Of a stretch of DNA of 64,000 nt, positions 1 to 64,000 are shown piece after piece (positions within the stretch are counted from its first letter, which is position 1; every line of letters begins with the position of its first letter). The stretch comes from Lentilactobacillus hilgardii DSM 20176 = ATCC 8290 (GTDB lineage Bacteria > Bacillota > Bacilli > Lactobacillales > Lactobacillaceae). A program made the position numbers and the translations under genes. The notes beneath the pieces are model-generated. The model was not told the DNA's origin. It worked only from the letters and a program-made list of their open reading frames with translations, and ran no database searches. The stretch covers positions 78,242-142,241 of the forward strand of contig NZ_GG669993.1 in the NCBI RefSeq assembly GCF_000159315.1. The letters are read 5' to 3'.

Positions 1-1614
1 TTGGGAGTAAGTTTTTTGCAACAAGGGTCTAAAGCCAGCACGAGCCCAGAAACCGGTACAAGAAGTTCACAAATAGTAGAATCTAGGGAAACATTAGATT
101 CTTGGATGCCTGATAAGGGATTACAACAGGATATTTTAGCCTATCTAAAGAAAACATCCCAGCTTCCAAAAGATGCCACATTAGAGGATATTACCAAAGA
201 AGTGGCAAACAATAATCGTTATATAAACATTGATATTACTAATCCAGTATCTTCATTGCAAGGGCTAGAATTCTTTAACGGTATGTTTAGTATTGGGTAT
301 TTAACGTTTAGGAACACAAAAGTGCTCTTTCCAGATCTTAGTAATTTGAATCTAAATAATAGTTACCGTCAGCTGGCTACCCAGTATGATAATAATGGTT
401 TTAATGATTTGTCACAAACGTTAAATCAGATTAAGCAACAGTTGAGTACACGAGAAGACCTTGGAAAGTTACATGTCGTTTATTTAGGGTTTACTCATCA
501 GCATTTTACGGATATTTCGCCATGGTATGGCTTTTCTCAACAATATTCTAATCTTTCTCTTTACCAAAATGGCTTTTGGGGATTTAATAACAATACGGCA
601 TTTGCAGAAGCACAATTGGAGGAAAATGGCGACATTGTTTTAAAAAATCCGTTGTATATTTTTGATGATCAAGGGAATAGAATTTCACTGACTGATGGCA
701 TAACCGCGACTAACAACGGTAGCTATGATCAAGGTAAAAATGAAATTATTTGGCACAACGCTGATCCAAATACAAAATTGGAAGTAAACTGGAAAAAAAT
801 TATGAGTGATTCAAGCCCCTATAACAAGCAACCAAATAAGGATATAAATTTTAATGGTCAATTAACGATTAATGTATTGGGTAGACCTGTAACCGTCAAT
901 TACCTTGATGAAAGTCATAACAAAATTGCAGAATCTAAAATTATTACCGGCTATTTTGGTGATAATTATAAAACCGAACAAGTAGATGTACCGGGATATA
1001 CATTCATTTCGGTCGATGGCGAAAAGGTGGGGAAAATTGGTGCTAAGAATGTCATTGTAAATTATTACTATAAAAAGGAGTCGACACCAACAGTGCCAAC
1101 GACACCGACAACACCGACGACGCCAACGGTGCCAACGACGCCAACAACCCCAACAGCGCCAACAACCCCGACGACACCAACAGCGCCGACAACACGTCCA
1201 GACCAAGTTTCGGATTCTGACATTCCAAATTATGTAGTCGCAAAAGGTCAAGCTGTATATGCAGTAAATACGATTGGACTTTATAAAAAAGGTGATTTTT
1301 CCAAGAGAAATCGTATTAAGTATTACAAAAGAGCTGTACGAATTAATCGTCCGGAGTTTGTTGTCAAAGGATATAAACGGGATAAGTCTGGCAAATTAAG
1401 ATATCGCGTCCAACAATATAGTCCGTATGCTAAGCGGTATATTAAAGGAACCTCTGGATACATTACTTCTAGCGTTAAATATGTCATCCCTGCTTATTAT
1501 GCGACTCTGCCCGCAAATAAAAAGATCAAAATTATTAACCCAAATGGAATAAACTCATACAGGAAACTGCACTCACCGGAGAAATCAGGCATTTTAAAAA
1601 GGGACAAATATTAA
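1..1614 (+). CDS. Surface adhesin, internalin-like cap, MucBP and SLAP-type domains; 5'-partial and frameshifted
   Basis: Cell-surface protein that enters the window already open, with no visible signal peptide or ribosome site at its first codon, so the true start is probably upstream. The first ~120 residues look like the cap and first strand of an internalin/BspA-type leucine-rich region. A MucBP-like domain follows at about residues 292-356 (pattern VNYLDE...GYFGD...GYTF). Next is a Pro-Thr linker (about 361-399), then a C-terminal surface-layer-type (SLAP) module starting near residue 411. The frame ends at 1614, but the following bases, read in the third frame, continue a second SLAP-like unit (FKKGQILKVKKIVKY) to a stop at 1719-1721. 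A single-base loss near 1560-1570 therefore probably truncated the gene. SLAP domains bind wall polymers, so the break may weaken anchoring. The domain family calls are from memory of patterns, not from a search. Confidence 0.75.
   Translation: MGVSFLQQGSKASTSPETGTRSSQIVESRETLDSWMPDKGLQQDILAYLKKTSQLPKDATLEDITKEVANNNRYINIDITNPVSSLQGLEFFNGMFSIGYLTFRNTKVLFPDLSNLNLNNSYRQLATQYDNNGFNDLSQTLNQIKQQLSTREDLGKLHVVYLGFTHQHFTDISPWYGFSQQYSNLSLYQNGFWGFNNNTAFAEAQLEENGDIVLKNPLYIFDDQGNRISLTDGITATNNGSYDQGKNEIIWHNADPNTKLEVNWKKIMSDSSPYNKQPNKDINFNGQLTINVLGRPVTVNYLDESHNKIAESKIITGYFGDNYKTEQVDVPGYTFISVDGEKVGKIGAKNVIVNYYYKKESTPTVPTTPTTPTTPTVPTTPTTPTAPTTPTTPTAPTTRPDQVSDSDIPNYVVAKGQAVYAVNTIGLYKKGDFSKRNRIKYYKRAVRINRPEFVVKGYKRDKSGKLRYRVQQYSPYAKRYIKGTSGYITSSVKYVIPAYYATLPANKKIKIINPNGINSYRKLHSPEKSGILKRDKY
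1081..1200 (+). repeat. Pro-Thr coding repeat (PTVPTT/PTAPTT)
   Basis: A run of 9-base units encoding P-T-x triplets forms the flexible linker between the MucBP domain and the SLAP-type module of the adhesin. Such linkers span the cell wall. The near-identical units (acaccgaca, acgccaaca and similar) are a likely site of slippage and copy-number change. Confidence 0.85.
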
Positions 1615-1721
1615 AAGTAAAAAAAATCGTTAAGTACAAATATACTACGAGATACCAGTTGTTAAATGACCGTTACATTACGGCTAATAAGAAATTTGTC
1701 ATTTTTACTAAGTTTAAATAG
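1561..1721 (+). pseudogene. Out-of-frame remainder of the adhesin's second SLAP-type unit
   Basis: Reading frame 3 from about 1563 gives ETALTGEIRHFKKGQILKV, then KKIVKYKYTTRYQLLN, and ends at TAG 1719-1721. This matches the repeating pattern of lactobacillus SLAP modules and fits directly after NPNGINSY in the upstream frame. One missing base in the agGAAAct stretch would explain it. It could be a true mutation or an assembly error. Confidence 0.7.
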
Positions 1722-1741
1722 TTTAAAACGCCAAAACGCCA

Positions 1742-1776
1742 AAACGCCCATCCTTTTTGACAGGTGGGCGTTTTTG
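1742..1776 (+). terminator. Rho-independent terminator after the adhesin
   Basis: AACGCCCA pairs with TGGGCGTT around a short loop and is followed by a T run. Just before it, the unit cgccaaaa is repeated in tandem (about 1729-1745). Confidence 0.8.
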
Positions 1777-1859
1777 TCATTACTATCTTTATTTAAACAG
1801 GGCTTCTTTGGCACTTAGCAGTTTACTAATGCTGTTAGGCAGAATATGCCTCTGTTCCA

Positions 1860-2123
1860 TTATCGCTTTCGAAGTTCTTCTATAGTAATTGAGAAAGCTT
1901 CCGGGGCCACTAACCGTTCACATCGCATTCCCTTATTGTTAATAAGATTTAAAGAGATTAAGGAACCGACAGTATTTAAATCATCAATCATAAAATTCTT
2001 ATCATCTAAAAGTATAAAATCACTATTGGGTCGTTTTTGCCGTATTTCTTTTAAATGATTTAGGACCATATCCACGGTCTTTTCAGCAAAAGCTTCTTGA
2101 GTATCAAAGTTATTTCTCGGCAC
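1860..2123 (-). CDS. Small hypothetical protein, 87 aa
   Basis: I do not recognise the family. The reading frame starts at GTG with a weak purine-rich stretch upstream (gatggtgat), and encodes a charged, soluble protein without a signal peptide or membrane segment. The first half is probably helical (EAFAEKTVDMVLNHLKEIRQK); the second half carries a hydrophobic strand (SDFILLDDKNF). Its coding bias resembles the neighbours, and no better frame overlaps it. It stands alone, facing the adhesin across the shared terminator zone. Function unknown; it could be an unnamed lactobacillus-specific protein. Confidence 0.5.
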   Translation of the reverse strand: MPRNNFDTQEAFAEKTVDMVLNHLKEIRQKRPNSDFILLDDKNFMIDDLNTVGSLISLNLINNKGMRCERLVAPEAFSITIEELRKR

Positions 2124-2509
2124 TACACATCACCATCTTCTATAAATTTGTTTAAGTATACCAGAATGCTGTTAAAATCCCAATGAGTTAATGTCAAAAG
2201 AAGCTGGAATTTGCACTTTTTTAAAACAAGGCCAATTGCTTCCGATTTGATTAGTTACTCAATTCAGCGTTTGATGGTAAGGTGGTTGTGCCTATCCATC
2301 GAAAAATCGATATCAAGGAGAAGTAAGTAGCTACAACGACTAACGAAAGTTTCACTAAAGAAGGAATTGAAACTCGGGTTAATTTTGTAGGTTGGTGTTT
2401 CGGTTCATGTATTGAAATGCTTTGATTTCTTTAAAGTTAGTTTGTTGTTTTATACAAGTTGTTACTCAAACAGTAGAATTGGTCTGAGCAACAGCTTGTA
2501 ACATTTTGA
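2124..2509. other. Gene-free stretch, possible decayed toxin-antitoxin fragment
   Basis: About 385 bases with no convincing gene. One short plus-strand frame near 2260-2326 reads AFDGKVVVPIHRKIDIKEK and then stops. The VVVPIHxxxDIK pattern recalls the C-terminal strand of HicA-type RNase toxins, but only about 20 residues remain. I see no clear promoter or hairpin here. Confidence 0.3.
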
Positions 2510-3040
2510 TTAATATTGATTCAATAAAGTAAGCAACAATGGTTGGTGTTTTTGCATAAAATGACCGTCGTTACGTAAAATGAGCGTGCCACCCAAATGA
2601 TCAAATAAAACTTTACCTTGTTTTTCATCGCACTTAAAAGGATCGTTAAAGGAATTTAGTATGAAGAATTCCTTTGCATTGTTTTTGATGGTAGTCCAGT
2701 CGTAAGACTCTTTTAGGGTAGTGTGTTTCATGCCGTTAGGCTGACTATAACCTGCTATTAAATAAACGGCTCTTACAGGCGTTTCTAAATGTTGTTCTAA
2801 TAAAGCGAAGATAATATTTGTTCCTGCAGAATGTCCAATTAAAATTGTATCTTTGGTAAATTCTAAATCCATTTTATTAATCTTTTCCAACGTGTCAGTT
2901 AAAGGTTCTTGGTCAAGTTGGGGTAAGTTAACTACAATACTTGAAATACCATGATTGATTAAACTATTAGAGATATTTTGGTACCAAAATTTATTTGCTG
3001 TGGCATGAGGTGCCGATCCGTGAAAAATAATTGCATTCAT
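2510..3040 (-). CDS. Alpha/beta hydrolase, RBBP9/YdeN type
   Basis: A 176-residue serine hydrolase fold. The start is the ATG at 3040, chosen because GGAGGG lies about ten bases upstream and the product then begins MNAIIFHGSAPHA, the usual first strand and HG oxyanion loop of the family. The nucleophile elbow is GHSAG (Ser in ILIGHSAGTN); an Asp in FNDPF and the His of NDGHF near the C-terminus complete a plausible triad. No signal peptide, so cytoplasmic. The substrate is not predictable from sequence; relatives are small esterases. It lies downstream of the tmRNA gene on the same strand, separated by a hairpin. Confidence 0.85.
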   Translation of the reverse strand: MNAIIFHGSAPHATANKFWYQNISNSLINHGISSIVVNLPQLDQEPLTDTLEKINKMDLEFTKDTILIGHSAGTNIIFALLEQHLETPVRAVYLIAGYSQPNGMKHTTLKESYDWTTIKNNAKEFFILNSFNDPFKCDEKQGKVLFDHLGGTLILRNDGHFMQKHQPLLLTLLNQY

Positions 3041-3059
3041 TGTAAGTCCCTCCAGTACA

Positions 3060-3104
3060 TTTAAGCAAAAGAACCAATATCCCAGAAACTCTGGAGTATT
3101 GGCT
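3060..3104 (-). terminator. Hairpin terminator between tmRNA and the hydrolase
   Basis: CCAATA-tcCCAGA pairs with TCTGGag-TATTGG; on the minus strand the stem is followed by TTCTTTTG. It probably ends the tmRNA transcript, and a shorter T run on the other side could let it act both ways. Confidence 0.6.
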
Positions 3105-3240
3105 CTTTTAAGACGTTGACGGAAACATATTAGTTTCCACATAAGTTGTTTTTACCGACGTTAGATAACAATCGAGAAAGTCAAGAATATCATTGTACCA
3201 GTATTTTAACACTCGACAGCCCCTCATGAAACCCTATCAA

Positions 3241-3606
3241 TGGAGTCGGCGGGAGTCGAACCCGCGTCCGAGCATATCGCCACCTAGATATCTACGTTCA
3301 TAGATCTACTATTTGGAATTCACCATTTAAAACGCCGCAAATCAAGGCACCCATAAATGGCTAACCTGATTAATCTCTTCAGTTGACTTCAGGTGGGAGC
3401 CAACTGCGTGAGCCCACTAAATTTAAGACCCAGATCCAACCCATGGGCGAGATTGGGAGGATCTACGTTAAGCGCTTATTAGGCAGCTAAAGCGTAAGAA
3501 TTGTTATTATTTTTTGCAGTTATAATTTAAACTGGGCGTTTTTACGTGACGCCGCACGAAACGCAATCCAAGCTCGACCTATACCCGTCGAATCCTTAAC
3601 GACCCC
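3241..3606 (-). ncRNA. ssrA: tmRNA (ssrA)
   Basis: Transfer-messenger RNA, which with SmpB rescues stalled ribosomes and tags the unfinished peptide for proteolysis. The 5' end on the minus strand reads GGGGTCGTTAAGGATTCGAC and the 3' end GACTCCCGCCGACTCCA, giving a seven-pair acceptor stem with one G-U pair. The T arm GGGTTCGACTCCC is intact. The tag frame reads gca aaa aat aat aac aat tct tac gct tta gct gcc taa, that is AKNNNNSYALAA. The CCA tail is not encoded. A promoter lies just upstream with an extended -10 (TGATACAAT, complement of 3623-3631) and a weak -35. Confidence 0.97.
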
Positions 3607-3655
3607 GTATAGACACAATAGTATTGTATCATACATTCAAATTAGTTAGAAGTAA

Positions 3656-4429
3656 TTAGATTAGATCATAGTGCTTGAGACCATTCACAATGCCGTGATC
3701 TGTATTATTAGTGGTGATAAACTCTGCATATTCTTTAACATGTGGCAAACCATTGCCCATAACAACCGGATGATCGACATATTGGAGCATTGGCACGTCG
3801 TTATTACCATCACCAAATCCGTAAGTGGGAATGCCGGTTAATCCTGCGTTTAAAATGAGTTCTTGGATGCCGCGTTTCTTCGAACCGTTTTTAACGACGA
3901 CATCCATACTAAACGGTGTATTTCGATAGAAAGTCAGTGTATCATCAAATGTATCAATATATTTTTGATCGTGACCAACGGTGTTGACAACCATCATATA
4001 GATTGGGTGTTGCTTGACGAAATTTTCTGCGCCTAAAGGTGGAATTCGAGTATTAATAGATTTGTAGTTGCTTTTTGTGTCGACCGTCACAAAGTTGATT
4101 GCAGCTCCTAAATTATTCATCACAGTTGTTGATTCGTTCATTGATTTGGCGAAATCCATAAACTTAGTTACAATTTCCGGCTTGATAATTGCTTCATAAA
4201 CCGGTTTGTTTTCAAAAAGAACATAATCACCATTTGCGGATACGACTGTATCAATTTCTGTTTTTTCTAATATTTCAGGGATTTCAAAGATATTTCTACC
4301 AGTGGAAATAACTGGTAGAACATTGTTGCGACGCAATTGTTTCATTGCTTCAGCAACTTCTGGATCAACTTTTGTTTGTTCGTTTAATAATGTATGGTCG
4401 AGATCGAAAAATGCAATTCCTTTATACAT
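3656..4429 (-). CDS. Cof-type HAD phosphatase
   Basis: A 257-residue haloacid-dehalogenase-superfamily hydrolase of the Cof/YidA group, which dephosphorylate sugar phosphates, nucleotides or flavin precursors in the cytoplasm. Motif I is FFDLDHTLL near the N-terminus (Asp nucleophile and Asp acid/base), motif II is the Ser/Thr in VISTGR, and motifs III/IV are the Lys region and GFGDGNNDVPM near residue 210. The start at 4429 was chosen because AGGATGG lies eight bases upstream; the earlier ATG at 4441 overlaps that site. Substrate not predictable. It is divergent from the C39-like gene. Confidence 0.9.
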   Translation of the reverse strand: MYKGIAFFDLDHTLLNEQTKVDPEVAEAMKQLRRNNVLPVISTGRNIFEIPEILEKTEIDTVVSANGDYVLFENKPVYEAIIKPEIVTKFMDFAKSMNESTTVMNNLGAAINFVTVDTKSNYKSINTRIPPLGAENFVKQHPIYMMVVNTVGHDQKYIDTFDDTLTFYRNTPFSMDVVVKNGSKKRGIQELILNAGLTGIPTYGFGDGNNDVPMLQYVDHPVVMGNGLPHVKEYAEFITTNNTDHGIVNGLKHYDLI

Positions 4430-4513
4430 GAATTTAACCATCCTAGTTTTTTAATTTGTGGAAAAAGAAACGTTACTTTATTATCATAACAATCTTGGAC
4501 CTTTTCAAGCAAG

Positions 4514-4543
4514 TTGACCATTTTCTGGTAAAATAGATATAGT
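4514..4543 (+). promoter_or_regulatory. Promoter for the C39-like gene and two-component system
   Basis: TTGACC, an 18-base spacer and TATAGT, ending 15 bases before the ATG. The coding start follows so closely that the 5' leader must be very short. Confidence 0.55.
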
Positions 4544-4558
4544 ATGGGGTGAGAAAAA

Positions 4559-5257
4559 ATGGAGAAGACGACCATCGCTAATGAAAAGACCAATCGTTTT
4601 TTTGTGCGACTTAGAAGAATCCCTGGAGAACACTGGTATCTTGCGACTGAAGGACCAAAAATTACGACTACCAGCAGTAAGGTTAAGATTCCAGATGAAA
4701 TCTTAACCCAGGATTTTTTGATTGATCAAATTAGTTTTTTTAATAAACAAATTTGGTATCACTTTACTTACGGTGACCTATCAGGGTGGCTGCCTAAACG
4801 AAACATCCGCAAGACCTTTCGTAGACTGGATGTTCCTGCCATTAAGCAAGCAACTCAAGCAGATATTGATAATCAATCTGCAGCACTGATGATGCTGCTT
4901 CGAAATGCCGGGAGTGATATTTCATACCCTGATTTAAAGGTTGCGGTTGAAAAATGGCAGCGAACGAATACCGGTTTGATCGGTTTAAGCGATTTGATTA
5001 TTTCGGAAACTCACTCTATAAGGGATTTAAATAAGGGCAATTTGAGGCAACTAGATAAACAATTGCTTAGAAGACGACCGATTGTATTGCGAGTCAATGG
5101 ACTGAATAATTTAAAATCCAGCTTAATTGTTCTGACTGGTTTTAACAGGAAACTATATTTCTATAACGATCCGTGGACTGGGCGATTAGAATCGGTCTCG
5201 GAGAATCATTTAAAAAAGCATTGGCTTCAAGGTCATGTAGAAGCCATTAGCTATTAG
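4559..5257 (+). CDS. C39-like peptidase homologue lacking catalytic residues
   Basis: A 232-residue protein. Residues 1-85 are a beta-rich, GW/SH3-like region (LSGWLPKRNI). Residues 95-232 follow the C39_2 papain-like layout: a helix after the nucleophile position (NQSAALMMLL, 105-114), a strand RPIVLRVNG (173-181), and the hallmark FYNDPWTGR (201-209). The usual catalytic Cys is Ser107 or Ala and the protein has no cysteine at all; the usual His before the IVLTGF strand is Ser187/Ser188. So it looks like a pseudo-enzyme, perhaps a binding or sensing module. No signal peptide or membrane span is seen, unlike most secreted C39_2 proteins. It sits 17 bases before the response regulator gene and shares its promoter, so a role beside the two-component system is likely but inferred. 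Confidence 0.7.
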   Translation: MEKTTIANEKTNRFFVRLRRIPGEHWYLATEGPKITTTSSKVKIPDEILTQDFLIDQISFFNKQIWYHFTYGDLSGWLPKRNIRKTFRRLDVPAIKQATQADIDNQSAALMMLLRNAGSDISYPDLKVAVEKWQRTNTGLIGLSDLIISETHSIRDLNKGNLRQLDKQLLRRRPIVLRVNGLNNLKSSLIVLTGFNRKLYFYNDPWTGRLESVSENHLKKHWLQGHVEAISY

Positions 5258-5274
5258 GAGTTGGGGGAAAGACA

Positions 5275-6012
5275 ATGAAACTGTTAATGATAGAAGATAA
5301 CAAATCGGTTTCAGAGATGATGTCGATGTTCTTTCAAAAAGAGGGCTGGGACGTTTCTTTTGCATATGATGGTATTGAGGCTGTTGACATGTTCAATGAA
5401 GATCCGGAAAGTTGGGACATGATCACATTGGATTTGAATTTACCAAAAAAGGACGGCATGGAAGTTGCCAAAGAAATTCGTGCTAAATCTAAATCCGTTC
5501 CAATCATAATGCTGACAGCTCGTGATTCTGACAGTGATCAGGTGCTTGGCTTTGAGATGGGTGCGGATGACTATGTGACCAAGCCATTTTCACCCATCAC
5601 GCTAGTTGCCCGAATTAAAGCCTTACAGCGTCGGGCACATACAGAGGCTCAAGTTGAAGAACCAGAGCATTCTGAAGAGGAACAGAAAAAAGAATATCAA
5701 ATTACAACTGAGCATTTTAAACTTAACACGAATACTCGAGAAGCGTATTTGGATGGTCAATTAATACCGGAACTAACGCCAAAAGAATTTGAATTATTGA
5801 ATGCACTTGCTCAGAAACCGCGTCAGGTATTCTCCCGTGAGCAGTTATTGGAACTGGTTTGGGGATATGAGTATTATGGCGATGAGCGAACCGTCGATGC
5901 GCATATCAAAAAATTACGTCAGAAAATCGAACGGGTTGGACCTCAGGTTATTCAAACTGTTTGGGGTGTTGGTTACAAATTTGACGATAGTGAAGTGGAC
6001 AAAAAGAAATGA
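5275..6012 (+). CDS. OmpR/PhoB-family response regulator
   Basis: A 245-residue two-domain transcription factor. The receiver domain (1-115) has the acidic pocket E7-D8, phospho-acceptor Asp53 (TLDLNLP), Thr81 and Lys103 (VTKPF). An unusually acidic linker, rich in Glu (about 125-140), joins it to a winged-helix DNA-binding domain (about 145-240) with the typical LTPKEFELL and DERTVDAHIKKLR motifs. The final bases overlap the kinase ATG by four (ATGA), so the two are translationally coupled. Targets are not visible. The gene is not WalR by context. Confidence 0.93.
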   Translation: MKLLMIEDNKSVSEMMSMFFQKEGWDVSFAYDGIEAVDMFNEDPESWDMITLDLNLPKKDGMEVAKEIRAKSKSVPIIMLTARDSDSDQVLGFEMGADDYVTKPFSPITLVARIKALQRRAHTEAQVEEPEHSEEEQKKEYQITTEHFKLNTNTREAYLDGQLIPELTPKEFELLNALAQKPRQVFSREQLLELVWGYEYYGDERTVDAHIKKLRQKIERVGPQVIQTVWGVGYKFDDSEVDKKK

Positions 6013-7505
6013 AAATGATTTATCAGCAGTTATTGGCCTTTTTTCTGGTAATTGCCGTGACAATCCTTTTACTTGGTATTTCATTTGGAAGAATGTCCAA
6101 AAGCTTTGTGTACAACGATGAGTGGCGAAGTCTGGAGAAATATTCGGATAGTTTGGTTCAGCAGTCATTGACAGTTAATACAAAGAGCAGTCAACAAGTA
6201 ACTTTCAGTCTCAGCACTTTAAAAACGGCGCAGGCACTTTTGGAAAATCAATCTGTTCATTTTACGGTATTCAATCAAAAAAACCGGGTTATTTATCCAA
6301 ATAATGGTTTATCACCTAAGGTTACTAAAAATGATTGGCGGCATTTAACAAAGGACCAGATTGTCAGAAAAGTCAATAATCGAAATTTTAAGTTAAGCAA
6401 TGGTAAAACCAGACCGGCAATGATCGAGATTTTAAAACCGTATTATTACAATAAGAAATTGGTTGCTGTCGTGAGTGCAGGTGTGTTTGTTTCGGATGTT
6501 AATTCAAACGTTGACCGAATTAACCGGGACCTTTTGAAGGGTCTGGGCGTGTCTCTGATTATTTCCATGATTATCAGTTTCTTTATTGCAAGTCGCTTGA
6601 ATCGTCGAATTAGTAGGCTTCGAGCAGCTGCAACCCAGGTTTCAAATGGTAATTATGACATTCGGGTCAAATCCGGTGGAAACGATGAAATCGGTGAGTT
6701 GATTACGGATTTTAACCATATGACGGAATCTTTGGAAAAAGCCAATCAAGAAATTCAGCGGCAGGAAGAACGACGCCAGGAATTTCTGGCGGATGCTGCT
6801 CATGAAATGAGAACGCCGTTAACGACAATTTCTGGGATCCTGGAGGGAATTAAGTATGATGTCATTCCTCAGGAACAGCGGGGGAAAAGTATTGATTTAA
6901 TGAGCAATGAAACTCAGCGGCTTATTCGATTGGTTAATGAAAATTTGGATTATGAAAAAATTCGTTCGAATTCGATTCGACTTGAAAAAAGACATTTTAA
7001 TGCAACGAAGGTTCTTAGCAGCATTGTGGAACAATTAGGAAGTAAGGCTTCCGAATCAAAAGATCGTTTTGAGATTCAAGCCCCGGACGATTTACCTATA
7101 TACGCTGATTATGATCGGTTTGTTCAAATTGTTTTTAATATCACAAACAATGCGATTCAATTTACAGACAGTGGGACAATCACCTTAATTGGTGAACGCG
7201 GTTATAACGAAACGATTATTCGGATCAAAGATACTGGAATTGGTATGACAAAGGAACAACAAAAAAATATTTTTGAACGATATTATAAAGCTGATGCCTC
7301 CAGAAGAGCCCGAAAATACGGAGAATCCGGATTGGGGTTGGCAATTGTCCACCAACTTGTTCAACAACATGGTGGCAAGATCTCAGTGACTTCTAAGCCG
7401 CACAAGGGAACCACCTTTACCGTTATCATTCCTGATCAAACGGATGCTGAAAAAAAGGCTGCCGAGAATAATAAGCGAAAATCATCTGAAAGAACAGATG
7501 TGTAA
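6009..7505 (+). CDS. Sensor histidine kinase with HAMP domain
   Basis: A 498-residue membrane kinase partnering the upstream regulator. Membrane spans are at about 5-27 and 175-197, flanking an extracellular sensor region of about 145 residues. A HAMP domain follows (about 195-250), then the dimerisation/phosphotransfer helix with His265 (DAAHEMRTPLT), then the ATPase domain with the N box (NITNNAIQFT), G1 box (DTGIGM) and G2 region (GESGLGLAIV). The signal is unknown; C39-like, kinase and regulator appear to be one transcription unit ended by a strong hairpin. Confidence 0.93.
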   Translation: MKMIYQQLLAFFLVIAVTILLLGISFGRMSKSFVYNDEWRSLEKYSDSLVQQSLTVNTKSSQQVTFSLSTLKTAQALLENQSVHFTVFNQKNRVIYPNNGLSPKVTKNDWRHLTKDQIVRKVNNRNFKLSNGKTRPAMIEILKPYYYNKKLVAVVSAGVFVSDVNSNVDRINRDLLKGLGVSLIISMIISFFIASRLNRRISRLRAAATQVSNGNYDIRVKSGGNDEIGELITDFNHMTESLEKANQEIQRQEERRQEFLADAAHEMRTPLTTISGILEGIKYDVIPQEQRGKSIDLMSNETQRLIRLVNENLDYEKIRSNSIRLEKRHFNATKVLSSIVEQLGSKASESKDRFEIQAPDDLPIYADYDRFVQIVFNITNNAIQFTDSGTITLIGERGYNETIIRIKDTGIGMTKEQQKNIFERYYKADASRRARKYGESGLGLAIVHQLVQQHGGKISVTSKPHKGTTFTVIIPDQTDAEKKAAENNKRKSSERTDV

Positions 7506-7544
7506 AAATAGGCGCTCACGCAGATTTGTGTGGCGTCTATTTTT
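7504..7544 (+). terminator. Terminator of the two-component operon
   Basis: AAAAATAGGCGC pairs with GCGTCTATTTTT around a loop; it overlaps the kinase stop codon. Confidence 0.8.
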
Positions 7545-7580
7545 AATGAATAGGGCATTTAGTTGACGGACTCATTTTTT

Positions 7581-7633
7581 AAATAAAAAAATAACACATC
7601 CCACGCCTACGACAAGTTTGGGATGTGTTATCT
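7581..7633 (-). terminator. Terminator of the minus-strand secreted-protein gene
   Basis: ATAACACATCCCA and TGGGATGTGTTAT form a 13-pair stem, with T runs on the minus-strand exit side. It faces the two-component terminator. Confidence 0.8.
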
Positions 7634-7714
7634 ATAAAAAATGGAGTAAATCTACTGAGTGGGTAGATTCACAATTAGGATTATAAAGCAATCGGTTGGA
7701 CGATGCAATCATCA

Positions 7715-8191
7715 TCACTGGTTACTAGTGGCTTGCTGATTTTGTTTAACGATTTTGAAATTCGGCTTTCGCGTATAATGGCGGAACCCTTTATAGAAAT
7801 AAAGATTTTTCTTATCAGGCGCTTTTACTTTGTAGGATAGGCGTTGGCCGTCAAATTGAACGGAGGCACCTTTCGGTGAGTATTGAATACCGGTTATGAG
7901 ATAGATATGATGACGAAGCGCCTTATATTTAATATGTTTTAATCCGTATCCCGGTAATTTATAGTAGCCGAGGTTATTATCGGACTGTTTAAAAAGCTCG
8001 CCTGAACTCAATGTTTTGGTATAGGTAATAAATGCCTTTTGCTCTCCAGATCCGTTGTAGTACCAGTTCCCTCTGATAACTTTTGGGGTACCGGTATGCC
8101 AAGTAGCTGCGTCAGCATTGGCACTTTTAGTTAATGCAAAAATAAATAAGCAGATAATCATAAAGGGCAAAATTAATTTTCGAACTTTCAT
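7715..8191 (-). CDS. Small secreted hypothetical protein, 158 aa
   Basis: I do not recognise a named family. The start at 8191 has GGAGG eight bases upstream; the longer frame above it runs into the tRNA gene and is not real. The product begins with a clear signal peptide: basic MKVRK, a hydrophobic core to about residue 20 and a likely cut after ANADA (about residue 27). The mature part is rich in Tyr, Lys and Gly (WYYNGSGEQKAF, YYKLPGYGLK), resembling small exported lactobacillus proteins built of beta strands. Transcription may come from read-through of the tRNA-Gln unit just upstream, because I see no separate promoter. Confidence 0.75.
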   Translation of the reverse strand: MKVRKLILPFMIICLFIFALTKSANADAATWHTGTPKVIRGNWYYNGSGEQKAFITYTKTLSSGELFKQSDNNLGYYKLPGYGLKHIKYKALRHHIYLITGIQYSPKGASVQFDGQRLSYKVKAPDKKNLYFYKGFRHYTRKPNFKIVKQNQQATSNQ

Positions 8192-8210
8192 TAAATAACC
8201 TCCGGTAATA

Positions 8211-8254
8211 AAAAATCCCATTATCTTGGCGCTATCGCAACCAACCATAATGGG
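8211..8254 (-). terminator. Terminator after tRNA-Gln
   Basis: On the minus strand CCCATTAT and ATAATGGG flank a loop and lead into ATTTTTTATT. It lies between the tRNA and the secreted-protein gene. Confidence 0.7.
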
Positions 8255-8261
8255 CCATTTA

Positions 8262-8334
8262 TTGGGTATACTGGGCTCGAACCAGTAAATTACGGATTCA
8301 GAGTCCGCTGCCTTACCAATTTGGCGAATACCCA
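8262..8334 (-). tRNA. tRNA-Gln (anticodon CUG)
   Basis: Cloverleaf of 73 bases with acceptor stem TGGGTAT/ATACCCA and discriminator A, anticodon stem GCGGA/TCCGT around the loop CTCTGAA (anticodon CTG, reads CAG), and T arm CTGG-TTCGAGC-CCAG. The CCA is not encoded. CUG is a minor isoacceptor beside the usual UUG species. Confidence 0.93.
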
Positions 8335-8357
8335 ATGAACAAATATCACAGTTAATA

Positions 8358-8386
8358 ATATTATCGATTTTTTACTGATTTGTCAA
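8358..8386 (-). promoter_or_regulatory. Promoter of tRNA-Gln
   Basis: On the minus strand TTGACA, a 17-base spacer and TAATAT: a near-consensus vegetative promoter placed 23 bases before the tRNA. Confidence 0.85.
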
Positions 8387-8413
8387 CCGATTTTTTGATT
8401 TTTAACTTCTCTG

Positions 8414-8442
8414 TTGACAAATTAACGAGATTTAGATACACT
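8414..8442 (+). promoter_or_regulatory. Promoter of tRNA-Glu
   Basis: TTGACA, a 17-base spacer and TACACT, placed 23 bases before the tRNA. It mirrors the divergent tRNA-Gln promoter, the two -35 boxes lying about 27 bases apart. Confidence 0.8.
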
Positions 8443-8465
8443 ATTATTTGTGAGTTTGAGAGCAT

Positions 8466-8539
8466 TGCCCGCTGGTCAAACTGGTTTAAGACGTCGCCCT
8501 CTCAAGGCGGAGTTACGGGTTCGAGCCCCGTGCGGGTGA
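8466..8539 (+). tRNA. tRNA-Glu (anticodon CUC)
   Basis: Cloverleaf of 74 bases. Anticodon stem CGCC/GGCG encloses the loop CTCTCAA, anticodon CTC, reading GAG. The T arm is ACGGG-TTCGAGC-CCCGT. The acceptor stem TGCCCGC/GCGGGTG begins with a U1-G72 wobble followed by G2-U71, where tRNA-Glu normally has G1-C72. Discriminator A is present, CCA is not encoded. It has its own promoter and terminator, so it is a single-gene unit for a minor isoacceptor. Confidence 0.88.
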
Positions 8540-8563
8540 TAAATTGAAATAATCAACGAATCT

Positions 8564-8612
8564 AAGAGGTCGCCAAATGCTGCTTATCAGTATTGGTGAT
8601 CTCTTTCTTTTT
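8564..8612 (+). terminator. Terminator of tRNA-Glu
   Basis: AGAGGTCGCCAA pairs with TTGGTGATCTCT (12 pairs with some G-U), followed by TTCTTTTT. Confidence 0.8.
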
Positions 8613-8680
8613 GGGACCCACTAGGTTGGTCATTGCATTGCCCGCCGTTTAACTAAATATGCTTTTAAATTAAGTAATGT

Positions 8681-8727
8681 AAAAAACAACAGTCACATTC
8701 AAAATTGAAGGTGGACTGTTGTTTTTT
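8681..8727 (-). terminator. Terminator of the metalloprotease gene
   Basis: AAAAAACAACAGTC and GACTGTTGTTTTTT form a perfect 14-pair stem 17 bases past the minus-strand stop codon; symmetric, so it may act both ways. Confidence 0.85.
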
Positions 8728-8743
8728 GAGGCTGTCTAATTGT

Positions 8744-10120
8744 TTACCAATAGCCTAGTATCTCTGCTAGTTTGGCCCGATCAACATCTCTTGATGTCAG
8801 GGTAGCAGAAGTATACGCCATTGCATCTGAAGGATCCTTTGCCTGAGTCCAAGCATACTTGACAGGACTTGGGGTTGCGTCTTGTTCATCGCTTGATGAT
8901 GCGAACATGACGTCACTTTGGTAAGGAGTATGATATAAGCCAAGCCCATGACCAAGTTCATGCATAATAACGGTTGTCCAGTAATTGGTTGTTGAAGCTT
9001 GAGAAATAGCAGGCTGTTCCTGTACATAAGCATCTTTAACTGCTTGGCGCAGTGCAGACACTTGGGAGTCATAATTTTGACGAATTGCTTTGTCTTGGTT
9101 TTCATAATTCGTCGCTAAATCACTTATTTGCTTTTGGATGGTTGATTTGGTTGAAGCGTTAGAGGAATTGTTATACTTGCTTTCCAGCGTTAAATATTGT
9201 AGTTGATAATTAATTCTTAATTTGTTAAGTAGGGTATTGGTTAAGTCCAATAAGCTGGAAGCTTGATTTGAAATGTCAGTTAGTTTTGCTTCCAACGTCG
9301 ATGAAGTTGCTAGATTATTATTTGCATAATTTGGATTTGTAAAATTTTTCGAGTTAATTTCAATGATATTACCACTGAAAAGGCCATCCCATTTTTCTGT
9401 TGACGCATCATTGAGTTTAACGGTCAGTGTATGGTCGGACGAACTTCCGATCGAAAAAACATTTTTGCCCAAAGCAGCATTCCAACGTTCAATAGCTGTG
9501 TTAACGTATGAATTTAAACGATTATCTGCAACGTAAATTTTAGCATGATTGTCTTTAAAAACACCAGATGACGCAAACTGTGCCAGATTGTACTGTTGGC
9601 TTAGGGTCGTCTTATATTTTGAATAAACGTCAGTTTCAAATCCAAGGATGGTTAAGTTTGGATCAAGATCCGGTGCGGCGTTGATGTACGACATCAGTTG
9701 AGATTGTGAGGACACGGTTGCCCCAATAATTGAATTAGAAGAATTGATTTTACTAGGGATTTTTTTCAAATAGTTTCGCCAAACCCACCCGGAGGCTTTC
9801 TTTCCAGAATTACTCTTGACGTAATAGTAAATCCGATACTGATTATTAACTTTTAATTTTTGATGGTAATATGCGGTGAAGGTTTTGTGACTATAATTTG
9901 AAAGTTTAAAAACTTTTTTACCCAATTTGGCCGAGTAAGCATACCCATTCTTGGCTTTAGATTGATTGATCGTGTAAAAGGAGCGTGTCATCTTTTGACG
10001 CCAGACGACTTTTACAGCCGATTTTGCCTGAGTATTTGGTTGGTTATTCATTAGGAATCCCACAGAAAAAGCGAATGCCGTGAGTAACACACCTGGGAAA
10101 AATTTCTTATTTACCTTCAT
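8744..10120 (-). CDS. Secreted matrixin-like zinc metalloprotease
   Basis: A 458-residue exported protein. ATG at 10120 follows GGAGG; a signal peptide covers about residues 1-32. Residues ~35-125 form an SH3/SLAP-like beta region (WRQKMTRSFYTI...ASGWVWRNYL). A metzincin fold begins near residue 190 (KIYVADNRLNSYVNTAIERWNAAL). The zinc site is HELGHGLGLYH at 387-397 (His387, Glu388, His391, His397), with the Met-turn at Met405 (SDVMF). Between fold start and zinc site lies a helical insert of about 110 residues (about 270-375) with coiled-coil character, unusual for plain matrixins. It should act outside the cell on proteins or peptides; the target is unknown. Single-gene unit with an operator-like palindrome at its promoter. 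Confidence 0.88.
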   Translation of the reverse strand: MKVNKKFFPGVLLTAFAFSVGFLMNNQPNTQAKSAVKVVWRQKMTRSFYTINQSKAKNGYAYSAKLGKKVFKLSNYSHKTFTAYYHQKLKVNNQYRIYYYVKSNSGKKASGWVWRNYLKKIPSKINSSNSIIGATVSSQSQLMSYINAAPDLDPNLTILGFETDVYSKYKTTLSQQYNLAQFASSGVFKDNHAKIYVADNRLNSYVNTAIERWNAALGKNVFSIGSSSDHTLTVKLNDASTEKWDGLFSGNIIEINSKNFTNPNYANNNLATSSTLEAKLTDISNQASSLLDLTNTLLNKLRINYQLQYLTLESKYNNSSNASTKSTIQKQISDLATNYENQDKAIRQNYDSQVSALRQAVKDAYVQEQPAISQASTTNYWTTVIMHELGHGLGLYHTPYQSDVMFASSSDEQDATPSPVKYAWTQAKDPSDAMAYTSATLTSRDVDRAKLAEILGYW

Positions 10121-10214
10121 TTTCAGATTGCCTCCAAAGTAGTTGGTTTTATTGTCTTAACCAATCAACGGAATAGGTGATTGTCTTGTTAAATAATAAC
10201 AAAAAAATCTCTAA

Positions 10215-10244
10215 GTACAAACAATTGTACACACTGTAATTATA
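10215..10244 (-). promoter_or_regulatory. Metalloprotease promoter with operator-like palindrome
   Basis: On the minus strand TATAAT (10239-10244) lacks a good -35. Just past the expected start of transcription lies GTACAA-4-TTGTAC (10215-10230), a perfect inverted repeat in a repressor position. This suggests regulated expression; the regulator is not identifiable. Confidence 0.45.
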
Positions 10245-10285
10245 ACGCGAGGTAGTTAAGGATGCTAAAGAATGCAACCCATTAA

Positions 10286-10854
10286 TCATTTACCTGCTTC
10301 ATAGTAGCGGCTGCTAATCGTTTTTAAATCTGACACATCTAGTTGTTTAGGATTTATTTTGCTAATTGTAAACTGGCGATAAGATGTTTCTAACAGCGTT
10401 TTTGCTTTTCCGTGATTTGTTGTGAAAGCTATTGTAAGGGGCTGATATTTTTGATAGTCGGAATCCTTAATCGTTTTGATTAAATCGACGGTGGTGAGTT
10501 TGAAAGAATCAATCGTATCTTTATCATAACGGATGACGATGTTTAAACAACAAAGTTGTTGACTTCAGTTTACTTCTTACCTGAAGCGTCGTGCTTTTGT
10601 AATGGTCGTTCGAGGGCTGCTGAGAGGAAGAGGCGGTTTGCTCTTTAACGCCCCTTTGGATAACGGCTTTTTCTTTTGGAGAGTTAAAAAGAGTGTTCCA
10701 AAAATCACAACAGCAATAAGGAAACGAGCGCATATCTACCATAAGGGTATTTTTCCGGCTTTTTGGCGATCTTGCTATAAGCAAATAGTGCCAAAAAAAT
10801 CACCATAGCATATGACAATAGCTTTGTAATAACATCAAGTAACTGACTAATCAA
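10286..10854 (-). pseudogene. Decayed membrane protein gene
   Basis: Not open in one frame, but three minus-strand pieces join into one product. The first, from a possible TTG at 10854 or ATG at 10806, reads YAMVIFLALFAYSKIAKKPE and YPYGRYALVSLLL. After a frame change near 10715 it continues AVVIFGTLFLTLQKKKPLSK to a stop. After another change near 10550 it continues VIRYDKDTIDSFKLTTVDLI to GKAKTLLETSYRQFTISKIN and a stop at 10286-10288. The layout is two membrane segments followed by an extracytoplasmic soluble domain. I do not recognise the family. At least two frame breaks make expression of the full protein unlikely. Confidence 0.6.
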
Positions 10855-10873
10855 ACTGAATTCTCTTTACAAA

Positions 10874-11012
10874 AGTTGATATGAAACAAGTTAACGATAC
10901 ATTAACTTTTATTGTATAGGAGACGCTTGTTATTTGCTAGATGCAAATTAACATCTAGAAGTTAAATAAAGGCCGACTCAATACAAAAAAGTGTTGAGTC
11001 GGTCTTTATTTC
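10874..11012 (+). terminator. Strong hairpin terminator, possibly ending a short transcript
   Basis: AAAGGCCGACTCAA pairs with TTGAGTCGGTCTTT (about 10967-11008), followed by ATTTC; it could work in either direction. Upstream on the plus strand are TTGATA, 16 bases and TACATT (10876-10903), and a small dyad CTAGATG/CATCTAG (10937-10958). No gene lies between, so this could be a small RNA of about 100 bases or only a leftover terminator of the lost neighbour. Confidence 0.4.
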
Positions 11013-11126
11013 TTGAAGCAGCTCCATCAAGGCCACAATCGAAATTGAAATTGTGCAAACCTACAAAAATAATCATGAACCAGGTATTGACTCGGTCTGA
11101 TTTTATTTTTAGCTGTTTCGACGTTA

Positions 11127-11456
11127 TTATTCAAATGATAGATCAATTAAATATTTATTTCTGTTTGCCAGATGAGATGTTGTAATCCACAAGTCGTGAT
11201 AACTGCTATCTTTTACGGCAGTTTTATCATGGAAATAATCGAGCAGATCACTGTTCATAGACACAAAGTCGGGAGCCATGCGGTTTACTTCCAAGCGCTG
11301 GGATGGAAAATAAATTTCTGGATTTCCCAATTTAACATCATCATCTAAATACATTTCAACAACATTATCATATTTATCAGGGCGAATGGTCGCCTTGGCA
11401 GGATGCGCCTTAATGTATGATAAAACGTGGTAAATTGTATCGGAATTGCTTGCCAA
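11127..11456 (-). CDS. Hypothetical protein, 109 aa
   Basis: Family not recognised. The TTG start at 11456 is supported by GGAGG nine bases upstream. The product is soluble and acidic, without signal peptide or membrane segment. An N-terminal helix (DTIYHVLSYIKAHP) is followed by alternating charged strands (DNVVEMYLDDDVKLGN) and a C-terminal strand. It may be a small cytoplasmic binding protein; no neighbour gives a hint. On the minus strand just before it (11500-11540) TTGACA-like sequences occur on the wrong strand, so its promoter is uncertain. Confidence 0.65.
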   Translation of the reverse strand: MASNSDTIYHVLSYIKAHPAKATIRPDKYDNVVEMYLDDDVKLGNPEIYFPSQRLEVNRMAPDFVSMNSDLLDYFHDKTAVKDSSYHDLWITTSHLANRNKYLIDLSFE

Positions 11457-11670
11457 CAGCTAAATCCTCCAATCATTAAAAACTCTCACTCAAGGACAAT
11501 TATACCAAAAAAATGGTAACTGGATTGACAAAGGTGACTTATCTAAAAAGCAAGCGCATTCATGTCGAACAAATACAACGCTTAATTGCTTCAAATTACA
11601 GTTAACTTGGGGCTATAATTGATAGAACGAGTTATTATTTTTTTAGAAAACATGCCTAGTGGGGGACACC

Positions 11671-11742
11671 ATGCAAAAAGAAATAAAAGTTAATTTTATG
11701 CTTTTCCAGGAGTTCTACGAGGAGTGTGAAAGCAATTGTTAA
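11671..11742 (+). CDS. Possible 23-codon leader peptide overlapping the ABC exporter start
   Basis: ATG at 11671 follows a GTGGGGG ribosome site. The frame reads MQKEIKVNFMLFQEFYEECE and SNC, and its TAA (11740-11742) overlaps the exporter's TTG start (11736-11738) in another frame. The exporter's own ribosome site GAGGAG lies inside this short frame. Such an arrangement suits translational coupling or ribosome-stalling control, as known for leaders of some antibiotic-resistance genes. A promoter -10 (TATAAT, 11614-11619) is about 50 bases upstream. The peptide itself matches nothing I know. Confidence 0.4.
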   Translation: MQKEIKVNFMLFQEFYEECESNC

Positions 11743-13493
11743 AGTTAATGAAGAGTAGAGTTTCCTATCTTGCTGTTTTTGGGGCAGTTGTTTTTTTGCT
11801 GCTTCAAGTTTCGAGTGACCTTTATTTGCCAACCGTAACCTCAAACGTGATTGATAAGGGGATTGCTCAAAATAACATTGGCTATATTTGGAGTGAGGGC
11901 TTCAAAATGCTTTTCGTTTCATTCTGTGGTGTTTTGGCAGCAGGCGGGAATATCTTTTTTGCCGCTACACAGTCAATGAAAATGGGTCAACGCAGCAGAG
12001 ATGATATGTTTCAAAAGATCACCAGGTTTTCTCAAGAGGACATGGATCATTTTGGTGCGGCTTCATTGGACACAAGAACGACAAATGATGTTGTTCAAAT
12101 TCAAAATGTTATGGTACAGATTCTACGGATGATGCTAATGGCACCGCTGATGCTGCTTGGTGCATCAGTCATGTCATATGTGAAGAGCCCTGATCTAACC
12201 ACGATTTTTATCATTTGTTTGCCATTGGTTGCTCTGATAGTCGGAGGATTGATGTATTATGTCGTTCCTCTCTTTAAAACAATGCAAAAGAAAACGGATC
12301 GCATTAATTTAATCTTTGGCGAAGCGTTGGGCGGTGTCCGTACGATTCGTTCTTTTAACCGTGATGATTATGAAAATCAGCGCTTTGATGCCGCTAATAA
12401 AGACTTTGCAAAAACTGGTATTAAGGCCTTTACAATTGTGTCATTTATTATTCCAATCATTACGATCATCTTCAGCTTTATTAATGTAGCAATCGTTTGG
12501 TTCGGTGCCGACATGATTTCCAATCGGACGTTGGCGGTTGGAAACCTGGTTGCTTTTATGACATATTCCGGTCAAATCCTATTTAGTTTTATGATGCTTT
12601 CAATGATTTTTGTCTTTTTGCCAAGAGCATCGGCATCAGCTGCCAGAATTATCGAAGTTTTGGAAGTGAAAGATACGATTATAGGTCCCGATAAGCCACA
12701 ACCGCTTGGTCATCATGAAGTTGAACCGTCGTTAGAATTTGACAACGTTTATTTTCGGTATTCATCTGCTGAACAACAAACGTTACAAAATGTCAGTTTT
12801 AAAGTTCGTGGTGGTCAAACATTAGCTATTATTGGTGGTACCGGATCGGGGAAATCGACGCTGATCAATCTGATTCCAAGACTAATTGAGCCTGAGAAAG
12901 GAATGGTCAAGGTCAATGGTTTGGAAATTGATAAACTAACACAACACGATTTGCATTCACTCATTTCGATTAATCAGCAAAAAGCGGTTCTCTTCTCTGG
13001 AACGGTTCGTGAAAACATGTTATATGGGAAGCAGGATGCAACTGATGATGACATCTGGCACGCTCTGGAAGTGGCACAGGCGACTGAATTCATTACACAA
13101 GATAATGGCGGTCTTGATGCCCACGTTGATCAGAATGGTGACAACTTTTCGGGTGGTCAAAAACAACGTCTTGCAATTGCACGGACAATTTTAAAACCGG
13201 CGGATATTTATATCTTTGATGATTCATTTTCTGCTTTGGACTTTGAAACAGATGCAAAATTACGGATGGCACTAAGAACAGACAAGCAGATTCAAAGGGC
13301 CATTACGGTTATTGTGGCACAGCGGATCTCTACAGTCGCGGATGCAGACTTAATTCTGGTTTTGGATAATTGTCAAGTTGTCGGAGAGGGATCCCACAAA
13401 CAATTAGCAGCTTCGAATTCGGTTTATCAAGACATCTTGAGATCTCAAATTGGAGAGCAGGGGGGAATTAACAATGCGAACACCACCAGTTAG
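11736..13493 (+). CDS. ABC exporter half-transporter, degenerate-site subunit (LmrC/BmrC type)
   Basis: A 585-residue membrane-ATPase fusion. Six membrane spans fill residues 1-320; the ATPase domain has Walker A GGTGSGKST, Q-loop in SINQQKAVLF, signature FSGGQKQR, Walker B IYIFDDSFSALD and switch region VIVAQRIST. The catalytic Glu after Walker B is Asp, and the switch His is Gln, so this subunit supplies the dead site typical of heterodimeric exporters such as LmrCD, BmrCD and TM287/288. TTG start chosen because GAGGAG lies 11 bases upstream. It overlaps the partner gene by 20 bases. Likely substrates are drugs or lipophilic compounds, by family only. Confidence 0.9.
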   Translation: MLKLMKSRVSYLAVFGAVVFLLLQVSSDLYLPTVTSNVIDKGIAQNNIGYIWSEGFKMLFVSFCGVLAAGGNIFFAATQSMKMGQRSRDDMFQKITRFSQEDMDHFGAASLDTRTTNDVVQIQNVMVQILRMMLMAPLMLLGASVMSYVKSPDLTTIFIICLPLVALIVGGLMYYVVPLFKTMQKKTDRINLIFGEALGGVRTIRSFNRDDYENQRFDAANKDFAKTGIKAFTIVSFIIPIITIIFSFINVAIVWFGADMISNRTLAVGNLVAFMTYSGQILFSFMMLSMIFVFLPRASASAARIIEVLEVKDTIIGPDKPQPLGHHEVEPSLEFDNVYFRYSSAEQQTLQNVSFKVRGGQTLAIIGGTGSGKSTLINLIPRLIEPEKGMVKVNGLEIDKLTQHDLHSLISINQQKAVLFSGTVRENMLYGKQDATDDDIWHALEVAQATEFITQDNGGLDAHVDQNGDNFSGGQKQRLAIARTILKPADIYIFDDSFSALDFETDAKLRMALRTDKQIQRAITVIVAQRISTVADADLILVLDNCQVVGEGSHKQLAASNSVYQDILRSQIGEQGGINNANTTS

Positions 13494-15313
13494 AGGACCC
13501 GTCACCAAGCCACATGACTTTTGGCATACGACCAGACGGCTGATTAGCTATACAAGACGGTGGATTCCAGGGATTGTTTTAGCAATTCTAATGGCAATTG
13601 GCGGCGTCATTATGGACATTGTTTCTCCGAAGGTTCTTGGAAGTGCAACGACGGTTGTTTTTGATGGTGTTATTGCCGGCATGCGAAAAGTAAATGCCGG
13701 TATGACCGTTCGTTCATTTCCAATCGATTTTAAAAAGATTGTGTCAATCTTAATGATCGTAGTCGTTCTTTATGTCTTATCCGGTATTTTTCAACTTGTT
13801 CAGCAGGTTGTGATGACTCGAATTTCTCAAAGCATTGTTTATCAAATGAGAAAGGATCTCAAAGCTAAAATTACCAGACTGCCTGTATCATTTTACGATG
13901 GGCATTCAAAGGGTGATATCCTTTCAAGAGCTGTTAATGATATGGATAATATTAATACAATGCTTCAATCCAGTTTGACGCAATTAATTACCAGCTTCTT
14001 TATGTTCTTTGGCGTTTTGTTTATGATGTTGACCATTTCATGGAAGTTAACACTTTTGGCTTTACTGACTTTGCCGCTCAGCATACTGGTCGTGAGCTTC
14101 TTTGCGCCAAAATCACAAACCTTTTTCAGAGCGCAGCAACATGAATTGGGCGTTTTAAATGGCCAAGTAAGAGTCGTATAATGGGCACAACGTCATTAAG
14201 ACATTTAATCGGGAAGAGAATGCGATTAAAGAATTTAAAGAAAAAAATGGTCGTTACTTTCAAGCCTCGTGGAAGGCACAGTTTGTTTCAAGTTTCATGT
14301 TTCCGATGATGAACCTGATTAAAAATTTGGATTACGTCTTTGTTGCGGTTATCGGTGGTATTCAAGTCACACAAGGGGCAGTGACGCTGGGAAATGTTCA
14401 AGCATTTTTGCAGTATACAAATATGTTTTCACAGCCCATTACCCGCTTAGCAAACCTGACCAATACGATTCAATCGACAATCGCGTCGGCAGAACGGATT
14501 TTTGAGATCTTTGACGAACCTGAAATGGATTTTGAACCAGGACATTTTCCGATTGTTAAAAGTGATAAGAACGAAGTGACTTTTGATAAGGTCGATTTCT
14601 CATATGTTCCTGATCAATCTTTGATTCAAAGCTTTAATTTGAACGTCTTTCCTGGACAAAAGATTGCTATCGTAGGACCAACCGGTGCTGGAAAAAGTAC
14701 GATTATTAATCTCTTGGAACGTTTTTACGAGGTCAACGATGGGGCAATTCGAATGAAAGGTGAAGATATTCGAAACAAGCCACGTTCCGAAATTAGAAAA
14801 CGCATGGCAATGGTTCTTCAGGAGTCTTGGCTTTTTAACGGTACGATTTTTGATAATATTAAATATGGCCGATTTTCAGCAACAAAAGATGAAGTCATTG
14901 AGGCTGCAAAGGCCGCGCACGCAGACTTATTTATTCGGGAATTGCCGGATGGCTATGATACCATTTTAAATGAGGATGCGACAAACATTTCCCAAGGTCA
15001 ACGACAATTACTCACCATTGCGCGTGTTTTCTTAGCTGATCCGGAAATTATTATTTTAGATGAAGCAACATCTTCCGTGGACACCCGAACCGAGAAGCTC
15101 ATCCAAGCAGCAATGGACAAACTGGCTGAACAGCGGACAAGTTTTGTGGTTGCACACAGGCTTTCAACAATTAAAAATGCTGATAAAATAGTGGTAATGA
15201 ATCAAGGCCAAATTGTTGAAACAGGCAATCATGAACAATTAATGGCTAAAAATGGCTTCTATGCAAACCTGTACAATGCTCAATTCATCGGGAATACATT
15301 ATTGAGTCATTAA
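13474..15313 (+). pseudogene. ABC exporter partner subunit (LmrD/BmrD type), frameshifted
   Basis: Starts at ATG 13474 after a GGGGGG-rich ribosome site. The frame runs to GVLNGQVRVV and stops at 14179-14181. The protein continues in the next frame from 14170: ESYNGHNVIKTFNREENAIK, and on to 15313. The expected sequence is NGQVEESYNGH, so two bases (ga) of gaagag appear lost at about 14167-14171. The break falls in the membrane domain before the last spans. The ATPase domain is otherwise intact: Walker A GPTGAGKST, Walker B IIILDEATSSVD with the catalytic Glu, switch AHRLST. Its signature is ISQGQRQ rather than LSGGQ, the normal departure for this subunit. Without it the transporter should not work; a sequencing error is the main alternative. 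Confidence 0.8.
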
Positions 15314-15339
15314 TTTTAGAGAGAAAAGGGTATTGATAA

Positions 15340-16347
15340 ATGAAATATGCCGATACTATTAAAGAAATGCACCAATTTGTAGACGATAATGTTGTGCCTG
15401 GCGTTACTTATGGCATTATTGATCAGTCAGCCATTATGAGCGATTATTTTGGCAATCAGGAATTGGTACCTCAAAAGCTGTCACTTAAACCCCAGGAATT
15501 TTATGATTTGGCATCATTAACTAAAGTGATCGGAACGACGAATCTAATTTTAAAACTGTTGGCGGACAATCAATTATCTCTGGATGATTCGATCAGCCAA
15601 TATTTACCAGAGTGGCAGTCGCCACAGGTTACAATTCGGCATCTTCTGACTCATACTTCTGATATTGTTGGTTATATTCCAAATCGAAATAACTTACCTA
15701 AGGATCAACTCATTCCTGCATTATTAAGTTTAAAAAGTGGTCCGGATCTTGGAAAGGTCGTTCATTATCAGGATTATAATTTTATTTTTCTTGGCTGGAT
15801 CGCCTCACAGATTCTCGGTAAGCCTGTCCAACAACTCATCTCTGAAGATGTATTAAAACCTTTAGAAATGACCAACGCCACTTTTCATCCTAAGCATATT
15901 GAAGATGTTGTGCCCACAGCTGAATTACCTAACGGTGGGCTCCTAAGAGGAACGGTCCATGATCCTAAAACCAGAATTTTAGGATCCGATTGTGGAGCAG
16001 CAGGCCTATTTTCACCGCTTCAGGATCTGCTTCACTTTTCTAGATGGCTTCTGGGTCAAATCTCATACCCGGATTTTTTGCCGAGTGAGTGGCTCGATCA
16101 ATTATTCGTTGATCAAACGCCAAGCCATTTAAAGAATCGTTCCTTTGGGTGGATCTTAAGAAGTTATCAAAATCATCCCTATATTTTGCATACGGGTTAC
16201 ACAGGGACACTAGTCGTGATTGATCGGATTTCCCAACAGGCACTGGTCTTTTTAACGAATCGAGTTCATCCCGATGCTTCAAATAAACAATTTTTGCCAT
16301 ATCGAAGCAATTTAATTCGAACCTTCATAAGGGAAGCCAATCAATAG
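15340..16347 (+). CDS. Serine beta-lactamase-like hydrolase
   Basis: A 335-residue member of the class C beta-lactamase/DD-peptidase-like esterase superfamily. The active-site serine motif is S59-L-T-K62, the second motif Y143-Q-D145 stands in for YxN, and the third is HTG near residue 286 (LHTGYTGT), replacing KTG. There is no signal peptide, so it is probably a cytoplasmic esterase or peptidase rather than a resistance enzyme. It follows the ABC exporter by 26 bases and may be co-transcribed with it. A strong hairpin ends the unit. Confidence 0.88.
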   Translation: MKYADTIKEMHQFVDDNVVPGVTYGIIDQSAIMSDYFGNQELVPQKLSLKPQEFYDLASLTKVIGTTNLILKLLADNQLSLDDSISQYLPEWQSPQVTIRHLLTHTSDIVGYIPNRNNLPKDQLIPALLSLKSGPDLGKVVHYQDYNFIFLGWIASQILGKPVQQLISEDVLKPLEMTNATFHPKHIEDVVPTAELPNGGLLRGTVHDPKTRILGSDCGAAGLFSPLQDLLHFSRWLLGQISYPDFLPSEWLDQLFVDQTPSHLKNRSFGWILRSYQNHPYILHTGYTGTLVVIDRISQQALVFLTNRVHPDASNKQFLPYRSNLIRTFIREANQ

Positions 16348-16365
16348 AAAGAAATTACAGATTCT

Positions 16366-16420
16366 AAAAGAAATCCGACTAAATCTGATGATTAAATCAG
16401 TGTTTAGCCGGGTTTCTTTT
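16366..16420 (+). terminator. Terminator shared by the serine hydrolase and gatD
   Basis: AAAAGAAA-CCG-CTAAA-TCTGA pairs with the matching half ending CGG-TTTCTTTT; about 20 pairs and symmetric, fitting convergent genes. Confidence 0.85.
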
Positions 16421-16448
16421 GATTGTGCTAGTTTGATTTACTTAATGA

Positions 16449-17153
16449 TTAGAAGGTACTGCCGACCCTTACCTGTTCGGCTTGACCTAAATCTGCGTCT
16501 GGATATTTACGCTTTAAGGCATTTATCAAGACGTGTTTGGCGATATCGTTATTTCTAGCTAAAATTGGACCGTGAAAATAGGTGCAATAAACGTTTTTGT
16601 AAATGGCGCCTTCTGTTTTATCTTGGCCGTTGTTTCCATGACCTTCCAAAACTTTTCCAAGAGGTCGTTCACCTTTGCCAAGAAACGTAATTCCCTGATG
16701 GTTTTCAAAGCCGTGGTACTTCTCACCGGTTTCTTCGTTTTCGATAACGACATTACCAATGAAGCGATGATCTTTTTGCTTATCAGTATAGTGATCCAAT
16801 GCGCCGATACCCATCAATTTTTCACCGTTGGCACCAATATAGTAATGACCTAATAGTTGGTAACCACCACAAATTGCGACAACGGAACCACCATCTTCAA
16901 TGAAGTCTGTTAGATCTTTTTTCTTGGATTGAATATCCTTTGAAATGATTGATTGTTCAAAATCCTGCCCGCCGCCGAAGACGACAATGTCAAATTTATC
17001 AGCATCAAATTTTTGATCCAAGCTGATAACTTCGGAGGTTAACTGAACGCCCATTTTGTTTGCTAAATATTTTAAAACAAGGATATTGCCAAGATCCCCA
17101 TAGGTATTCATTAAGTCACCATAAAGATGACAGACATTTAGTGAATAAGCCAT
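16449..17153 (-). CDS. gatD: Lipid II isoglutaminyl synthase, glutaminase subunit GatD
   Basis: A 234-residue CobB/CobQ-type glutamine amidotransferase. With MurT it amidates the D-Glu of lipid II to D-isoglutamine, a step needed for efficient cross-linking. The glutaminase nucleophile is Cys95 in VAICGGYQ and the catalytic His is His194 in YFHGPIL. The early motif HLYGDLMNTYGDLGN is typical of GatD. Its ATG overlaps the murT stop (TAATG), so the two are translationally coupled in the usual murT-gatD order. Confidence 0.95.
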   Translation of the reverse strand: MAYSLNVCHLYGDLMNTYGDLGNILVLKYLANKMGVQLTSEVISLDQKFDADKFDIVVFGGGQDFEQSIISKDIQSKKKDLTDFIEDGGSVVAICGGYQLLGHYYIGANGEKLMGIGALDHYTDKQKDHRFIGNVVIENEETGEKYHGFENHQGITFLGKGERPLGKVLEGHGNNGQDKTEGAIYKNVYCTYFHGPILARNNDIAKHVLINALKRKYPDADLGQAEQVRVGSTF

Positions 17154-18499
17154 TAGCCCATTCCTCCTTTAATAAATCCTTTAGTTGCAAATGTTTTTCT
17201 TAAACTTAACATTGCAGTGTAAGTTGCTAATATATAAACCTTCTTGGTTGGTGCATTCGGAATCATTTCAACGACTTTATCCAAATCAGGTTCGACAAGA
17301 TGCTTACTGGGATCGACACCGGCAACCTGAAGGCGATAGGTGATATCTTTATAACGTTGTCCGCCCGTAATGTATTGTTTGATGTTCATCTTTGGCAGAC
17401 GTTCAAAATCACCATCCCAGATCCAGCTGGTATCAATTCCGTCAGCGTAGTTGGCATTTAACAAACCAATAAAGGTAAATGGATCCTTATCAGTTGAAAT
17501 CATATCGATGACCTGGTTTAAGCCAACCGGGTTTTTGACTAAAATAAGTGTGACTAATTTACCGTCAATGTTGATTTCTTCCTGTCGGCCGAAAATCCGT
17601 TTGTCTTTTTCAAATGCTTGTTTGGCCTGTGCGGGGCTCACACCCATGAACCGGCCAACGGTGTATGCAGCTAATGCATTATAAATGTTGTAGACGCCGC
17701 CTATGTCAATTTTAATGGGTTCACCATCAATTTCAAAGCTGGACGACTTGGGAGTTAATTCGGTAATTTTATTAAGGGCAAAATTGAGTTTGGGACGCTG
17801 ATAACCACAATTTGGGCAGAAATACTTACCCAGATTTGAATAACTAATAAACCGGTAATGCAGAATGTGTTGGCATTGGGGACATAAAACTCCATCCGTG
17901 TTTGGGGTTGCTTTAATATCTCCTTGCTCGTGATTATCAAATCCGTAATAAATAATTGGATTGGGTAGTTGTTTGGAATGAAAAATTGGTGCGTCGCCAT
18001 TTGCAATAATGGTTGCGTTGGGTGTTAAAGCAACACCGTTGAGAATCTTTTGATAGGTTGTATAAATTTCACCATAGCGATCCATTTGGTCCCGGAAGAT
18101 ATTTGTAAAGACGAATGCTTTTGGCTTGATATATTGTGTGACCTTAATAACGTTTGCTTCATCAACTTCCAGAATTGCCAAAGGGCGTTTTCCCTTGGTC
18201 CTGGAGGCGTGTAGAAAGGTTGTGATGATTCCTTGCTCCATATTGGAACCGGTAGGGTTTGTTAAGATGTTTTCATATTTTTCTTTTAGCACCTGAACGG
18301 TTAAAGCAGTTGTCAATGTTTTGCCATTGGTACCGGTAATTACGATGACATCATAATTTTGTCCAAGAGTTGCTAAAATATCCGGGTCGAGCTTTTTTGT
18401 GATTTTCCCGGGCAACGAACTTCCACCCTTAAGAAAGGTATGAAGGAACCAGTAAGATGATTTACCAGCTGCCGTTGCAATTAAACTTTTTAAAGACAT
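17153..18499 (-). CDS. murT: Lipid II isoglutaminyl synthase, Mur ligase-like subunit MurT
   Basis: A 448-residue Mur-ligase-family ATPase, partner of GatD in amidating lipid II. The start at 18499 is preceded by AAAGGAG and gives MSLKSLIATAAGKSSYWFL. The ATP loop is VITGTNGKTLTT. An inserted zinc ribbon with CPQC and CPNC (near residues 200-225) is the hallmark that separates MurT from MurC-F. The C-terminal domain carries the DUF1727-like region (KVYILATYTAML). Confidence 0.95.
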   Translation of the reverse strand: MSLKSLIATAAGKSSYWFLHTFLKGGSSLPGKITKKLDPDILATLGQNYDVIVITGTNGKTLTTALTVQVLKEKYENILTNPTGSNMEQGIITTFLHASRTKGKRPLAILEVDEANVIKVTQYIKPKAFVFTNIFRDQMDRYGEIYTTYQKILNGVALTPNATIIANGDAPIFHSKQLPNPIIYYGFDNHEQGDIKATPNTDGVLCPQCQHILHYRFISYSNLGKYFCPNCGYQRPKLNFALNKITELTPKSSSFEIDGEPIKIDIGGVYNIYNALAAYTVGRFMGVSPAQAKQAFEKDKRIFGRQEEINIDGKLVTLILVKNPVGLNQVIDMISTDKDPFTFIGLLNANYADGIDTSWIWDGDFERLPKMNIKQYITGGQRYKDITYRLQVAGVDPSKHLVEPDLDKVVEMIPNAPTKKVYILATYTAMLSLRKTFATKGFIKGGMG

Positions 18500-18678
18500 A
18501 AACTTTTGCTCCTTTTGATGAAGTCTTTCGATCTCTATAAACAAACTCTTAGTTTATCATATAGATGTTAAATCGGGTTAAAATATGTAGGATGTGGCCA
18601 ATTTTTAAGGTTCATATCGATATTCGGTCAAATTTCTGTATAATAGAGAAGAAGCTTTCAAGGAAAAAGGTGGAAAAA

Positions 18679-19251
18679 TTGGCTCAACTCTTTTATCGCT
18701 ACGGCACAATGAATAGTGGCAAAACCATTGAGATTATTAAGGTTGCTCATAACTATGAGGAGCAAAACAAAAGTGTTATTATTATGACTAGTGCGCTTGA
18801 TACCCGTGAAAAAAAGGGAATGATTGAATCGAGAATCGGATTGGAAAGAAAGGCAATTCCCATATATGATGAAACAAATGTATTTAAAAAGGTTTTTGAG
18901 ATTAACCCACATGCAAGCTGTGTTTTAGTTGATGAAGCTCAGTTTTTAAAGAAAAAGCACGTTTTTGAATTGGCTCAAATTGTGGATGAGCTGCATATCC
19001 CAGTAATTGCATTCGGTCTCAAGAACGACTTTCAAAACCATTTGTTTGAAGGATCCGAATATTTACTGTTATACGCAGATAAAATAGAAGAAATGAAGAC
19101 AATTTGCTGGTTCTGTGGAAAAAAGGCAACAATGAACCTGCGCTTGCACAACGGAAAACCTGTTTATGAGGGTGAACAGATTAAAATGGGTGGGAACGAA
19201 TCCTATTATCCAGTTTGTCGCAGACATTATTACAATCCACCGATTAAGTAA
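18679..19251 (+). CDS. tdk: Thymidine kinase
   Basis: A 190-residue type II thymidine kinase that phosphorylates thymidine in the salvage pathway. The TTG start at 18679 was chosen because AGGTGG lies just upstream and the product then begins [16 protein letters not shown], with Walker A at residues 9-16. Walker B/catalytic segment is LVDEAQFL, and a zinc-binding lasso has CWFC and PVCRRH. It leads a run of genes tdk-prfA-prmC-tsaC-glyA, as in many Firmicutes. Confidence 0.96.
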
Positions 19252-19269
19252 CAAAGCGAGGAATTATTA

Positions 19270-20355
19270 ATGGACGAAATATTTGATAAATTACAGGCAG
19301 TTGTTGACCGTTACGATGAATTAAATGAGTTAATCAGTGATCCGGAAGTTATTGCAGATACTCAGAGATTCATGAAGCTTTCAAAAGAAGAGGGCGAGTT
19401 GCGGGATACGGTTGCAGCCTATAATAAGTATAAAGAAGTTTCAAAACAACTTGATGATGATGAAGAAATGTTACGTGAAAAAATTGATGATGCCGATTTG
19501 GAATCAATGGTCAAGGATGAAATTTCAGATTTTAAGGATCAAAAAGCCAAGTTGGAAGATCAGCTTAAAGTGATGCTTTTGCCAAAAGATCCCAATGATG
19601 AAAAAAATATTATTATGGAAATTCATGGTGCTGCCGGAGGAGACGAGGGAAGCTTATTTGCGGTCGATTTGTTCAGTATGTATTCTAAATATGCCGAACG
19701 ACAAGGTTGGAAAGTCGAAGTCATTGATAAAAGTGAAACTGAAGTGGGTGGCTTTAAAGAAATTGTGTTGATGATTACCGGTGATAAGGTTTACTCAAAG
19801 CTGAAGTATGAAAATGGCGCACACCGTGTTCAGAGGGTACCCGTGACTGAATCCGCCGGTCGAGTTCATACGTCGACCGCAACGGTTGGCGTGATGCCCG
19901 AGGAAGAGGATGTTGATATTGATATCGATCCTAAAGATATCCGGGTAGATGTTTATCGTTCATCCGGTGCCGGTGGACAGCATATCAACAAAACATCGTC
20001 TGCTGTTCGAATGACGCATTTACCAACCGGAATTGTTGTTGCCATGCAAGATGAACGATCACAACAGCAAAACCGGGCAAAAGCCATGAAAATCTTGAAG
20101 GCCAGAGTGTACGATTATTATGCGCAGCAAGAACAGGATCAGTACAACGCTGAACGGAAGTCCGCAATTGGGACAGGAGACCGTTCGGAACGTATCCGAA
20201 CTTATAATTACCCACAAAATCGGGTGACTGATCATCGAATCGGGTTGACATTAAACAAATTGGATAAAATTATGAATGGCGAACTTGATGATATAGTTGA
20301 TGCGTTAATTTTGTCTGACCAGGCTAAGAAACTTGAGAACTTAACTCATGAATAG
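19270..20355 (+). CDS. prfA: Peptide chain release factor 1
   Basis: A 361-residue class I release factor that ends translation at UAA and UAG. The hydrolysis motif GGQ is at 235-237 ([15 protein letters not shown]). The stop-codon reading region contains [14 protein letters not shown], with PVT in the PxT position of RF1 rather than the SPF of RF2. Eight bases overlap the gene for its own methyltransferase, PrmC, which modifies the GGQ glutamine. Confidence 0.97.
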
Positions 20356-21214
20356 TCCAGAAAAGCCAACTTATTTTGAAGCCCGGAAATGGGCTTCTTT
20401 TCGTATTCAGAATTTTTCACAGATTGATATGTATGATATCGATTTTTTGATTCAAAAACGATTTGGTTTTTCAACGACAGACATGCTGATTCATTACCAT
20501 GACAAAATGTTGTCCGGACAATGGCTGCAGTTTCAAAATGATGTCAAAAGGCTGATTTCCGGTGAACCCGTTCAATATATTGTTGGTCAGGCAAATTTTT
20601 ATGGACTGACTTTAAATGTTGATTCAAATGTTCTGATTCCCCGAGTAGAAACCGAGGAATTAGTTGATTGGATTTTGGATCAAACCACCGTTTATACAAA
20701 CCGACCTTTAAAGGTGCTGGACATTGGTACGGGAAGCGGCGCGATTGCAATTGCGTTAAAAGCCAATCGACCGGAATGGCAGGTGAATGCCAGTGACATT
20801 TCAGAATCGGCTTTGAAAGTTGCGCAACAGAATGCTCAGTTACATCATGTGGCAATCAATTTTATTTTAAGTGATATGTTTGCCCATATTAATGAAGCAT
20901 TTGATTTGATTGTGTCTAATCCACCATATATTTCCGCCTCGGAAGTGGGTGACATGGATAGCAGTGTTAAGAATAATGAACCCAGGATTGCTTTGTTTGC
21001 AGCAGATGATGGCCTTGCCATTTATAAATCATTAGCTAAGGGTGTTGATGCTCATTTGAACGTGGGTGGGCAGTTATTTGTTGAAATCGGGTTTCATCAG
21101 GAGACTTCTGTCCGAAAAATATTTCAAGAAGCGCTTCCTAACGCCATTGTTACAGCTAAACACGATGTTTCCGGTCATCAACGGATGGTTCGATTAAGAA
21201 AGAATGGAGAATAA
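20348..21214 (+). CDS. prmC: Release factor glutamine methyltransferase
   Basis: A 288-residue SAM-dependent enzyme that methylates the Gln of the GGQ motif in release factors. An N-terminal helical domain (1-90) recognises the factor. The methyltransferase domain has the SAM loop [15 protein letters not shown] and the catalytic N191-P-P-Y194. It overlaps prfA by eight bases and precedes tsaC by two, so expression is tightly coupled to its substrate. Confidence 0.96.
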
Positions 21215-21216
21215 TT

Positions 21217-22242
21217 GTGATGAAAACGTTAATCTTAAAAAAAGATCAGATTGAACAGGCAGCAAATTTTATTAAGAAGGGGGAGCTGGTTTCTTTTCCG
21301 ACTGAAACGGTTTATGGGCTTGGAGCGGATGCAACCAATGAAACTGCCGTTAAAAAGGTTTATGCAGCCAAGGGACGTCCAAGTGATAATCCTTTAATCG
21401 TGACTGTGTCGTCAGTTGAAATGGTAAAAAAATATGTTGATCATATTAATGACGATGCCCAGAAGCTAATTAAAGCATTTTGGCCGGGATCGTTAACAAT
21501 GATTTTTAAGCTCAAGCCAAATGTTTTATCAAAGGCTGTAACAGGTGGTCTTAACACTGCAGCTTTTCGATTTCCCCAAAACCAGCTGACACTCGATTTA
21601 ATTACAAAAGCGGGTGTTCCGATTGTTGGCCCTTCTGCCAACACATCGGGGAAGCCAAGCCCAACAACTGCCCAACATGTCTACCATGATTTAAATGGTA
21701 AAATTGCAGCAATCGTAGATGATGGTCCAACCACTGTTGGCGTCGAATCCACCGTTTTGGATATGTCTGTTAAAACACCGTCTATTTTGCGTCCGGGTGC
21801 TGTTACCAAGGATGATATTGAAGCTGTTATCCATCAAAACGTGATTGACGAATTGCATCACGTTGGAACCGATCAGACACCCAAGGCACCAGGGATGAAA
21901 TATAAACATTATGCGCCAAATGCTCAAGTCTATATTGTCGATCCTGAAGACAGTTGGCTTGATGTGGCTAAATGGATTGAAAACCATCCGCAACCAGTTG
22001 GGGTGATGGCTTTTGATAACGTGATTTCATCAATTGATTGGCCAATGAATGCTCAAATCGTGACCTTAGGCAGCAATTCCCGAACGGCTAGCCGTGATTT
22101 GTTTGCAGATCTTCGGGAATTCGACAACCATCCTGAAATAAAAATAATTTTTACTCAGGGCCTTAAGCCATCTGGGATTGCCGAAGCTTATATGAATCGA
22201 CTTAATAAATCGGCTGGGCAAATGCATTTCAAGCAGTTATAA
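21217..22242 (+). CDS. tsaC: L-threonylcarbamoyladenylate synthase (long Sua5/YwlC form)
   Basis: A 341-residue enzyme making threonylcarbamoyl-AMP from Thr, bicarbonate and ATP, for the t6A base of ANN-decoding tRNAs. The YrdC/Sua5 domain fills residues 1-210 (FPTETVYGLGADA; KGRPSDNPL; GPSANTSGKPSPT). A separate C-terminal Sua5 domain (about 225-341, KAPGMKYKHYAP) marks the long form, often called ywlC or sua5. GTG at 21217 and ATG at 21220 are both possible; GGAG is seven bases before the GTG. Confidence 0.94.
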   Translation: MMKTLILKKDQIEQAANFIKKGELVSFPTETVYGLGADATNETAVKKVYAAKGRPSDNPLIVTVSSVEMVKKYVDHINDDAQKLIKAFWPGSLTMIFKLKPNVLSKAVTGGLNTAAFRFPQNQLTLDLITKAGVPIVGPSANTSGKPSPTTAQHVYHDLNGKIAAIVDDGPTTVGVESTVLDMSVKTPSILRPGAVTKDDIEAVIHQNVIDELHHVGTDQTPKAPGMKYKHYAPNAQVYIVDPEDSWLDVAKWIENHPQPVGVMAFDNVISSIDWPMNAQIVTLGSNSRTASRDLFADLREFDNHPEIKIIFTQGLKPSGIAEAYMNRLNKSAGQMHFKQL

Positions 22243-22281
22243 TCAACATATACCAAATAAAAAATTAATGAGGTGTTGCAG

Positions 22282-23520
22282 TTGAATTACGATTACAAGC
22301 AACAGGATCCCGAACTATGGGATGCAATTGCGAATGAGGAAAACCGTCAGGAGCATAATATTGAATTGATTGCTTCTGAGAACATTGTTTCGAATGCTGT
22401 TCGAGCTGCTCAAGGATCCGTTTTGACTAACAAGTATGCCGAAGGCTATCCTGGACGCCGTTATTATGGTGGTTGTGAATTTATTGATGTTGTTGAACAG
22501 CTTGCCATTGATCGTGCCAAAGAATTATTTGGTGCGGAATATGCTAATGTTCAACCGCATTCAGGTTCACAAGCTAATCAGGCAGTTTATGCTGCCCTGC
22601 TAAAACCCGGAGATAAAATATTGGGAATGGGACTTGATGCCGGTGGTCATTTAAGCCATGGTGCCAAAGTTAGCTTTTCTGGCAAGCTATATGATTCATA
22701 TTCATATGGCCTTGATCCCAAAACACAATTAATTGATTACGATCAAGTTGCAAAGATTGCAGAAGATGTGCAACCCAAATTAATTATTGCCGGTGCTTCG
22801 GCCTACAGTAGAATTATTGATTGGGATAAATTCCGTGAAATTGCTGATTCTGTTGGTGCATACTTAATGGTTGATATGGCTCATATCGCAGGCTTGGTTG
22901 CTGCCGGACTTCATCCTAATCCAGTTCCTGTCGCTGATGTCGTGACAACAACAACACATAAAACACTTAGGGGCCCTCGTGGTGGACTGATTCTGGCTAA
23001 ACAAAAGTATGCCAAAAAGCTCAACTCGGCTGTATTTCCTGGCAGTCAGGGTGGTCCATTGGAGCACGTGATTGCGGGAAAAGCGGCTGCTTTCTACGAA
23101 GACCTTCAACCATCATTTAAAGATTATGCTGCTCGAATTATCAAAAATGCTCAAGCAATGGCAGCCGTTTTTGAAGCTTCTGATAACGTGTCGGTTCTCA
23201 CCGGTGGCACTGACAACCATTTAATGACATTGAATTTAACTGAATGTGGGTTAAATGGAAAAGATCTTCAAAATATTTTGGACTCGGTTCACATTACGAC
23301 TAACAAAGAATCAATTCCAAATGACCCGTTGCCACCTTCGAAAACAAGTGGGCTTCGTTTGGGTACGCCAGCAATTACAACTCGTGGATTTGATGAAGAC
23401 GATGCCCGCCAGGTTGCGACACTCATTCTCCAAGTTATTGAAGATCCAGAAAATGATGCCAATCTCAAAGATGTTGCCGCCAAAGTCGAACAACTAACCG
23501 AAAAGCATCCACTAGATTAA
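22282..23520 (+). CDS. glyA: Serine hydroxymethyltransferase
   Basis: A 412-residue PLP enzyme that interconverts serine and glycine and charges tetrahydrofolate with a one-carbon unit. The start is the TTG at 22282: GAGG lies eight bases upstream, while the earlier TTG at 22273 is too near. Motifs include [20 protein letters not shown] and the PLP lysine in [14 protein letters not shown]. It follows tsaC after 39 bases, closing the tdk-to-glyA run, and is ended by a hairpin. Confidence 0.97.
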
Positions 23521-23629
23521 CAAATCATTGTTTGTTTAATCAGATTGCCGAGTAAAGTATTTAGCAGTTAGTATCGACTATTAGCAATTAACCGGATTTT
23601 GGTTTATTTAAATTAACAAACTGCTTTAG

Positions 23630-23662
23630 GTTCGAAACTAATTAATGTTTCGAACTTTTTTT
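23630..23662 (+). terminator. Terminator of the glyA operon
   Basis: GTTCGAAAC and GTTTCGAAC form a nine-pair stem followed by seven T. Confidence 0.85.
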
Positions 23663-23723
23663 ATGAAATTGCTTCTCGTATATGTGATACAATTGTCTAG
23701 AAATAAAAAAAGGAGTGGGAATA

Positions 23724-24353
23724 ATGGGTAAGTTTCAAGTCATGGATCATCCGTTAATTCAGCATAAATTAACAATCATCAGGGATAAAAACTGTGGGAC
23801 TAAAGAATTTCGGGAAATTGTTAATGAAATTGCTAATTTAATGGCGTTTGAAGTTACTCGCGATATGCCTTTGGAAGACGTTGACGTTCAAACCCCAGAA
23901 GGTATTGCACATGCAAAACAAATTTCTGGAAAAAAGGTTGCCATTGTGCCGATTCTACGTGCCGGTATCGGGATGGTAGACGGTATCTTGGATTTGATTC
24001 CAGCAGCCAAAGTAGGTCACATCGGGATGTATCGTGATGAAAAGACTTTGGAGCCACATGAGTATTTTGTAAAGTTGCCGTCTGACATTGATCAACGGCA
24101 AATTTTTGTGGTTGATCCAATGTTGGCAACTGGTGGTTCATCAATTATGGCCATCGATGCATTAAAAAAACGTGGTGCTTCAAATATTAAGTTTGTGTGT
24201 TTGGTTGCCGCACCCGAGGGTGTTAAAGCGCTTCAGGAAGCTCATCCTGATATAGATATTTATACAGCCGCATTAGATCAAAAATTAAATGACAAAGGTT
24301 ACATCGTTCCTGGATTGGGTGATGCAGGCGACAGACTCTTTGGAACAAAGTAA
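23724..24353 (+). CDS. upp: Uracil phosphoribosyltransferase
   Basis: A 209-residue salvage enzyme converting uracil and PRPP to UMP. ATG 23724 is preferred to the GTG at 23715, which overlaps the AAGGAG site. The N-terminal [17 protein letters not shown], the loop [11 protein letters not shown], the PRPP-binding [11 protein letters not shown] and the uracil-binding [17 protein letters not shown] are standard. An extended -10 (TGTGATACAAT) lies upstream at about 23684-23694. It often sits between glyA and the atp operon, as here. Confidence 0.97.
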
Positions 24354-24362
24354 TCGAAAACT

Positions 24363-24392
24363 GATTGCAGCTAACTTGATGCAATCTTTTTT
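24363..24392 (+). terminator. Terminator of upp
   Basis: GATTGCA and TGCAATC around a ten-base loop, followed by six T. Confidence 0.85.
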
Positions 24393-24743
24393 ATACTATT
24401 GTTAAGTTGTTAAAAATCAGCAATAAAAAGTCTTTACGACTTTACTAGTAGTCAGTTTGCTGTACAGCAACGATTGACAATATTTTAACCCTTTCATTTT
24501 GTTTTCATGTTTTCATGTGACAAGGCCCTGTAAGTTGGCTGATTTCCTAATTTGACGGGATGTATAGCATGTCAATATTGTTTTGAATTTTGTAATGAAT
24601 GGTGGTATAGTTTCAATTGTATTTGGATGCTGAGATGTATCCATTACCATCGCAAAGTTCACTTTGGTATTAATGTCTTCCTGACCAAATAACCAGATTG
24701 ATTAGCTTGCGTAGATTATGTCGTAGAAAGAGGTGAAATTTTA
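24393..24743 (+). promoter_or_regulatory. Upstream region of the ATPase operon: promoter and a perfect palindrome
   Basis: A good promoter is TTGAAT, 17 bases, TATAGT (24583-24611), leaving a leader of about 115 bases before atpB. Further upstream is a perfect 14-base palindrome TTGCTGTACAGCAA (24457-24470), at once followed by TTGACA (24474-24479), which lacks a good -10. The repeated TTTTCATG near 24500-24518 is also notable. No small gene is visible in this 350-base region. The palindrome may bind a regulator, but which one is unknown. Confidence 0.55.
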
Positions 24744-25466
24744 ATGTCCATTGGAGGGTCTAATCATACTTTTACATTCTTAGGATTGACGTTTAACGCA
24801 GGTAACATGATTTCTATTTTGCTCGCTTGTTTGATCGTTTTAGCTTTAGTCTATGCCCTTTCCAGACACATTACTATGAAACCGGGAAAGGCACAGAATA
24901 TTCTGGAATATGCCGTTGATTTTACCAATGGTATTGTGGGTGGTTCAGTTTCCGGAGAAGCTAGTAAAATGTTAGGCTTATGGGGTTTTTCATTGTTTTT
25001 GTTTTTGTTGGTCGCCAACAACATGGGACTGTTTTTACACATTGACGTCTCCGGCATTACGTATGTAAAAAGCCCGACTTCTGATCCGGTTGTGACGATG
25101 ACCTTATCTCTTATGACTCTGACACTTGCCCAGTTCCTGGGGATTCGTACTTTGGGTTATAAGAAACATTTTGAGAATTATCTCAAACCGTTTAAGATAT
25201 TCATAGTTGTTAATCTTTTTGAGGAATTCACCAATTTCTTAACATTGGGATTGCGACTATTCGGTAATATTCTTTCAGGAGAAATGCTTCTGACGATGAT
25301 TACCGGAATGGCGACAGGTAGCGGACCAGTCATGTGGATAGGAATGCTACCACTTGAACTGATCTGGCAAGGTTTCTCAGTCTTTATTTCATGTATTCAG
25401 GCATATGTTTTCGTAACGTTGTCATCTGTATACATTTCTCAAAAGATTGAGGTAGAAGAAGTATAA
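24744..25466 (+). CDS. atpB: F1Fo ATP synthase subunit a
   Basis: A 240-residue integral membrane subunit that forms the proton half-channels beside the c-ring. The conserved helix with the essential Arg is seen in FTNFLTLGLRLFGNILSGEM (about 160-180), followed by the Gln-containing C-terminal helix ending in FVTLSSVYISQ. It is first in the operon; no atpI gene lies before it. In lactobacilli the enzyme mainly hydrolyses ATP to export protons. Confidence 0.97.
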   Translation: MSIGGSNHTFTFLGLTFNAGNMISILLACLIVLALVYALSRHITMKPGKAQNILEYAVDFTNGIVGGSVSGEASKMLGLWGFSLFLFLLVANNMGLFLHIDVSGITYVKSPTSDPVVTMTLSLMTLTLAQFLGIRTLGYKKHFENYLKPFKIFIVVNLFEEFTNFLTLGLRLFGNILSGEMLLTMITGMATGSGPVMWIGMLPLELIWQGFSVFISCIQAYVFVTLSSVYISQKIEVEEV

Positions 25467-25480
25467 CAAGATATTTTTAA

Positions 25481-25708
<228 letters not shown>

Positions 25709-25751
25709 TCTGCTAGCATTGCTAAAATAACAAAGAAGGAGGTGCCAATTA

Positions 25752-26261
25752 ATGTTTTCATATTCGGTAGTTGGAGCTCAACTTTATACCGGAGACATGA
25801 TTTTTGTTATGATCAGTTTCTTGATTTTGATGTTTCTGATCAAACTCATTGCATGGAATCCGATTACTAAGATGATGCAAAACCGTTCAGATAAGATCGC
25901 TAATGATATTGATTCTGCTAAGAACTCACGTGATAAAGCCGCTGAACTTGCTCAACAACGTCAAGCACAATTAGATAAGACTCGTGAAGATGCAAATAAT
26001 CTCATTAACACTGCTAAAGAGAATGGGCAGAGACAACGTGAACAGATTGTTGAAGATGCGAGAAATGAAGCATCTAATCTTAAGAGTTCTGCTGAAAAGG
26101 ATATTGAACAACAGCGACAAGAAGCTTTGGCTAATTCTCGTAAAGATGTGGCAAGCCTTTCAATTGAAATTGCAACTAAGATTATTTCAAAAGAACTGAA
26201 TGAACAAGATCAAAAAGGGCTGGTCGATTCTTATATTGAAGGGTTGGGTAAGCAGAAATGA
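25752..26261 (+). CDS. atpF: F1Fo ATP synthase subunit b
   Basis: A 169-residue peripheral stalk protein: one N-terminal membrane helix (about 17-37) followed by a long charged coiled coil rich in Gln, Arg and Ala. AAGGAGG before the ATG at 25752 sets the start. Its last bases overlap the atpH ATG (ATGA). Confidence 0.96.
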
Positions 26262-26800
26262 AATCAACTAACATAACAGCAGCTAAGAAATATGCCAAAG
26301 CAATGTTTGAAGTCCTAACAGATGCTAAGGACCTTGAAGACGGCTACGCTGATTTAATTGAACTTCGCAAAATTTTTGTTACCAATCCCAAGTTGATTGA
26401 TATTCTTGATGATATGCGGGTTTCTGATGATCAAAAAACGTCATTGCTAGCTCCTATCACTAAAAATGCATCTGACTTTATCAATAATTTTCTCAAAGTC
26501 GTAGCAAGTTATCGTCGCTTTCCTGACATTATAACGATCATTGATCAATTCCAGCAATTATACGAAGATGATAAAAAGATCGTTCGCGCGGAGGTTGTGT
26601 CAGCAACTGAGCTAGATAATAATCAGCAGGATCGCTTGGCAAAAGCCTTTGAGAAACGGGTTGGTGCCGCTAAGGTCATTTTTGATACAAAGGTTGACAA
26701 GTCACTTATTGGTGGTATTGTTATCAAATCTTCTGATGTCATTATTGATGGTAGTGTTAAAACTCGAATTAATAAAGTGAAAGAATTATTGTTGAACTAA
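26258..26800 (+). CDS. atpH: F1Fo ATP synthase subunit delta
   Basis: A 180-residue subunit linking the b stalk to the top of the F1 head. The N-terminal helical bundle starts [12 protein letters not shown], and the C-terminal part carries the family pattern [21 protein letters not shown]. It overlaps atpF by four bases. Confidence 0.96.
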
Positions 26801-28396
<1,596 letters not shown>

Positions 28397-28418
28397 TTTT
28401 TAAGGAGGGTGAGATTAC

Positions 28419-29339
28419 ATGCCTGCTTCGCTTAACGATGTTAAACATCGGATTACTTCTACAAAGAAGACGCGTCAGATTACGAATGCAATGGAAATGG
28501 TTTCTCAGGCTAAATTAAACCAAATCCAAAAGCATACATCAAGCTACGCGGAATATGCAAGCCAAGTAAAATCTGTAGTTATGCATTTAGCTCAGTCCCA
28601 TATTCTGGATGGGCTAAAATCCTCAGGTCATTCAGCAAACAATGATCAGTCTAAAGCTAAGAGAACTGCCTATTTAGTTATCACATCCGATAGAGGAATG
28701 GTGGGTAGCTATAATGCCAATGTCATTAGAGATTCTAATGAATTTATCAGTAAACATTCTGGTGTGTCGGGTGATTATACTATTATTGCTGTTGGCGGTA
28801 ATGGTTCTGATTTTTACAAGAAGCGTGGTCAAAATGTTTCTTATGAATACCGGGGTGTGAGTGATGTACCAACGTTTAACGAAGTTCGTCAAATCGTCAA
28901 AATGATTACATCTATGTATGACAAGGGCGAATTTGATGAGTTATACGTTTGTTACGAACATTTTGTTAACCGATTGGTTTCTCGATTTAGAGCCGAGAAG
29001 ATGCTTCCTGTAGATAGTGAAGCAATTCAGGGTGAAGCAAGTCAAGAAATTAAAACTAAAGAATTAACTGCTGAATATGATGTTGAGCCATCTGAAAAAG
29101 AAGTTTTGAATGTTGTATTGCCACAATATTCTGAGAGCTTGGTATATGGTGCGATTCTTGACGCAAAAACGTCAGAACATGCTTCAAGTGCAACTGCAAT
29201 GAAATCGGCCTCAGACAATGCTGACGATTTGATTGCATCAGTGGAGTTACAATATAACCGAGCTCGTCAGGCTGCGATTACGACTGAAATTACTGAAATC
29301 ACTGGTGGTCAGGAAGCTCTTAAGTCAGATAACAATTAG
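28419..29339 (+). CDS. atpG: F1Fo ATP synthase subunit gamma
   Basis: A 306-residue central rotor shaft. The N-terminal helix has the family opening [18 protein letters not shown] with [11 protein letters not shown], and the C-terminal helix ends [26 protein letters not shown] precedes the ATG. The atpD ribosome site begins straight after its stop codon. Confidence 0.97.
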
Positions 29340-30803
<1,464 letters not shown>

Positions 30804-30816
30804 GGAGGGAGTTTAA

Positions 30817-31236
30817 TTGGCTGATAGTTCAGTTATTAACATTAATATTGTTACTCCCGATGGAAAAGTTTACGAGCATTCCGCTGCTGACATGATAGTT
30901 GTTTCAACACAATCGGGACAACTGGGAATCATGGCAAATCACGTGCCGATCATTGCAACTCTTGATGTTGATGAAACAAGGGTAAAGTATGGTAATGAAG
31001 AGGATGAAATTGCTGTAAACGGTGGTTTTATTGAATTCTCAAACAATACGGCAACGATTGTAGCTGATAGTGCCGAGAATCAGAGTGACATTGATGTTGC
31101 TCGGGCAGAAAGTGCTAGACAACGTGCCCAGAGATTGATTACAGAAGCCCGTCAAAAAAATGACGAAGCTGCATTGGATCGTGCTCAAGTTGCGTTGCGT
31201 AGAGCTGTTAACCGAATTAATGTTGCTAGAAAGTAA
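30817..31236 (+). CDS. atpC: F1Fo ATP synthase subunit epsilon
   Basis: A 139-residue rotor and inhibitory subunit: an N-terminal beta sandwich (INIVTPDGKVYE; GQLGIMANHVPI) and two C-terminal helices rich in Ala and Arg. The start is TTG with AAGGAGG upstream. It closes the eight-gene operon, followed by a strong terminator. Confidence 0.96.
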   Translation: MADSSVININIVTPDGKVYEHSAADMIVVSTQSGQLGIMANHVPIIATLDVDETRVKYGNEEDEIAVNGGFIEFSNNTATIVADSAENQSDIDVARAESARQRAQRLITEARQKNDEAALDRAQVALRRAVNRINVARK

Positions 31237-31251
31237 AACAATTAAGTTTCG

Positions 31252-31295
31252 AAAAGATCAAAGCAAATCTTCAATGTTGCTTTGATCTTTTTTTG
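31252..31295 (+). terminator. Terminator of the ATPase operon
   Basis: AAAGATCAAAGCA pairs with TGCTTTGATCTTT, followed by a T run. Confidence 0.9.
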
Positions 31296-31522
31296 TCTGT
31301 TAGTATATAAGAATCAAATTAGTTTTATGACAATCGCTAACAATGTTTGATGTTGAGCAAATGTAAGCACTGACATATTTACTTTCGATCTCCCCATGGT
31401 AATTAGAGCTTTAGAAAGTGAATCAATTATGAGAAAGCGCACGCTTTTTCTTAAAAAACGCGAAAATATGAGACAAGTTTGCACCTTTATGATATAGTTG
31501 TCAGTGAATTGGGGGAATTTAG

Positions 31523-31753
31523 ATGAAAATGATTGGCATTCAAGCCATCGTAACACTTGTTACGTATTTCCTATTTATTGCAATGGCGTTTAGGAGTGTT
31601 CAAGAAATCCACATCGAGCGTTATCTCCCTCTTCGTGCGTTGCCTGGGAAATTGTTGATCGTGTTATTATCAATTACAATTGGGTATGCATGTGCACAAT
31701 TTTTCCTTTCAGTAATCACTAATATTCAAAATTTAATTTATTTAATAAAATAA
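31523..31753 (+). CDS. DUF1146 family small membrane protein (YwzB-like)
   Basis: A 76-residue protein with two membrane helices (about 5-25 and 43-68) and the short motif [14 protein letters not shown] between them, typical of DUF1146. Function unknown. The family regularly lies between atpC and murA in Firmicutes, as it does here, 17 bases before murA, so it is probably co-transcribed with murA. Confidence 0.9.
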
Positions 31754-31769
31754 TGTAGGAGGCGTTCTT

Positions 31770-33089
31770 GTGGAAAAAATTATTGTACATGGTGGAAACC
31801 CACTAAAGGGAAGAGTACATATTGACGGGGCGAAGAATGCTGTATTGCCAATTCAAGCTGCTACTATTTTGGCCAGTGAAGGTCACACATCTATTTCAAA
31901 CGTACCGCTATTGTCTGATGTGTATACAATGAACAATGTGTTACGGTTTTTAAATGTAAAGGTTGATTTTGATGAGTTACATAATGAAATCACTTTTGAT
32001 GCATCATCAGAAATATCTAGTGAAGCACCATTTGAATATGTTTCAAAAATGCGGGCTTCAATTGTTGTGATGGGCCCATTATTAGCTCGCTTAGGTCGGG
32101 CAAAAGTTGCTTTGCCAGGTGGTTGTGCTATTGGGTCCAGACCAATCGATTTACATTTAAAGGGGTTTGAGGCTTTAGGGGCCACAATTGAACAGCATGA
32201 CGGTTATGTTGAAGCAACGGCTCCAAATGGGTTAGTTGGAACTGACATCTATCTTGATTTTCCTAGTGTTGGTGCAACCCAAAATATCATGATGGCCGCA
32301 ACTTTGGCAACTGGTAAGACAATTATTCAAAATGCAGCCCGTGAGCCCGAAATAGTTGATTTAGCCAACGTGTTAAATAAAATGGGCGCAAAGGTTGTTG
32401 GTGCCGGCACTGAGCAGATTCGTATTCAGGGCGTTTCTGAACTTCATGGGACTGACCATTCAGTTGTTCAAGATCGTATTGAGGCAGGGACCTTTATGAT
32501 TGCCGCTGCAGTTACAAAGGGCGATGTTTTAATTGAAGATGCAATTGCTGAGCACAATAAGCCGTTGATTTTAAAAATGCGTGAAATGGGTGTATCAGTT
32601 ACCGAATCAGATGCCGGAATCCGTGTGATTGGACCGGATCATTTGAAACCTGTAGATGTTAAGACGTTGCCTCATCCCGGATTTCCGACGGATATGCAGC
32701 CTCAAATGACTATTCTGCAATTAGCAGCAGATGGAAACAGTTCAATGACCGAGACGGTTTTTGAAAATCGCTTTATGCATATGGAAGAACTTCGACGGAT
32801 GAATGCTAAGTACACAATTTCCGGACGAACGGTTATTATGAATGGTCCAACAGACTTTAATGGTGCTGAAGTTGCAGCAACTGATTTACGAGCCGCAGCA
32901 GCATTAGTCATTGCAGGCCTTGTTGCGAAGGGTTATACACAGGTCAGCAATTTACAATATTTGGATCGAGGCTACTATGATTTCCATAAGAAATTGGCTA
33001 GCCTGGGCGCTGAAATTAAACGTGTCAATGTCGAAGATGATTCAATCATTGTTAATCAATCTTCATCAGTTAAACATCTAAATAAGTAA
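31770..33089 (+). CDS. murA: UDP-N-acetylglucosamine 1-carboxyvinyltransferase
   Basis: A 439-residue enzyme that starts peptidoglycan synthesis by adding enolpyruvate to UDP-GlcNAc. The start is GTG after GGAGG. The substrate Lys-Asn pair is in DGAKNAVLP and the catalytic cysteine is Cys119 in [13 protein letters not shown]; a Cys here predicts sensitivity to fosfomycin at the enzyme level. The acid Asp motif is FPTDMQPQM. Firmicutes often carry two murA paralogues; this is the copy beside the ATPase operon. Confidence 0.96.
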
Positions 33090-33096
33090 AGCTGAG

Positions 33097-33136
33097 GACC
33101 GGAGCGAAACCGTTTGTGTTTTGTACCGGTCTTTTT
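33097..33136 (+). terminator. Terminator of murA
   Basis: GACCGG and CCGGTC around a loop of about 23 bases, followed by five T. The stem is short but GC-rich. Confidence 0.65.
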
Positions 33137-33215
33137 GCGGTTGAGGTCTAGTTGAGACGATGAGATTAAATCTTTTCTAAACTAAGCCATGTTTATTGAG
33201 AATACTTAAGAACTG

Positions 33216-33244
33216 TTAGAAACTAGCAATAGATGTGATATAAT
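33216..33244 (+). promoter_or_regulatory. Promoter of mbl
   Basis: TTAGAA, a 17-base spacer and TATAAT, 41 bases before the mbl start. Confidence 0.7.
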
Positions 33245-33284
33245 TAATTTTTGAGATTAAAGTTTTTCAGGAGGAAGTTCACAG

Positions 33285-34286
33285 ATGGCAAAAGACATAG
33301 GAATTGACTTAGGAACTGCCAACGTATTGATCTACGTTGCCGGAAAGGGGATAGTATTAAATGAGCCCTCAGTTGTGGCGATTGATACTCGAACCGGTAA
33401 AGCATTGGCGGTCGGAACAGAAGCATATCGGATGGTTGGCCGAACACCCAGTAATATTCGGGCAATTCGTCCATTAAAAGACGGCGTTATTTCTGATTTT
33501 GATATTACCGAGGAAATGCTTACCTACTTTATTAATAAATTAGATGTTAAGGGATTCATGTCCAAGCCAAAGATCATGATCTGTGCGCCAACAAACGTAA
33601 CAGAAATTGAAAGAAATGCGATTGTCCAGGCAGCTGAAAAAGCCGGTGGCGGTCAAGTATATCTTGAAGAAGAACCAAAAGTTGCTGCCGTTGGAGCAGG
33701 AATGGATATTTTCCAGCCACGTGGTAACATGATTATTGATATGGGTGGTGGTACCAGTGATATTGCAGTTATTTCGTTAGGTGATATTGTTGCCAGCAAA
33801 TCGATTCGGATTGCCGGAGATAAAATGAATACTGAAATTGTCACTTATATCAAACAAAAGCATGGTTTGATTATTGGTGAGCACACTGCTGAAAAAATTA
33901 AGATTGAAATTGGCACTGCGAAAAAAGATGACAAAGATGTTAAGAAATTAGAGGTTCGTGGTCGAGATGCTGTTTCAGGAATGCCACGGGCAATTACAAT
34001 TGATAGTAACGAAGTTGCCGACGCAATTGCTGATACTGTTCAGTTGATTGTCGACGGTGCAAAAGAAGTTTTGGAAATTATCCCACCAGAATTGGCTTCG
34101 GATATTGTTGATCGCGGCATTATGCTAACTGGTGGTGGCGCACTTCTTCGTAACATTGATCAAGTGATTGCTGATGCTTTGACGGTACCTGTGATTATTT
34201 CCGAAAATCCTTTGGACAATGTTGCAAAGGGTGCGGGTGTTCTGTTGGAGCAATATATTAAAAATCCGAAACTTAAGACGAAATAG
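33285..34286 (+). CDS. mbl: MreB-like actin homologue Mbl
   Basis: A 333-residue bacterial actin that guides side-wall synthesis. It has the actin-fold loops DLGTANVLIY, IDMGGGTSDIAVI and [12 protein letters not shown]. It is a paralogue of the MreB encoded at the far end of this window; placement after murA and before rodA, and the MSKPKIMICAPTNVTEIER segment, favour Mbl. It is followed by yidD after 20 bases. Confidence 0.9.
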   Translation: MAKDIGIDLGTANVLIYVAGKGIVLNEPSVVAIDTRTGKALAVGTEAYRMVGRTPSNIRAIRPLKDGVISDFDITEEMLTYFINKLDVKGFMSKPKIMICAPTNVTEIERNAIVQAAEKAGGGQVYLEEEPKVAAVGAGMDIFQPRGNMIIDMGGGTSDIAVISLGDIVASKSIRIAGDKMNTEIVTYIKQKHGLIIGEHTAEKIKIEIGTAKKDDKDVKKLEVRGRDAVSGMPRAITIDSNEVADAIADTVQLIVDGAKEVLEIIPPELASDIVDRGIMLTGGGALLRNIDQVIADALTVPVIISENPLDNVAKGAGVLLEQYIKNPKLKTK

Positions 34287-34306
34287 GATAAAAAGCGGGA
34301 GTTTTA

Positions 34307-34582
34307 GTGAAAAAAATTCTGATGTTGATAGTTCGCGGCTATCAGCACTTTATATCGCCCCTCTTTCCGCCAACGTGTCGTTATTATCCAACGTGCAGTC
34401 ATTATATGCTGATCGCATTGGAGAAGCATGGTGCGCTTAAGGGGGCTGTTATGGGGATAGCTCGAATTTTAAGATGCCATCCATTTGTCCGTGGCGGATA
34501 TGATCCGGTTCCGGATCATTTTACTATTTTTAGAAATAAATCCGCTCGGGACCAATATCGCAAATCGATGCACTTAAAATAG
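34307..34582 (+). CDS. yidD: Membrane protein insertion efficiency factor YidD
   Basis: A 91-residue amphipathic protein that assists YidC-dependent membrane insertion. GTG start. The family pattern is [20 protein letters not shown] with three conserved Cys (the third in RILRCHPF) and the end motif GGYDPVP. Usually it sits near rpmH-rnpA; here, as in other lactobacilli, it lies between mbl and rodA. Confidence 0.95.
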
Positions 34583-34601
34583 GATTAACAGGAGAGATTG
34601 A

Positions 34602-34826
34602 ATGAGTAAGGCTATTAAAAGTATCAATGTTGAAATTAAAGATTCCAAGGACCAAAATGGTAACCAGGTTTCCGATTTGATGATCGGTCGCAAACGGATT
34701 GGTTCGATTACGAAAGTGAATGACGACAAATTCCAAGCCGTTAACACTCATCAGGAAAGCTATCATGTCAAAACTTTTGATGAAGGCGTCCAGTTATTAA
34801 TTAAAGACTTTCATCTACATCATTAA
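34602..34826 (+). CDS. DUF2969 family small protein
   Basis: A 74-residue protein of the DUF2969 type, by memory of the pattern (IEIK/VEIK start, LMIGRKRIGSI, YHVKTFDEGVQLLI). No membrane segment; probably a small beta-rich cytoplasmic protein of unknown role. Found next to rodA in lactobacilli and streptococci-related groups. GGAGAG ribosome site; 30 bases before rodA. Confidence 0.8.
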   Translation: MSKAIKSINVEIKDSKDQNGNQVSDLMIGRKRIGSITKVNDDKFQAVNTHQESYHVKTFDEGVQLLIKDFHLHH

Positions 34827-34856
34827 TAAGTTATTGCGCGATGAGGAGGTTTAAAT

Positions 34857-36059
34857 TTGGATACCAAACGCGGTACGGACAAAGAAAAAGAATCCAGAAT
34901 TGACTGGGGGATTATTTTCTGCGTTTTGATGCTTGCTTTGATTGGCTTAGCGTCAATTTACGTTGCTGCAACTCATGATTCCAGTGCGACCAGTGTTTTA
35001 AGACAAGTTGTTTCGCAGCTTGTTTGGTATGTCATCGGAATTGTTGCAGTTATTATCATCATGCAGTTTGATTCGGAGCAATTGTGGAAAGTGGCACCAC
35101 TTGCTTACTGGCTGGGAATACTGCTACTAGCAAGTGTTTTGGTGCTTTATAGTCGAACGTATTATGTTAATACCGGTGCTAAAAGCTGGTTTTCTTTAGC
35201 AGGGTTGACATTTCAACCATCTGAAGTGATGAAACCAGCGTATATTTTAATGTTGGGCAGGGTTATTGTTGAGCATAATGACAGACATCCGCTAAAAACG
35301 GCTAAAAGTGATTGGCTATTAATTGGTAAAATGATCTTATGGACGGTACCAATTGCAGTCTTGTTAAAATTACAAAATGATTTTGGAACGATGCTTGTTT
35401 TCTTTGCCATCTTAGGTGGCATGATCATTGTTTCCGGCATTACCTGGAAGATTATTTTACCATCCGTCATTATAATTTTTGTTACTGCCGGAACGGCTCT
35501 CGCACTGGTTATTCCAGAAGCAGGTCGGAAAATATTGGAAAAGATTGGTTTTCAAGCCTATCAGTTTAATCGGGTTGATACGTGGCTTCATCCTTCTGCC
35601 GATACTTCTAATCAGGGGTATCAGTTGTGGCAAAGCATGAAAGCAATCGGTTCAGGTGGTATATTTGGAACAGGCTTTAATCAGTCGCACGTCTACGTAC
35701 CGGTTCGAGAATCAGATATGATTTTTTCCGTTATTGGTGAAAATTTCGGTTTCATTGGCAGTTGTGTATTAATTTTCCTTTATTTCCTGTTGATTTATCA
35801 AATGATAAAGGTTACCTTTGAAACAAGGAATGTTTTTTATGCTTATATCTCCACTGGCGTTATTATGATGATTCTCTTTCATGTATTTGAGAATGTTGGC
35901 ATGAGTATTGGCTTATTGCCATTAACTGGTATTCCTTTGCCTTTTGTAAGTGCCGGGGGTTCAGCTTTAATCGGAAATATGATTGGTATTGGTCTTATTA
36001 TGTCAATGCAATATCATAATAAAAGTTATATGTTTGGTGAAGATAAAGAATTTTCTTAA
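34857..36059 (+). CDS. rodA: Peptidoglycan glycosyltransferase RodA (SEDS family)
   Basis: A 400-residue membrane protein with about ten helices that polymerises glycan strands along the side wall with a class B PBP. TTG start after GAGGAGG. SEDS motifs include GAKSWFSLAGLTFQPSEVMKP, the catalytic-Asp region (VRESDMIFSVIGENFGF) and the C-terminal LPLTGIPLPFVSAGGSA. Its position after mbl supports RodA over FtsW. Confidence 0.94.
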   Translation: MDTKRGTDKEKESRIDWGIIFCVLMLALIGLASIYVAATHDSSATSVLRQVVSQLVWYVIGIVAVIIIMQFDSEQLWKVAPLAYWLGILLLASVLVLYSRTYYVNTGAKSWFSLAGLTFQPSEVMKPAYILMLGRVIVEHNDRHPLKTAKSDWLLIGKMILWTVPIAVLLKLQNDFGTMLVFFAILGGMIIVSGITWKIILPSVIIIFVTAGTALALVIPEAGRKILEKIGFQAYQFNRVDTWLHPSADTSNQGYQLWQSMKAIGSGGIFGTGFNQSHVYVPVRESDMIFSVIGENFGFIGSCVLIFLYFLLIYQMIKVTFETRNVFYAYISTGVIMMILFHVFENVGMSIGLLPLTGIPLPFVSAGGSALIGNMIGIGLIMSMQYHNKSYMFGEDKEFS

Positions 36060-36074
36060 AAGGGTGGATTGATC

Positions 36075-36368
36075 ATGGATACAAAGTATTATTGGACTGA
36101 TGAAGATAATGGTGTTGTTACTGTTGGACTAACTGCCGATGGTCAAAATGAACTTGGAAATATTACATTTGCATCGTTACCAAGGGTAGGTGCTTCTTTG
36201 ACTACCAAGGACACATTGTTAAATGTTGAAGCTGACAAAGCTGTTTCAGATATTCCAAGCCCGGTTGCCGGTAAAGTTATTGCAATTAATGATAAAGCTG
36301 CAAACGATCCCTCAGTTCTAAATAAGAGGGATAAAGCAGATTCATGGATTGCAAAAATCCAGAAGTAA
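36075..36368 (+). CDS. gcvH: GcvH-like lipoyl carrier protein
   Basis: A 97-residue H-protein-like lipoyl domain. The start at 36075 lies seven bases after GGGTGG. The lipoylation site is Lys55 in NVEADKAVSDIPSP, and the second half repeats the fold (PVAGKVIAIND). It is shorter than a full glycine-cleavage H protein (about 125 residues), lacking the C-terminal helix. No gcvP or gcvT is near. In Firmicutes such orphans pass lipoyl or octanoyl groups to other complexes; that role is known for the family and inferred here. Confidence 0.85.
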   Translation: MDTKYYWTDEDNGVVTVGLTADGQNELGNITFASLPRVGASLTTKDTLLNVEADKAVSDIPSPVAGKVIAINDKAANDPSVLNKRDKADSWIAKIQK

Positions 36369-36374
36369 CAATTC

Positions 36375-36710
36375 TTGACGTTAGCATTGATTGTAGTAAA
36401 CTAACATATAGTTAAATGACAAAAAAGTGACAAGATAAGTAAATAGATAAAGTTGAATCAGAGAACTCTGGTAGCTGAGAAAGAGTCTACTGAATCTATT
36501 GAAGATGGTCTTGATTTTTTCAAGTGTTGATGAGGTTAAAACAAGTCAACAATGGTTAACGCCCATTATTCCGTTGAGTATAGATTGCACTATGCTCTTT
36601 GAGGTTGTTATTGAAAAATAATAACGAATAAAGGTGGTACCACGAAAAAAGCTTTTCGTCCTTCAGACAATGATTAATTGTTTGTTGAAGGATGAAAGGC
36701 TTTTTTTAGT
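36375..36710 (+). promoter_or_regulatory. Methionine T-box leader of metNIQ
   Basis: A promoter TTGACG-16-TAAACT (36375-36402) leads a leader of about 330 bases. It contains the T-box sequence GGTGGTACCACG (36633-36644), which pairs with the uncharged tRNA end, then a terminator stem AGCTTTTCGTCCTTCA with its partner TGAAGGATGAAAGGCT and seven T (about 36649-36708). In the stem I specifier region tgaagATGgtc the triplet ATG is at 36506-36508, matching tRNA-Met. The downstream genes import methionine, in agreement. Uncharged tRNA-Met should therefore switch the operon on. Confidence 0.93.
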
Positions 36711-36737
36711 ATCTTGACAAGTTAGGAGTGGATTAAA

Positions 36738-37772
36738 TTGATTCGGTTTAAAGATGTGTCGAAAGACTACAGCACCAAGGATGGTAAATTAACTGCCGTT
36801 TCAGATGTCAATATTGAAATCAATGATGGCGAAATTTTCGGCATAGTCGGTTATTCCGGAGCAGGTAAGAGTACTTTGGTCCGAATGTTGGATGGTTTGG
36901 AAGCACCAACAAAAGGTGAAATTGATATTAACGGTACGAATATTGCCAAACTGTATGGTCATAGATTGCGCGTACAACGACAAAAAATCGGAATGATCTT
37001 TCAGCATTTCAATCTGTTATGGTCCCGGACAGTTATTGACAATATTGCACTGCCTCTGGAAATCGCAAAAGTTCCAAAGAAAAAACGTCAGGCTCGTGCC
37101 GAAGAACTGGTTAAATTGGTTGGCTTGGAGGGACGTGAGCACTCTTATCCTTCTGAACTCTCCGGTGGTCAAAAGCAACGTGTTGGAATTGCAAGAGCGT
37201 TGGCAAATGAACCGACGATTTTAATCTCAGATGAAGCAACCAGTGCATTGGACCCTGATACGACTAACGAGGTATTGGATCTCCTGCTTAAGATTAATAA
37301 AGAAATGAATTTGACTATTTTATTAATCACTCATGAAATGCATGCTATCGCAAAAATTTGTGAAAGGGTAGCTGTAATGGACTCAGGACGTGTAGTGGAG
37401 AGTGGATCCGTTTTTGATGTATTCCGGCATCCCAAAGAAGAAGTTACCAAAAAGTTTGTTAGCGAGGAATTTTCACCACAGCAAGAAGATTCGACCATTA
37501 CACTGGATGAATTAATTAAAAAGTATCCTGAAGGGCAGATCATTAGATTGGTTTTTCATGGACCACAAGCTGAACTGCCAATTGTTTCAGAAGTTGTTAA
37601 GCGATACTCAGAGCTGCAAATCAGTATTTTGGCAGGGGCAATTCGACAAACTCAAGAAGGCGCTTTAGGGTCACTTGATTTACAATTTATTGGTGATGAA
37701 AAACAAATTACTGATGCGTTGGATTACCTTAAAAAAATGCGTGTTGAAACGGAGGTGATTCACCATGAGTAA
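36738..37772 (+). CDS. metN: Methionine ABC importer ATP-binding protein
   Basis: A 344-residue ATPase of the D/L-methionine importer. TTG start after AGGAG. Walker A GYSGAGKSTL, Q-loop IFQHFNLL, signature LSGGQKQRVG, Walker B ILISDEATSALD, switch His in ITHEMHAI. The last ~80 residues form the NIL domain, a methionine-sensing module that inhibits transport when methionine is high inside. It overlaps metI by eight bases. Confidence 0.97.
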   Translation: MIRFKDVSKDYSTKDGKLTAVSDVNIEINDGEIFGIVGYSGAGKSTLVRMLDGLEAPTKGEIDINGTNIAKLYGHRLRVQRQKIGMIFQHFNLLWSRTVIDNIALPLEIAKVPKKKRQARAEELVKLVGLEGREHSYPSELSGGQKQRVGIARALANEPTILISDEATSALDPDTTNEVLDLLLKINKEMNLTILLITHEMHAIAKICERVAVMDSGRVVESGSVFDVFRHPKEEVTKKFVSEEFSPQQEDSTITLDELIKKYPEGQIIRLVFHGPQAELPIVSEVVKRYSELQISILAGAIRQTQEGALGSLDLQFIGDEKQITDALDYLKKMRVETEVIHHE

Positions 37773-38460
37773 CGCAACCGGATTGAAATCGTATTTTATT
37801 TTTAAAAATGTTGATTGGCCGTCAATGTGGTCTGCTACTTGGGAGACTGTTTGGATGACGTTAATATCAATGATTGCAGTAGTAGTTTTTGGTATTATTT
37901 TGGGGTTGATTTTATATGAAACCAGGACTCATAATGGGCCTTTGTTTAAAGTCTTAAATTGGATTGTTGGACTCTTTGTTGATATATTTCGTTCAATTCC
38001 ATTTATTATTTTGATTGTGCTTTTATTGCCTGTTACCAAAGAAATGATTGGGACAATTATTGGCCCGAGAGCTGCGCTACCATCTTTGGTCATTTCGGCT
38101 TCTCCATTTTATGCAAGAATGGTTGAGTCCTATTTTCGGGAAGTCGACTCTGGTGTTATTGAAGCTGCTGAATCAATGGGAGCTACGACTTGGGGGATTA
38201 TTACCAAGGTACTTTTGCCTGAAAGCAAACCTGCTTTAATTGCTGGCGCTACAGTAACGACCATTTCATTAATTTCTTATACTGCGATGGCTGGTGCAAT
38301 TGGTGCTGGGGGCCTTGGAAATCTTGCCTATCTGGATGGCTTTCAGTCCAGTAATAACACCGTTACACTTGTTGCGACGGTTATTATTTGTTTATTTGTT
38401 TTCTTAGTTCAATATATTGGCGACTTGCTTGTTAAAGTGACTGATAAGCGAACATTATAA
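37765..38460 (+). CDS. metI: Methionine ABC importer permease
   Basis: A 231-residue membrane protein with five predicted helices. The coupling helix carries the EAA motif (VIEAAESMGATTWGIITKVLLPES). It overlaps metN and precedes metQ in the standard metNIQ order. Confidence 0.97.
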   Translation: MSNATGLKSYFIFKNVDWPSMWSATWETVWMTLISMIAVVVFGIILGLILYETRTHNGPLFKVLNWIVGLFVDIFRSIPFIILIVLLLPVTKEMIGTIIGPRAALPSLVISASPFYARMVESYFREVDSGVIEAAESMGATTWGIITKVLLPESKPALIAGATVTTISLISYTAMAGAIGAGGLGNLAYLDGFQSSNNTVTLVATVIICLFVFLVQYIGDLLVKVTDKRTL

Positions 38461-38482
38461 TATTTTATTTGGAGGGTTTCAC

Positions 38483-39310
38483 ATGAAGAAGAAATTATTA
38501 GGTTTATTTGCAGTCGTATTCACGGCTTTCTTGTTAGTTGGGTGCTCTTCCTCAAGTACAAGCAAGAAAACCACTACGCTTAAGATTGGTGCATCAAATG
38601 TACCACACGCCCAGATTTTAAGGCATGTTGCACCACAACTGAAAAAAGAAGGCGTTAACTTGAAAATTACCGTCTTTCAAGATTATGTAATGCCCAACAA
38701 AGCATTGGCTGACAAGGAATTGGATGCTAATTATTTCCAGCATATTCCTTTCTTAAAACAATGGAATAAAGAAAACCACGGCACTTTAGTAGATGCGGGT
38801 GGCGTTCATATTGAACCCATTGCTGTTTTTTCTAAGAAAGTCAAAAACCTTAAAGATTTGAAGAAGGGTGCTACTGTTCTTGTAAGTAACAACACCCCAG
38901 ACTATGGTCGAATTCTTCAGTTGTTTAAGAACGCCGGATTGATCACTTTGAAGAAGGGCGTTAATATTGAATCGGCTACTTTCGATGACATTGCATCTAA
39001 TCCCCGCCATCTGAAATTCAAGCACAGTTATGAACCGAAATTAATGCCGCAAATCTACAAGAACGGTGAGGGTGATGCCGTTGTTATCAATGCAAATTAT
39101 GCTGTTCAAGCCGGTTTGGATCCTCGTAAACAATCAATTGCGATTGAAGGTCGTGACACCCCTTACGTCAACATTATTGCTACTCGTAAAGGAGATCAGA
39201 ACAAACCAGCTATTAAGAAACTGGTGAAGGCACTACAATCAACAAGTACTCAGAAATGGATTTATAACAAATACAAGGGTGCAGTTCTACCAGTAAAGAA
39301 TGTTAAGTAA
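38483..39310 (+). CDS. metQ: Methionine-binding lipoprotein
   Basis: A 275-residue NlpA-family binding lipoprotein. The signal ends in the lipobox LLVGC, so Cys21 is the lipid anchor. Typical NlpA motifs are VPHAQILRHV, VFQDYVMPNKAL, ANYFQHIPFL and NANYAVQAGLDP. It hands methionine to MetI/MetN outside the membrane. Confidence 0.96.
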   Translation: MKKKLLGLFAVVFTAFLLVGCSSSSTSKKTTTLKIGASNVPHAQILRHVAPQLKKEGVNLKITVFQDYVMPNKALADKELDANYFQHIPFLKQWNKENHGTLVDAGGVHIEPIAVFSKKVKNLKDLKKGATVLVSNNTPDYGRILQLFKNAGLITLKKGVNIESATFDDIASNPRHLKFKHSYEPKLMPQIYKNGEGDAVVINANYAVQAGLDPRKQSIAIEGRDTPYVNIIATRKGDQNKPAIKKLVKALQSTSTQKWIYNKYKGAVLPVKNVK

Positions 39311-39391
39311 ATAGTGTTATTTAAATGGCTTCCGCTTTATACTTAGGATAGTAAATCGATTACTTTTCTCAGTGGTAAAGGGGGAGTTTTT

Positions 39392-40261
39392 TTGAAAGAG
39401 AAGAATGTATTCCATGTTAATGGCTACATTGGTCTGGTGGTTGCCTTGGTGTTGCTTGCTTTTGGTGGTTACCTTTTATGGATTGGTAGTCAAGATACTT
39501 CGGTTAGCTCCATTGTATTTGGCACGTTAATTATTATTTTGGATCTACTTTTTGCCAGTTCCCTGACAATCATTCAACCAAACGAAGCGAAAGTATTAAC
39601 CTTTTTTGGCAATTATATTGGCACTATTCGAACACCGGGCTTGTTCATGACGGTTCCCTTAACCAGCAAGCAAACCATTTCGCTGCGAGTTCGAAATTTT
39701 AATAGTCAAATTATTAAGGTGAACGATTCAAAGGGTAATCCCGTGGAAATTGCAGCCGTTATTGTCTATAAAGTTGTTGACTCTGCTAAAGCAATTTTTA
39801 ATGTTGAAGACTATGAACAATTTGTTGAAATCCAAAGTGAGTCGGCAATTCGTCATATTGCAAGTCAATACCCGTATGACAGTTTTGATGAAGAAAAGGA
39901 TATTTTAACTTTACGCGGTAATTCCACAGAGGTTTCTGAGGCCCTAAAGGGAGAACTTCAGGAGCGATTGGAAGTGGCAGGATTGACGATCATGGAAACC
40001 AGATTGACCCATTTGGCTTATGCAACTGAGATTGCGAGTGCAATGCTTCAACGTCAACAAGCAACGGCCATTCTTTCTGCAAGAAAAATTATTGTTCAAG
40101 GAGCTGTGGAAATCTCTCAAGAGGCGGTAAAGCAGCTTCAAAAAAATATCAGCATTGATATTCCAGATGAGAAAAAGATTCAAATGATCAACAACGTACT
40201 GGTTTCAATTATTACGGAACGTGGTACCCAAAATGTGATTAATACAGATAATGTCAGTTAG
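39392..40261 (+). CDS. SPFH (band 7) domain membrane protein
   Basis: A 289-residue flotillin/stomatin-like protein. TTG start after GGGGGAG. Two N-terminal helices (about 9-30 and 37-58) precede the SPFH domain (about 60-225: IQPNEAKVLTFFGNYIGTIR; QSESAIRHIASQYPYDS; LQERLEVAGLTIMETRLTH), then a helical end with ERGTQNVINTD. These proteins form large rings in membrane microdomains. No NfeD partner gene lies beside it. It probably is its own unit, ended by a strong hairpin. Confidence 0.88.
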   Translation: MKEKNVFHVNGYIGLVVALVLLAFGGYLLWIGSQDTSVSSIVFGTLIIILDLLFASSLTIIQPNEAKVLTFFGNYIGTIRTPGLFMTVPLTSKQTISLRVRNFNSQIIKVNDSKGNPVEIAAVIVYKVVDSAKAIFNVEDYEQFVEIQSESAIRHIASQYPYDSFDEEKDILTLRGNSTEVSEALKGELQERLEVAGLTIMETRLTHLAYATEIASAMLQRQQATAILSARKIIVQGAVEISQEAVKQLQKNISIDIPDEKKIQMINNVLVSIITERGTQNVINTDNVS

Positions 40262-40291
40262 TTTGATTAATTTTATTCAACTTAATATAAG

Positions 40292-40333
40292 TCGGAAAGT
40301 TTGGAATTAAATGCTAAACTTTCCGATTTTTTT
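40292..40333 (+). terminator. Terminator of the SPFH gene
   Basis: TCGGAAAGTTT and AAACTTTCCGA form an 11-pair stem followed by T7. The next promoter starts two bases later. Confidence 0.9.
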
Positions 40334-40334
40334 G

Positions 40335-40386
40335 TTGACATATTTGCACTTGGCATATATAGTTAGTTACACAAGTAATGAACTAA
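40335..40386 (+). promoter_or_regulatory. Promoter and operator-like dyad of the BceAB-YtrA operon
   Basis: TTGACA, a 17-base spacer and TATAGT (40335-40363), close to consensus. Overlapping its 3' end and the start of transcription is a dyad TTAGTTAC-acaa-GTAA-tg-AACTAA (40363-40386), imperfect by two bases. That is where a repressor would sit, and the YtrA-type regulator of the same operon is the obvious candidate, by analogy with known YtrA autorepression. Confidence 0.6.
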
Positions 40387-40400
40387 TACAGGAGGACAAT

Positions 40401-41153
40401 ATGACTCGGGAAATTGTTAAAACTCAAAATTTACACAAGGTATACGATCAGAATTCCGAAAGACCATATGAAGCGTTAAAAGGGATTAGCTTTACAGTTG
40501 ATGAAGGTGACTTTGTAGGCATTATGGGCGCCTCAGGTTCCGGGAAAACAACGTTATTAAACATTCTAGCAACGTTGGATAAACCAACAAGTGGGAGTGT
40601 TCAGATAGATGGCAACGATATTACACAACTAACATCAAACGAAATGTCTGATTTTCGCTCACAAAGATTGGGATTCATCTTTCAAGATTTTAACTTACTC
40701 GAAACGTTAACAGTATTTGAGAATATAGCATTACCGCTATCACTGCAAAATATAAAGGGACGGCTTACTAATCAAAAGGTTCGAGAATCGGCCGCAAAAT
40801 TGGGAATTGAAGAGTTGTTGGCAAAATATCCAACTCAATTATCCGGTGGTCAAAAGCAGCGGGTAGCCGCTGCAAGAGCGCTGGTTTCTAATCCATCCAT
40901 CATATTTGGTGATGAGCCAACCGGTGCACTTGATTCAACCAACGCTCGGGAATTATTGGATACGTTGAAAAATATTAATCGACAGGGTGTTTCTGTTCTT
41001 CTTGTCACACATGATCCATTCTCAGCAAGTTTCTGCAAACGAATTCTGTTTATTAAAGATGGTAAAATCGGGGATGAAATTCAAGCTGGTAATCGCGATC
41101 GGACACAGTTTTATCAAGAAATTCTGGAAAAGTTAGGGACGTTTGAACAGTAA
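40401..41153 (+). CDS. BceA-like peptide-antibiotic ABC transporter ATPase
   Basis: A 250-residue MacB/BceA-type ATPase. ATG 40401 follows CAGGAGG. Walker A GASGSGKTTLL, Q-loop FIFQDFNLL, signature LSGGQKQRVAAARAL, Walker B IIFGDEPTGALD, switch His in VTHDPF. It partners the FtsX-like permease 14 bases downstream. Such pairs free lipid II-type targets from bacitracin, nisin-like peptides and similar agents. Confidence 0.92.
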   Translation: MTREIVKTQNLHKVYDQNSERPYEALKGISFTVDEGDFVGIMGASGSGKTTLLNILATLDKPTSGSVQIDGNDITQLTSNEMSDFRSQRLGFIFQDFNLLETLTVFENIALPLSLQNIKGRLTNQKVRESAAKLGIEELLAKYPTQLSGGQKQRVAAARALVSNPSIIFGDEPTGALDSTNARELLDTLKNINRQGVSVLLVTHDPFSASFCKRILFIKDGKIGDEIQAGNRDRTQFYQEILEKLGTFEQ

Positions 41154-41167
41154 TTGGAGGAAAAGTC

Positions 41168-42991
41168 ATGTTATTAAAGATTTCACTTTCTGGGGTAAAG
41201 TCGCGTTGGAAAGACTATTGCGTGCTTTTTTCCGGAATCATTATGGCGTCAGCCATTTTTTACATGTTTGAGGCAATCGCACTAAATAAAAAGTTTGTGT
41301 CATCAACAACGGTTGGTCAAAATGCCAGGGCGGTTTTTATCCTTGGATCCGTACTGTTAATCATTATTACTTTGGTATATGTTTTTTATGCAAATAATTT
41401 TTTAATGAGTATGAGAAAACATGATTATGGGTTATTTATGATGTTAGGTGCTAAGCGTTCTAAAATTAGTAAATTAATTAGTTTTGAAACTCTAATCGTT
41501 GGTGCTGCTTCGACGTTATTGGGCATTGTTGCCGGAATAGGCCTAACAAAAATCGTCAGTAGTTTTTTAATTACTTCATTGGAAATTCCAATTAAATATT
41601 TTCAGGCGATATATGTTCCAGCGATTTGGACGACACTTATTTTATTCATGATTTTATTTGCAATTGCAGGTATGATTAATGCAGGTGTTTTTTCCAGAAC
41701 AGCAGCACTTAAACTGCTAAAGTCTGAAAATCAAACTGATTGGAAACAACCAAAAACTAAGCGACTTGTCATACAGGCGGTTCTTGGTGTTTTACTTCTT
41801 AGTGGTGGTTATTATGCAATGTATGATATTCGCCAATTACAAGTCGGCTCAATCTGGATTGGCCTTATTACAATTGTTGCAGGGACTTATCTTATTTTTA
41901 ACTCCTTTTTTGTGATGTTGCTTGAAAGAATCCAACAATCATCACTTAATAGTAAGGGGATTAATAATTTTACAATTGCACAGCTAAAATTTCGAATTCG
42001 TGATTATACAAAAATTTTATCGGTTGTTTCACTGTTGTTTGCTTTAGCGCTTGGTGCAATTACGGTCGGAATTGGATTTCAAAGCGATATTCCAGAAATT
42101 GCTAATGGCAATAATGCATATGCCATTTCTGCCACTAACCCATCCGCAAAAATGTCTTCATTAATAGCAAAGGTTGAGGGTAAAACAACGAGTCATTATC
42201 AGCAAAAGGTGACTGATAAAGTTGTTTATTATCGTTCTAGTGATTTTAATAAAAGTCCACTGAAATATTCAGCGTTCGTTCTTAAGGGAAATCAGGCTGG
42301 TCTTTCGCAGATTAAGACTAGTACACTAAAGCAATTAAAAGATCCTCAGTCACCAGCGTATCAACAACTCTCCTCACTGCAAGATCCAAGCCTAAAATCC
42401 CGTCGAATCAGATTCATTTCTGATACAACATTTGATCAACTGAGGGGTCGGACAAATGAGTTACAATTAATTAGAGTTAAAGATATTAACAGTCAATATC
42501 GGTCTCTAAAATCTGTTATGGATCTGCAAAAGACAGAATTTGGTTCTCAAACTGTACAATTAATGGGGGAATCTATTGTCTTATATTCAATGCTCAAAAG
42601 CATGTTTTCAAGTATGGAATTCATGGGAGTCTTTCTTGGAATTGCGTTTTTGGCAATGCTGGCCAGTTGCTTAATGTTTAAAATTTTAAGTGGTGCGCAA
42701 AGCGATAAAGTTCGATTTGAAATGTTAAATAAAATTGGTACTCGTAAAAAGGTTCTACAGCACTCAATCATGCTTCAAATTTTAGGATTGTTTGGGCTTC
42801 CTGCAGTCCTTGGGTTATTGGATGTGGCCTTTGGATTGCAAATGTTTGTAAAAGCAAATCTCTTGTACCATGCTTATCGTACATTTGCTTATTCTTCAAT
42901 TGGCTTTCTTGTGTTATATTTGATCTATTATGGTGTGACAGTGTTAATCTACCAGAAGATAGTGATACCAAAGACCAGAAGTGAAAAATAA
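41168..42991 (+). CDS. BceB-like FtsX-family permease
   Basis: A 607-residue membrane protein with the ten-helix BceB layout: one helix (17-37), a group of helices (52-300), a large extracellular loop (about 310-475), then helices near 480-500, 535-560 and 575-600. The LISFETLIVGAASTLLG segment is typical. The loop is the part that senses or binds peptide antibiotics in known members. No BceRS-like kinase lies beside it, which is unusual; a GntR-type gene follows instead, starting at the stop codon. Confidence 0.9.
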   Translation: MLLKISLSGVKSRWKDYCVLFSGIIMASAIFYMFEAIALNKKFVSSTTVGQNARAVFILGSVLLIIITLVYVFYANNFLMSMRKHDYGLFMMLGAKRSKISKLISFETLIVGAASTLLGIVAGIGLTKIVSSFLITSLEIPIKYFQAIYVPAIWTTLILFMILFAIAGMINAGVFSRTAALKLLKSENQTDWKQPKTKRLVIQAVLGVLLLSGGYYAMYDIRQLQVGSIWIGLITIVAGTYLIFNSFFVMLLERIQQSSLNSKGINNFTIAQLKFRIRDYTKILSVVSLLFALALGAITVGIGFQSDIPEIANGNNAYAISATNPSAKMSSLIAKVEGKTTSHYQQKVTDKVVYYRSSDFNKSPLKYSAFVLKGNQAGLSQIKTSTLKQLKDPQSPAYQQLSSLQDPSLKSRRIRFISDTTFDQLRGRTNELQLIRVKDINSQYRSLKSVMDLQKTEFGSQTVQLMGESIVLYSMLKSMFSSMEFMGVFLGIAFLAMLASCLMFKILSGAQSDKVRFEMLNKIGTRKKVLQHSIMLQILGLFGLPAVLGLLDVAFGLQMFVKANLLYHAYRTFAYSSIGFLVLYLIYYGVTVLIYQKIVIPKTRSEK

Positions 42992-43017
42992 TGATAGAAA
43001 TGGTGGCATGGTACTCA

Positions 43018-43386
43018 ATGCAATTTCAATTTAATAGTTCTGAGCCAATTTACCGCCAAGTTGCCGAACAAATAGAAGATGCAATTGCTGCTGGCGGATT
43101 TGAAGAAGGACAACAAATTCCGTCAACAACAGAAATCTCCAAGGAGTTCCACATTAACCCCGCGACCGTTTTAAAGGGAATGAACATTGTTGTTGCGAAA
43201 AACCTGATTGAGAAGCGACGTGGTTTGGGAATGTTTGTAACTAATGGTGCCCATCAACGAATTGTTTCTGAAAAAAAGAATCTTTTTTTTGAAAATTTTG
43301 TTGTTAGTTTGGTGAAAGAGGCTCGTAGTTTAGATATTTCCGAATCTGAGTTACTTGAATTAATAAAGCGAGGTTATGATAAATGA
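43018..43386 (+). CDS. YtrA-type GntR-family repressor
   Basis: A 122-residue regulator: an N-terminal winged helix (PIYRQVAEQIEDAIAAGGFE; IPSTTEISKEFHINPATV; GMFV) and the short all-helical tail of the YtrA subfamily, without a ligand domain. The start at 43018 gives MQFQFNSSEPIYRQ, the usual beginning; ATG 42991, overlapping the previous stop, is the alternative. It overlaps the next ATPase gene by four bases. YtrA proteins normally repress their own ABC operon and respond to cell-wall agents. Confidence 0.88.
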   Translation: MQFQFNSSEPIYRQVAEQIEDAIAAGGFEEGQQIPSTTEISKEFHINPATVLKGMNIVVAKNLIEKRRGLGMFVTNGAHQRIVSEKKNLFFENFVVSLVKEARSLDISESELLELIKRGYDK

Positions 43387-44261
43387 GTGTGTTGGAGGTC
43401 AGTCACGTTTCGAAATCGTTTGGATCAAAAAACGTGCTTCAGGATGTTAGTTTGACGTTTGACGAGAATAAAATTTATGGTTTGCTAGGGCGAAATGGTG
43501 CCGGGAAAAGTACTTTATTGAACATTATGACAAATCGTATTTTTGCTGATACCGGTGAAGTTAAAATCGATTCTGAAAGAATTAATGATAATGACGCAAA
43601 GCTTGGCTTAATATTTTTAATGAGTGAAGTCAATCTGTATCCAAATGGCAATACGCTCAATCAAATAGTCGCCGATACCGAACTGATATATGGTAGTTTT
43701 AATCATCAGCTTGCTGAAAGACTAGCAAAAGAATTTGATTTGGACCTGACCTCTAAGTTTGGTAAATTATCAACTGGTTACAATTCAATATTCAAATTAA
43801 TATTGGCACTGTGTGTTCCTGTTAAGTTTGTTTTACTTGATGAACCGGTCCTTGGGCTGGATGCTAATCATCGGGAAATGTTTTATTCTGAATTAATTCA
43901 AACCTACACGGATAATCCCAGAACTTTTATTATTTCAACCCATTTAATTGAAGAAGTTGCTAACTTAATTAGTGATGTGATTGTATTGGATGAGGGTCGA
44001 ATTATGCTTGATCAACCGGTTGAGGATGTTCTTGCCAAAACACATTCAGTGGTGGGGCCACAAAAAGATGTTGATGCTTATACAAAGGGGCTTAACGTTA
44101 TCGGTCATGATAATATGGGGACCATCCGGGTTAATTATGTTTATGGCGATTTAGATGATCGTCGGTTACCCGATACGGTTCAATTGTCCAACTTTGATCT
44201 TCAAAAATTGTTTATTTTCCTTACAAATCAATTTGAGGGGAGTCGACATTATGAAAACTAG
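43383..44261 (+). CDS. YtrB-like ABC transporter ATPase
   Basis: A 292-residue ATPase of the kind paired with YtrA regulators. Walker A GRNGAGKSTLLN, Walker B FVLLDEPVLGLD, switch His in ISTHLIEEVA. The signature is LSTGYNS, a departure from LSGGQ. The C-terminal ~80 residues are the extension typical of YtrB-like proteins (VVGPQKDVDAYTKGLNVIG). It overlaps both the regulator gene and the permease gene. Confidence 0.88.
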   Translation: MSVLEVSHVSKSFGSKNVLQDVSLTFDENKIYGLLGRNGAGKSTLLNIMTNRIFADTGEVKIDSERINDNDAKLGLIFLMSEVNLYPNGNTLNQIVADTELIYGSFNHQLAERLAKEFDLDLTSKFGKLSTGYNSIFKLILALCVPVKFVLLDEPVLGLDANHREMFYSELIQTYTDNPRTFIISTHLIEEVANLISDVIVLDEGRIMLDQPVEDVLAKTHSVVGPQKDVDAYTKGLNVIGHDNMGTIRVNYVYGDLDDRRLPDTVQLSNFDLQKLFIFLTNQFEGSRHYEN

Positions 44262-45021
44262 CCAGATTACCAAGTATTTATTTAAAAGACAAATTGTTAT
44301 CTTGGGCGAAATGTATTTAGTCACCTTTGCCGCAATTTATATTCTTCCTTTACTACTTTCGTTAATTACTGGGACACTACATGATTATTCATTTGTCCAG
44401 ATTTTGAAAACCTCTCCGATTACCGGCTTCTTTAGTTTCTTTATGTTTGTGATTGCGACCTTGTCTTATGAGAACTTTAAGTTTTTAATTCAAAACGGTA
44501 TTTCAAGAAAAACCTTTTTTGAAGCCCAAATTACAGTTTATGGGTTATTTATTCTGATTGGTAATACGGTTAATCTTATATATAATTACCTTATTTATAC
44601 GCCAATGACAAATAGAGATACCTTTAATATATTTATGACAACCTACGCTAAATTTTTTAGCAACGGTATCATAACTGTGATTTTTAACTTTATATTTAGT
44701 GCTTTAACCTTAGTAATCATGACGTTGATTGGTATGACGATTGGTAGCTTCCTGTCACTCTTTTCAAAGACCTGGCAGCGGATACTTTTGGTGGCAACGC
44801 CAATTATTGGTGGCGTTACGATGATTTATATCATTAATGCGTTGGAAACATCATCTCTAAAAATGACGTGGGTTGAGCATTTTGCCGAATTTATACTGGG
44901 GTATCACCGAAGTGGTATTTACAATCCATTCCCAATGATGGCATTTATGCTTCTTATTTCTGTAATCATGTTGGCAATTGTTAGATACTTGTTCTCAAAG
45001 AAGCAGTTGAAAAGAGAATGA
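44251..45021 (+). CDS. ABC transporter permease of the YtrB-like pair
   Basis: A 256-residue membrane protein with about six helices and no enzymatic motif. ATG 44251 follows GGGGAG and lies inside the end of the ATPase gene. It is the membrane partner of the upstream ATPase; the substrate is unknown. It contains FLIQNGISRKTFFEAQ, a pattern seen in ABC-2-type permeases of lactobacilli. Last gene of the five-gene operon. Confidence 0.8.
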   Translation: MKTSQITKYLFKRQIVILGEMYLVTFAAIYILPLLLSLITGTLHDYSFVQILKTSPITGFFSFFMFVIATLSYENFKFLIQNGISRKTFFEAQITVYGLFILIGNTVNLIYNYLIYTPMTNRDTFNIFMTTYAKFFSNGIITVIFNFIFSALTLVIMTLIGMTIGSFLSLFSKTWQRILLVATPIIGGVTMIYIINALETSSLKMTWVEHFAEFILGYHRSGIYNPFPMMAFMLLISVIMLAIVRYLFSKKQLKRE

Positions 45022-45157
45022 TTTTTTAAAAATTCCGATTAGTAACAACTTAATTTAACAGGTTAAGTCAATTCCGATTTTTTTAAAATACAAGATATCT
45101 CTGATGTGTTATTTCTATTTTCCTTTCTAAGAAACCCATTAGAACGCGACAAAGATA

Positions 45158-45186
45158 TTTATTAACCGAATTTTTAATGGTATACT
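45158..45186 (+). promoter_or_regulatory. Promoter of ddl
   Basis: TTTATT, a 17-base spacer and TATACT, 37 bases before the ddl ATG. The rest of 45022-45157 holds only a weak T-rich hairpin (AACTTAA/GTTAAGT then TTTTTTT, about 45047-45087) that may end the preceding operon. Confidence 0.6.
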
Positions 45187-45223
45187 TAGGTTTCTGAAAT
45201 ATATACGAATAGGATGGGAAATC

Positions 45224-46351
45224 ATGGAAAATAATAAGAAACTTCATGTTGGCCTGATTTTTGGTGGAAACTCTTCTGAACACGACGTTTCGAAGCGTTC
45301 TGCTCACAACATTTACGATGCAATGGACAAGGACAAATATGACGTCAGTCTCTTTCTGATGACCAAGAACGGCTATTTCTTAGGAACAAAAGCTTCAACC
45401 AGGGTTTTTAACGGTGAACCCGAGGATGATGTTGTGCGCCAAGAAATTGCAAAGCTGGATAAAAGTAATCCACTTGCCCCAATTTTGAATTTAAGTGAAG
45501 ATTCAAATATTGATGTCTTTTTCCCGATCATCCATGGAAACTTGGGTGAAGATGGGACAATCCAAGGCCTGTTACGATTATTGAATAAGCCATATGTAGG
45601 CAGTGGTGTTTTAGGATCTGCAATGTCATTTGATAAAGACATTACCAAAAAGATTTTAAAATTAGCTGGTGTAGCAACAACTCGATATGAGTTATTAACG
45701 CCACTTACGGTGGAAAAGTATAGTTATGACTCATTGAGCGCAGAATTAGGCAAGATTTTATTTGTAAAGCCTGCTAATCAAGGATCTTCGGTTGGTATTC
45801 ATAAAGTGGAAACTTCTGACGATTATGACGAAGCGATTCGAGACGCTTTCCGTTATGATAATAAAGTACTTGTCGAAGAAGCGATTGAGGGGCCCGAAGA
45901 GTTGGAAATTTCAGTTCTTGGTAATCATCATCCCATCGCTTCTAAAGTTGGTTCAATTAAAGTACCTGCGGACGATGCTTTCTATACTTACGATAATAAG
46001 TTTGTCGATGCCAGCCAGGTGAAATTCGATGTGCCTGTTGATATTTCCGAAGCGTTATCTAAGGAACTAACCAAAATGGCACTTGATTCTTATCGGGCAC
46101 TTGGACTTAAGGGAATGGCACGAATTGACTTTTTGGTTTCTCAAGACAGTGAACCGTATGTCAGTGAAGTAAACACACTTCCCGGATTTACCAATATTAG
46201 TTTATATCCGCAGTTGTTTGCAGCTTCAGGTATTTCATACAGGGAGTTAATTGATCGACTAATTCAGCTTGCAAACGAAGAATACGAAAGACAATCCAAA
46301 ATTCTTTATGATTTCAAACCACTACCACCACGAGATCAGGATGTTAAGTAG
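45224..46351 (+). CDS. ddl: D-alanine--D-alanine/D-lactate ligase
   Basis: A 375-residue ATP-grasp ligase making the dipeptide or depsipeptide end of the peptidoglycan stem. Motifs: GLIFGGNSSEHDVS, FPIIHGNLGEDGTIQG, FVKPANQGSSVGIHK, EVNTLPGFT. The omega-loop residue that is Tyr in D-Ala-D-Ala enzymes is Phe260 here (YDNKFVDAS). In Leuconostoc and vancomycin-resistant lactobacilli this Phe marks D-Ala-D-Lac ligases, so intrinsic vancomycin resistance is predicted. GGATGGG precedes the ATG. Confidence 0.93.
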   Translation: MENNKKLHVGLIFGGNSSEHDVSKRSAHNIYDAMDKDKYDVSLFLMTKNGYFLGTKASTRVFNGEPEDDVVRQEIAKLDKSNPLAPILNLSEDSNIDVFFPIIHGNLGEDGTIQGLLRLLNKPYVGSGVLGSAMSFDKDITKKILKLAGVATTRYELLTPLTVEKYSYDSLSAELGKILFVKPANQGSSVGIHKVETSDDYDEAIRDAFRYDNKVLVEEAIEGPEELEISVLGNHHPIASKVGSIKVPADDAFYTYDNKFVDASQVKFDVPVDISEALSKELTKMALDSYRALGLKGMARIDFLVSQDSEPYVSEVNTLPGFTNISLYPQLFAASGISYRELIDRLIQLANEEYERQSKILYDFKPLPPRDQDVK

Positions 46352-46387
46352 TGTGGTTTGATCTTTAATATAGTATGGTGATGTTGT

Positions 46388-46434
46388 TAAAAAGCTGAGC
46401 AATCCTATTTTTTAGGAAATGGCTCTGCTTTTTT
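46388..46434 (+). terminator. Terminator of ddl
   Basis: AAAAAGC-t-GAGC pairs with GCTC-t-GCTTTTTT around a loop that contains a smaller dyad (TCCTA/TAGGA). Confidence 0.8.
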
Positions 46435-46450
46435 CTTTAGGGTGGTAATC

Positions 46451-47968
46451 ATGGTCGAAAGACAATTTCAAAAATTGAATTTTTATCTAGTTGGTTTTGC
46501 CATTGTAATGGCATTGTTAAAGTTTTGGATGATGGTGACTGTAGATAGTAAGGTTGTTGTGATTTGTGCGTTTTTGTCTTTGCTATTGCTGGGGAGCACA
46601 ATTAATGTTGGTATTGGGAATTTAGTACCGAACCATGTGAAGAAAAAAATCTGTTTCAGAATTGATTTTTGGCTAGCAGTTTTAACGTTATGGTTCATGA
46701 TGCTTCCTTTTGGATTGTTTGGATTAAGCGCCTTTTTTAAAACTTCTTTTCCACTAACTGGTTATCAATTTACTTGGATAACAATTAATCGTTACTGGCT
46801 ATTAGGCTGTTTGATTACTGCCTATGTTGTGTTGTTAATGGTTGTGTTATATTTGAGACGCTTTATTTACTACTTGGCTACTAGTGATAATAAAAGTTTC
46901 CTTCAAATTTTGACCCTATCTCGTCATACTGCTTCATTGAAAGACGTTGGTAGGAGCTTATTATTAATAGCTATTAGAATAGGCTGGGAAATGTGTCTCA
47001 TTTTATTTCTGTCGTTTATTAATTACTTGGTAGGACAACAATTTGTCTTTGTGTTATCTCTTGGCATTATCAATTTATGTGTACCATTAATTGAAATTAA
47101 GCTTCTTTTTAGATTGTTGGCAATACCTGTAAATAGTCATATCAAATTGACCGGCATCTCCGTATTTGGGCTATTTGGAGCGCTGATTTTTGTTTCGGTG
47201 TTGGGGGTTACATATAGTAGTCACCGTATACTGAAACCGGCTCAGCAAGAAATTATCGTTCATCGTGGTGTTATTGATAATGATGACGCACCAAACACAA
47301 TCAGTGCATTAAAAAAGAATAGTCGCTATCGGTTTTCTTACGTTGAAATGGATATTCAAGAGACTAAAGATCATCATTTTATTTGTGCCCATAATGACAC
47401 GCTTTTTATTCCTGGAAAGGGACAACGAGAAATTAACCTTTTAAAATTAAAAACAATTCAAAGGTATCATCATGTGGACTTGTTTCGTGAATACTTGCAT
47501 ATAGCAAACAATCTCGAACAGCCACTAATCGTGGAACTGAAAGTGACAAATCATTCTGATAAAGAAATGGGTAAAAGGTTCGCTGAGCAATTCGGTCAAC
47601 AGATGTTAAAACAATCAAATATGGTCCATTCTGTAGGATACAATTATCTCCGTCAGATTAAAGCAAGGTATCCCAAAATAAGAGTTGGATTAGTTACGAT
47701 GCTTAATTTCTCTAACCTTGCCAAGTATAAAGTAGATTTTTATACGCTTCAGCATATAACATTAACGCCATTTTTGTTACGGTCGATACCTTCTAAGCGG
47801 CCAGTCTATGCATGGACCGATGATCAGTCACTAACGATGAAGCGTCTAAGCATGATGGGGGTTGATGGACAGGTAACCGATCAAGCCATAAGATTGAAAG
47901 ATTTGACATTTAATCAGAAACAGAATTATTGGTTATTAATTTTAAATTCGATCGTAACATATCTCTGA
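46451..47968 (+). CDS. Membrane-anchored glycerophosphodiester phosphodiesterase
   Basis: A 505-residue protein. The N-terminal ~265 residues hold about seven membrane helices. A GDPD TIM-barrel follows, with the active-site His-Arg in IIVHRGVIDND, the metal-binding Glu/Asp in VEMDIQETKD and the second His in AHNDT. Late motifs VYAWTDD and GVDGQVTD also fit. It likely cuts glycerophosphodiesters from lipids or teichoic acids at the membrane face. ATG 46451 is chosen after AGGGTGG; the GTG at 46442 lies inside that site. Confidence 0.88.
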   Translation: MVERQFQKLNFYLVGFAIVMALLKFWMMVTVDSKVVVICAFLSLLLLGSTINVGIGNLVPNHVKKKICFRIDFWLAVLTLWFMMLPFGLFGLSAFFKTSFPLTGYQFTWITINRYWLLGCLITAYVVLLMVVLYLRRFIYYLATSDNKSFLQILTLSRHTASLKDVGRSLLLIAIRIGWEMCLILFLSFINYLVGQQFVFVLSLGIINLCVPLIEIKLLFRLLAIPVNSHIKLTGISVFGLFGALIFVSVLGVTYSSHRILKPAQQEIIVHRGVIDNDDAPNTISALKKNSRYRFSYVEMDIQETKDHHFICAHNDTLFIPGKGQREINLLKLKTIQRYHHVDLFREYLHIANNLEQPLIVELKVTNHSDKEMGKRFAEQFGQQMLKQSNMVHSVGYNYLRQIKARYPKIRVGLVTMLNFSNLAKYKVDFYTLQHITLTPFLLRSIPSKRPVYAWTDDQSLTMKRLSMMGVDGQVTDQAIRLKDLTFNQKQNYWLLILNSIVTYL

Positions 47969-48001
47969 TTTTTTCGTATATCATTCTTAGAGGTGAAAAT
48001 A

Positions 48002-48544
48002 ATGACAACTAGGTGTTCATGGGCGACAAAAAGTCCGGAATTAATGATCTATCATGATACAAGGTGGGGAAAGCCTACCCGAGAGGTTCAAGATTTATTT
48101 CATGCAATGTGTTTGGAGATCATGCAGGCTGGATTGGCATTTCAGGTCGTGTTAAAGCATGAAGAAGGGATGAGGGAAGTTCTCCAAGACTTTTCTATTA
48201 ATTATATGGCCCATTTATCTAAATCGGACATTGAAAATCTGTGTCAAGATACAAGAATGATCAGAAACCGGGCAAAAATTGAAGCACTTATAGAAAATGC
48301 AAAAGTTGTTTCCAATGACCCGGGGAAATTGGTAGATCTAACTTGGGCCCCAGTACACTATGTTCAACTGGATCATATGTTAACCGAACCGGCAAAACCG
48401 GCCGATTATCAAGAATTCATCAGACCATTTGTTGCTGCATTCAAAACCTGGGGCTTAAAACGGATGGGACCGGTCACAACTTATAGTTATTTACAAGCTG
48501 TCGGCGTAGTAAATGATCATGCATTGACATGTTGTTTTCGATGA
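48002..48544 (+). CDS. tag: DNA-3-methyladenine glycosylase I
   Basis: A 180-residue base-excision repair enzyme removing 3-methyladenine. ATG 48002 follows AGAGGTG. Zinc-snap residues are the Cys in TRCSWA and His in YHDTRWGKP at the start and the His and Cys in DHALTCC at the end. The purine-pocket motif EIMQAGLAFQVVLKHEE is close to the usual E..QAGLSW...L, with F in place of W. Probably read with or just after the GDPD gene, 33 bases upstream. Confidence 0.93.
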   Translation: MTTRCSWATKSPELMIYHDTRWGKPTREVQDLFHAMCLEIMQAGLAFQVVLKHEEGMREVLQDFSINYMAHLSKSDIENLCQDTRMIRNRAKIEALIENAKVVSNDPGKLVDLTWAPVHYVQLDHMLTEPAKPADYQEFIRPFVAAFKTWGLKRMGPVTTYSYLQAVGVVNDHALTCCFR

Positions 48545-48588
48545 GAATCTAACAAAATAATAGTAATGTAATTGTTAACAGTATCAGC

Positions 48589-48617
48589 TTGACTACATTC
48601 ATTATGCGTAATAAAAT
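48589..48617 (+). promoter_or_regulatory. Promoter of the XRE-TPR regulator
   Basis: TTGACT, a 17-base spacer and TAAAAT. It lies inside the longest open frame, which supports the shorter start at 48661. Confidence 0.7.
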
Positions 48618-48660
48618 TAATACCATCAGTTTAACTAGAGAGAGAAAGGGAATATTTCTA

Positions 48661-49584
48661 ATGGCTACTAAAATTACGGGATCAGCAATTCGAAAGGCCC
48701 GAAAAGAGAAAGGTTTTTCTCAAAAGCAATTAGCGGATGGCATATGTACTCAAGCAACCATCAGTTTGATAGAAAACAGAAATGTTTGTCCAAATATCAA
48801 TATTCTTAATCAGATTTGCCAACGTTTGGCAATTAATATGACTGATGTTTCTTTTAATCCCAGGTATGGTGAAAAATTATTTTCTTATATTGAAAGTGAC
48901 ATGCGACGCCATTGCTATTTACAAGCCCGTGAAAGAATGGGTAGGGTCAGCTTTGATAAATTAGAATCCAAACTTGCTGAGGGAAAGTATTATTGCTATC
49001 AAGGATTCGCAGAACTTTACATTGATGATGATATTGAAGAGGCAATTTATCATTTCAATTGGATGTTGACAAAATATCCTTATGAAAACCTGAGCTTTTA
49101 TCAAGCATGGTCGAATCTTGGATTGGGATTGGCCTATCAAAAGCTTGGGAAAACGGCCCGTGCACCGAAGTTTATCGAAGAAAGTATTCGGATACTTGAA
49201 AAGATTCAAAGTCACAAAAATCGTTATACAAATGATGATATTTGCGCAGTCATAGATCTATACATTGATATTATTGCAACGTACGTTGAGCTTGAAAAGT
49301 TTGATCGGGCGTTAAAATTGTGTGCAGTTGTTTTAAAACGTTTAACTTCAACAAATTCAATTTACAAGATTGATGTTGTTGAGGAGCTGGCTTCTCGGTG
49401 CTTATATGCAAATGGACAAATTGTTGAGGCGACAATGCGACAATTTAATGCTATGTTTATTGCTGACTTACGCGGGAATCATCAATTGTTTGAAAAAATC
49501 ATGACAAAGAATCAAAAACATCTTATTGAACTTGTTAAAAAAGAGTTAAGCAAGAATGATGGTCATGAGACACTTATTGTTTAG
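48661..49584 (+). CDS. XRE-family regulator with TPR-like C-terminal domain
   Basis: A 307-residue regulator. The N-terminal helix-turn-helix (about 5-62) reads SAIRKARKEKGFSQKQLADG and ATISLIENRN. The rest is a helical repeat region (about 75-300) with TPR-like pairs such as SNLGLGLAYQKLGKTARAPK and VELEKFDRALKLCAVVL. That design matches Rgg/PlcR/PrgX-like regulators that bind signal peptides. No pheromone-sized gene is seen next to it, so the ligand may be encoded elsewhere or absent. Single-gene unit with its own promoter and a very strong terminator. Confidence 0.88.
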   Translation: MATKITGSAIRKARKEKGFSQKQLADGICTQATISLIENRNVCPNINILNQICQRLAINMTDVSFNPRYGEKLFSYIESDMRRHCYLQARERMGRVSFDKLESKLAEGKYYCYQGFAELYIDDDIEEAIYHFNWMLTKYPYENLSFYQAWSNLGLGLAYQKLGKTARAPKFIEESIRILEKIQSHKNRYTNDDICAVIDLYIDIIATYVELEKFDRALKLCAVVLKRLTSTNSIYKIDVVEELASRCLYANGQIVEATMRQFNAMFIADLRGNHQLFEKIMTKNQKHLIELVKKELSKNDGHETLIV

Positions 49585-49610
49585 ATTATATTTATTTGTG
49601 GACATCATGG

Positions 49611-49666
49611 ACGAAAAAAGAGATTCAAAAACAAATTTATGTTTGTTTTTGAATCTCTTTTTTCGT
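49611..49666 (+). terminator. Perfect long terminator between the regulator and uspA
   Basis: ACGAAAAAAGAGATTCAAAAACAAA pairs along its whole length with its reverse complement around a six-base loop: about 25 perfect pairs. It suits termination from both sides. Confidence 0.92.
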
Positions 49667-49701
49667 ATTAATATTGTGATCAATCACTGGTATAGTGAGG
49701 G

Positions 49702-50184
49702 TTAACCAACTCGCTTACTAGGATTCTTGGCCGGTTTATTATCCAAATCAGTTCTAACAACTAAAACATCACAGACAGCAGTCCGAGTAACATATTCAGT
49801 AACTGAGCCGATTAATAATCGTTCAACAGCATTTAGACCGGTTGCGCCAATCATGATTAAGTCAATATTCAAATTTCGTGGAATATCTCTAGCAATCACT
49901 GTTTTAGGAGCACCGTACTCAATTGAATAATCTACATCGTTTAAACCAGCCTTTTTTGCTTCATCGATGTATTTATCAAGAGTTTGTTTAGCAGTATCGG
50001 TAACTTGTTCAACCATCGATGTATCAAAGCTTGAAATATTCTGAAATGCTCGAGTATCTACGACGTGTAGCAAGTGAAGAGACGCATGGTTCCTAATTGC
50101 AACTGCGACACCTTTTTTGAATGCCAATTCGGCTTCATATGATCCATCAACGGGAACCAGAATTTGATTGTATTGTTGTATCAT
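49702..50184 (-). CDS. Universal stress protein (UspA family)
   Basis: A 160-residue single-domain UspA protein. It has the opening strand ILVPVDGSYEAELAF and the ATP-binding motif GATGLNAVERLLIGSVTEYV (G-x2-G-x9-G-S). The start at 50184 lies after GAGGGG; the GTG at 50193 is part of that site. A basic tail follows (NPSKRVG). A plausible promoter is on the minus strand near 50215-50245 (TTGTAT-16-TACAAT). Confidence 0.93.
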   Translation of the reverse strand: MIQQYNQILVPVDGSYEAELAFKKGVAVAIRNHASLHLLHVVDTRAFQNISSFDTSMVEQVTDTAKQTLDKYIDEAKKAGLNDVDYSIEYGAPKTVIARDIPRNLNIDLIMIGATGLNAVERLLIGSVTEYVTRTAVCDVLVVRTDLDNKPAKNPSKRVG

Positions 50185-50266
50185 TGTGCCCACCCCTCAT
50201 TTCATCTTTATAGTTTAATTGTACGTTATTTTTGTATAAATACAAAGAATTAAATACGATTATTTA

Positions 50267-50554
50267 TTATCGATGATTGATAATATTCATAATCACCATT
50301 TCAAGAATTGTCCCTGCAAACGTTGTTGTAAGAAGAACAATTAGAATGAAAATATCGTTTTGGATAATCATTGAAAGAATTCCCAGAACGCCTAAAAGGA
50401 TAAATGTGATACCGCCGGTTCTTGCTGCTCCTGACAATCGAGGATTTTTTTGCACATTGATTTCAAACATTGTCTTGTTTATATGGGAAAGTAGGTAATA
50501 ACCGATAAAGAAGGCAATTATTACAGCAATCCCAACAAGGATATTTATGATCAT
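50267..50554 (-). CDS. Small membrane protein, 95 aa
   Basis: Family not recognised. Three membrane helices (about 2-22, 46-64 and 68-90) with a short basic loop between the first two (NVQKNPRLSGAARTGG). It starts 21 bases after the rarA stop, on the same strand, so it is likely co-transcribed with rarA. Function unknown. Confidence 0.75.
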   Translation of the reverse strand: MIINILVGIAVIIAFFIGYYLLSHINKTMFEINVQKNPRLSGAARTGGITFILLGVLGILSMIIQNDIFILIVLLTTTFAGTILEMVIMNIINHR

Positions 50555-50575
50555 TTTTTCACTCCATCTATTATA

Positions 50576-51850
50576 TTAGCGGCCAAAAGATTGACGCAGT
50601 CTTAAATATTGTTCTTTTAAAGCTGTTTCGATTTTACCATTGTTTTTTGGGTGGTAATACTGGGCATTTTTAATCTTATCTGGTAAATATTGTTGTTTAA
50701 CCCAATCATTTGGAAAATCATGTGGGTATTCGTATTCTACACCGCGTCCAAGCTTCTTGGCTCCCTTGTAGTGTGCATCTTTTAATCGAAGGGGAATCTC
50801 ACCATAGTTTCCTGTTTTAACGTCATTAAGCGCCTGATCAATGGCAGACATGGCTGAATTGGATTTAGGGCTTAGACATAACTCGATAATAACATTCGCA
50901 AGTGGGATGCGGCCTTCTGGTAGGCCGAGTTGTTTTGCGGCCTCAACTGCACTCACGGTTCTTTCACAAGCTGCTGGATTTGCCAAGCCGACATCCTCAT
51001 AGGCAATAACGATGAGCCTCCTGATTAAAGAAACTAAGTCGCCCGATTCAATAAGTCTGCTGGCATAGTGAAGCGCCGCGTCTACATCAGATCCCCGAAT
51101 TGATTTTTGAAATGCAGATATGACATCATAATGAGCATCACCATTTTTATCAGCACTCAATGACTTGCGTTGCAGACACTCTTCTATGACGGAAAGGTCA
51201 ATATCGATCATTTTATCGTCATTCTCTGGGGTTGATTTAACGGCAAGCTCCAAGCCGTTTAAGGCACTTCTCAGATCACCATTTGTAGCCGTTGTAAGGA
51301 ATTCCATCGCTGGATCGGATAAGCTTACGTGAAATTGTCCCAAACCGTTCTTAACATCTTTTAAGGCCCTTAGGACGGCTTGCTTTATATCTTTTGGGGA
51401 AAGGGGATGGACTTCAAAAATTTGAGTTCGACTTCGAATAGCTGGATTAATATTAATATAAGGATTTTCGGTTGTAGCGCCAATTAGAATAATGGCTCCC
51501 TTTTCGAGCAAGGGTAATAAAAAGTCCTGTTTAGTTTTATCTAAGCGATGGATTTCGTCTAAAAGTAAAACAACGGTGCCACTCATTTTTGCCTCTTCGG
51601 CCACAACTTGTAAATCCTTTTTTGTATCGGTTGCTGCGTTCAAAACTCGAAAGGCGTATTTAGTTGAACCTGCAATTGCACTAGCAATACTCGTTTTTCC
51701 CGTACCGGGAGGGCCGTATAAAATCATCGAAGAAAGCATTTTTGCCTTGACCATCCGACTGATAATTTTGCCGGGACCGACAAGATCTTGTTGACCAACG
51801 ATTTCTTCGATTTTTGTAGGTCGCATTCTGTAGGCGAGTGGTTGTTGCAT
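50576..51850 (-). CDS. rarA: Replication-associated recombination protein A (MgsA/YrvN)
   Basis: A 424-residue AAA+ ATPase related to clamp loaders, acting at stalled replication forks. Start after GGAGG. Walker A YGPPGTGKTSIA, Walker B LLLDEIHRLDK, sensor 1 in GATTENPY. The C-terminal tetramerisation domain has DVGLANPAACERTVSAVEA and the ending EYPHDFPNDWVKQQYLP. Complete and of usual length. Confidence 0.96.
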   Translation of the reverse strand: MQQPLAYRMRPTKIEEIVGQQDLVGPGKIISRMVKAKMLSSMILYGPPGTGKTSIASAIAGSTKYAFRVLNAATDTKKDLQVVAEEAKMSGTVVLLLDEIHRLDKTKQDFLLPLLEKGAIILIGATTENPYININPAIRSRTQIFEVHPLSPKDIKQAVLRALKDVKNGLGQFHVSLSDPAMEFLTTATNGDLRSALNGLELAVKSTPENDDKMIDIDLSVIEECLQRKSLSADKNGDAHYDVISAFQKSIRGSDVDAALHYASRLIESGDLVSLIRRLIVIAYEDVGLANPAACERTVSAVEAAKQLGLPEGRIPLANVIIELCLSPKSNSAMSAIDQALNDVKTGNYGEIPLRLKDAHYKGAKKLGRGVEYEYPHDFPNDWVKQQYLPDKIKNAQYYHPKNNGKIETALKEQYLRLRQSFGR

Positions 51851-51892
51851 GGCATGTCCTCCTTTATTAGAGATAGATTGTCTTTTGTATAG

Positions 51893-51925
51893 AAAAAGAC
51901 GTTCCGCTTTCGCAAAACGTCTTTT
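51893..51925 (-). terminator. Terminator of rpsD
   Basis: AAAAAGACGTT and AACGTCTTTT flank a 12-base loop; on the minus strand a T run follows. It lies between rpsD and rarA. Confidence 0.88.
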
Positions 51926-51937
51926 CGTTGTCGTGAA

Positions 51938-52549
51938 TTAACCTAATTTGTTGTAGTATTCAACAATAAGTGATTCATCAATATCAGCATCAAGTTCTTC
52001 ACGTTGTGGAAGGCGAACCAATGATCCTTCAAGCTTGTCTGCGTCAAAATTAACGTATTGTGGACGACCCACAACGGCCTCAACAGCATTTTTAACTACT
52101 TGAAGATCCTTGGACTTTTCACGGACAGAAACAACTTGACCAGTTTTAACTTCGTATGATGGAATATCAACGCGTTTGCCATCAACAGTAATATGTCCAT
52201 GATTTACTAATTGACGGGCTTGACGACGAGTTGTTGCCAAACCTAAGCGGTAAACGATGTTGTCCAAACGTCTTTCAAGTAAGATCATAAAGTTAACACC
52301 ATGCTTACCTTCACGGATTTTACCGGCACGAACAAACAAATTAGAAAATTGACGTTCAGTCAATCCGTACATATAACGGAGCTTTTGCTTTTCCTTTAAT
52401 TGCAAGCCATATTCAGAAAGCTTTTGACGACGACCTTGACCATGATCACCTGGTGCGTAAGGACGACGTGAAAGTTCCTTACCAGTACCTGAAAGTGAGA
52501 TACCTAAACGACGTGAGATTCTCCAACTTGGACCTGTATATCTAGACAT
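51938..52549 (-). CDS. rpsD: Ribosomal protein S4
   Basis: A 203-residue 30S primary-assembly protein. ATG 52549 follows TTGGAGG. It begins [17 protein letters not shown], and the S4 RNA-binding domain is at about 93-155 ([20 protein letters not shown]). No zinc Cys are present. A transcribed leader of about 170 bases lies upstream, as expected for S4 autoregulation in Firmicutes. Confidence 0.97.
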
Positions 52550-52755
52550 AAAAAATCCTCCAATTATTTTTTGGAGTAAAATAAGCCATTGCAGGTTTAG
52601 TATTCGTGCATGTTGCTTTGCTCTTTCGCTCAAGCAGCCGAATTGAGTTACTTGCAGAACCTGGATTCAGGCAACAACATGTTGACGAGCTTACCACCTA
52701 CTGCTGCATTATTTTACACGAGTTACATTCTATCGAGAATTTAGCAATTAGTCAA
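52550..52755 (-). promoter_or_regulatory. rpsD promoter and probable S4 leader RNA
   Basis: On the minus strand a promoter TTGACT-17-TAGAAT (52727-52755) overlaps the end of the upstream GAF gene. The following ~170-base leader contains several paired segments, among them GCTGCTTGAGCGAAAGAGCAAAGCAAC and, close to the start codon, ACTCCAAAAAATAATTGGAGG, in which TCCAA can pair with and cover the ribosome site. Firmicute rpsD genes carry an S4-binding leader in this place; I assign it by position and structure, without a covariance search. Confidence 0.55.
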
Positions 52756-53206
52756 CATGTTTAATAAAGATATTGACAAAGCCATTCAGTAAGGCTTCAT
52801 CTTTTTCTGAAAAACGCTCTAATACAGGGGAGTCAATATCCAGTACACCAAGCGGTTGTCCATCTTTAAAAATCGGAATGACAATTTCCGACTTGGAATC
52901 GCCGTCACAAGCAATATGGCCGGCAAATTGGTGAACGTCTGCAACGCGCAGCGAATGCCTCTGTGTAAGGGCCGTTCCACACACACCTACACCATTCTTA
53001 ATATGCATGCAAGCAACTTTTCCCTGAAAAGGGCCAAGAATTAATTCATCGTTTTCAGGAACGTATCTATAAAAGCCGACCCAGTTAATCTGATCTAAGC
53101 TTTGATTTAAAAGCGCTGATGCGTTGGCCATATTGGAAACCAAATCAGTTTCTTCATATAATAATGCGTCAAGTTGCTGATTGACTAATTCTGTTACGTT
53201 TTGCAT
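52748..53206 (-). CDS. msrC: GAF-domain free methionine-(R)-sulfoxide reductase
   Basis: A 152-residue single GAF-domain enzyme (YtsP/MsrC type) that reduces free methionine R-sulfoxide. The start at 53206 follows GAGG; the GTG at 53221 overlaps that site. The three catalytic cysteines are present: KVACMHI, GVGVCGTAL and HIACDGDSKSE. The end GVLDIDSPVLERFSEKDEALL is characteristic. It lies upstream of rpsD on the same strand, but rpsD has its own promoter. Confidence 0.93.
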   Translation of the reverse strand: MQNVTELVNQQLDALLYEETDLVSNMANASALLNQSLDQINWVGFYRYVPENDELILGPFQGKVACMHIKNGVGVCGTALTQRHSLRVADVHQFAGHIACDGDSKSEIVIPIFKDGQPLGVLDIDSPVLERFSEKDEALLNGFVNIFIKHVD

Positions 53207-53378
53207 AAAGTTTTTCCTCACTTAAAAATAATATGGTGAAACTTACCCACTATGATATAATTCAGTTTAGGGCACTTTTTTATCAATTATTAATACATAA
53301 TAGAATGTTTTGGCATTTTTTTCTACAATTAATGTTTTTTGTTGTTTCAATATCTTTATTTTTGAAGGATGGGATCGA

Positions 53379-55121
53379 ATGTTTACTTTGCTGATAGTAA
53401 TTATAGTGGTAGTAGGGGCATGCTACTTAGGATTTGTCTTTTACCAACGACGGACAATAAAAATGGCAACAAGCGTTTATGAGAGCAAAAAGGACTTGAA
53501 CAAAATTCCTTTGGATGATGAATTTGCACTTGCTAAAAAGATGAATTTAACTGGTGAATCAAAAAAGAAATATGGTCAACTTCATAATAAGTACCAACAT
53601 TACCGAAACCAAATATTGCCAAGTATCGACGAACTGATTAAAACGGTTAAGGAAGATGGTAAGGGAATTAACTTTATCAAGACAAGAAATGATTGGCGCA
53701 CTGCCAATCAAACAATTCAGGATGCAGACGCTACACTTAAAGAGATTCAAGCGGGATTGGCCCAACTATATGATTTAAATAAGCAACATCAGCTGGCTGT
53801 TTCAGAACTCGAAAAAAAATATAAACAGTTACGAGAGGATATTCTAAATCAAAATGCGTCATTTGGACCGAGTATTGATGGACTTGAGAAAATGTTAGCC
53901 AATATTGAAGGCACATTTGATGAATTTACCAAATTGACCAAAAGTGGTGATCCCAGTAGCGCCGATGAGGTGTTGACAGATCTAAACACCGCTACCGGCA
54001 AGCTGGAAGATTATATGAAACGGATTCCAAAACTCTTTCTTTCTTTAGATAGGGAGTTCAATGAGCAACTTGACGAAATTCAAACGGGTTACACAGAGTT
54101 AAGGTCTAAGGGTTACAATTTTCCTAATGATAATTTTGAAACAAGTGTCAACAATATCCGTGATCAAATTAGTCACAACCTTGATTCGCTGGCAAAGCTC
54201 AAAGTCGAAGATGTTTCTGCCGTTAACGCAAAAATTGAAGATGCAATCGATCAATTATATAGTGCAATTGATAAGGAGTTAAAAGCACGTCCAAGTGTTG
54301 AAAAGAACACAAGTATCATTGGCGAATATGTTGATCACGTGCGTAGGCAAAACGAGGATCTCACAAAAAGGCTTCAGATTTTGAATGAAAGCTATGTGTT
54401 AAATCACCAAGAGATCGAAGATAATCATCAGTTTGACAGACAAATTACCGCGCTTGAAAGAGAATTTGATCGTGAAACGAAAAATATCGATGAAGGAAAA
54501 GCAGTTTATTCAGAAATCAATCACACACAGCAAAAAATGCTTTCAAGTTTAAAAGAGTTGGAGAATTCACAAAAAGAATTATTTGATTCAATTATTGATT
54601 TACCGGAAAAAGAGAGGGACGCGCAAAATGCGCTGTCAAAGTTTGATTTGGAGATGCGTAACAAAAAAAGACGGATTGACAATCAAAACCTGCCGGGATT
54701 ATCCGATTCTTATCAGAACAACTTTGCTGCCGTTATTCGTGAAATTAACCACTTGGATGAAGATCTTGGCAAAGCACATGTCAATATTGACGATGTTAGC
54801 AAGCAGGTCATTATTATTCAGTCAGACATGGATACTTTGGAAGATCAAACAACAAAAATGTTGGATGATGCTAATTTAGCGGAACAAACAATTCAATACG
54901 CAAATAGATACATTAGTTCTAATCCAGAAATTGCCTCTGCAAGTGTGAAAGCTCAGAATTACTTTGAAAAGCAATATGATTACTCAAAAAGCCTGAGTAC
55001 GATATCTGAAGCATTAGAAAATCAGTCATCCGGCATTTTCTCAAAGATAAAGAATGACTACTTTAATGCCCAAAAACCAAAACAAGCATCTGATACTAAT
55101 TCAAAAGACGAAGAGCAGTAG
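53379..55121 (+). CDS. ezrA: Septation ring formation regulator EzrA
   Basis: A 580-residue protein that limits FtsZ ring assembly and links it to wall synthesis. The start at 53379 (after GAAGGATGGG) gives a single N-terminal membrane helix at about 2-22 facing out; the rest is a cytoplasmic series of spectrin-like coiled-coil repeats. The early motif YESKKDLNKIPLDDEF and the LTGESKKKY segment are typical. The last ~15 residues are polar. The divergence and length agree with lactobacillus EzrA. Confidence 0.93.
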   Translation: MFTLLIVIIVVVGACYLGFVFYQRRTIKMATSVYESKKDLNKIPLDDEFALAKKMNLTGESKKKYGQLHNKYQHYRNQILPSIDELIKTVKEDGKGINFIKTRNDWRTANQTIQDADATLKEIQAGLAQLYDLNKQHQLAVSELEKKYKQLREDILNQNASFGPSIDGLEKMLANIEGTFDEFTKLTKSGDPSSADEVLTDLNTATGKLEDYMKRIPKLFLSLDREFNEQLDEIQTGYTELRSKGYNFPNDNFETSVNNIRDQISHNLDSLAKLKVEDVSAVNAKIEDAIDQLYSAIDKELKARPSVEKNTSIIGEYVDHVRRQNEDLTKRLQILNESYVLNHQEIEDNHQFDRQITALEREFDRETKNIDEGKAVYSEINHTQQKMLSSLKELENSQKELFDSIIDLPEKERDAQNALSKFDLEMRNKKRRIDNQNLPGLSDSYQNNFAAVIREINHLDEDLGKAHVNIDDVSKQVIIIQSDMDTLEDQTTKMLDDANLAEQTIQYANRYISSNPEIASASVKAQNYFEKQYDYSKSLSTISEALENQSSGIFSKIKNDYFNAQKPKQASDTNSKDEEQ

Positions 55122-55133
55122 ACCCAATTCAAT

Positions 55134-55187
55134 AAAAACTGCTAATCAAAATTTTATTTATCCAAAAATTTTGATTAGCAGTTTTTG
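55134..55187 (+). terminator. Terminator of ezrA
   Basis: AAAAACTGCTAATCAAAATTTT pairs with its reverse complement around a short loop and ends in a T run; about 21 pairs. Confidence 0.92.
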
Positions 55188-55209
55188 TCTGCGGTAAGAA
55201 CGGTCCTAC

Positions 55210-55238
55210 TTGTTACAAAGCCCTTTTGGGTGTATCAT
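55210..55238 (+). promoter_or_regulatory. Promoter of the cysteine desulfurase-thiI unit
   Basis: TTGTTA, a 17-base spacer and TATCAT, 56 bases before the desulfurase start. Confidence 0.6.
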
Positions 55239-55294
55239 CGTGGAAGTTATATTTGTTGGAGTCGAACCAATAAATAAAGAGAAGAAGGTTTCAA

Positions 55295-56440
55295 ATGATT
55301 TATTTTGATAATAGCGCAACGACACAAGCGCTACCAGAAGTAGTTGACACGTATGATAAAGTTAGTAAGAGTATTTGGGGGAACCCATCAAGTCTTCATA
55401 ACTTTGGTGAACAGGCATTTAATTTACTGGAACAATCTAGGAAACAAATTGCCGATTTACTGCATGTACATGCTGATGAAATTTACTTTACAAGTGGCGG
55501 AACCGAAGGCGATAATTGGGTTGTTAAGGGAACGGCAATTCAAAAGCGAGAGTATGGTAAACATTTGATTACGACTGCAGTTGAACATCCTGCTATTCAT
55601 AATTCAATGGAACAACTTAAGCAACTCGGCTACGAGGTCACTTATTTACCAGTTGATGATGAGGGACGAATCTCGATTGATGATCTTAAAAAGGCAATTC
55701 GTCCAGATACAACATTAGTTTCAATTATGGCAGTAAACAACGAGATTGGCACAATTCAACCCATTGAGGAAGCAGCTGAGTTATTAAAAAAGTATCCAAA
55801 GATTCACTTTCATATTGATGCGGTTCAAGGAATTGGTAAAGGAATTCAAGAGAAAATATTTAATGAGCGAGTTGACTTTGTAACCATTTCCGGCCATAAA
55901 TTTCATGCACCTCGTGGCATTGGCTTTATTTATGGTCGTCGTGGTCGACGGATTGCACAACTGATGAATGGTGGCGGTCAGGAAAAAAATCAACGTTCCG
56001 GGACTGAAAATCTGCCAGCAGTTGCAGCTATGGCAAAAGCGTTGCGACTATTACTTGAAAAGGAACCTAAAGCTAATGAAACAGAACATCAAATCAAGCA
56101 ACTGATTAGCGACCACATCAGTAAATTTGATAAAATAACGATCTTCTCTAAGAATACAGATCAATTTGCACCACACATCCTGTGTTTTGCGATTAAAGGC
56201 GTTAGGGGCGAAACAATTGTCCATGCGTTTGAAAAGTATGGCATTTATATTTCTACTACAAGTGCTTGTTCCTCAAAAAAACACGTTGCTTCAAGCACAC
56301 TAACTGCTATGCATGTTCCAGAAGATGTTTCTACAAGTGCCGTCAGAATTTCTCTGGGCGACCAGAACACACTTGACGAGGCCAAAGAATTCATCAAAGT
56401 ATTTGATCAGTTGTATGAAGAATTTGACAAATTAAGTTAG
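55295..56440 (+). CDS. Cysteine desulfurase (NifZ/IscS-like) paired with ThiI
   Basis: A 381-residue PLP enzyme that takes sulfur from cysteine. It begins MIYFDNSATT; the PLP lysine is in TISGHKFHAPRG and the persulfide cysteine in TTSACSSKK (near residue 326). It precedes thiI by nine bases. The same pairing in Bacillus subtilis (nifZ-thiI) supplies sulfur for 4-thiouridine in tRNA, so that role is likely here. Confidence 0.94.
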   Translation: MIYFDNSATTQALPEVVDTYDKVSKSIWGNPSSLHNFGEQAFNLLEQSRKQIADLLHVHADEIYFTSGGTEGDNWVVKGTAIQKREYGKHLITTAVEHPAIHNSMEQLKQLGYEVTYLPVDDEGRISIDDLKKAIRPDTTLVSIMAVNNEIGTIQPIEEAAELLKKYPKIHFHIDAVQGIGKGIQEKIFNERVDFVTISGHKFHAPRGIGFIYGRRGRRIAQLMNGGGQEKNQRSGTENLPAVAAMAKALRLLLEKEPKANETEHQIKQLISDHISKFDKITIFSKNTDQFAPHILCFAIKGVRGETIVHAFEKYGIYISTTSACSSKKHVASSTLTAMHVPEDVSTSAVRISLGDQNTLDEAKEFIKVFDQLYEEFDKLS

Positions 56441-56449
56441 GAGTATGTT

Positions 56450-57667
56450 ATGCACTACACTGAAATTATGGTTCGTTATGGCGAACTTTCTACTAAAGGA
56501 AAAAACAAAAGGGACTTTATCCGTCAACTTGGTAGAAATGTCCGCGCAGTTCTTCACCAGTTTCCAACAGTTGAGGTCAAAGCGCAGCGAGACAGGCTTC
56601 ATGTTGATTTAAATGGTGAAGATGATCAAAAGGTCATTTCAACACTTCAAGGGGTCTTTGGCATTGAAACGTTGTATCCTTCGATTAAGGTAGAGAAGGA
56701 TATGGATGTTATCAAGGAAACCGCATTACAAATGGCCCAGGAACAATATCGCTCCGGTAAGACATTCAAAATCAATACGCGTCGACAAGACAAGCATTTT
56801 GAGTATCACACTAATCAAATCAATAATATGCTGGGGGATTACGTTTTAGAAAACATTGATGGTATCTCAGTTGACGTTAAAAACCCTGATATTGCAATTC
56901 GGGTAGAAGTTCGTATGAACGGGGCCTATCTGTCTTCTGAAACGATTCACGGGGCCGGTGGTCTTCCTGTTGGAACCGGTGGTCGTGCAACAATGATGCT
57001 GTCTGGCGGTATTGATTCGCCAGTTGCAACATACTTGGCAATGAAGCGTGGCGTTAAGATTGATATGATTCATTTCTATAGTCCCCCATATACCAGTGAG
57101 CAGGCTTTAAACAAGGCTAAGCAATTAACCTCGATACTTGCCAAGTATTCAGGTAACATTCAATTTATTCAAGTTCCCTTTACAGAAGTTCAGGAAACAA
57201 TTAAAGAGAAAGTACCTGAGGGCTATTTGATGACCATTCAGCGGCGAATGATGTTGAGAATTGCGGCTGAGATTACCAAGAGTCGTCATTGTGGTGGTGT
57301 CTTTACAGGGGAATCTTTGGGACAGGTTGCTTCACAAACACTTGAAAGTATGCTTGCAATTAACGATGTGACAAGTATGCCGGTATTGAGGCCACTTGTA
57401 TCAATGGATAAAACAGAAATTATTAAAATATCAAAACAAATTGGAACTTATGATCTGTCCATTTTACCGTACGAGGATTGCTGCACCATTTTTACACCGC
57501 CTGCACCCAAGACAAAGCCAAACCTGCAACGTTCTCGGGAATTTGAAAATTATATTGATGTTGAGGGGCTTATGAAGAAGGCCGTTGATAATATCCAAAT
57601 TACGGATATCAAACCGGGCGAAGAGTTTTTGAATCAAGATGCCGATGTTTTTGCTGAATTGCTATAA
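56450..57667 (+). CDS. thiI: tRNA 4-thiouridine synthase
   Basis: A 405-residue enzyme that makes 4-thiouridine at position 8 of tRNA. Order: N-terminal ferredoxin-like region ([13 protein letters not shown]), THUMP domain (about 60-165), and PP-loop ATPase with [12 protein letters not shown]. It lacks the C-terminal rhodanese domain of the E. coli enzyme, as in Bacillus, where sulfur comes straight from the partner desulfurase. The Cys pair in YEDCCTIF is conserved. Confidence 0.96.
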
Positions 57668-57755
57668 ATTCATCGGATTGCTTGCTTAAACTTGCAGAAT
57701 GGGCTACATTATTTGTAAACTTAACTTACTCAAGACACACCAAGGGAGTGTTTGT

Positions 57756-58265
57756 ATGCAAGTCACAATCAATGGCAAAGATGAAAAATTGTTTGGTAAT
57801 CCTCCGGAAGTTGGCGAACAGCTTCCAAAATTTAAATTAGAAAACGCTGAAGGAAATAAAGTAAAGACGGCTGATATTATTGGCCGAATTACTTTAATTT
57901 CATCTGTTCCAGATATTGATACACCGGTTTGTTCATTGGAAACAAGAAAATTCAACCAGGAAGCCGATAAATATCCGGATGCGCGCTTTTTAACGATTTC
58001 AAACAATACGCTTGAGCAGCAAAAGGATTGGTGTGCTGCTCAAGGAGTTCGTAATTTGCAATTGTTATCAGATGAGAGTCTGTCTTTTGGGTACGCAATG
58101 AAATTGTATATGCCAAATTTTGGTGCACTGGCTAGAACAATTTTTATTGTTGATAAAACAGGTAAAATTGTTTATCGACAAATTGTACCAGAAATAACGG
58201 ATGAACCTGACTATCAAGATGCCTTGTCAGCTTTGGAAAAATTGGCAAAGCGTATTGACGATTAG
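57756..58265 (+). CDS. tpx: Thiol peroxidase (atypical 2-Cys peroxiredoxin)
   Basis: A 169-residue peroxide reductase. ATG 57756 follows AAGGGAG. The peroxidatic Cys is in SSVPDIDTPVCSLETRKF and the resolving Cys in KDWCAAQG, the Tpx spacing. The end DEPDYQDALSAL is typical. Co-oriented with thiI after a gap of 88 bases. The promoter of the following T-box leader overlaps its last codons. Confidence 0.95.
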   Translation: MQVTINGKDEKLFGNPPEVGEQLPKFKLENAEGNKVKTADIIGRITLISSVPDIDTPVCSLETRKFNQEADKYPDARFLTISNNTLEQQKDWCAAQGVRNLQLLSDESLSFGYAMKLYMPNFGALARTIFIVDKTGKIVYRQIVPEITDEPDYQDALSALEKLAKRIDD

Positions 58266-58535
58266 CAGATTGTTGAGTAAGATTAGAATTAAATTAAAGC
58301 ATTGATCAAGAGAGTAACCAACCGTTGCGTTTCAGAAAGAGAATTGATAATGGAAAATTCTTACGCTTTGTTGGGTGAAAGTAACTTGTGAGCTACTCGT
58401 TCAAAAATTTGAGAGCGGGTCGGTACTATCTGACCGTTATCAGGATACTGAGTGGGGTTGAAATATATCCAATTTAGGTGGTACCGCGAAGCACTTCGTC
58501 CTAATCGTATTTATTGGGATGAAGTGTTTTTATTT
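58255..58535 (+). promoter_or_regulatory. Valine T-box leader of valS
   Basis: Promoter TTGACG-17-TAAGAT (58255-58283), overlapping the end of tpx. The leader carries the T-box sequence GGTGGTACCGCG (58477-58488) and a terminator stem AGCACTTCGTCC with partner GGGATGAAGTGT followed by TTTTTATTTT (about 58489-58535). In the specifier region gtgaaaGTAact the triplet GTA (58381-58383) fits tRNA-Val. Uncharged tRNA-Val should allow read-through into valS. Confidence 0.92.
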
Positions 58536-58559
58536 TACATACAAGAAGGGAGAAACATC

Positions 58560-61241
58560 ATGTCAGAAAAAGACACAAAAGCGTCAACACAAAACACCGA
58601 AATGTCGACGAAATATGATCCGACGGCCATTGAAAATGGCAGATATAATGAATGGCTTCAAGAAGGCGTATTTAGACCAAGTGGGGATAAGAAGGCAAAA
58701 CCTTTTTCAATTGTTTTACCGCCTCCAAATGTCACTGGTAAGCTTCATTTAGGCCACGCTTGGGATACAACACTCCAAGATATGATTATTCGCAAGAAGC
58801 GTATGGAGGGATATGACACTCTTTGGCTGCCCGGAATGGATCATGCCGGGATTGCAACCCAGGCAAAAGTTGAAGCTAAACTTCGTGAACAGGGGATCTC
58901 CCGTTATGATTTGGGACGAGAGAAGTTTGTCGAAAAAGTTTGGGAATGGAAAGATACATTTGCTGCCACTATTAAAGAACAGTGGGCAAAGCTTGGTCTT
59001 TCGCTGGATTATGAACGTGAACGTTTTACGCTGGACAAAGGATTGTCAAAAGCTGTTCGTCGAGTATTCGTTGATCTTTACAACAAAGGCCTGATTTATC
59101 GTGGAGAATATATTATCAATTGGGATCCTCAAGCCCGAACGGCGCTTTCTGATATTGAGGTTATCCATAAGGATGATAAGGGTGCATTTTATCACGTTAA
59201 ATACCCGTTTACAGATGGGACAAAGTTTAATGGAAACGATTATATCGAGATTGCAACGACACGTCCTGAAACGATGATGGGGGATACTGCAGTTGCTGTT
59301 AATCCTAGTGATGAACGTTATAAGTCAATTGTAGGCAAAAAGGTTCTTGTACCACTTGTTAATCGGGAAGTTCCAATTATTGCTGATCAGTACGTTGATC
59401 CTGAAGAAGGTACTGGTATGGTAAAAATTACACCTGCCCATGATCCAAATGACTTTAAAGTTGGAAATCGGCACAATCTTGAGCGGATTAATACGATGAA
59501 TCCGGATGCAACGATGAATGAAAAAGCTGGCAAGTATCAAGGCATGGATCGCTTTGAAGCTAGAAAAGCAATGGTGAAGGATTTACAGGATCAAGGCTTG
59601 ATTTTAAGTATTGAACCCATTGTCCACTCTGTTGGTCATTCCGAAAGAACCGGCGTTCAAGTAGAAGCACGGTTATCAACACAATGGTTTGTTAAAATGA
59701 AGCCATTGGCTGAACAAGCTGTGAAAAATCAAGATACAGATGATAAAGTTAGCTTCTTTCCACCCCGTTTTGAAGAGACATTTACCCAGTGGATGGATAA
59801 TGTTCACGATTGGGTTATTTCCCGTCAGCTTTGGTGGGGACATCAGATTCCAGCATGGTATAACAAAGACACTGGTGAAACTTATGTTGGAATGGAAGCC
59901 CCGAAAGATGCCGAAAATTGGGAACAAGATCCCGATGTGCTTGACACATGGTTCTCTTCAGCACTATGGCCGTTTTCAACGATGGGCTGGCCGGATGATA
60001 CTGATGACATGAAGCGATACTTCCCAACGGATACCTTGGTAACCGGCTATGATATCATTTTCTTCTGGGTATCACGTATGATTTTCCAGAGTCTCGAGTT
60101 TACACATCGCCGACCATTTAAAGATGTCCTACTTCATGGTCTGATTCGTGATTCACAAGGACGTAAAATGTCCAAGTCGTTGGGGAACGGAATCGATCCA
60201 ATGGATGTCATTGATAAATATGGAGCTGATGCCCTCAGATGGTTCTTGTCAGTTGGTGGAACACCTGGTCAAGATTTAAAATTCAGTTATGATAAGATGG
60301 ATTCTGCTTGGAATTTTATTAACAAAATTTGGAATGCCAGTCGTTACGTTATTATGAATTTGGATGGCATTGAAAAGCCGAAATTACCTGATAAATCTGA
60401 GTGGCAGTTATCTGATAAGTGGATTTTAAGTCGATTAAACACAACGATTTCTGAAGTATCTGAACTTTTCGATAAGTATAATTTTGGAGAAGCAGACCGA
60501 AAACTGTACGACTTCATTTGGAATGACTTCTGTGATTGGTATATCGAAATGAGTAAGGAAGCTTTGACTGGTGATAATGAGAAGCTGAAGAAAAACACTC
60601 AAAATGTTTTAGCTTATGTTTTGGATAAAATCTTAAGATTATTACAGCCAATTATGCCATTTGTAACAGAGTATCTTTGGCAGAAGATGCCTCATGAAGG
60701 AAAGTCACTTGTAACAGCAGAATATCCAGTTTCGAATCAACAATTTGACAATCCGACTGCTGAACATGAAATGCAATCGTTGATTGATTTGATTAAGGCT
60801 GTCAGAAACATTAGAAATGAGGCAAATGCCCCCCTTTCATCACCAATTGATATGTTGGTTCAAACTGAGAATCCAACATTGAAACAAATTTTTGAAACAA
60901 ATCGTGATTATATTGATCGATTCTGTCACACGCAGGAATTAACAATAGGCGACAAAGTTAACGCACCTAAATTATCAATGTCTGCTGTTATCACGGACGC
61001 TACCATTTATGTTCCTTTGGCCGAACTGGTTGATTTAAATGAAGAAAAAGATCGGGTTCAAAAGGATATTGATAAATTTGAATCTGAAGTGGTTCGTTCT
61101 ACCAAAAAACTAGCTAATACAAGATTTGTTGACAATGCGCCAGAAGCGGTTGTCAATGAGGAACGACAGAAAAAAGACGATTATCAGTCAAAACTTGATG
61201 CTGCTAAGGATCGACTTCAACAGGTGACTAGTGAGTTATAA
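58560..61241 (+). CDS. valS: Valyl-tRNA synthetase
   Basis: An 893-residue class Ia synthetase. ATG 58560 follows AGAAGGGAG; the longer frame reaches back into the T-box and is not used. The ATP site has HLGH in [16 protein letters not shown] and KMSKS in [11 protein letters not shown]. The editing domain lies in between ([19 protein letters not shown]), and the C-terminal coiled-coil arm of ValS is present (about 825-893, ending QVTSEL). The first ~18 residues are a polar extension ([16 protein letters not shown]). Confidence 0.97.
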
Positions 61242-61268
61242 GGATAAATAATTAAGTACATGATTTTG

Positions 61269-61318
61269 AGGGGACCAGAGCATTTTATTACTTTGCTCGT
61301 GGTTCCCTCGTTTTGTGA
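61269..61318 (+). terminator. Hairpin terminator between valS and folC
   Basis: GAGGG-CCA-AGCA pairs with TGCT-TGG-CCCTC around an A/T loop, followed by gttttg. The T run is short and folC begins 14 bases later, so it may be leaky. Confidence 0.55.
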
Positions 61319-61331
61319 GGAGCAATTGATA

Positions 61332-62666
61332 ATGACGATTGAAACGTATGATCAAGCTTTGGCATTTATTCATGGCAGGACTAAATTTAAAAAGATCCCG
61401 ACACTCAAAAGGATGCGTCGGTTTTTGGATGAACTCGGATCACCGGACAAAAGGATAAAAGCCATTCATATCGCTGGTACAAATGGGAAGGGATCAACGC
61501 TTGCTTTTTTGAGAAACATTTTGCAGGAAGACGGTCTAAAAGTCGGCAGTTTTACATCACCCTTTCTAATCCGATTTAATGAACGGATTAGTGTTAACGG
61601 TAAGCCAATTTCCGATAATGACATTTTACGGCTAACTAACATTGTTTATCCAGTCGTTGCTAAATTGGATGATGCTTTACTTGAGGGTGGGCCTACAGAA
61701 TTTGAAATTATCACTGCCATGATGTTTGAATATTTTTCAGAAGGCCATGCGGATATTGTCCTTGTGGAAGTTGGGCTTGGCGGTTTGTTGGATTCAACCA
61801 ATGTGATGACCCCTGAATTATCTGTTATTACGACAATTGGTTGGGATCATATGCATATTCTAGGGGATACGTTGCCCAAGATTGCCTATCAAAAAGCAGG
61901 GATTATTAAGCCCAAGGTTCCTGTAGTTGTTGGTAAAATACCTGAGGCGCCGCTAAAAGTAATTGAACATACAGCCTCCGGGAAGAAAAGCCCAATGACG
62001 ATTTTAGGTAAACAGTTTACAGTGAACAACTTGGGAATGATTGATTGGGAACAACACTTTTCTTTTAAGTCTGATCATGACGAGTTTAATGACCTTTCAA
62101 CCGGGTTGATTGGTGACTATCAAACTGATAATGCAGCACTAGCCATTCAGGCCTATCTGAATTATTGCCAACTAAGCAGCAGACCAGTTAATCATAACAG
62201 TGTTATTGCAGGTATTAAGCAAACGAAGTGGGGCGGTCGTTTTGAAAGAATTAACGATCATCCTACAATTGTCATTGATGGTGCTCACAACATTTCAGCC
62301 GTAGATGAAATTGTAGATCTATTGGAATCAAATTTTTCTAAAGGAAAAATATATGTGTTAATGGGCATTTTAGCTGATAAGCAAGCCGAAAAAATGGTTG
62401 AAAAGATGGCAACGGTTAAAAATGTTTCAATCATTTTGACAAGCTTTAATGGACCAGGTAAGCGTAACGCGGCCGATCCGCAAGTACTTGAAGAGCAAGT
62501 GGATTCAAAAGAAAGAAAGAAAACCGTAACGGATGTTATTGATGATTGGCAAACAGCGATTGATACGATTCAAAAAAAACTTATGACAGATGATATGCTG
62601 TTAATTACCGGATCACTGTATTTTATTTCGGATGTTCGCAAGTATTTATTGGCGTCTTTGAACTAA
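61332..62666 (+). CDS. folC: Folylpolyglutamate synthase / dihydrofolate synthase-like
   Basis: A 444-residue Mur-ligase-like enzyme adding glutamates to folates. ATG 61332 follows GAGGAG at nine bases. The ATP loop is HIAGTNGKGSTLAF, the conserved substrate segment FTSPFLIRFNERI, the metal/Lys region VGLGGLLDSTNV and TIGWDHM, and the C-terminal VIDGAHNISAV. It commonly follows valS in lactobacilli. Confidence 0.95.
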   Translation: MTIETYDQALAFIHGRTKFKKIPTLKRMRRFLDELGSPDKRIKAIHIAGTNGKGSTLAFLRNILQEDGLKVGSFTSPFLIRFNERISVNGKPISDNDILRLTNIVYPVVAKLDDALLEGGPTEFEIITAMMFEYFSEGHADIVLVEVGLGGLLDSTNVMTPELSVITTIGWDHMHILGDTLPKIAYQKAGIIKPKVPVVVGKIPEAPLKVIEHTASGKKSPMTILGKQFTVNNLGMIDWEQHFSFKSDHDEFNDLSTGLIGDYQTDNAALAIQAYLNYCQLSSRPVNHNSVIAGIKQTKWGGRFERINDHPTIVIDGAHNISAVDEIVDLLESNFSKGKIYVLMGILADKQAEKMVEKMATVKNVSIILTSFNGPGKRNAADPQVLEEQVDSKERKKTVTDVIDDWQTAIDTIQKKLMTDDMLLITGSLYFISDVRKYLLASLN

Positions 62667-62711
62667 ATTTCAAATAATATCTTAAATCATTCTTTCATTC
62701 CTTGGATTTAG

Positions 62712-62739
62712 TTCATTTTTACGTCTGTTATGATATACT
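62712..62739 (+). promoter_or_regulatory. Promoter of mreB
   Basis: TTCATT, a 16-base spacer and TATACT, about 80 bases before the mreB start. Within 62667-62811 there is no radC gene, which often lies here. Confidence 0.55.
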
Positions 62740-62820
62740 TATTTCGTTAAACAATAATTAATTTATAAAATAACATCAAAAGCGAAATCAACATGATAAA
62801 GCGATGAAGGGATGGATAAC

Positions 62821-63828
62821 GTGTTCGGACTTGGGGAAAAAAACATAGGAATTGACCTTGGAACAGCTAACACAATTGTTTACGTTGAAGGAAAAGGTAT
62901 TGTCCTTCGTGAACCGTCGGTTGTTGCCAAGAGTACTAAAAACGGTGATATTATTGCCGTGGGAGAAGAAGCCCGTGCCATGATTGGCCGGACCCCTGCC
63001 AGCATTAATGCTGTCAGACCAATGAAGGACGGCGTAATTGCAGACTATGATACAACTGTTGCAATGATGAAGTATTTCATTGAAAAAGCATTGGGACATT
63101 CATCGGGTAAACCATATGTTATGGTTTGCGTTCCAACGGGAATTACCGCTGTTGAAAAGCGTGCAGTAATCGATGCAACCCGTGTTGCGGGTGCTCGTGA
63201 CGCTTACGTTATAGAGGAACCATTCGCTGCTGCGATTGGAGCCGGTTTACCGGTTATGGATCCAACGGGGAGTATGGTTGTTGACATTGGTGGTGGTACT
63301 ACTGATGTTGCAACAATCTCACTTGGTGGTATTGTTTCAAGCCGTTCTGTCAGAATGGCCGGTGATAAGCTCAACGAATCAATCGCTCAGTATGTCCGTC
63401 AAAAATATAACTTATTGATTGGTGAAAGAACTGCTGAACAACTAAAGATTGACATTGGATCAGCTTCTCCGAAAGCTGCTAAGGATATTGAGGCTGTTCC
63501 TGTTCGAGGGCGTGATCTTGTTACAGGCCTGCCAACAACGGTTCAAGTGACTGGGTCTGATGTTAACGAAGCTATTAATGAATCCGTTGCTGAGATCATT
63601 GCGACAATTAAAGAAACATTGGAAGAAACATCTCCTGAAATTGCTGCCGATGTCATTGATCATGGAATTGTACTCACAGGTGGCGGTGCGTTACTTCGAA
63701 ACATTACAGATGTGATTGCTGAAGCCACTCAGGTGCCGGTTTCAATTGCCGCCGATCCACTTGACTGTGTGGCAATTGGTACAGGAGAATCACTGAAAAG
63801 TATCAATGTTATGAAGAAAAAACAATAA
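62821..63828 (+). CDS. mreB: Rod-shape-determining actin MreB
   Basis: A 335-residue bacterial actin directing side-wall synthesis. I choose GTG 62821, which gives [17 protein letters not shown], the usual MreB beginning, nine bases after AAGGG; the ATG at 62812 touches that site. Nucleotide loops are [23 protein letters not shown] and [12 protein letters not shown]. It is followed by mreC, confirming MreB, and is the second actin gene in this window after mbl. Confidence 0.96.
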
Positions 63829-63894
63829 ACAATTAACAATTTTACCTGAATCACTTAAAGATTTAGGTAATTTATGAAACGGATGGAGGCAATT

Positions 63895-64000
63895 ATGCAA
63901 AAATTTTTCTCCAGTCGAAAACTTGTCATTGTTATTGTATGTTTGATCATTAGCTTTGGCTTAATGTCAGTTTCAGTTGCATTTAGAAACAATCGAAATA
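63895..64000 (+). CDS. mreC: Rod-shape-determining protein MreC, N-terminal part
   Basis: Cut by the window end. ATG 63895 follows GATGGAGG. The 35 codons present read MQKFFSSRKLVIVIVCLIIS and continue into SVAFRNNRN: a short cytoplasmic start and one membrane helix, the MreC layout. Its place straight after mreB makes the identity firm. Confidence 0.88.
   Translation, partial: MQKFFSSRKLVIVIVCLIISFGLMSVSVAFRNNRN

Follow-up and report, generated by a model that had tools for sequence, protein, structure and literature searches.

A stretch of 64,000 nucleotides from Lentilactobacillus hilgardii (the window) carries a gene whose product we take, with moderate confidence, to be a pseudopeptidase that stands alone in the cytosol, acts by binding and not by cleavage, and is tied in two genera to an operon resembling PieRS of Listeria. 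This reading is built on two domains, loss of the catalytic cysteine throughout the clade, purifying selection, a conserved gene order with tight spacing, and the occurrence of the gene and the signalling pair apart from each other, as established by sequence comparison and structure models. On this reading the product is a free, apparently cytosolic pseudopeptidase of the GW-C39_2 build. Coordinates are given in Table 1.

Table 1. Features of the pseudopeptidase gene, its operon, and the divergent neighbour, in window positions
Feature	Positions	Strand	Basis or remark
GW-C39_2 pseudopeptidase gene	4559..5257	+	232 aa; without signal peptide, catalytic Cys, or catalytic His
N-terminal SH3-like GW-type domain, residues 1-91	4559..4831	+	AF2 model, structure matches, hhalign
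C39_2 papain-like domain, residues 92-232	4832..5254	+	3erv structure and profile matches; without catalytic Cys/His
Asn105 codon (catalytic Cys column)	4871..4873	+	Asn in 24/24 genus members
Ser188 codon (catalytic His column)	5120..5122	+	21 Ser and 3 Asn among the 24 genus members
Extended -10 (TGGTAAAAT), probable shared promoter of the three genes	4526..4534	+	Cross-species conservation
OmpR-type response regulator (PieR-like), 245 aa	5275..6012	+	Pfam Response_reg, Trans_reg_C
Sensor histidine kinase (PieS-like), 498 aa	6009..7505	+	Pfam HAMP, HisKA, HATPase_c
Terminator-like hairpin just past the kinase stop	7516..7533	+	Consensus scan only
Cof-type HAD-IIB hydrolase, divergent neighbour	3656..4441	-	TIGR00099, 146.1 bits, cut-off 137

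Domain build and location

The window protein contains zero Cys and is, by prediction, made of two domains, GW-type and then C39_2 papain-like. The AF2 model of the whole protein had a pLDDT of 88.8. For the C39 part (residues 85-232), the best solved structure was 3erv (Z 15.0, rmsd 2.9, 148 aligned), and PCAT1, ComA, and the C39-like domain of HlyB (3zua, Z 10.4) ranked below it. The profile of the 24 genus members (A1) matched PDB 3erv, a C39-like peptidase, at 3.6e-5, and the wider profile A3 did so at 1.3e-7. By the structure match to 3erv, the C-terminal half has the papain-like C39 fold of Peptidase_C39_2 (PF13529), and the FYNDPW motif is present, in agreement with an earlier reading made from the letters of the window (the sequence-only reading), which had assigned this half to C39_2 and had proposed structure prediction as a check. 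Residues 1-92 modelled alone gave a pLDDT of 78.0, below that of the C39 part, and a best Foldseek E of 0.021. The model matched the autolysin repeats 4epc best (Z 9.0, rmsd 2.2, 78 aligned), followed by InlB 1m9s (Z 8.3) and the Listeria autolysin 5jqc (Z 7.7), all three of which we take to be GW-module proteins, and these matches give the region the SH3-like fold of the GW domain (PF13457).

In the Pfam scan, the window protein matched no family at E 0.01 or better; its best match, Peptidase_C70 at 0.018, was under the cut-off, and the gathering scores of PF13529 and PF13457 were not reached. PF13529 was matched at E 0.01 by 14 of the 24 members of A3. Its 24-bit cut-off was passed by L120 (33.7 bits), a relative within the two-component operon of genus g37, and by L102 (24.2 bits) among seven cytosolic relatives scanned singly; the Pfam GW cut-off (21 bits) was passed by the relative L122 (22.5 bits), and five of eight cytosolic members scanned singly passed no Pfam cut-off. 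Both domains were found by Pfam in the relatives L056 and L125. A profile of 12 GW-C39_2 proteins was aligned to the cytosolic family by hhalign at 99.9% over 220 columns, from residue 10 on, with a stretch of about 14 residues of the GW-C39_2 proteins missing from the cytosolic family. Together, the fold matches, the Pfam matches in relatives, and the hhalign result identify the window protein as a GW-C39_2 protein without an export signal.

The open frame around the gene has just 234 codons, so no upstream extension is able to hide a signal peptide, and neither a signal peptide nor a hydrophobic N-terminus was found in the window protein from its frame and Kyte-Doolittle values. Relatives were taken as the 46 full-length proteins (about 219-232 aa) among the matches listed, from 397 genomes sampled evenly from a larger group. 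Their maximum 15-residue Kyte-Doolittle window within the first 60 residues was ≤1.13 in every case, versus >2.0 in 20 of 23 comparison proteins, which were picked from the sequences fetched and are not a systematic sample. The lack of an export signal in the sequence-only reading was thereby borne out, and the missing signal peptide suggests that the window protein is apparently cytosolic. Among lactobacilli, secreted GW-C39_2 proteins such as L056 (277 aa) have the same domains in the same order and the same C-terminal ISY/LSY end, but unlike the window protein they have hydrophobic N-termini, Cys and His, and the extra residues (about 14). The term "secreted" does not fit all of the 23 comparison proteins, since L001 is short and lacks both the GW domain and the hydrophobic N-terminus. 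Of the 23 other genus genomes, 15 encode a GW-C39_2 protein that has both Cys and His (weaker matches, frames of 278-350 aa), and none was listed in the own genome, where the two PF13529 matches are L001 and L002. L001 (G000:C113:657908-658306) is a C39_2 protein of 161 aa with Cys and His, without a signal peptide or GW domain.

Active-site residues and selection

The catalytic Cys column falls on Asn105 by alignment to Cys-bearing relatives, by HMM alignment to 3erv, and by hhalign, and not on Ser107/Ala, where the sequence-only reading had placed the nucleophile. Its assignment of Ser to the His position was correct, the residue being Ser188 by alignment. At the aligned positions 3erv, a putative C39-like peptidase, has Cys and His, unlike the window protein. 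Asn105 and Gln97 are both invariant in the 24 genus members, whereas residue 107 (4877-4879) is Cys in 12, Val in 5, Ala in 3, Ser in 2, Leu in 1, and Tyr in 1. Because of Cys107 in these 12, the description as cysteine-free is true of the window protein and not of the family, and conservation of the Ser substitution was found in the His column (21/24) but not at residue 107 (2/24).

None of the 46 listed relatives has Cys in the Cys column, which is occupied by Asn (36), Ser (4), Met (2), Glu (1), or a gap (3). The Asp column holds Asp in 40, Asn in 5, and Thr in 1. His is found in the His column of four relatives, all from g40 (L114, L116, L117, and L118), in which the Cys column holds Asn and the His and Asp columns are intact. 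With His in these four and Asp in 40 of the 46, part of the old active site persists; in the four g40 relatives, the nucleophile alone appears to be clearly gone, and they may represent a decay intermediate or a different use of the groove. Cys and His occur together in 0 of the 46 relatives, and Cys, His, and Asp are all present in 23 of the 23 comparison proteins.

As judged from these alignments, cysteine-peptidase chemistry with the standard residues is excluded. An active enzyme using another nucleophile, such as Cys107 or a Ser, would be in keeping with Cys107 in 12 of the 24 genus members and with the His and Asp columns kept in the four g40 relatives. This is very improbable, as the remaining 12 have Val, Ala, Ser, Leu, or Tyr at residue 107, no relative combines Cys with His, and in the 12 Cys107 proteins no His falls in the His column or up to two columns away.

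The loss of catalytic residues might also be expected of a decaying pseudogene or a mis-called ORF, but the gene is present in 24 of 24 Lentilactobacillus genomes with a stop-free frame in all, and dN/dS was 0.03-0.10 in 12 of 13 chosen pairs, the thirteenth giving no value through saturation. These ratios are rough, since most pairs approach saturation at synonymous sites (dS >1 in 10 of the 12); the two pairs with dS <1 gave 0.06 and 0.03. In the 10 pairs with values for both halves, dN/dS was lower in the GW half in nine and equal in one. A pseudogene is next to impossible on these values, and the ORF is, on the evidence of sequence comparison, real and under purifying selection. The proposal of a dead papain-like protein with a non-catalytic role therefore held up, with Cys absent in 46 of 46, no row with both Cys and His, and dN/dS of 0.03-0.10.

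The operon, its surroundings, and the distribution of gene and pair

The pseudopeptidase stop (5257) and the regulator start (5275) are separated by 17 bp, a gap that ranges from 10 to 20 bp across all 24 genus genomes, and the regulator and kinase genes overlap by 4 bp. An extended -10, TG[GT]TA[AG]AAT, ends 21-25 bp 5' of the start codon in all 24 genus members. The promoter call rests on this cross-species footprint rather than on the sigma-70 scan, which was uninformative (11 sites versus 9.4, sd 3.1, expected). The three genes probably share a promoter, as had been suggested, and would be co-transcribed. At 23 of 23 other genus loci, the HAD hydrolase gene (-) stands before the gene and the regulator and kinase genes behind it, and the same gene-regulator-kinase order was found in three g37 genomes. 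The gene order, which the sequence-only reading had put forward for checking, is thus kept in the genus (24/24) and in these three genomes; in the 19 listed carriers of four other genera and at 32 other chosen loci with the pair, gene and pair occur apart.

The best NCBIfam matches were PieR for the regulator (292.4 bits, cut-off 450) and PieS for the kinase (449.9 bits, cut-off 850), so that PieRS of Listeria is the best likeness of both signalling genes and neither reaches the equivalog cut-off. A link of the pair to envelope stress would follow from this below-cut-off resemblance. PrsA1, PrsA2, Lmo0442, Lmo0881, Lmo1505, and Lmo1506 are named as members of the PieRS regulon in the accessible part of PMC12234432, and no member is described there as a pseudopeptidase of the window type. 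The motif TTTNCAAGCAAGTT, considered as a regulator-binding site defining a regulon, was set aside: with one mismatch allowed, it had 14 matches in the own genome versus 8 for the reversed control, and since the exact motif matched solely at the operon, no regulon was inferred.

Other features of the window were recorded as follows. The terminator-like scan gave 8 sites on both strands versus 2.6 expected, one of them inside the pseudopeptidase ORF (4681-4708, +; a 10-pair hairpin and then a T-rich stretch). A tmRNA gene lies at 3238-3606 (-) with the tag AKNNNNSYALAA, and tRNA-Gln (ctg) and tRNA-Glu (ctc) genes lie at 8261-8335 (-) and 8465-8540 (+). As the ORF at 7715-8335 overlaps the tRNA-Gln gene with its first residues, the TTG start of that ORF is probably wrong. 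The ORF at 8744-10120 (-) has a zinc-protease-like motif, HELGHGLGLYH, and at many loci of the genus its homologues are no more than about 8 kb away from the operon. A 109-aa protein is encoded at 11127-11456 (-) and an ABC exporter subunit at 11736-13493 (+); relatives of both are found close to the stand-alone gene at several loci of g40, which points to an old regional synteny. The ORF at 1-1614 (+) has a long PTT repeat stretch and is perhaps the end of a surface protein.

The nearest named species were L. farraginis (88%) and L. raoultii (87%). The 23 matching records comprised 18 from Lentilactobacillus, 1 Lactobacillaceae MAG, and 4 distant ones from Lactobacillus (20-25% identity). Other listed carriers, with proteins of about 219-232 aa, belong to g40 (at least 15), g49 (at least 2), g51 (at least 1), g53 (at least 1), and g37 (at least 3). 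No full-length relative outside the family was found among the matches listed at E 1e-15 for 395 genomes of the order, a sample drawn evenly from a larger group, so that rare occurrences may have escaped it. Listed matches from other families are partial and lie in frames of at least 280 aa, and three of them (L192-L194) have a hydrophobic start and intact Cys and His. In the C39x tree, the 46 listed relatives lie on one side of a branch with 100/100 support and the 23 comparison proteins on the other; the tree is midpoint-rooted, which makes clade status of the 46 likely. An RpoB tree was built by a quick method from part of the protein in 60 chosen genomes and rooted at its midpoint. It groups 19 of 22 carriers with a single non-carrier (g43); the remaining three carriers are those of g37.

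A protein that binds the kinase or the regulator and sets its activity would be a third component of the system, as the sequence-only reading had supposed. In all 24 genus genomes, the gene opens a tightly spaced unit of three genes, with conserved adjacency to the pair as in an accessory component; the order recurs in three g37 genomes, and both partners would be within reach of a cytosolic protein. Against this, the gene is not confined to genomes with the pair. All 19 listed carriers of g40, g49, g51, and g53 lack orthologues of the regulator and the kinase: the best regulator match in these carriers has 46-51% identity, versus 71-75% in the carriers of g37, and the top kinase match is limited to the C-terminal catalytic part, from residue 248 or 249, which together indicate that the orthologues are absent. 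No regulator or kinase stands beside the gene in the g40, g49, g51, and g53 loci read. Conversely, no relative of the gene was found at E 10 beside the pair at 32 loci chosen from the matches listed (12 in g37, 20 in other genera), and in g37, the pair occurs without the gene in 12 of 15 listed genomes. The pair test on the species tree was left with 3 usable pairs and had no power. We consider a third component unlikely overall. As a general role it is set back by the 19 pair-less carriers and the 32 gene-less pair loci, which make a dedicated component of this kind unlikely on sequence grounds; within Lentilactobacillus, the protein may have become linked to the pair later on. Of the binding or regulatory role proposed earlier, the non-catalytic part is upheld by the dead active site and purifying selection, and the third component as a general role is not.

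Within g37, two of the three carriers diverge earliest in the kinase tree, and the third comes at the fork that follows, which is unresolved. The most economical history has an old gene, with the gene and the pair each lost independently later on; transfer may also have occurred.

Proposed role

With the catalytic Cys absent, binding is the most likely mode of action. The window protein is related over nearly its full length to the secreted GW-C39_2 proteins, minus the export signal, Cys, His, and about 14 residues, and would act by binding a putative ligand through the GW barrel, the former substrate groove, or both. Its production in Lentilactobacillus and the three g37 genomes would be in step with the PieRS-like two-component system. 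It would most simply be an output (effector) of the operon in envelope or secretion stress, rather than a member that the phosphorelay requires.

Some exporters are known to contain dead C39 domains. In exporters of the HlyB type, the dead C39-like domain holds substrate that is unfolded, as described in the available portions of PMC6363468 and PMC8277102, and the latter gives Tyr at the Cys position in HlyB and Asn in one RtxB transporter. The C39-like domain of HlyB (3zua) resembles the window protein in its dead C39 fold (Z 10.4, rmsd 2.9, 118 aligned), but it is fused to an ABC transporter, whereas the window protein is a separate ORF of 232 aa with a GW domain, and it retains a His stacking on Trp (same portion of PMC8277102) where the window protein has Ser188. 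The HlyB-type precedent and the resemblance of the pair to PieRS favour a binder that would be co-produced with an envelope or secretion stress response. None of the dead papain-like families named in the accessible text of PMC10318531 matches the window protein. No paper on a pseudopeptidase of the window type was found among the best matches in the open-licence literature.

Two other ligands were weighed. With the GW barrel moved inside, the protein might bind an intracellular polyanion, such as wall teichoic acid precursors at the inner membrane face. The GW-type domain in residues 1-91 would fit such a role, as would the basic character of all 46 listed relatives (pI 9.2-11.1), and binding of lipoteichoic acid by GW domains is described, outside the cell, in the excerpt of PMC4944223 available. 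PF03412 and PF04464 were scanned in 35 of 46 carrier genomes, and PF04464 also in 48 chosen non-carriers, 10 of them from g37. The TagB/TagF-type PF04464 was found in 35 of 35 carriers versus 27 of 48 non-carriers, and the lone non-carrier inside the carrier clade (g43) has a weaker match (1.3e-42). However, the carriers are kin, and on the species tree, with a match at E <1e-100 as the trait, 3 usable pairs are left and the test has no power; shared ancestry is a sufficient cause of the association, which makes teichoic acid a lead only. In addition, 20 of the 23 comparison proteins are basic too, strong PF04464 matches were found in all 10 g37 non-carriers tested, and GW proteins can remain in the wall without lipoteichoic acid, according to the same excerpt (PMC4944223). 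We regard polyanion binding as doubtful. Binding of double-glycine leader peptides on behalf of a C39-type exporter would suit the fold, which is shared with the peptidase domains of PCAT1 and ComA, but a full-length PF03412 match in a frame of exporter size (719-730 aa) was found in just 3 of 35 carriers, 10 more having weak partial matches in frames of 101-240 aa. Leader binding is disfavoured by this scarcity and is highly unlikely.

A binder produced alongside the stress response is thus the preferred reading. A free, apparently cytosolic two-domain dead C39 protein is conserved in at least six genera of one family. Since gene and pair can each be found alone, the link between the protein and the signalling system is open to testing in non-pathogenic strains. 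A bolder version, to which we give a low probability, is that an entire surface protein, a GW anchor with a C39_2 protease, was retaken into the cytosol, ceased to be catalytic, and came to read envelope polymer precursors or stalled export substrates at the inner face of the membrane. If this is true, the envelope-stress operon in two genera would gain an inside view of the pathway that the kinase watches from outside.
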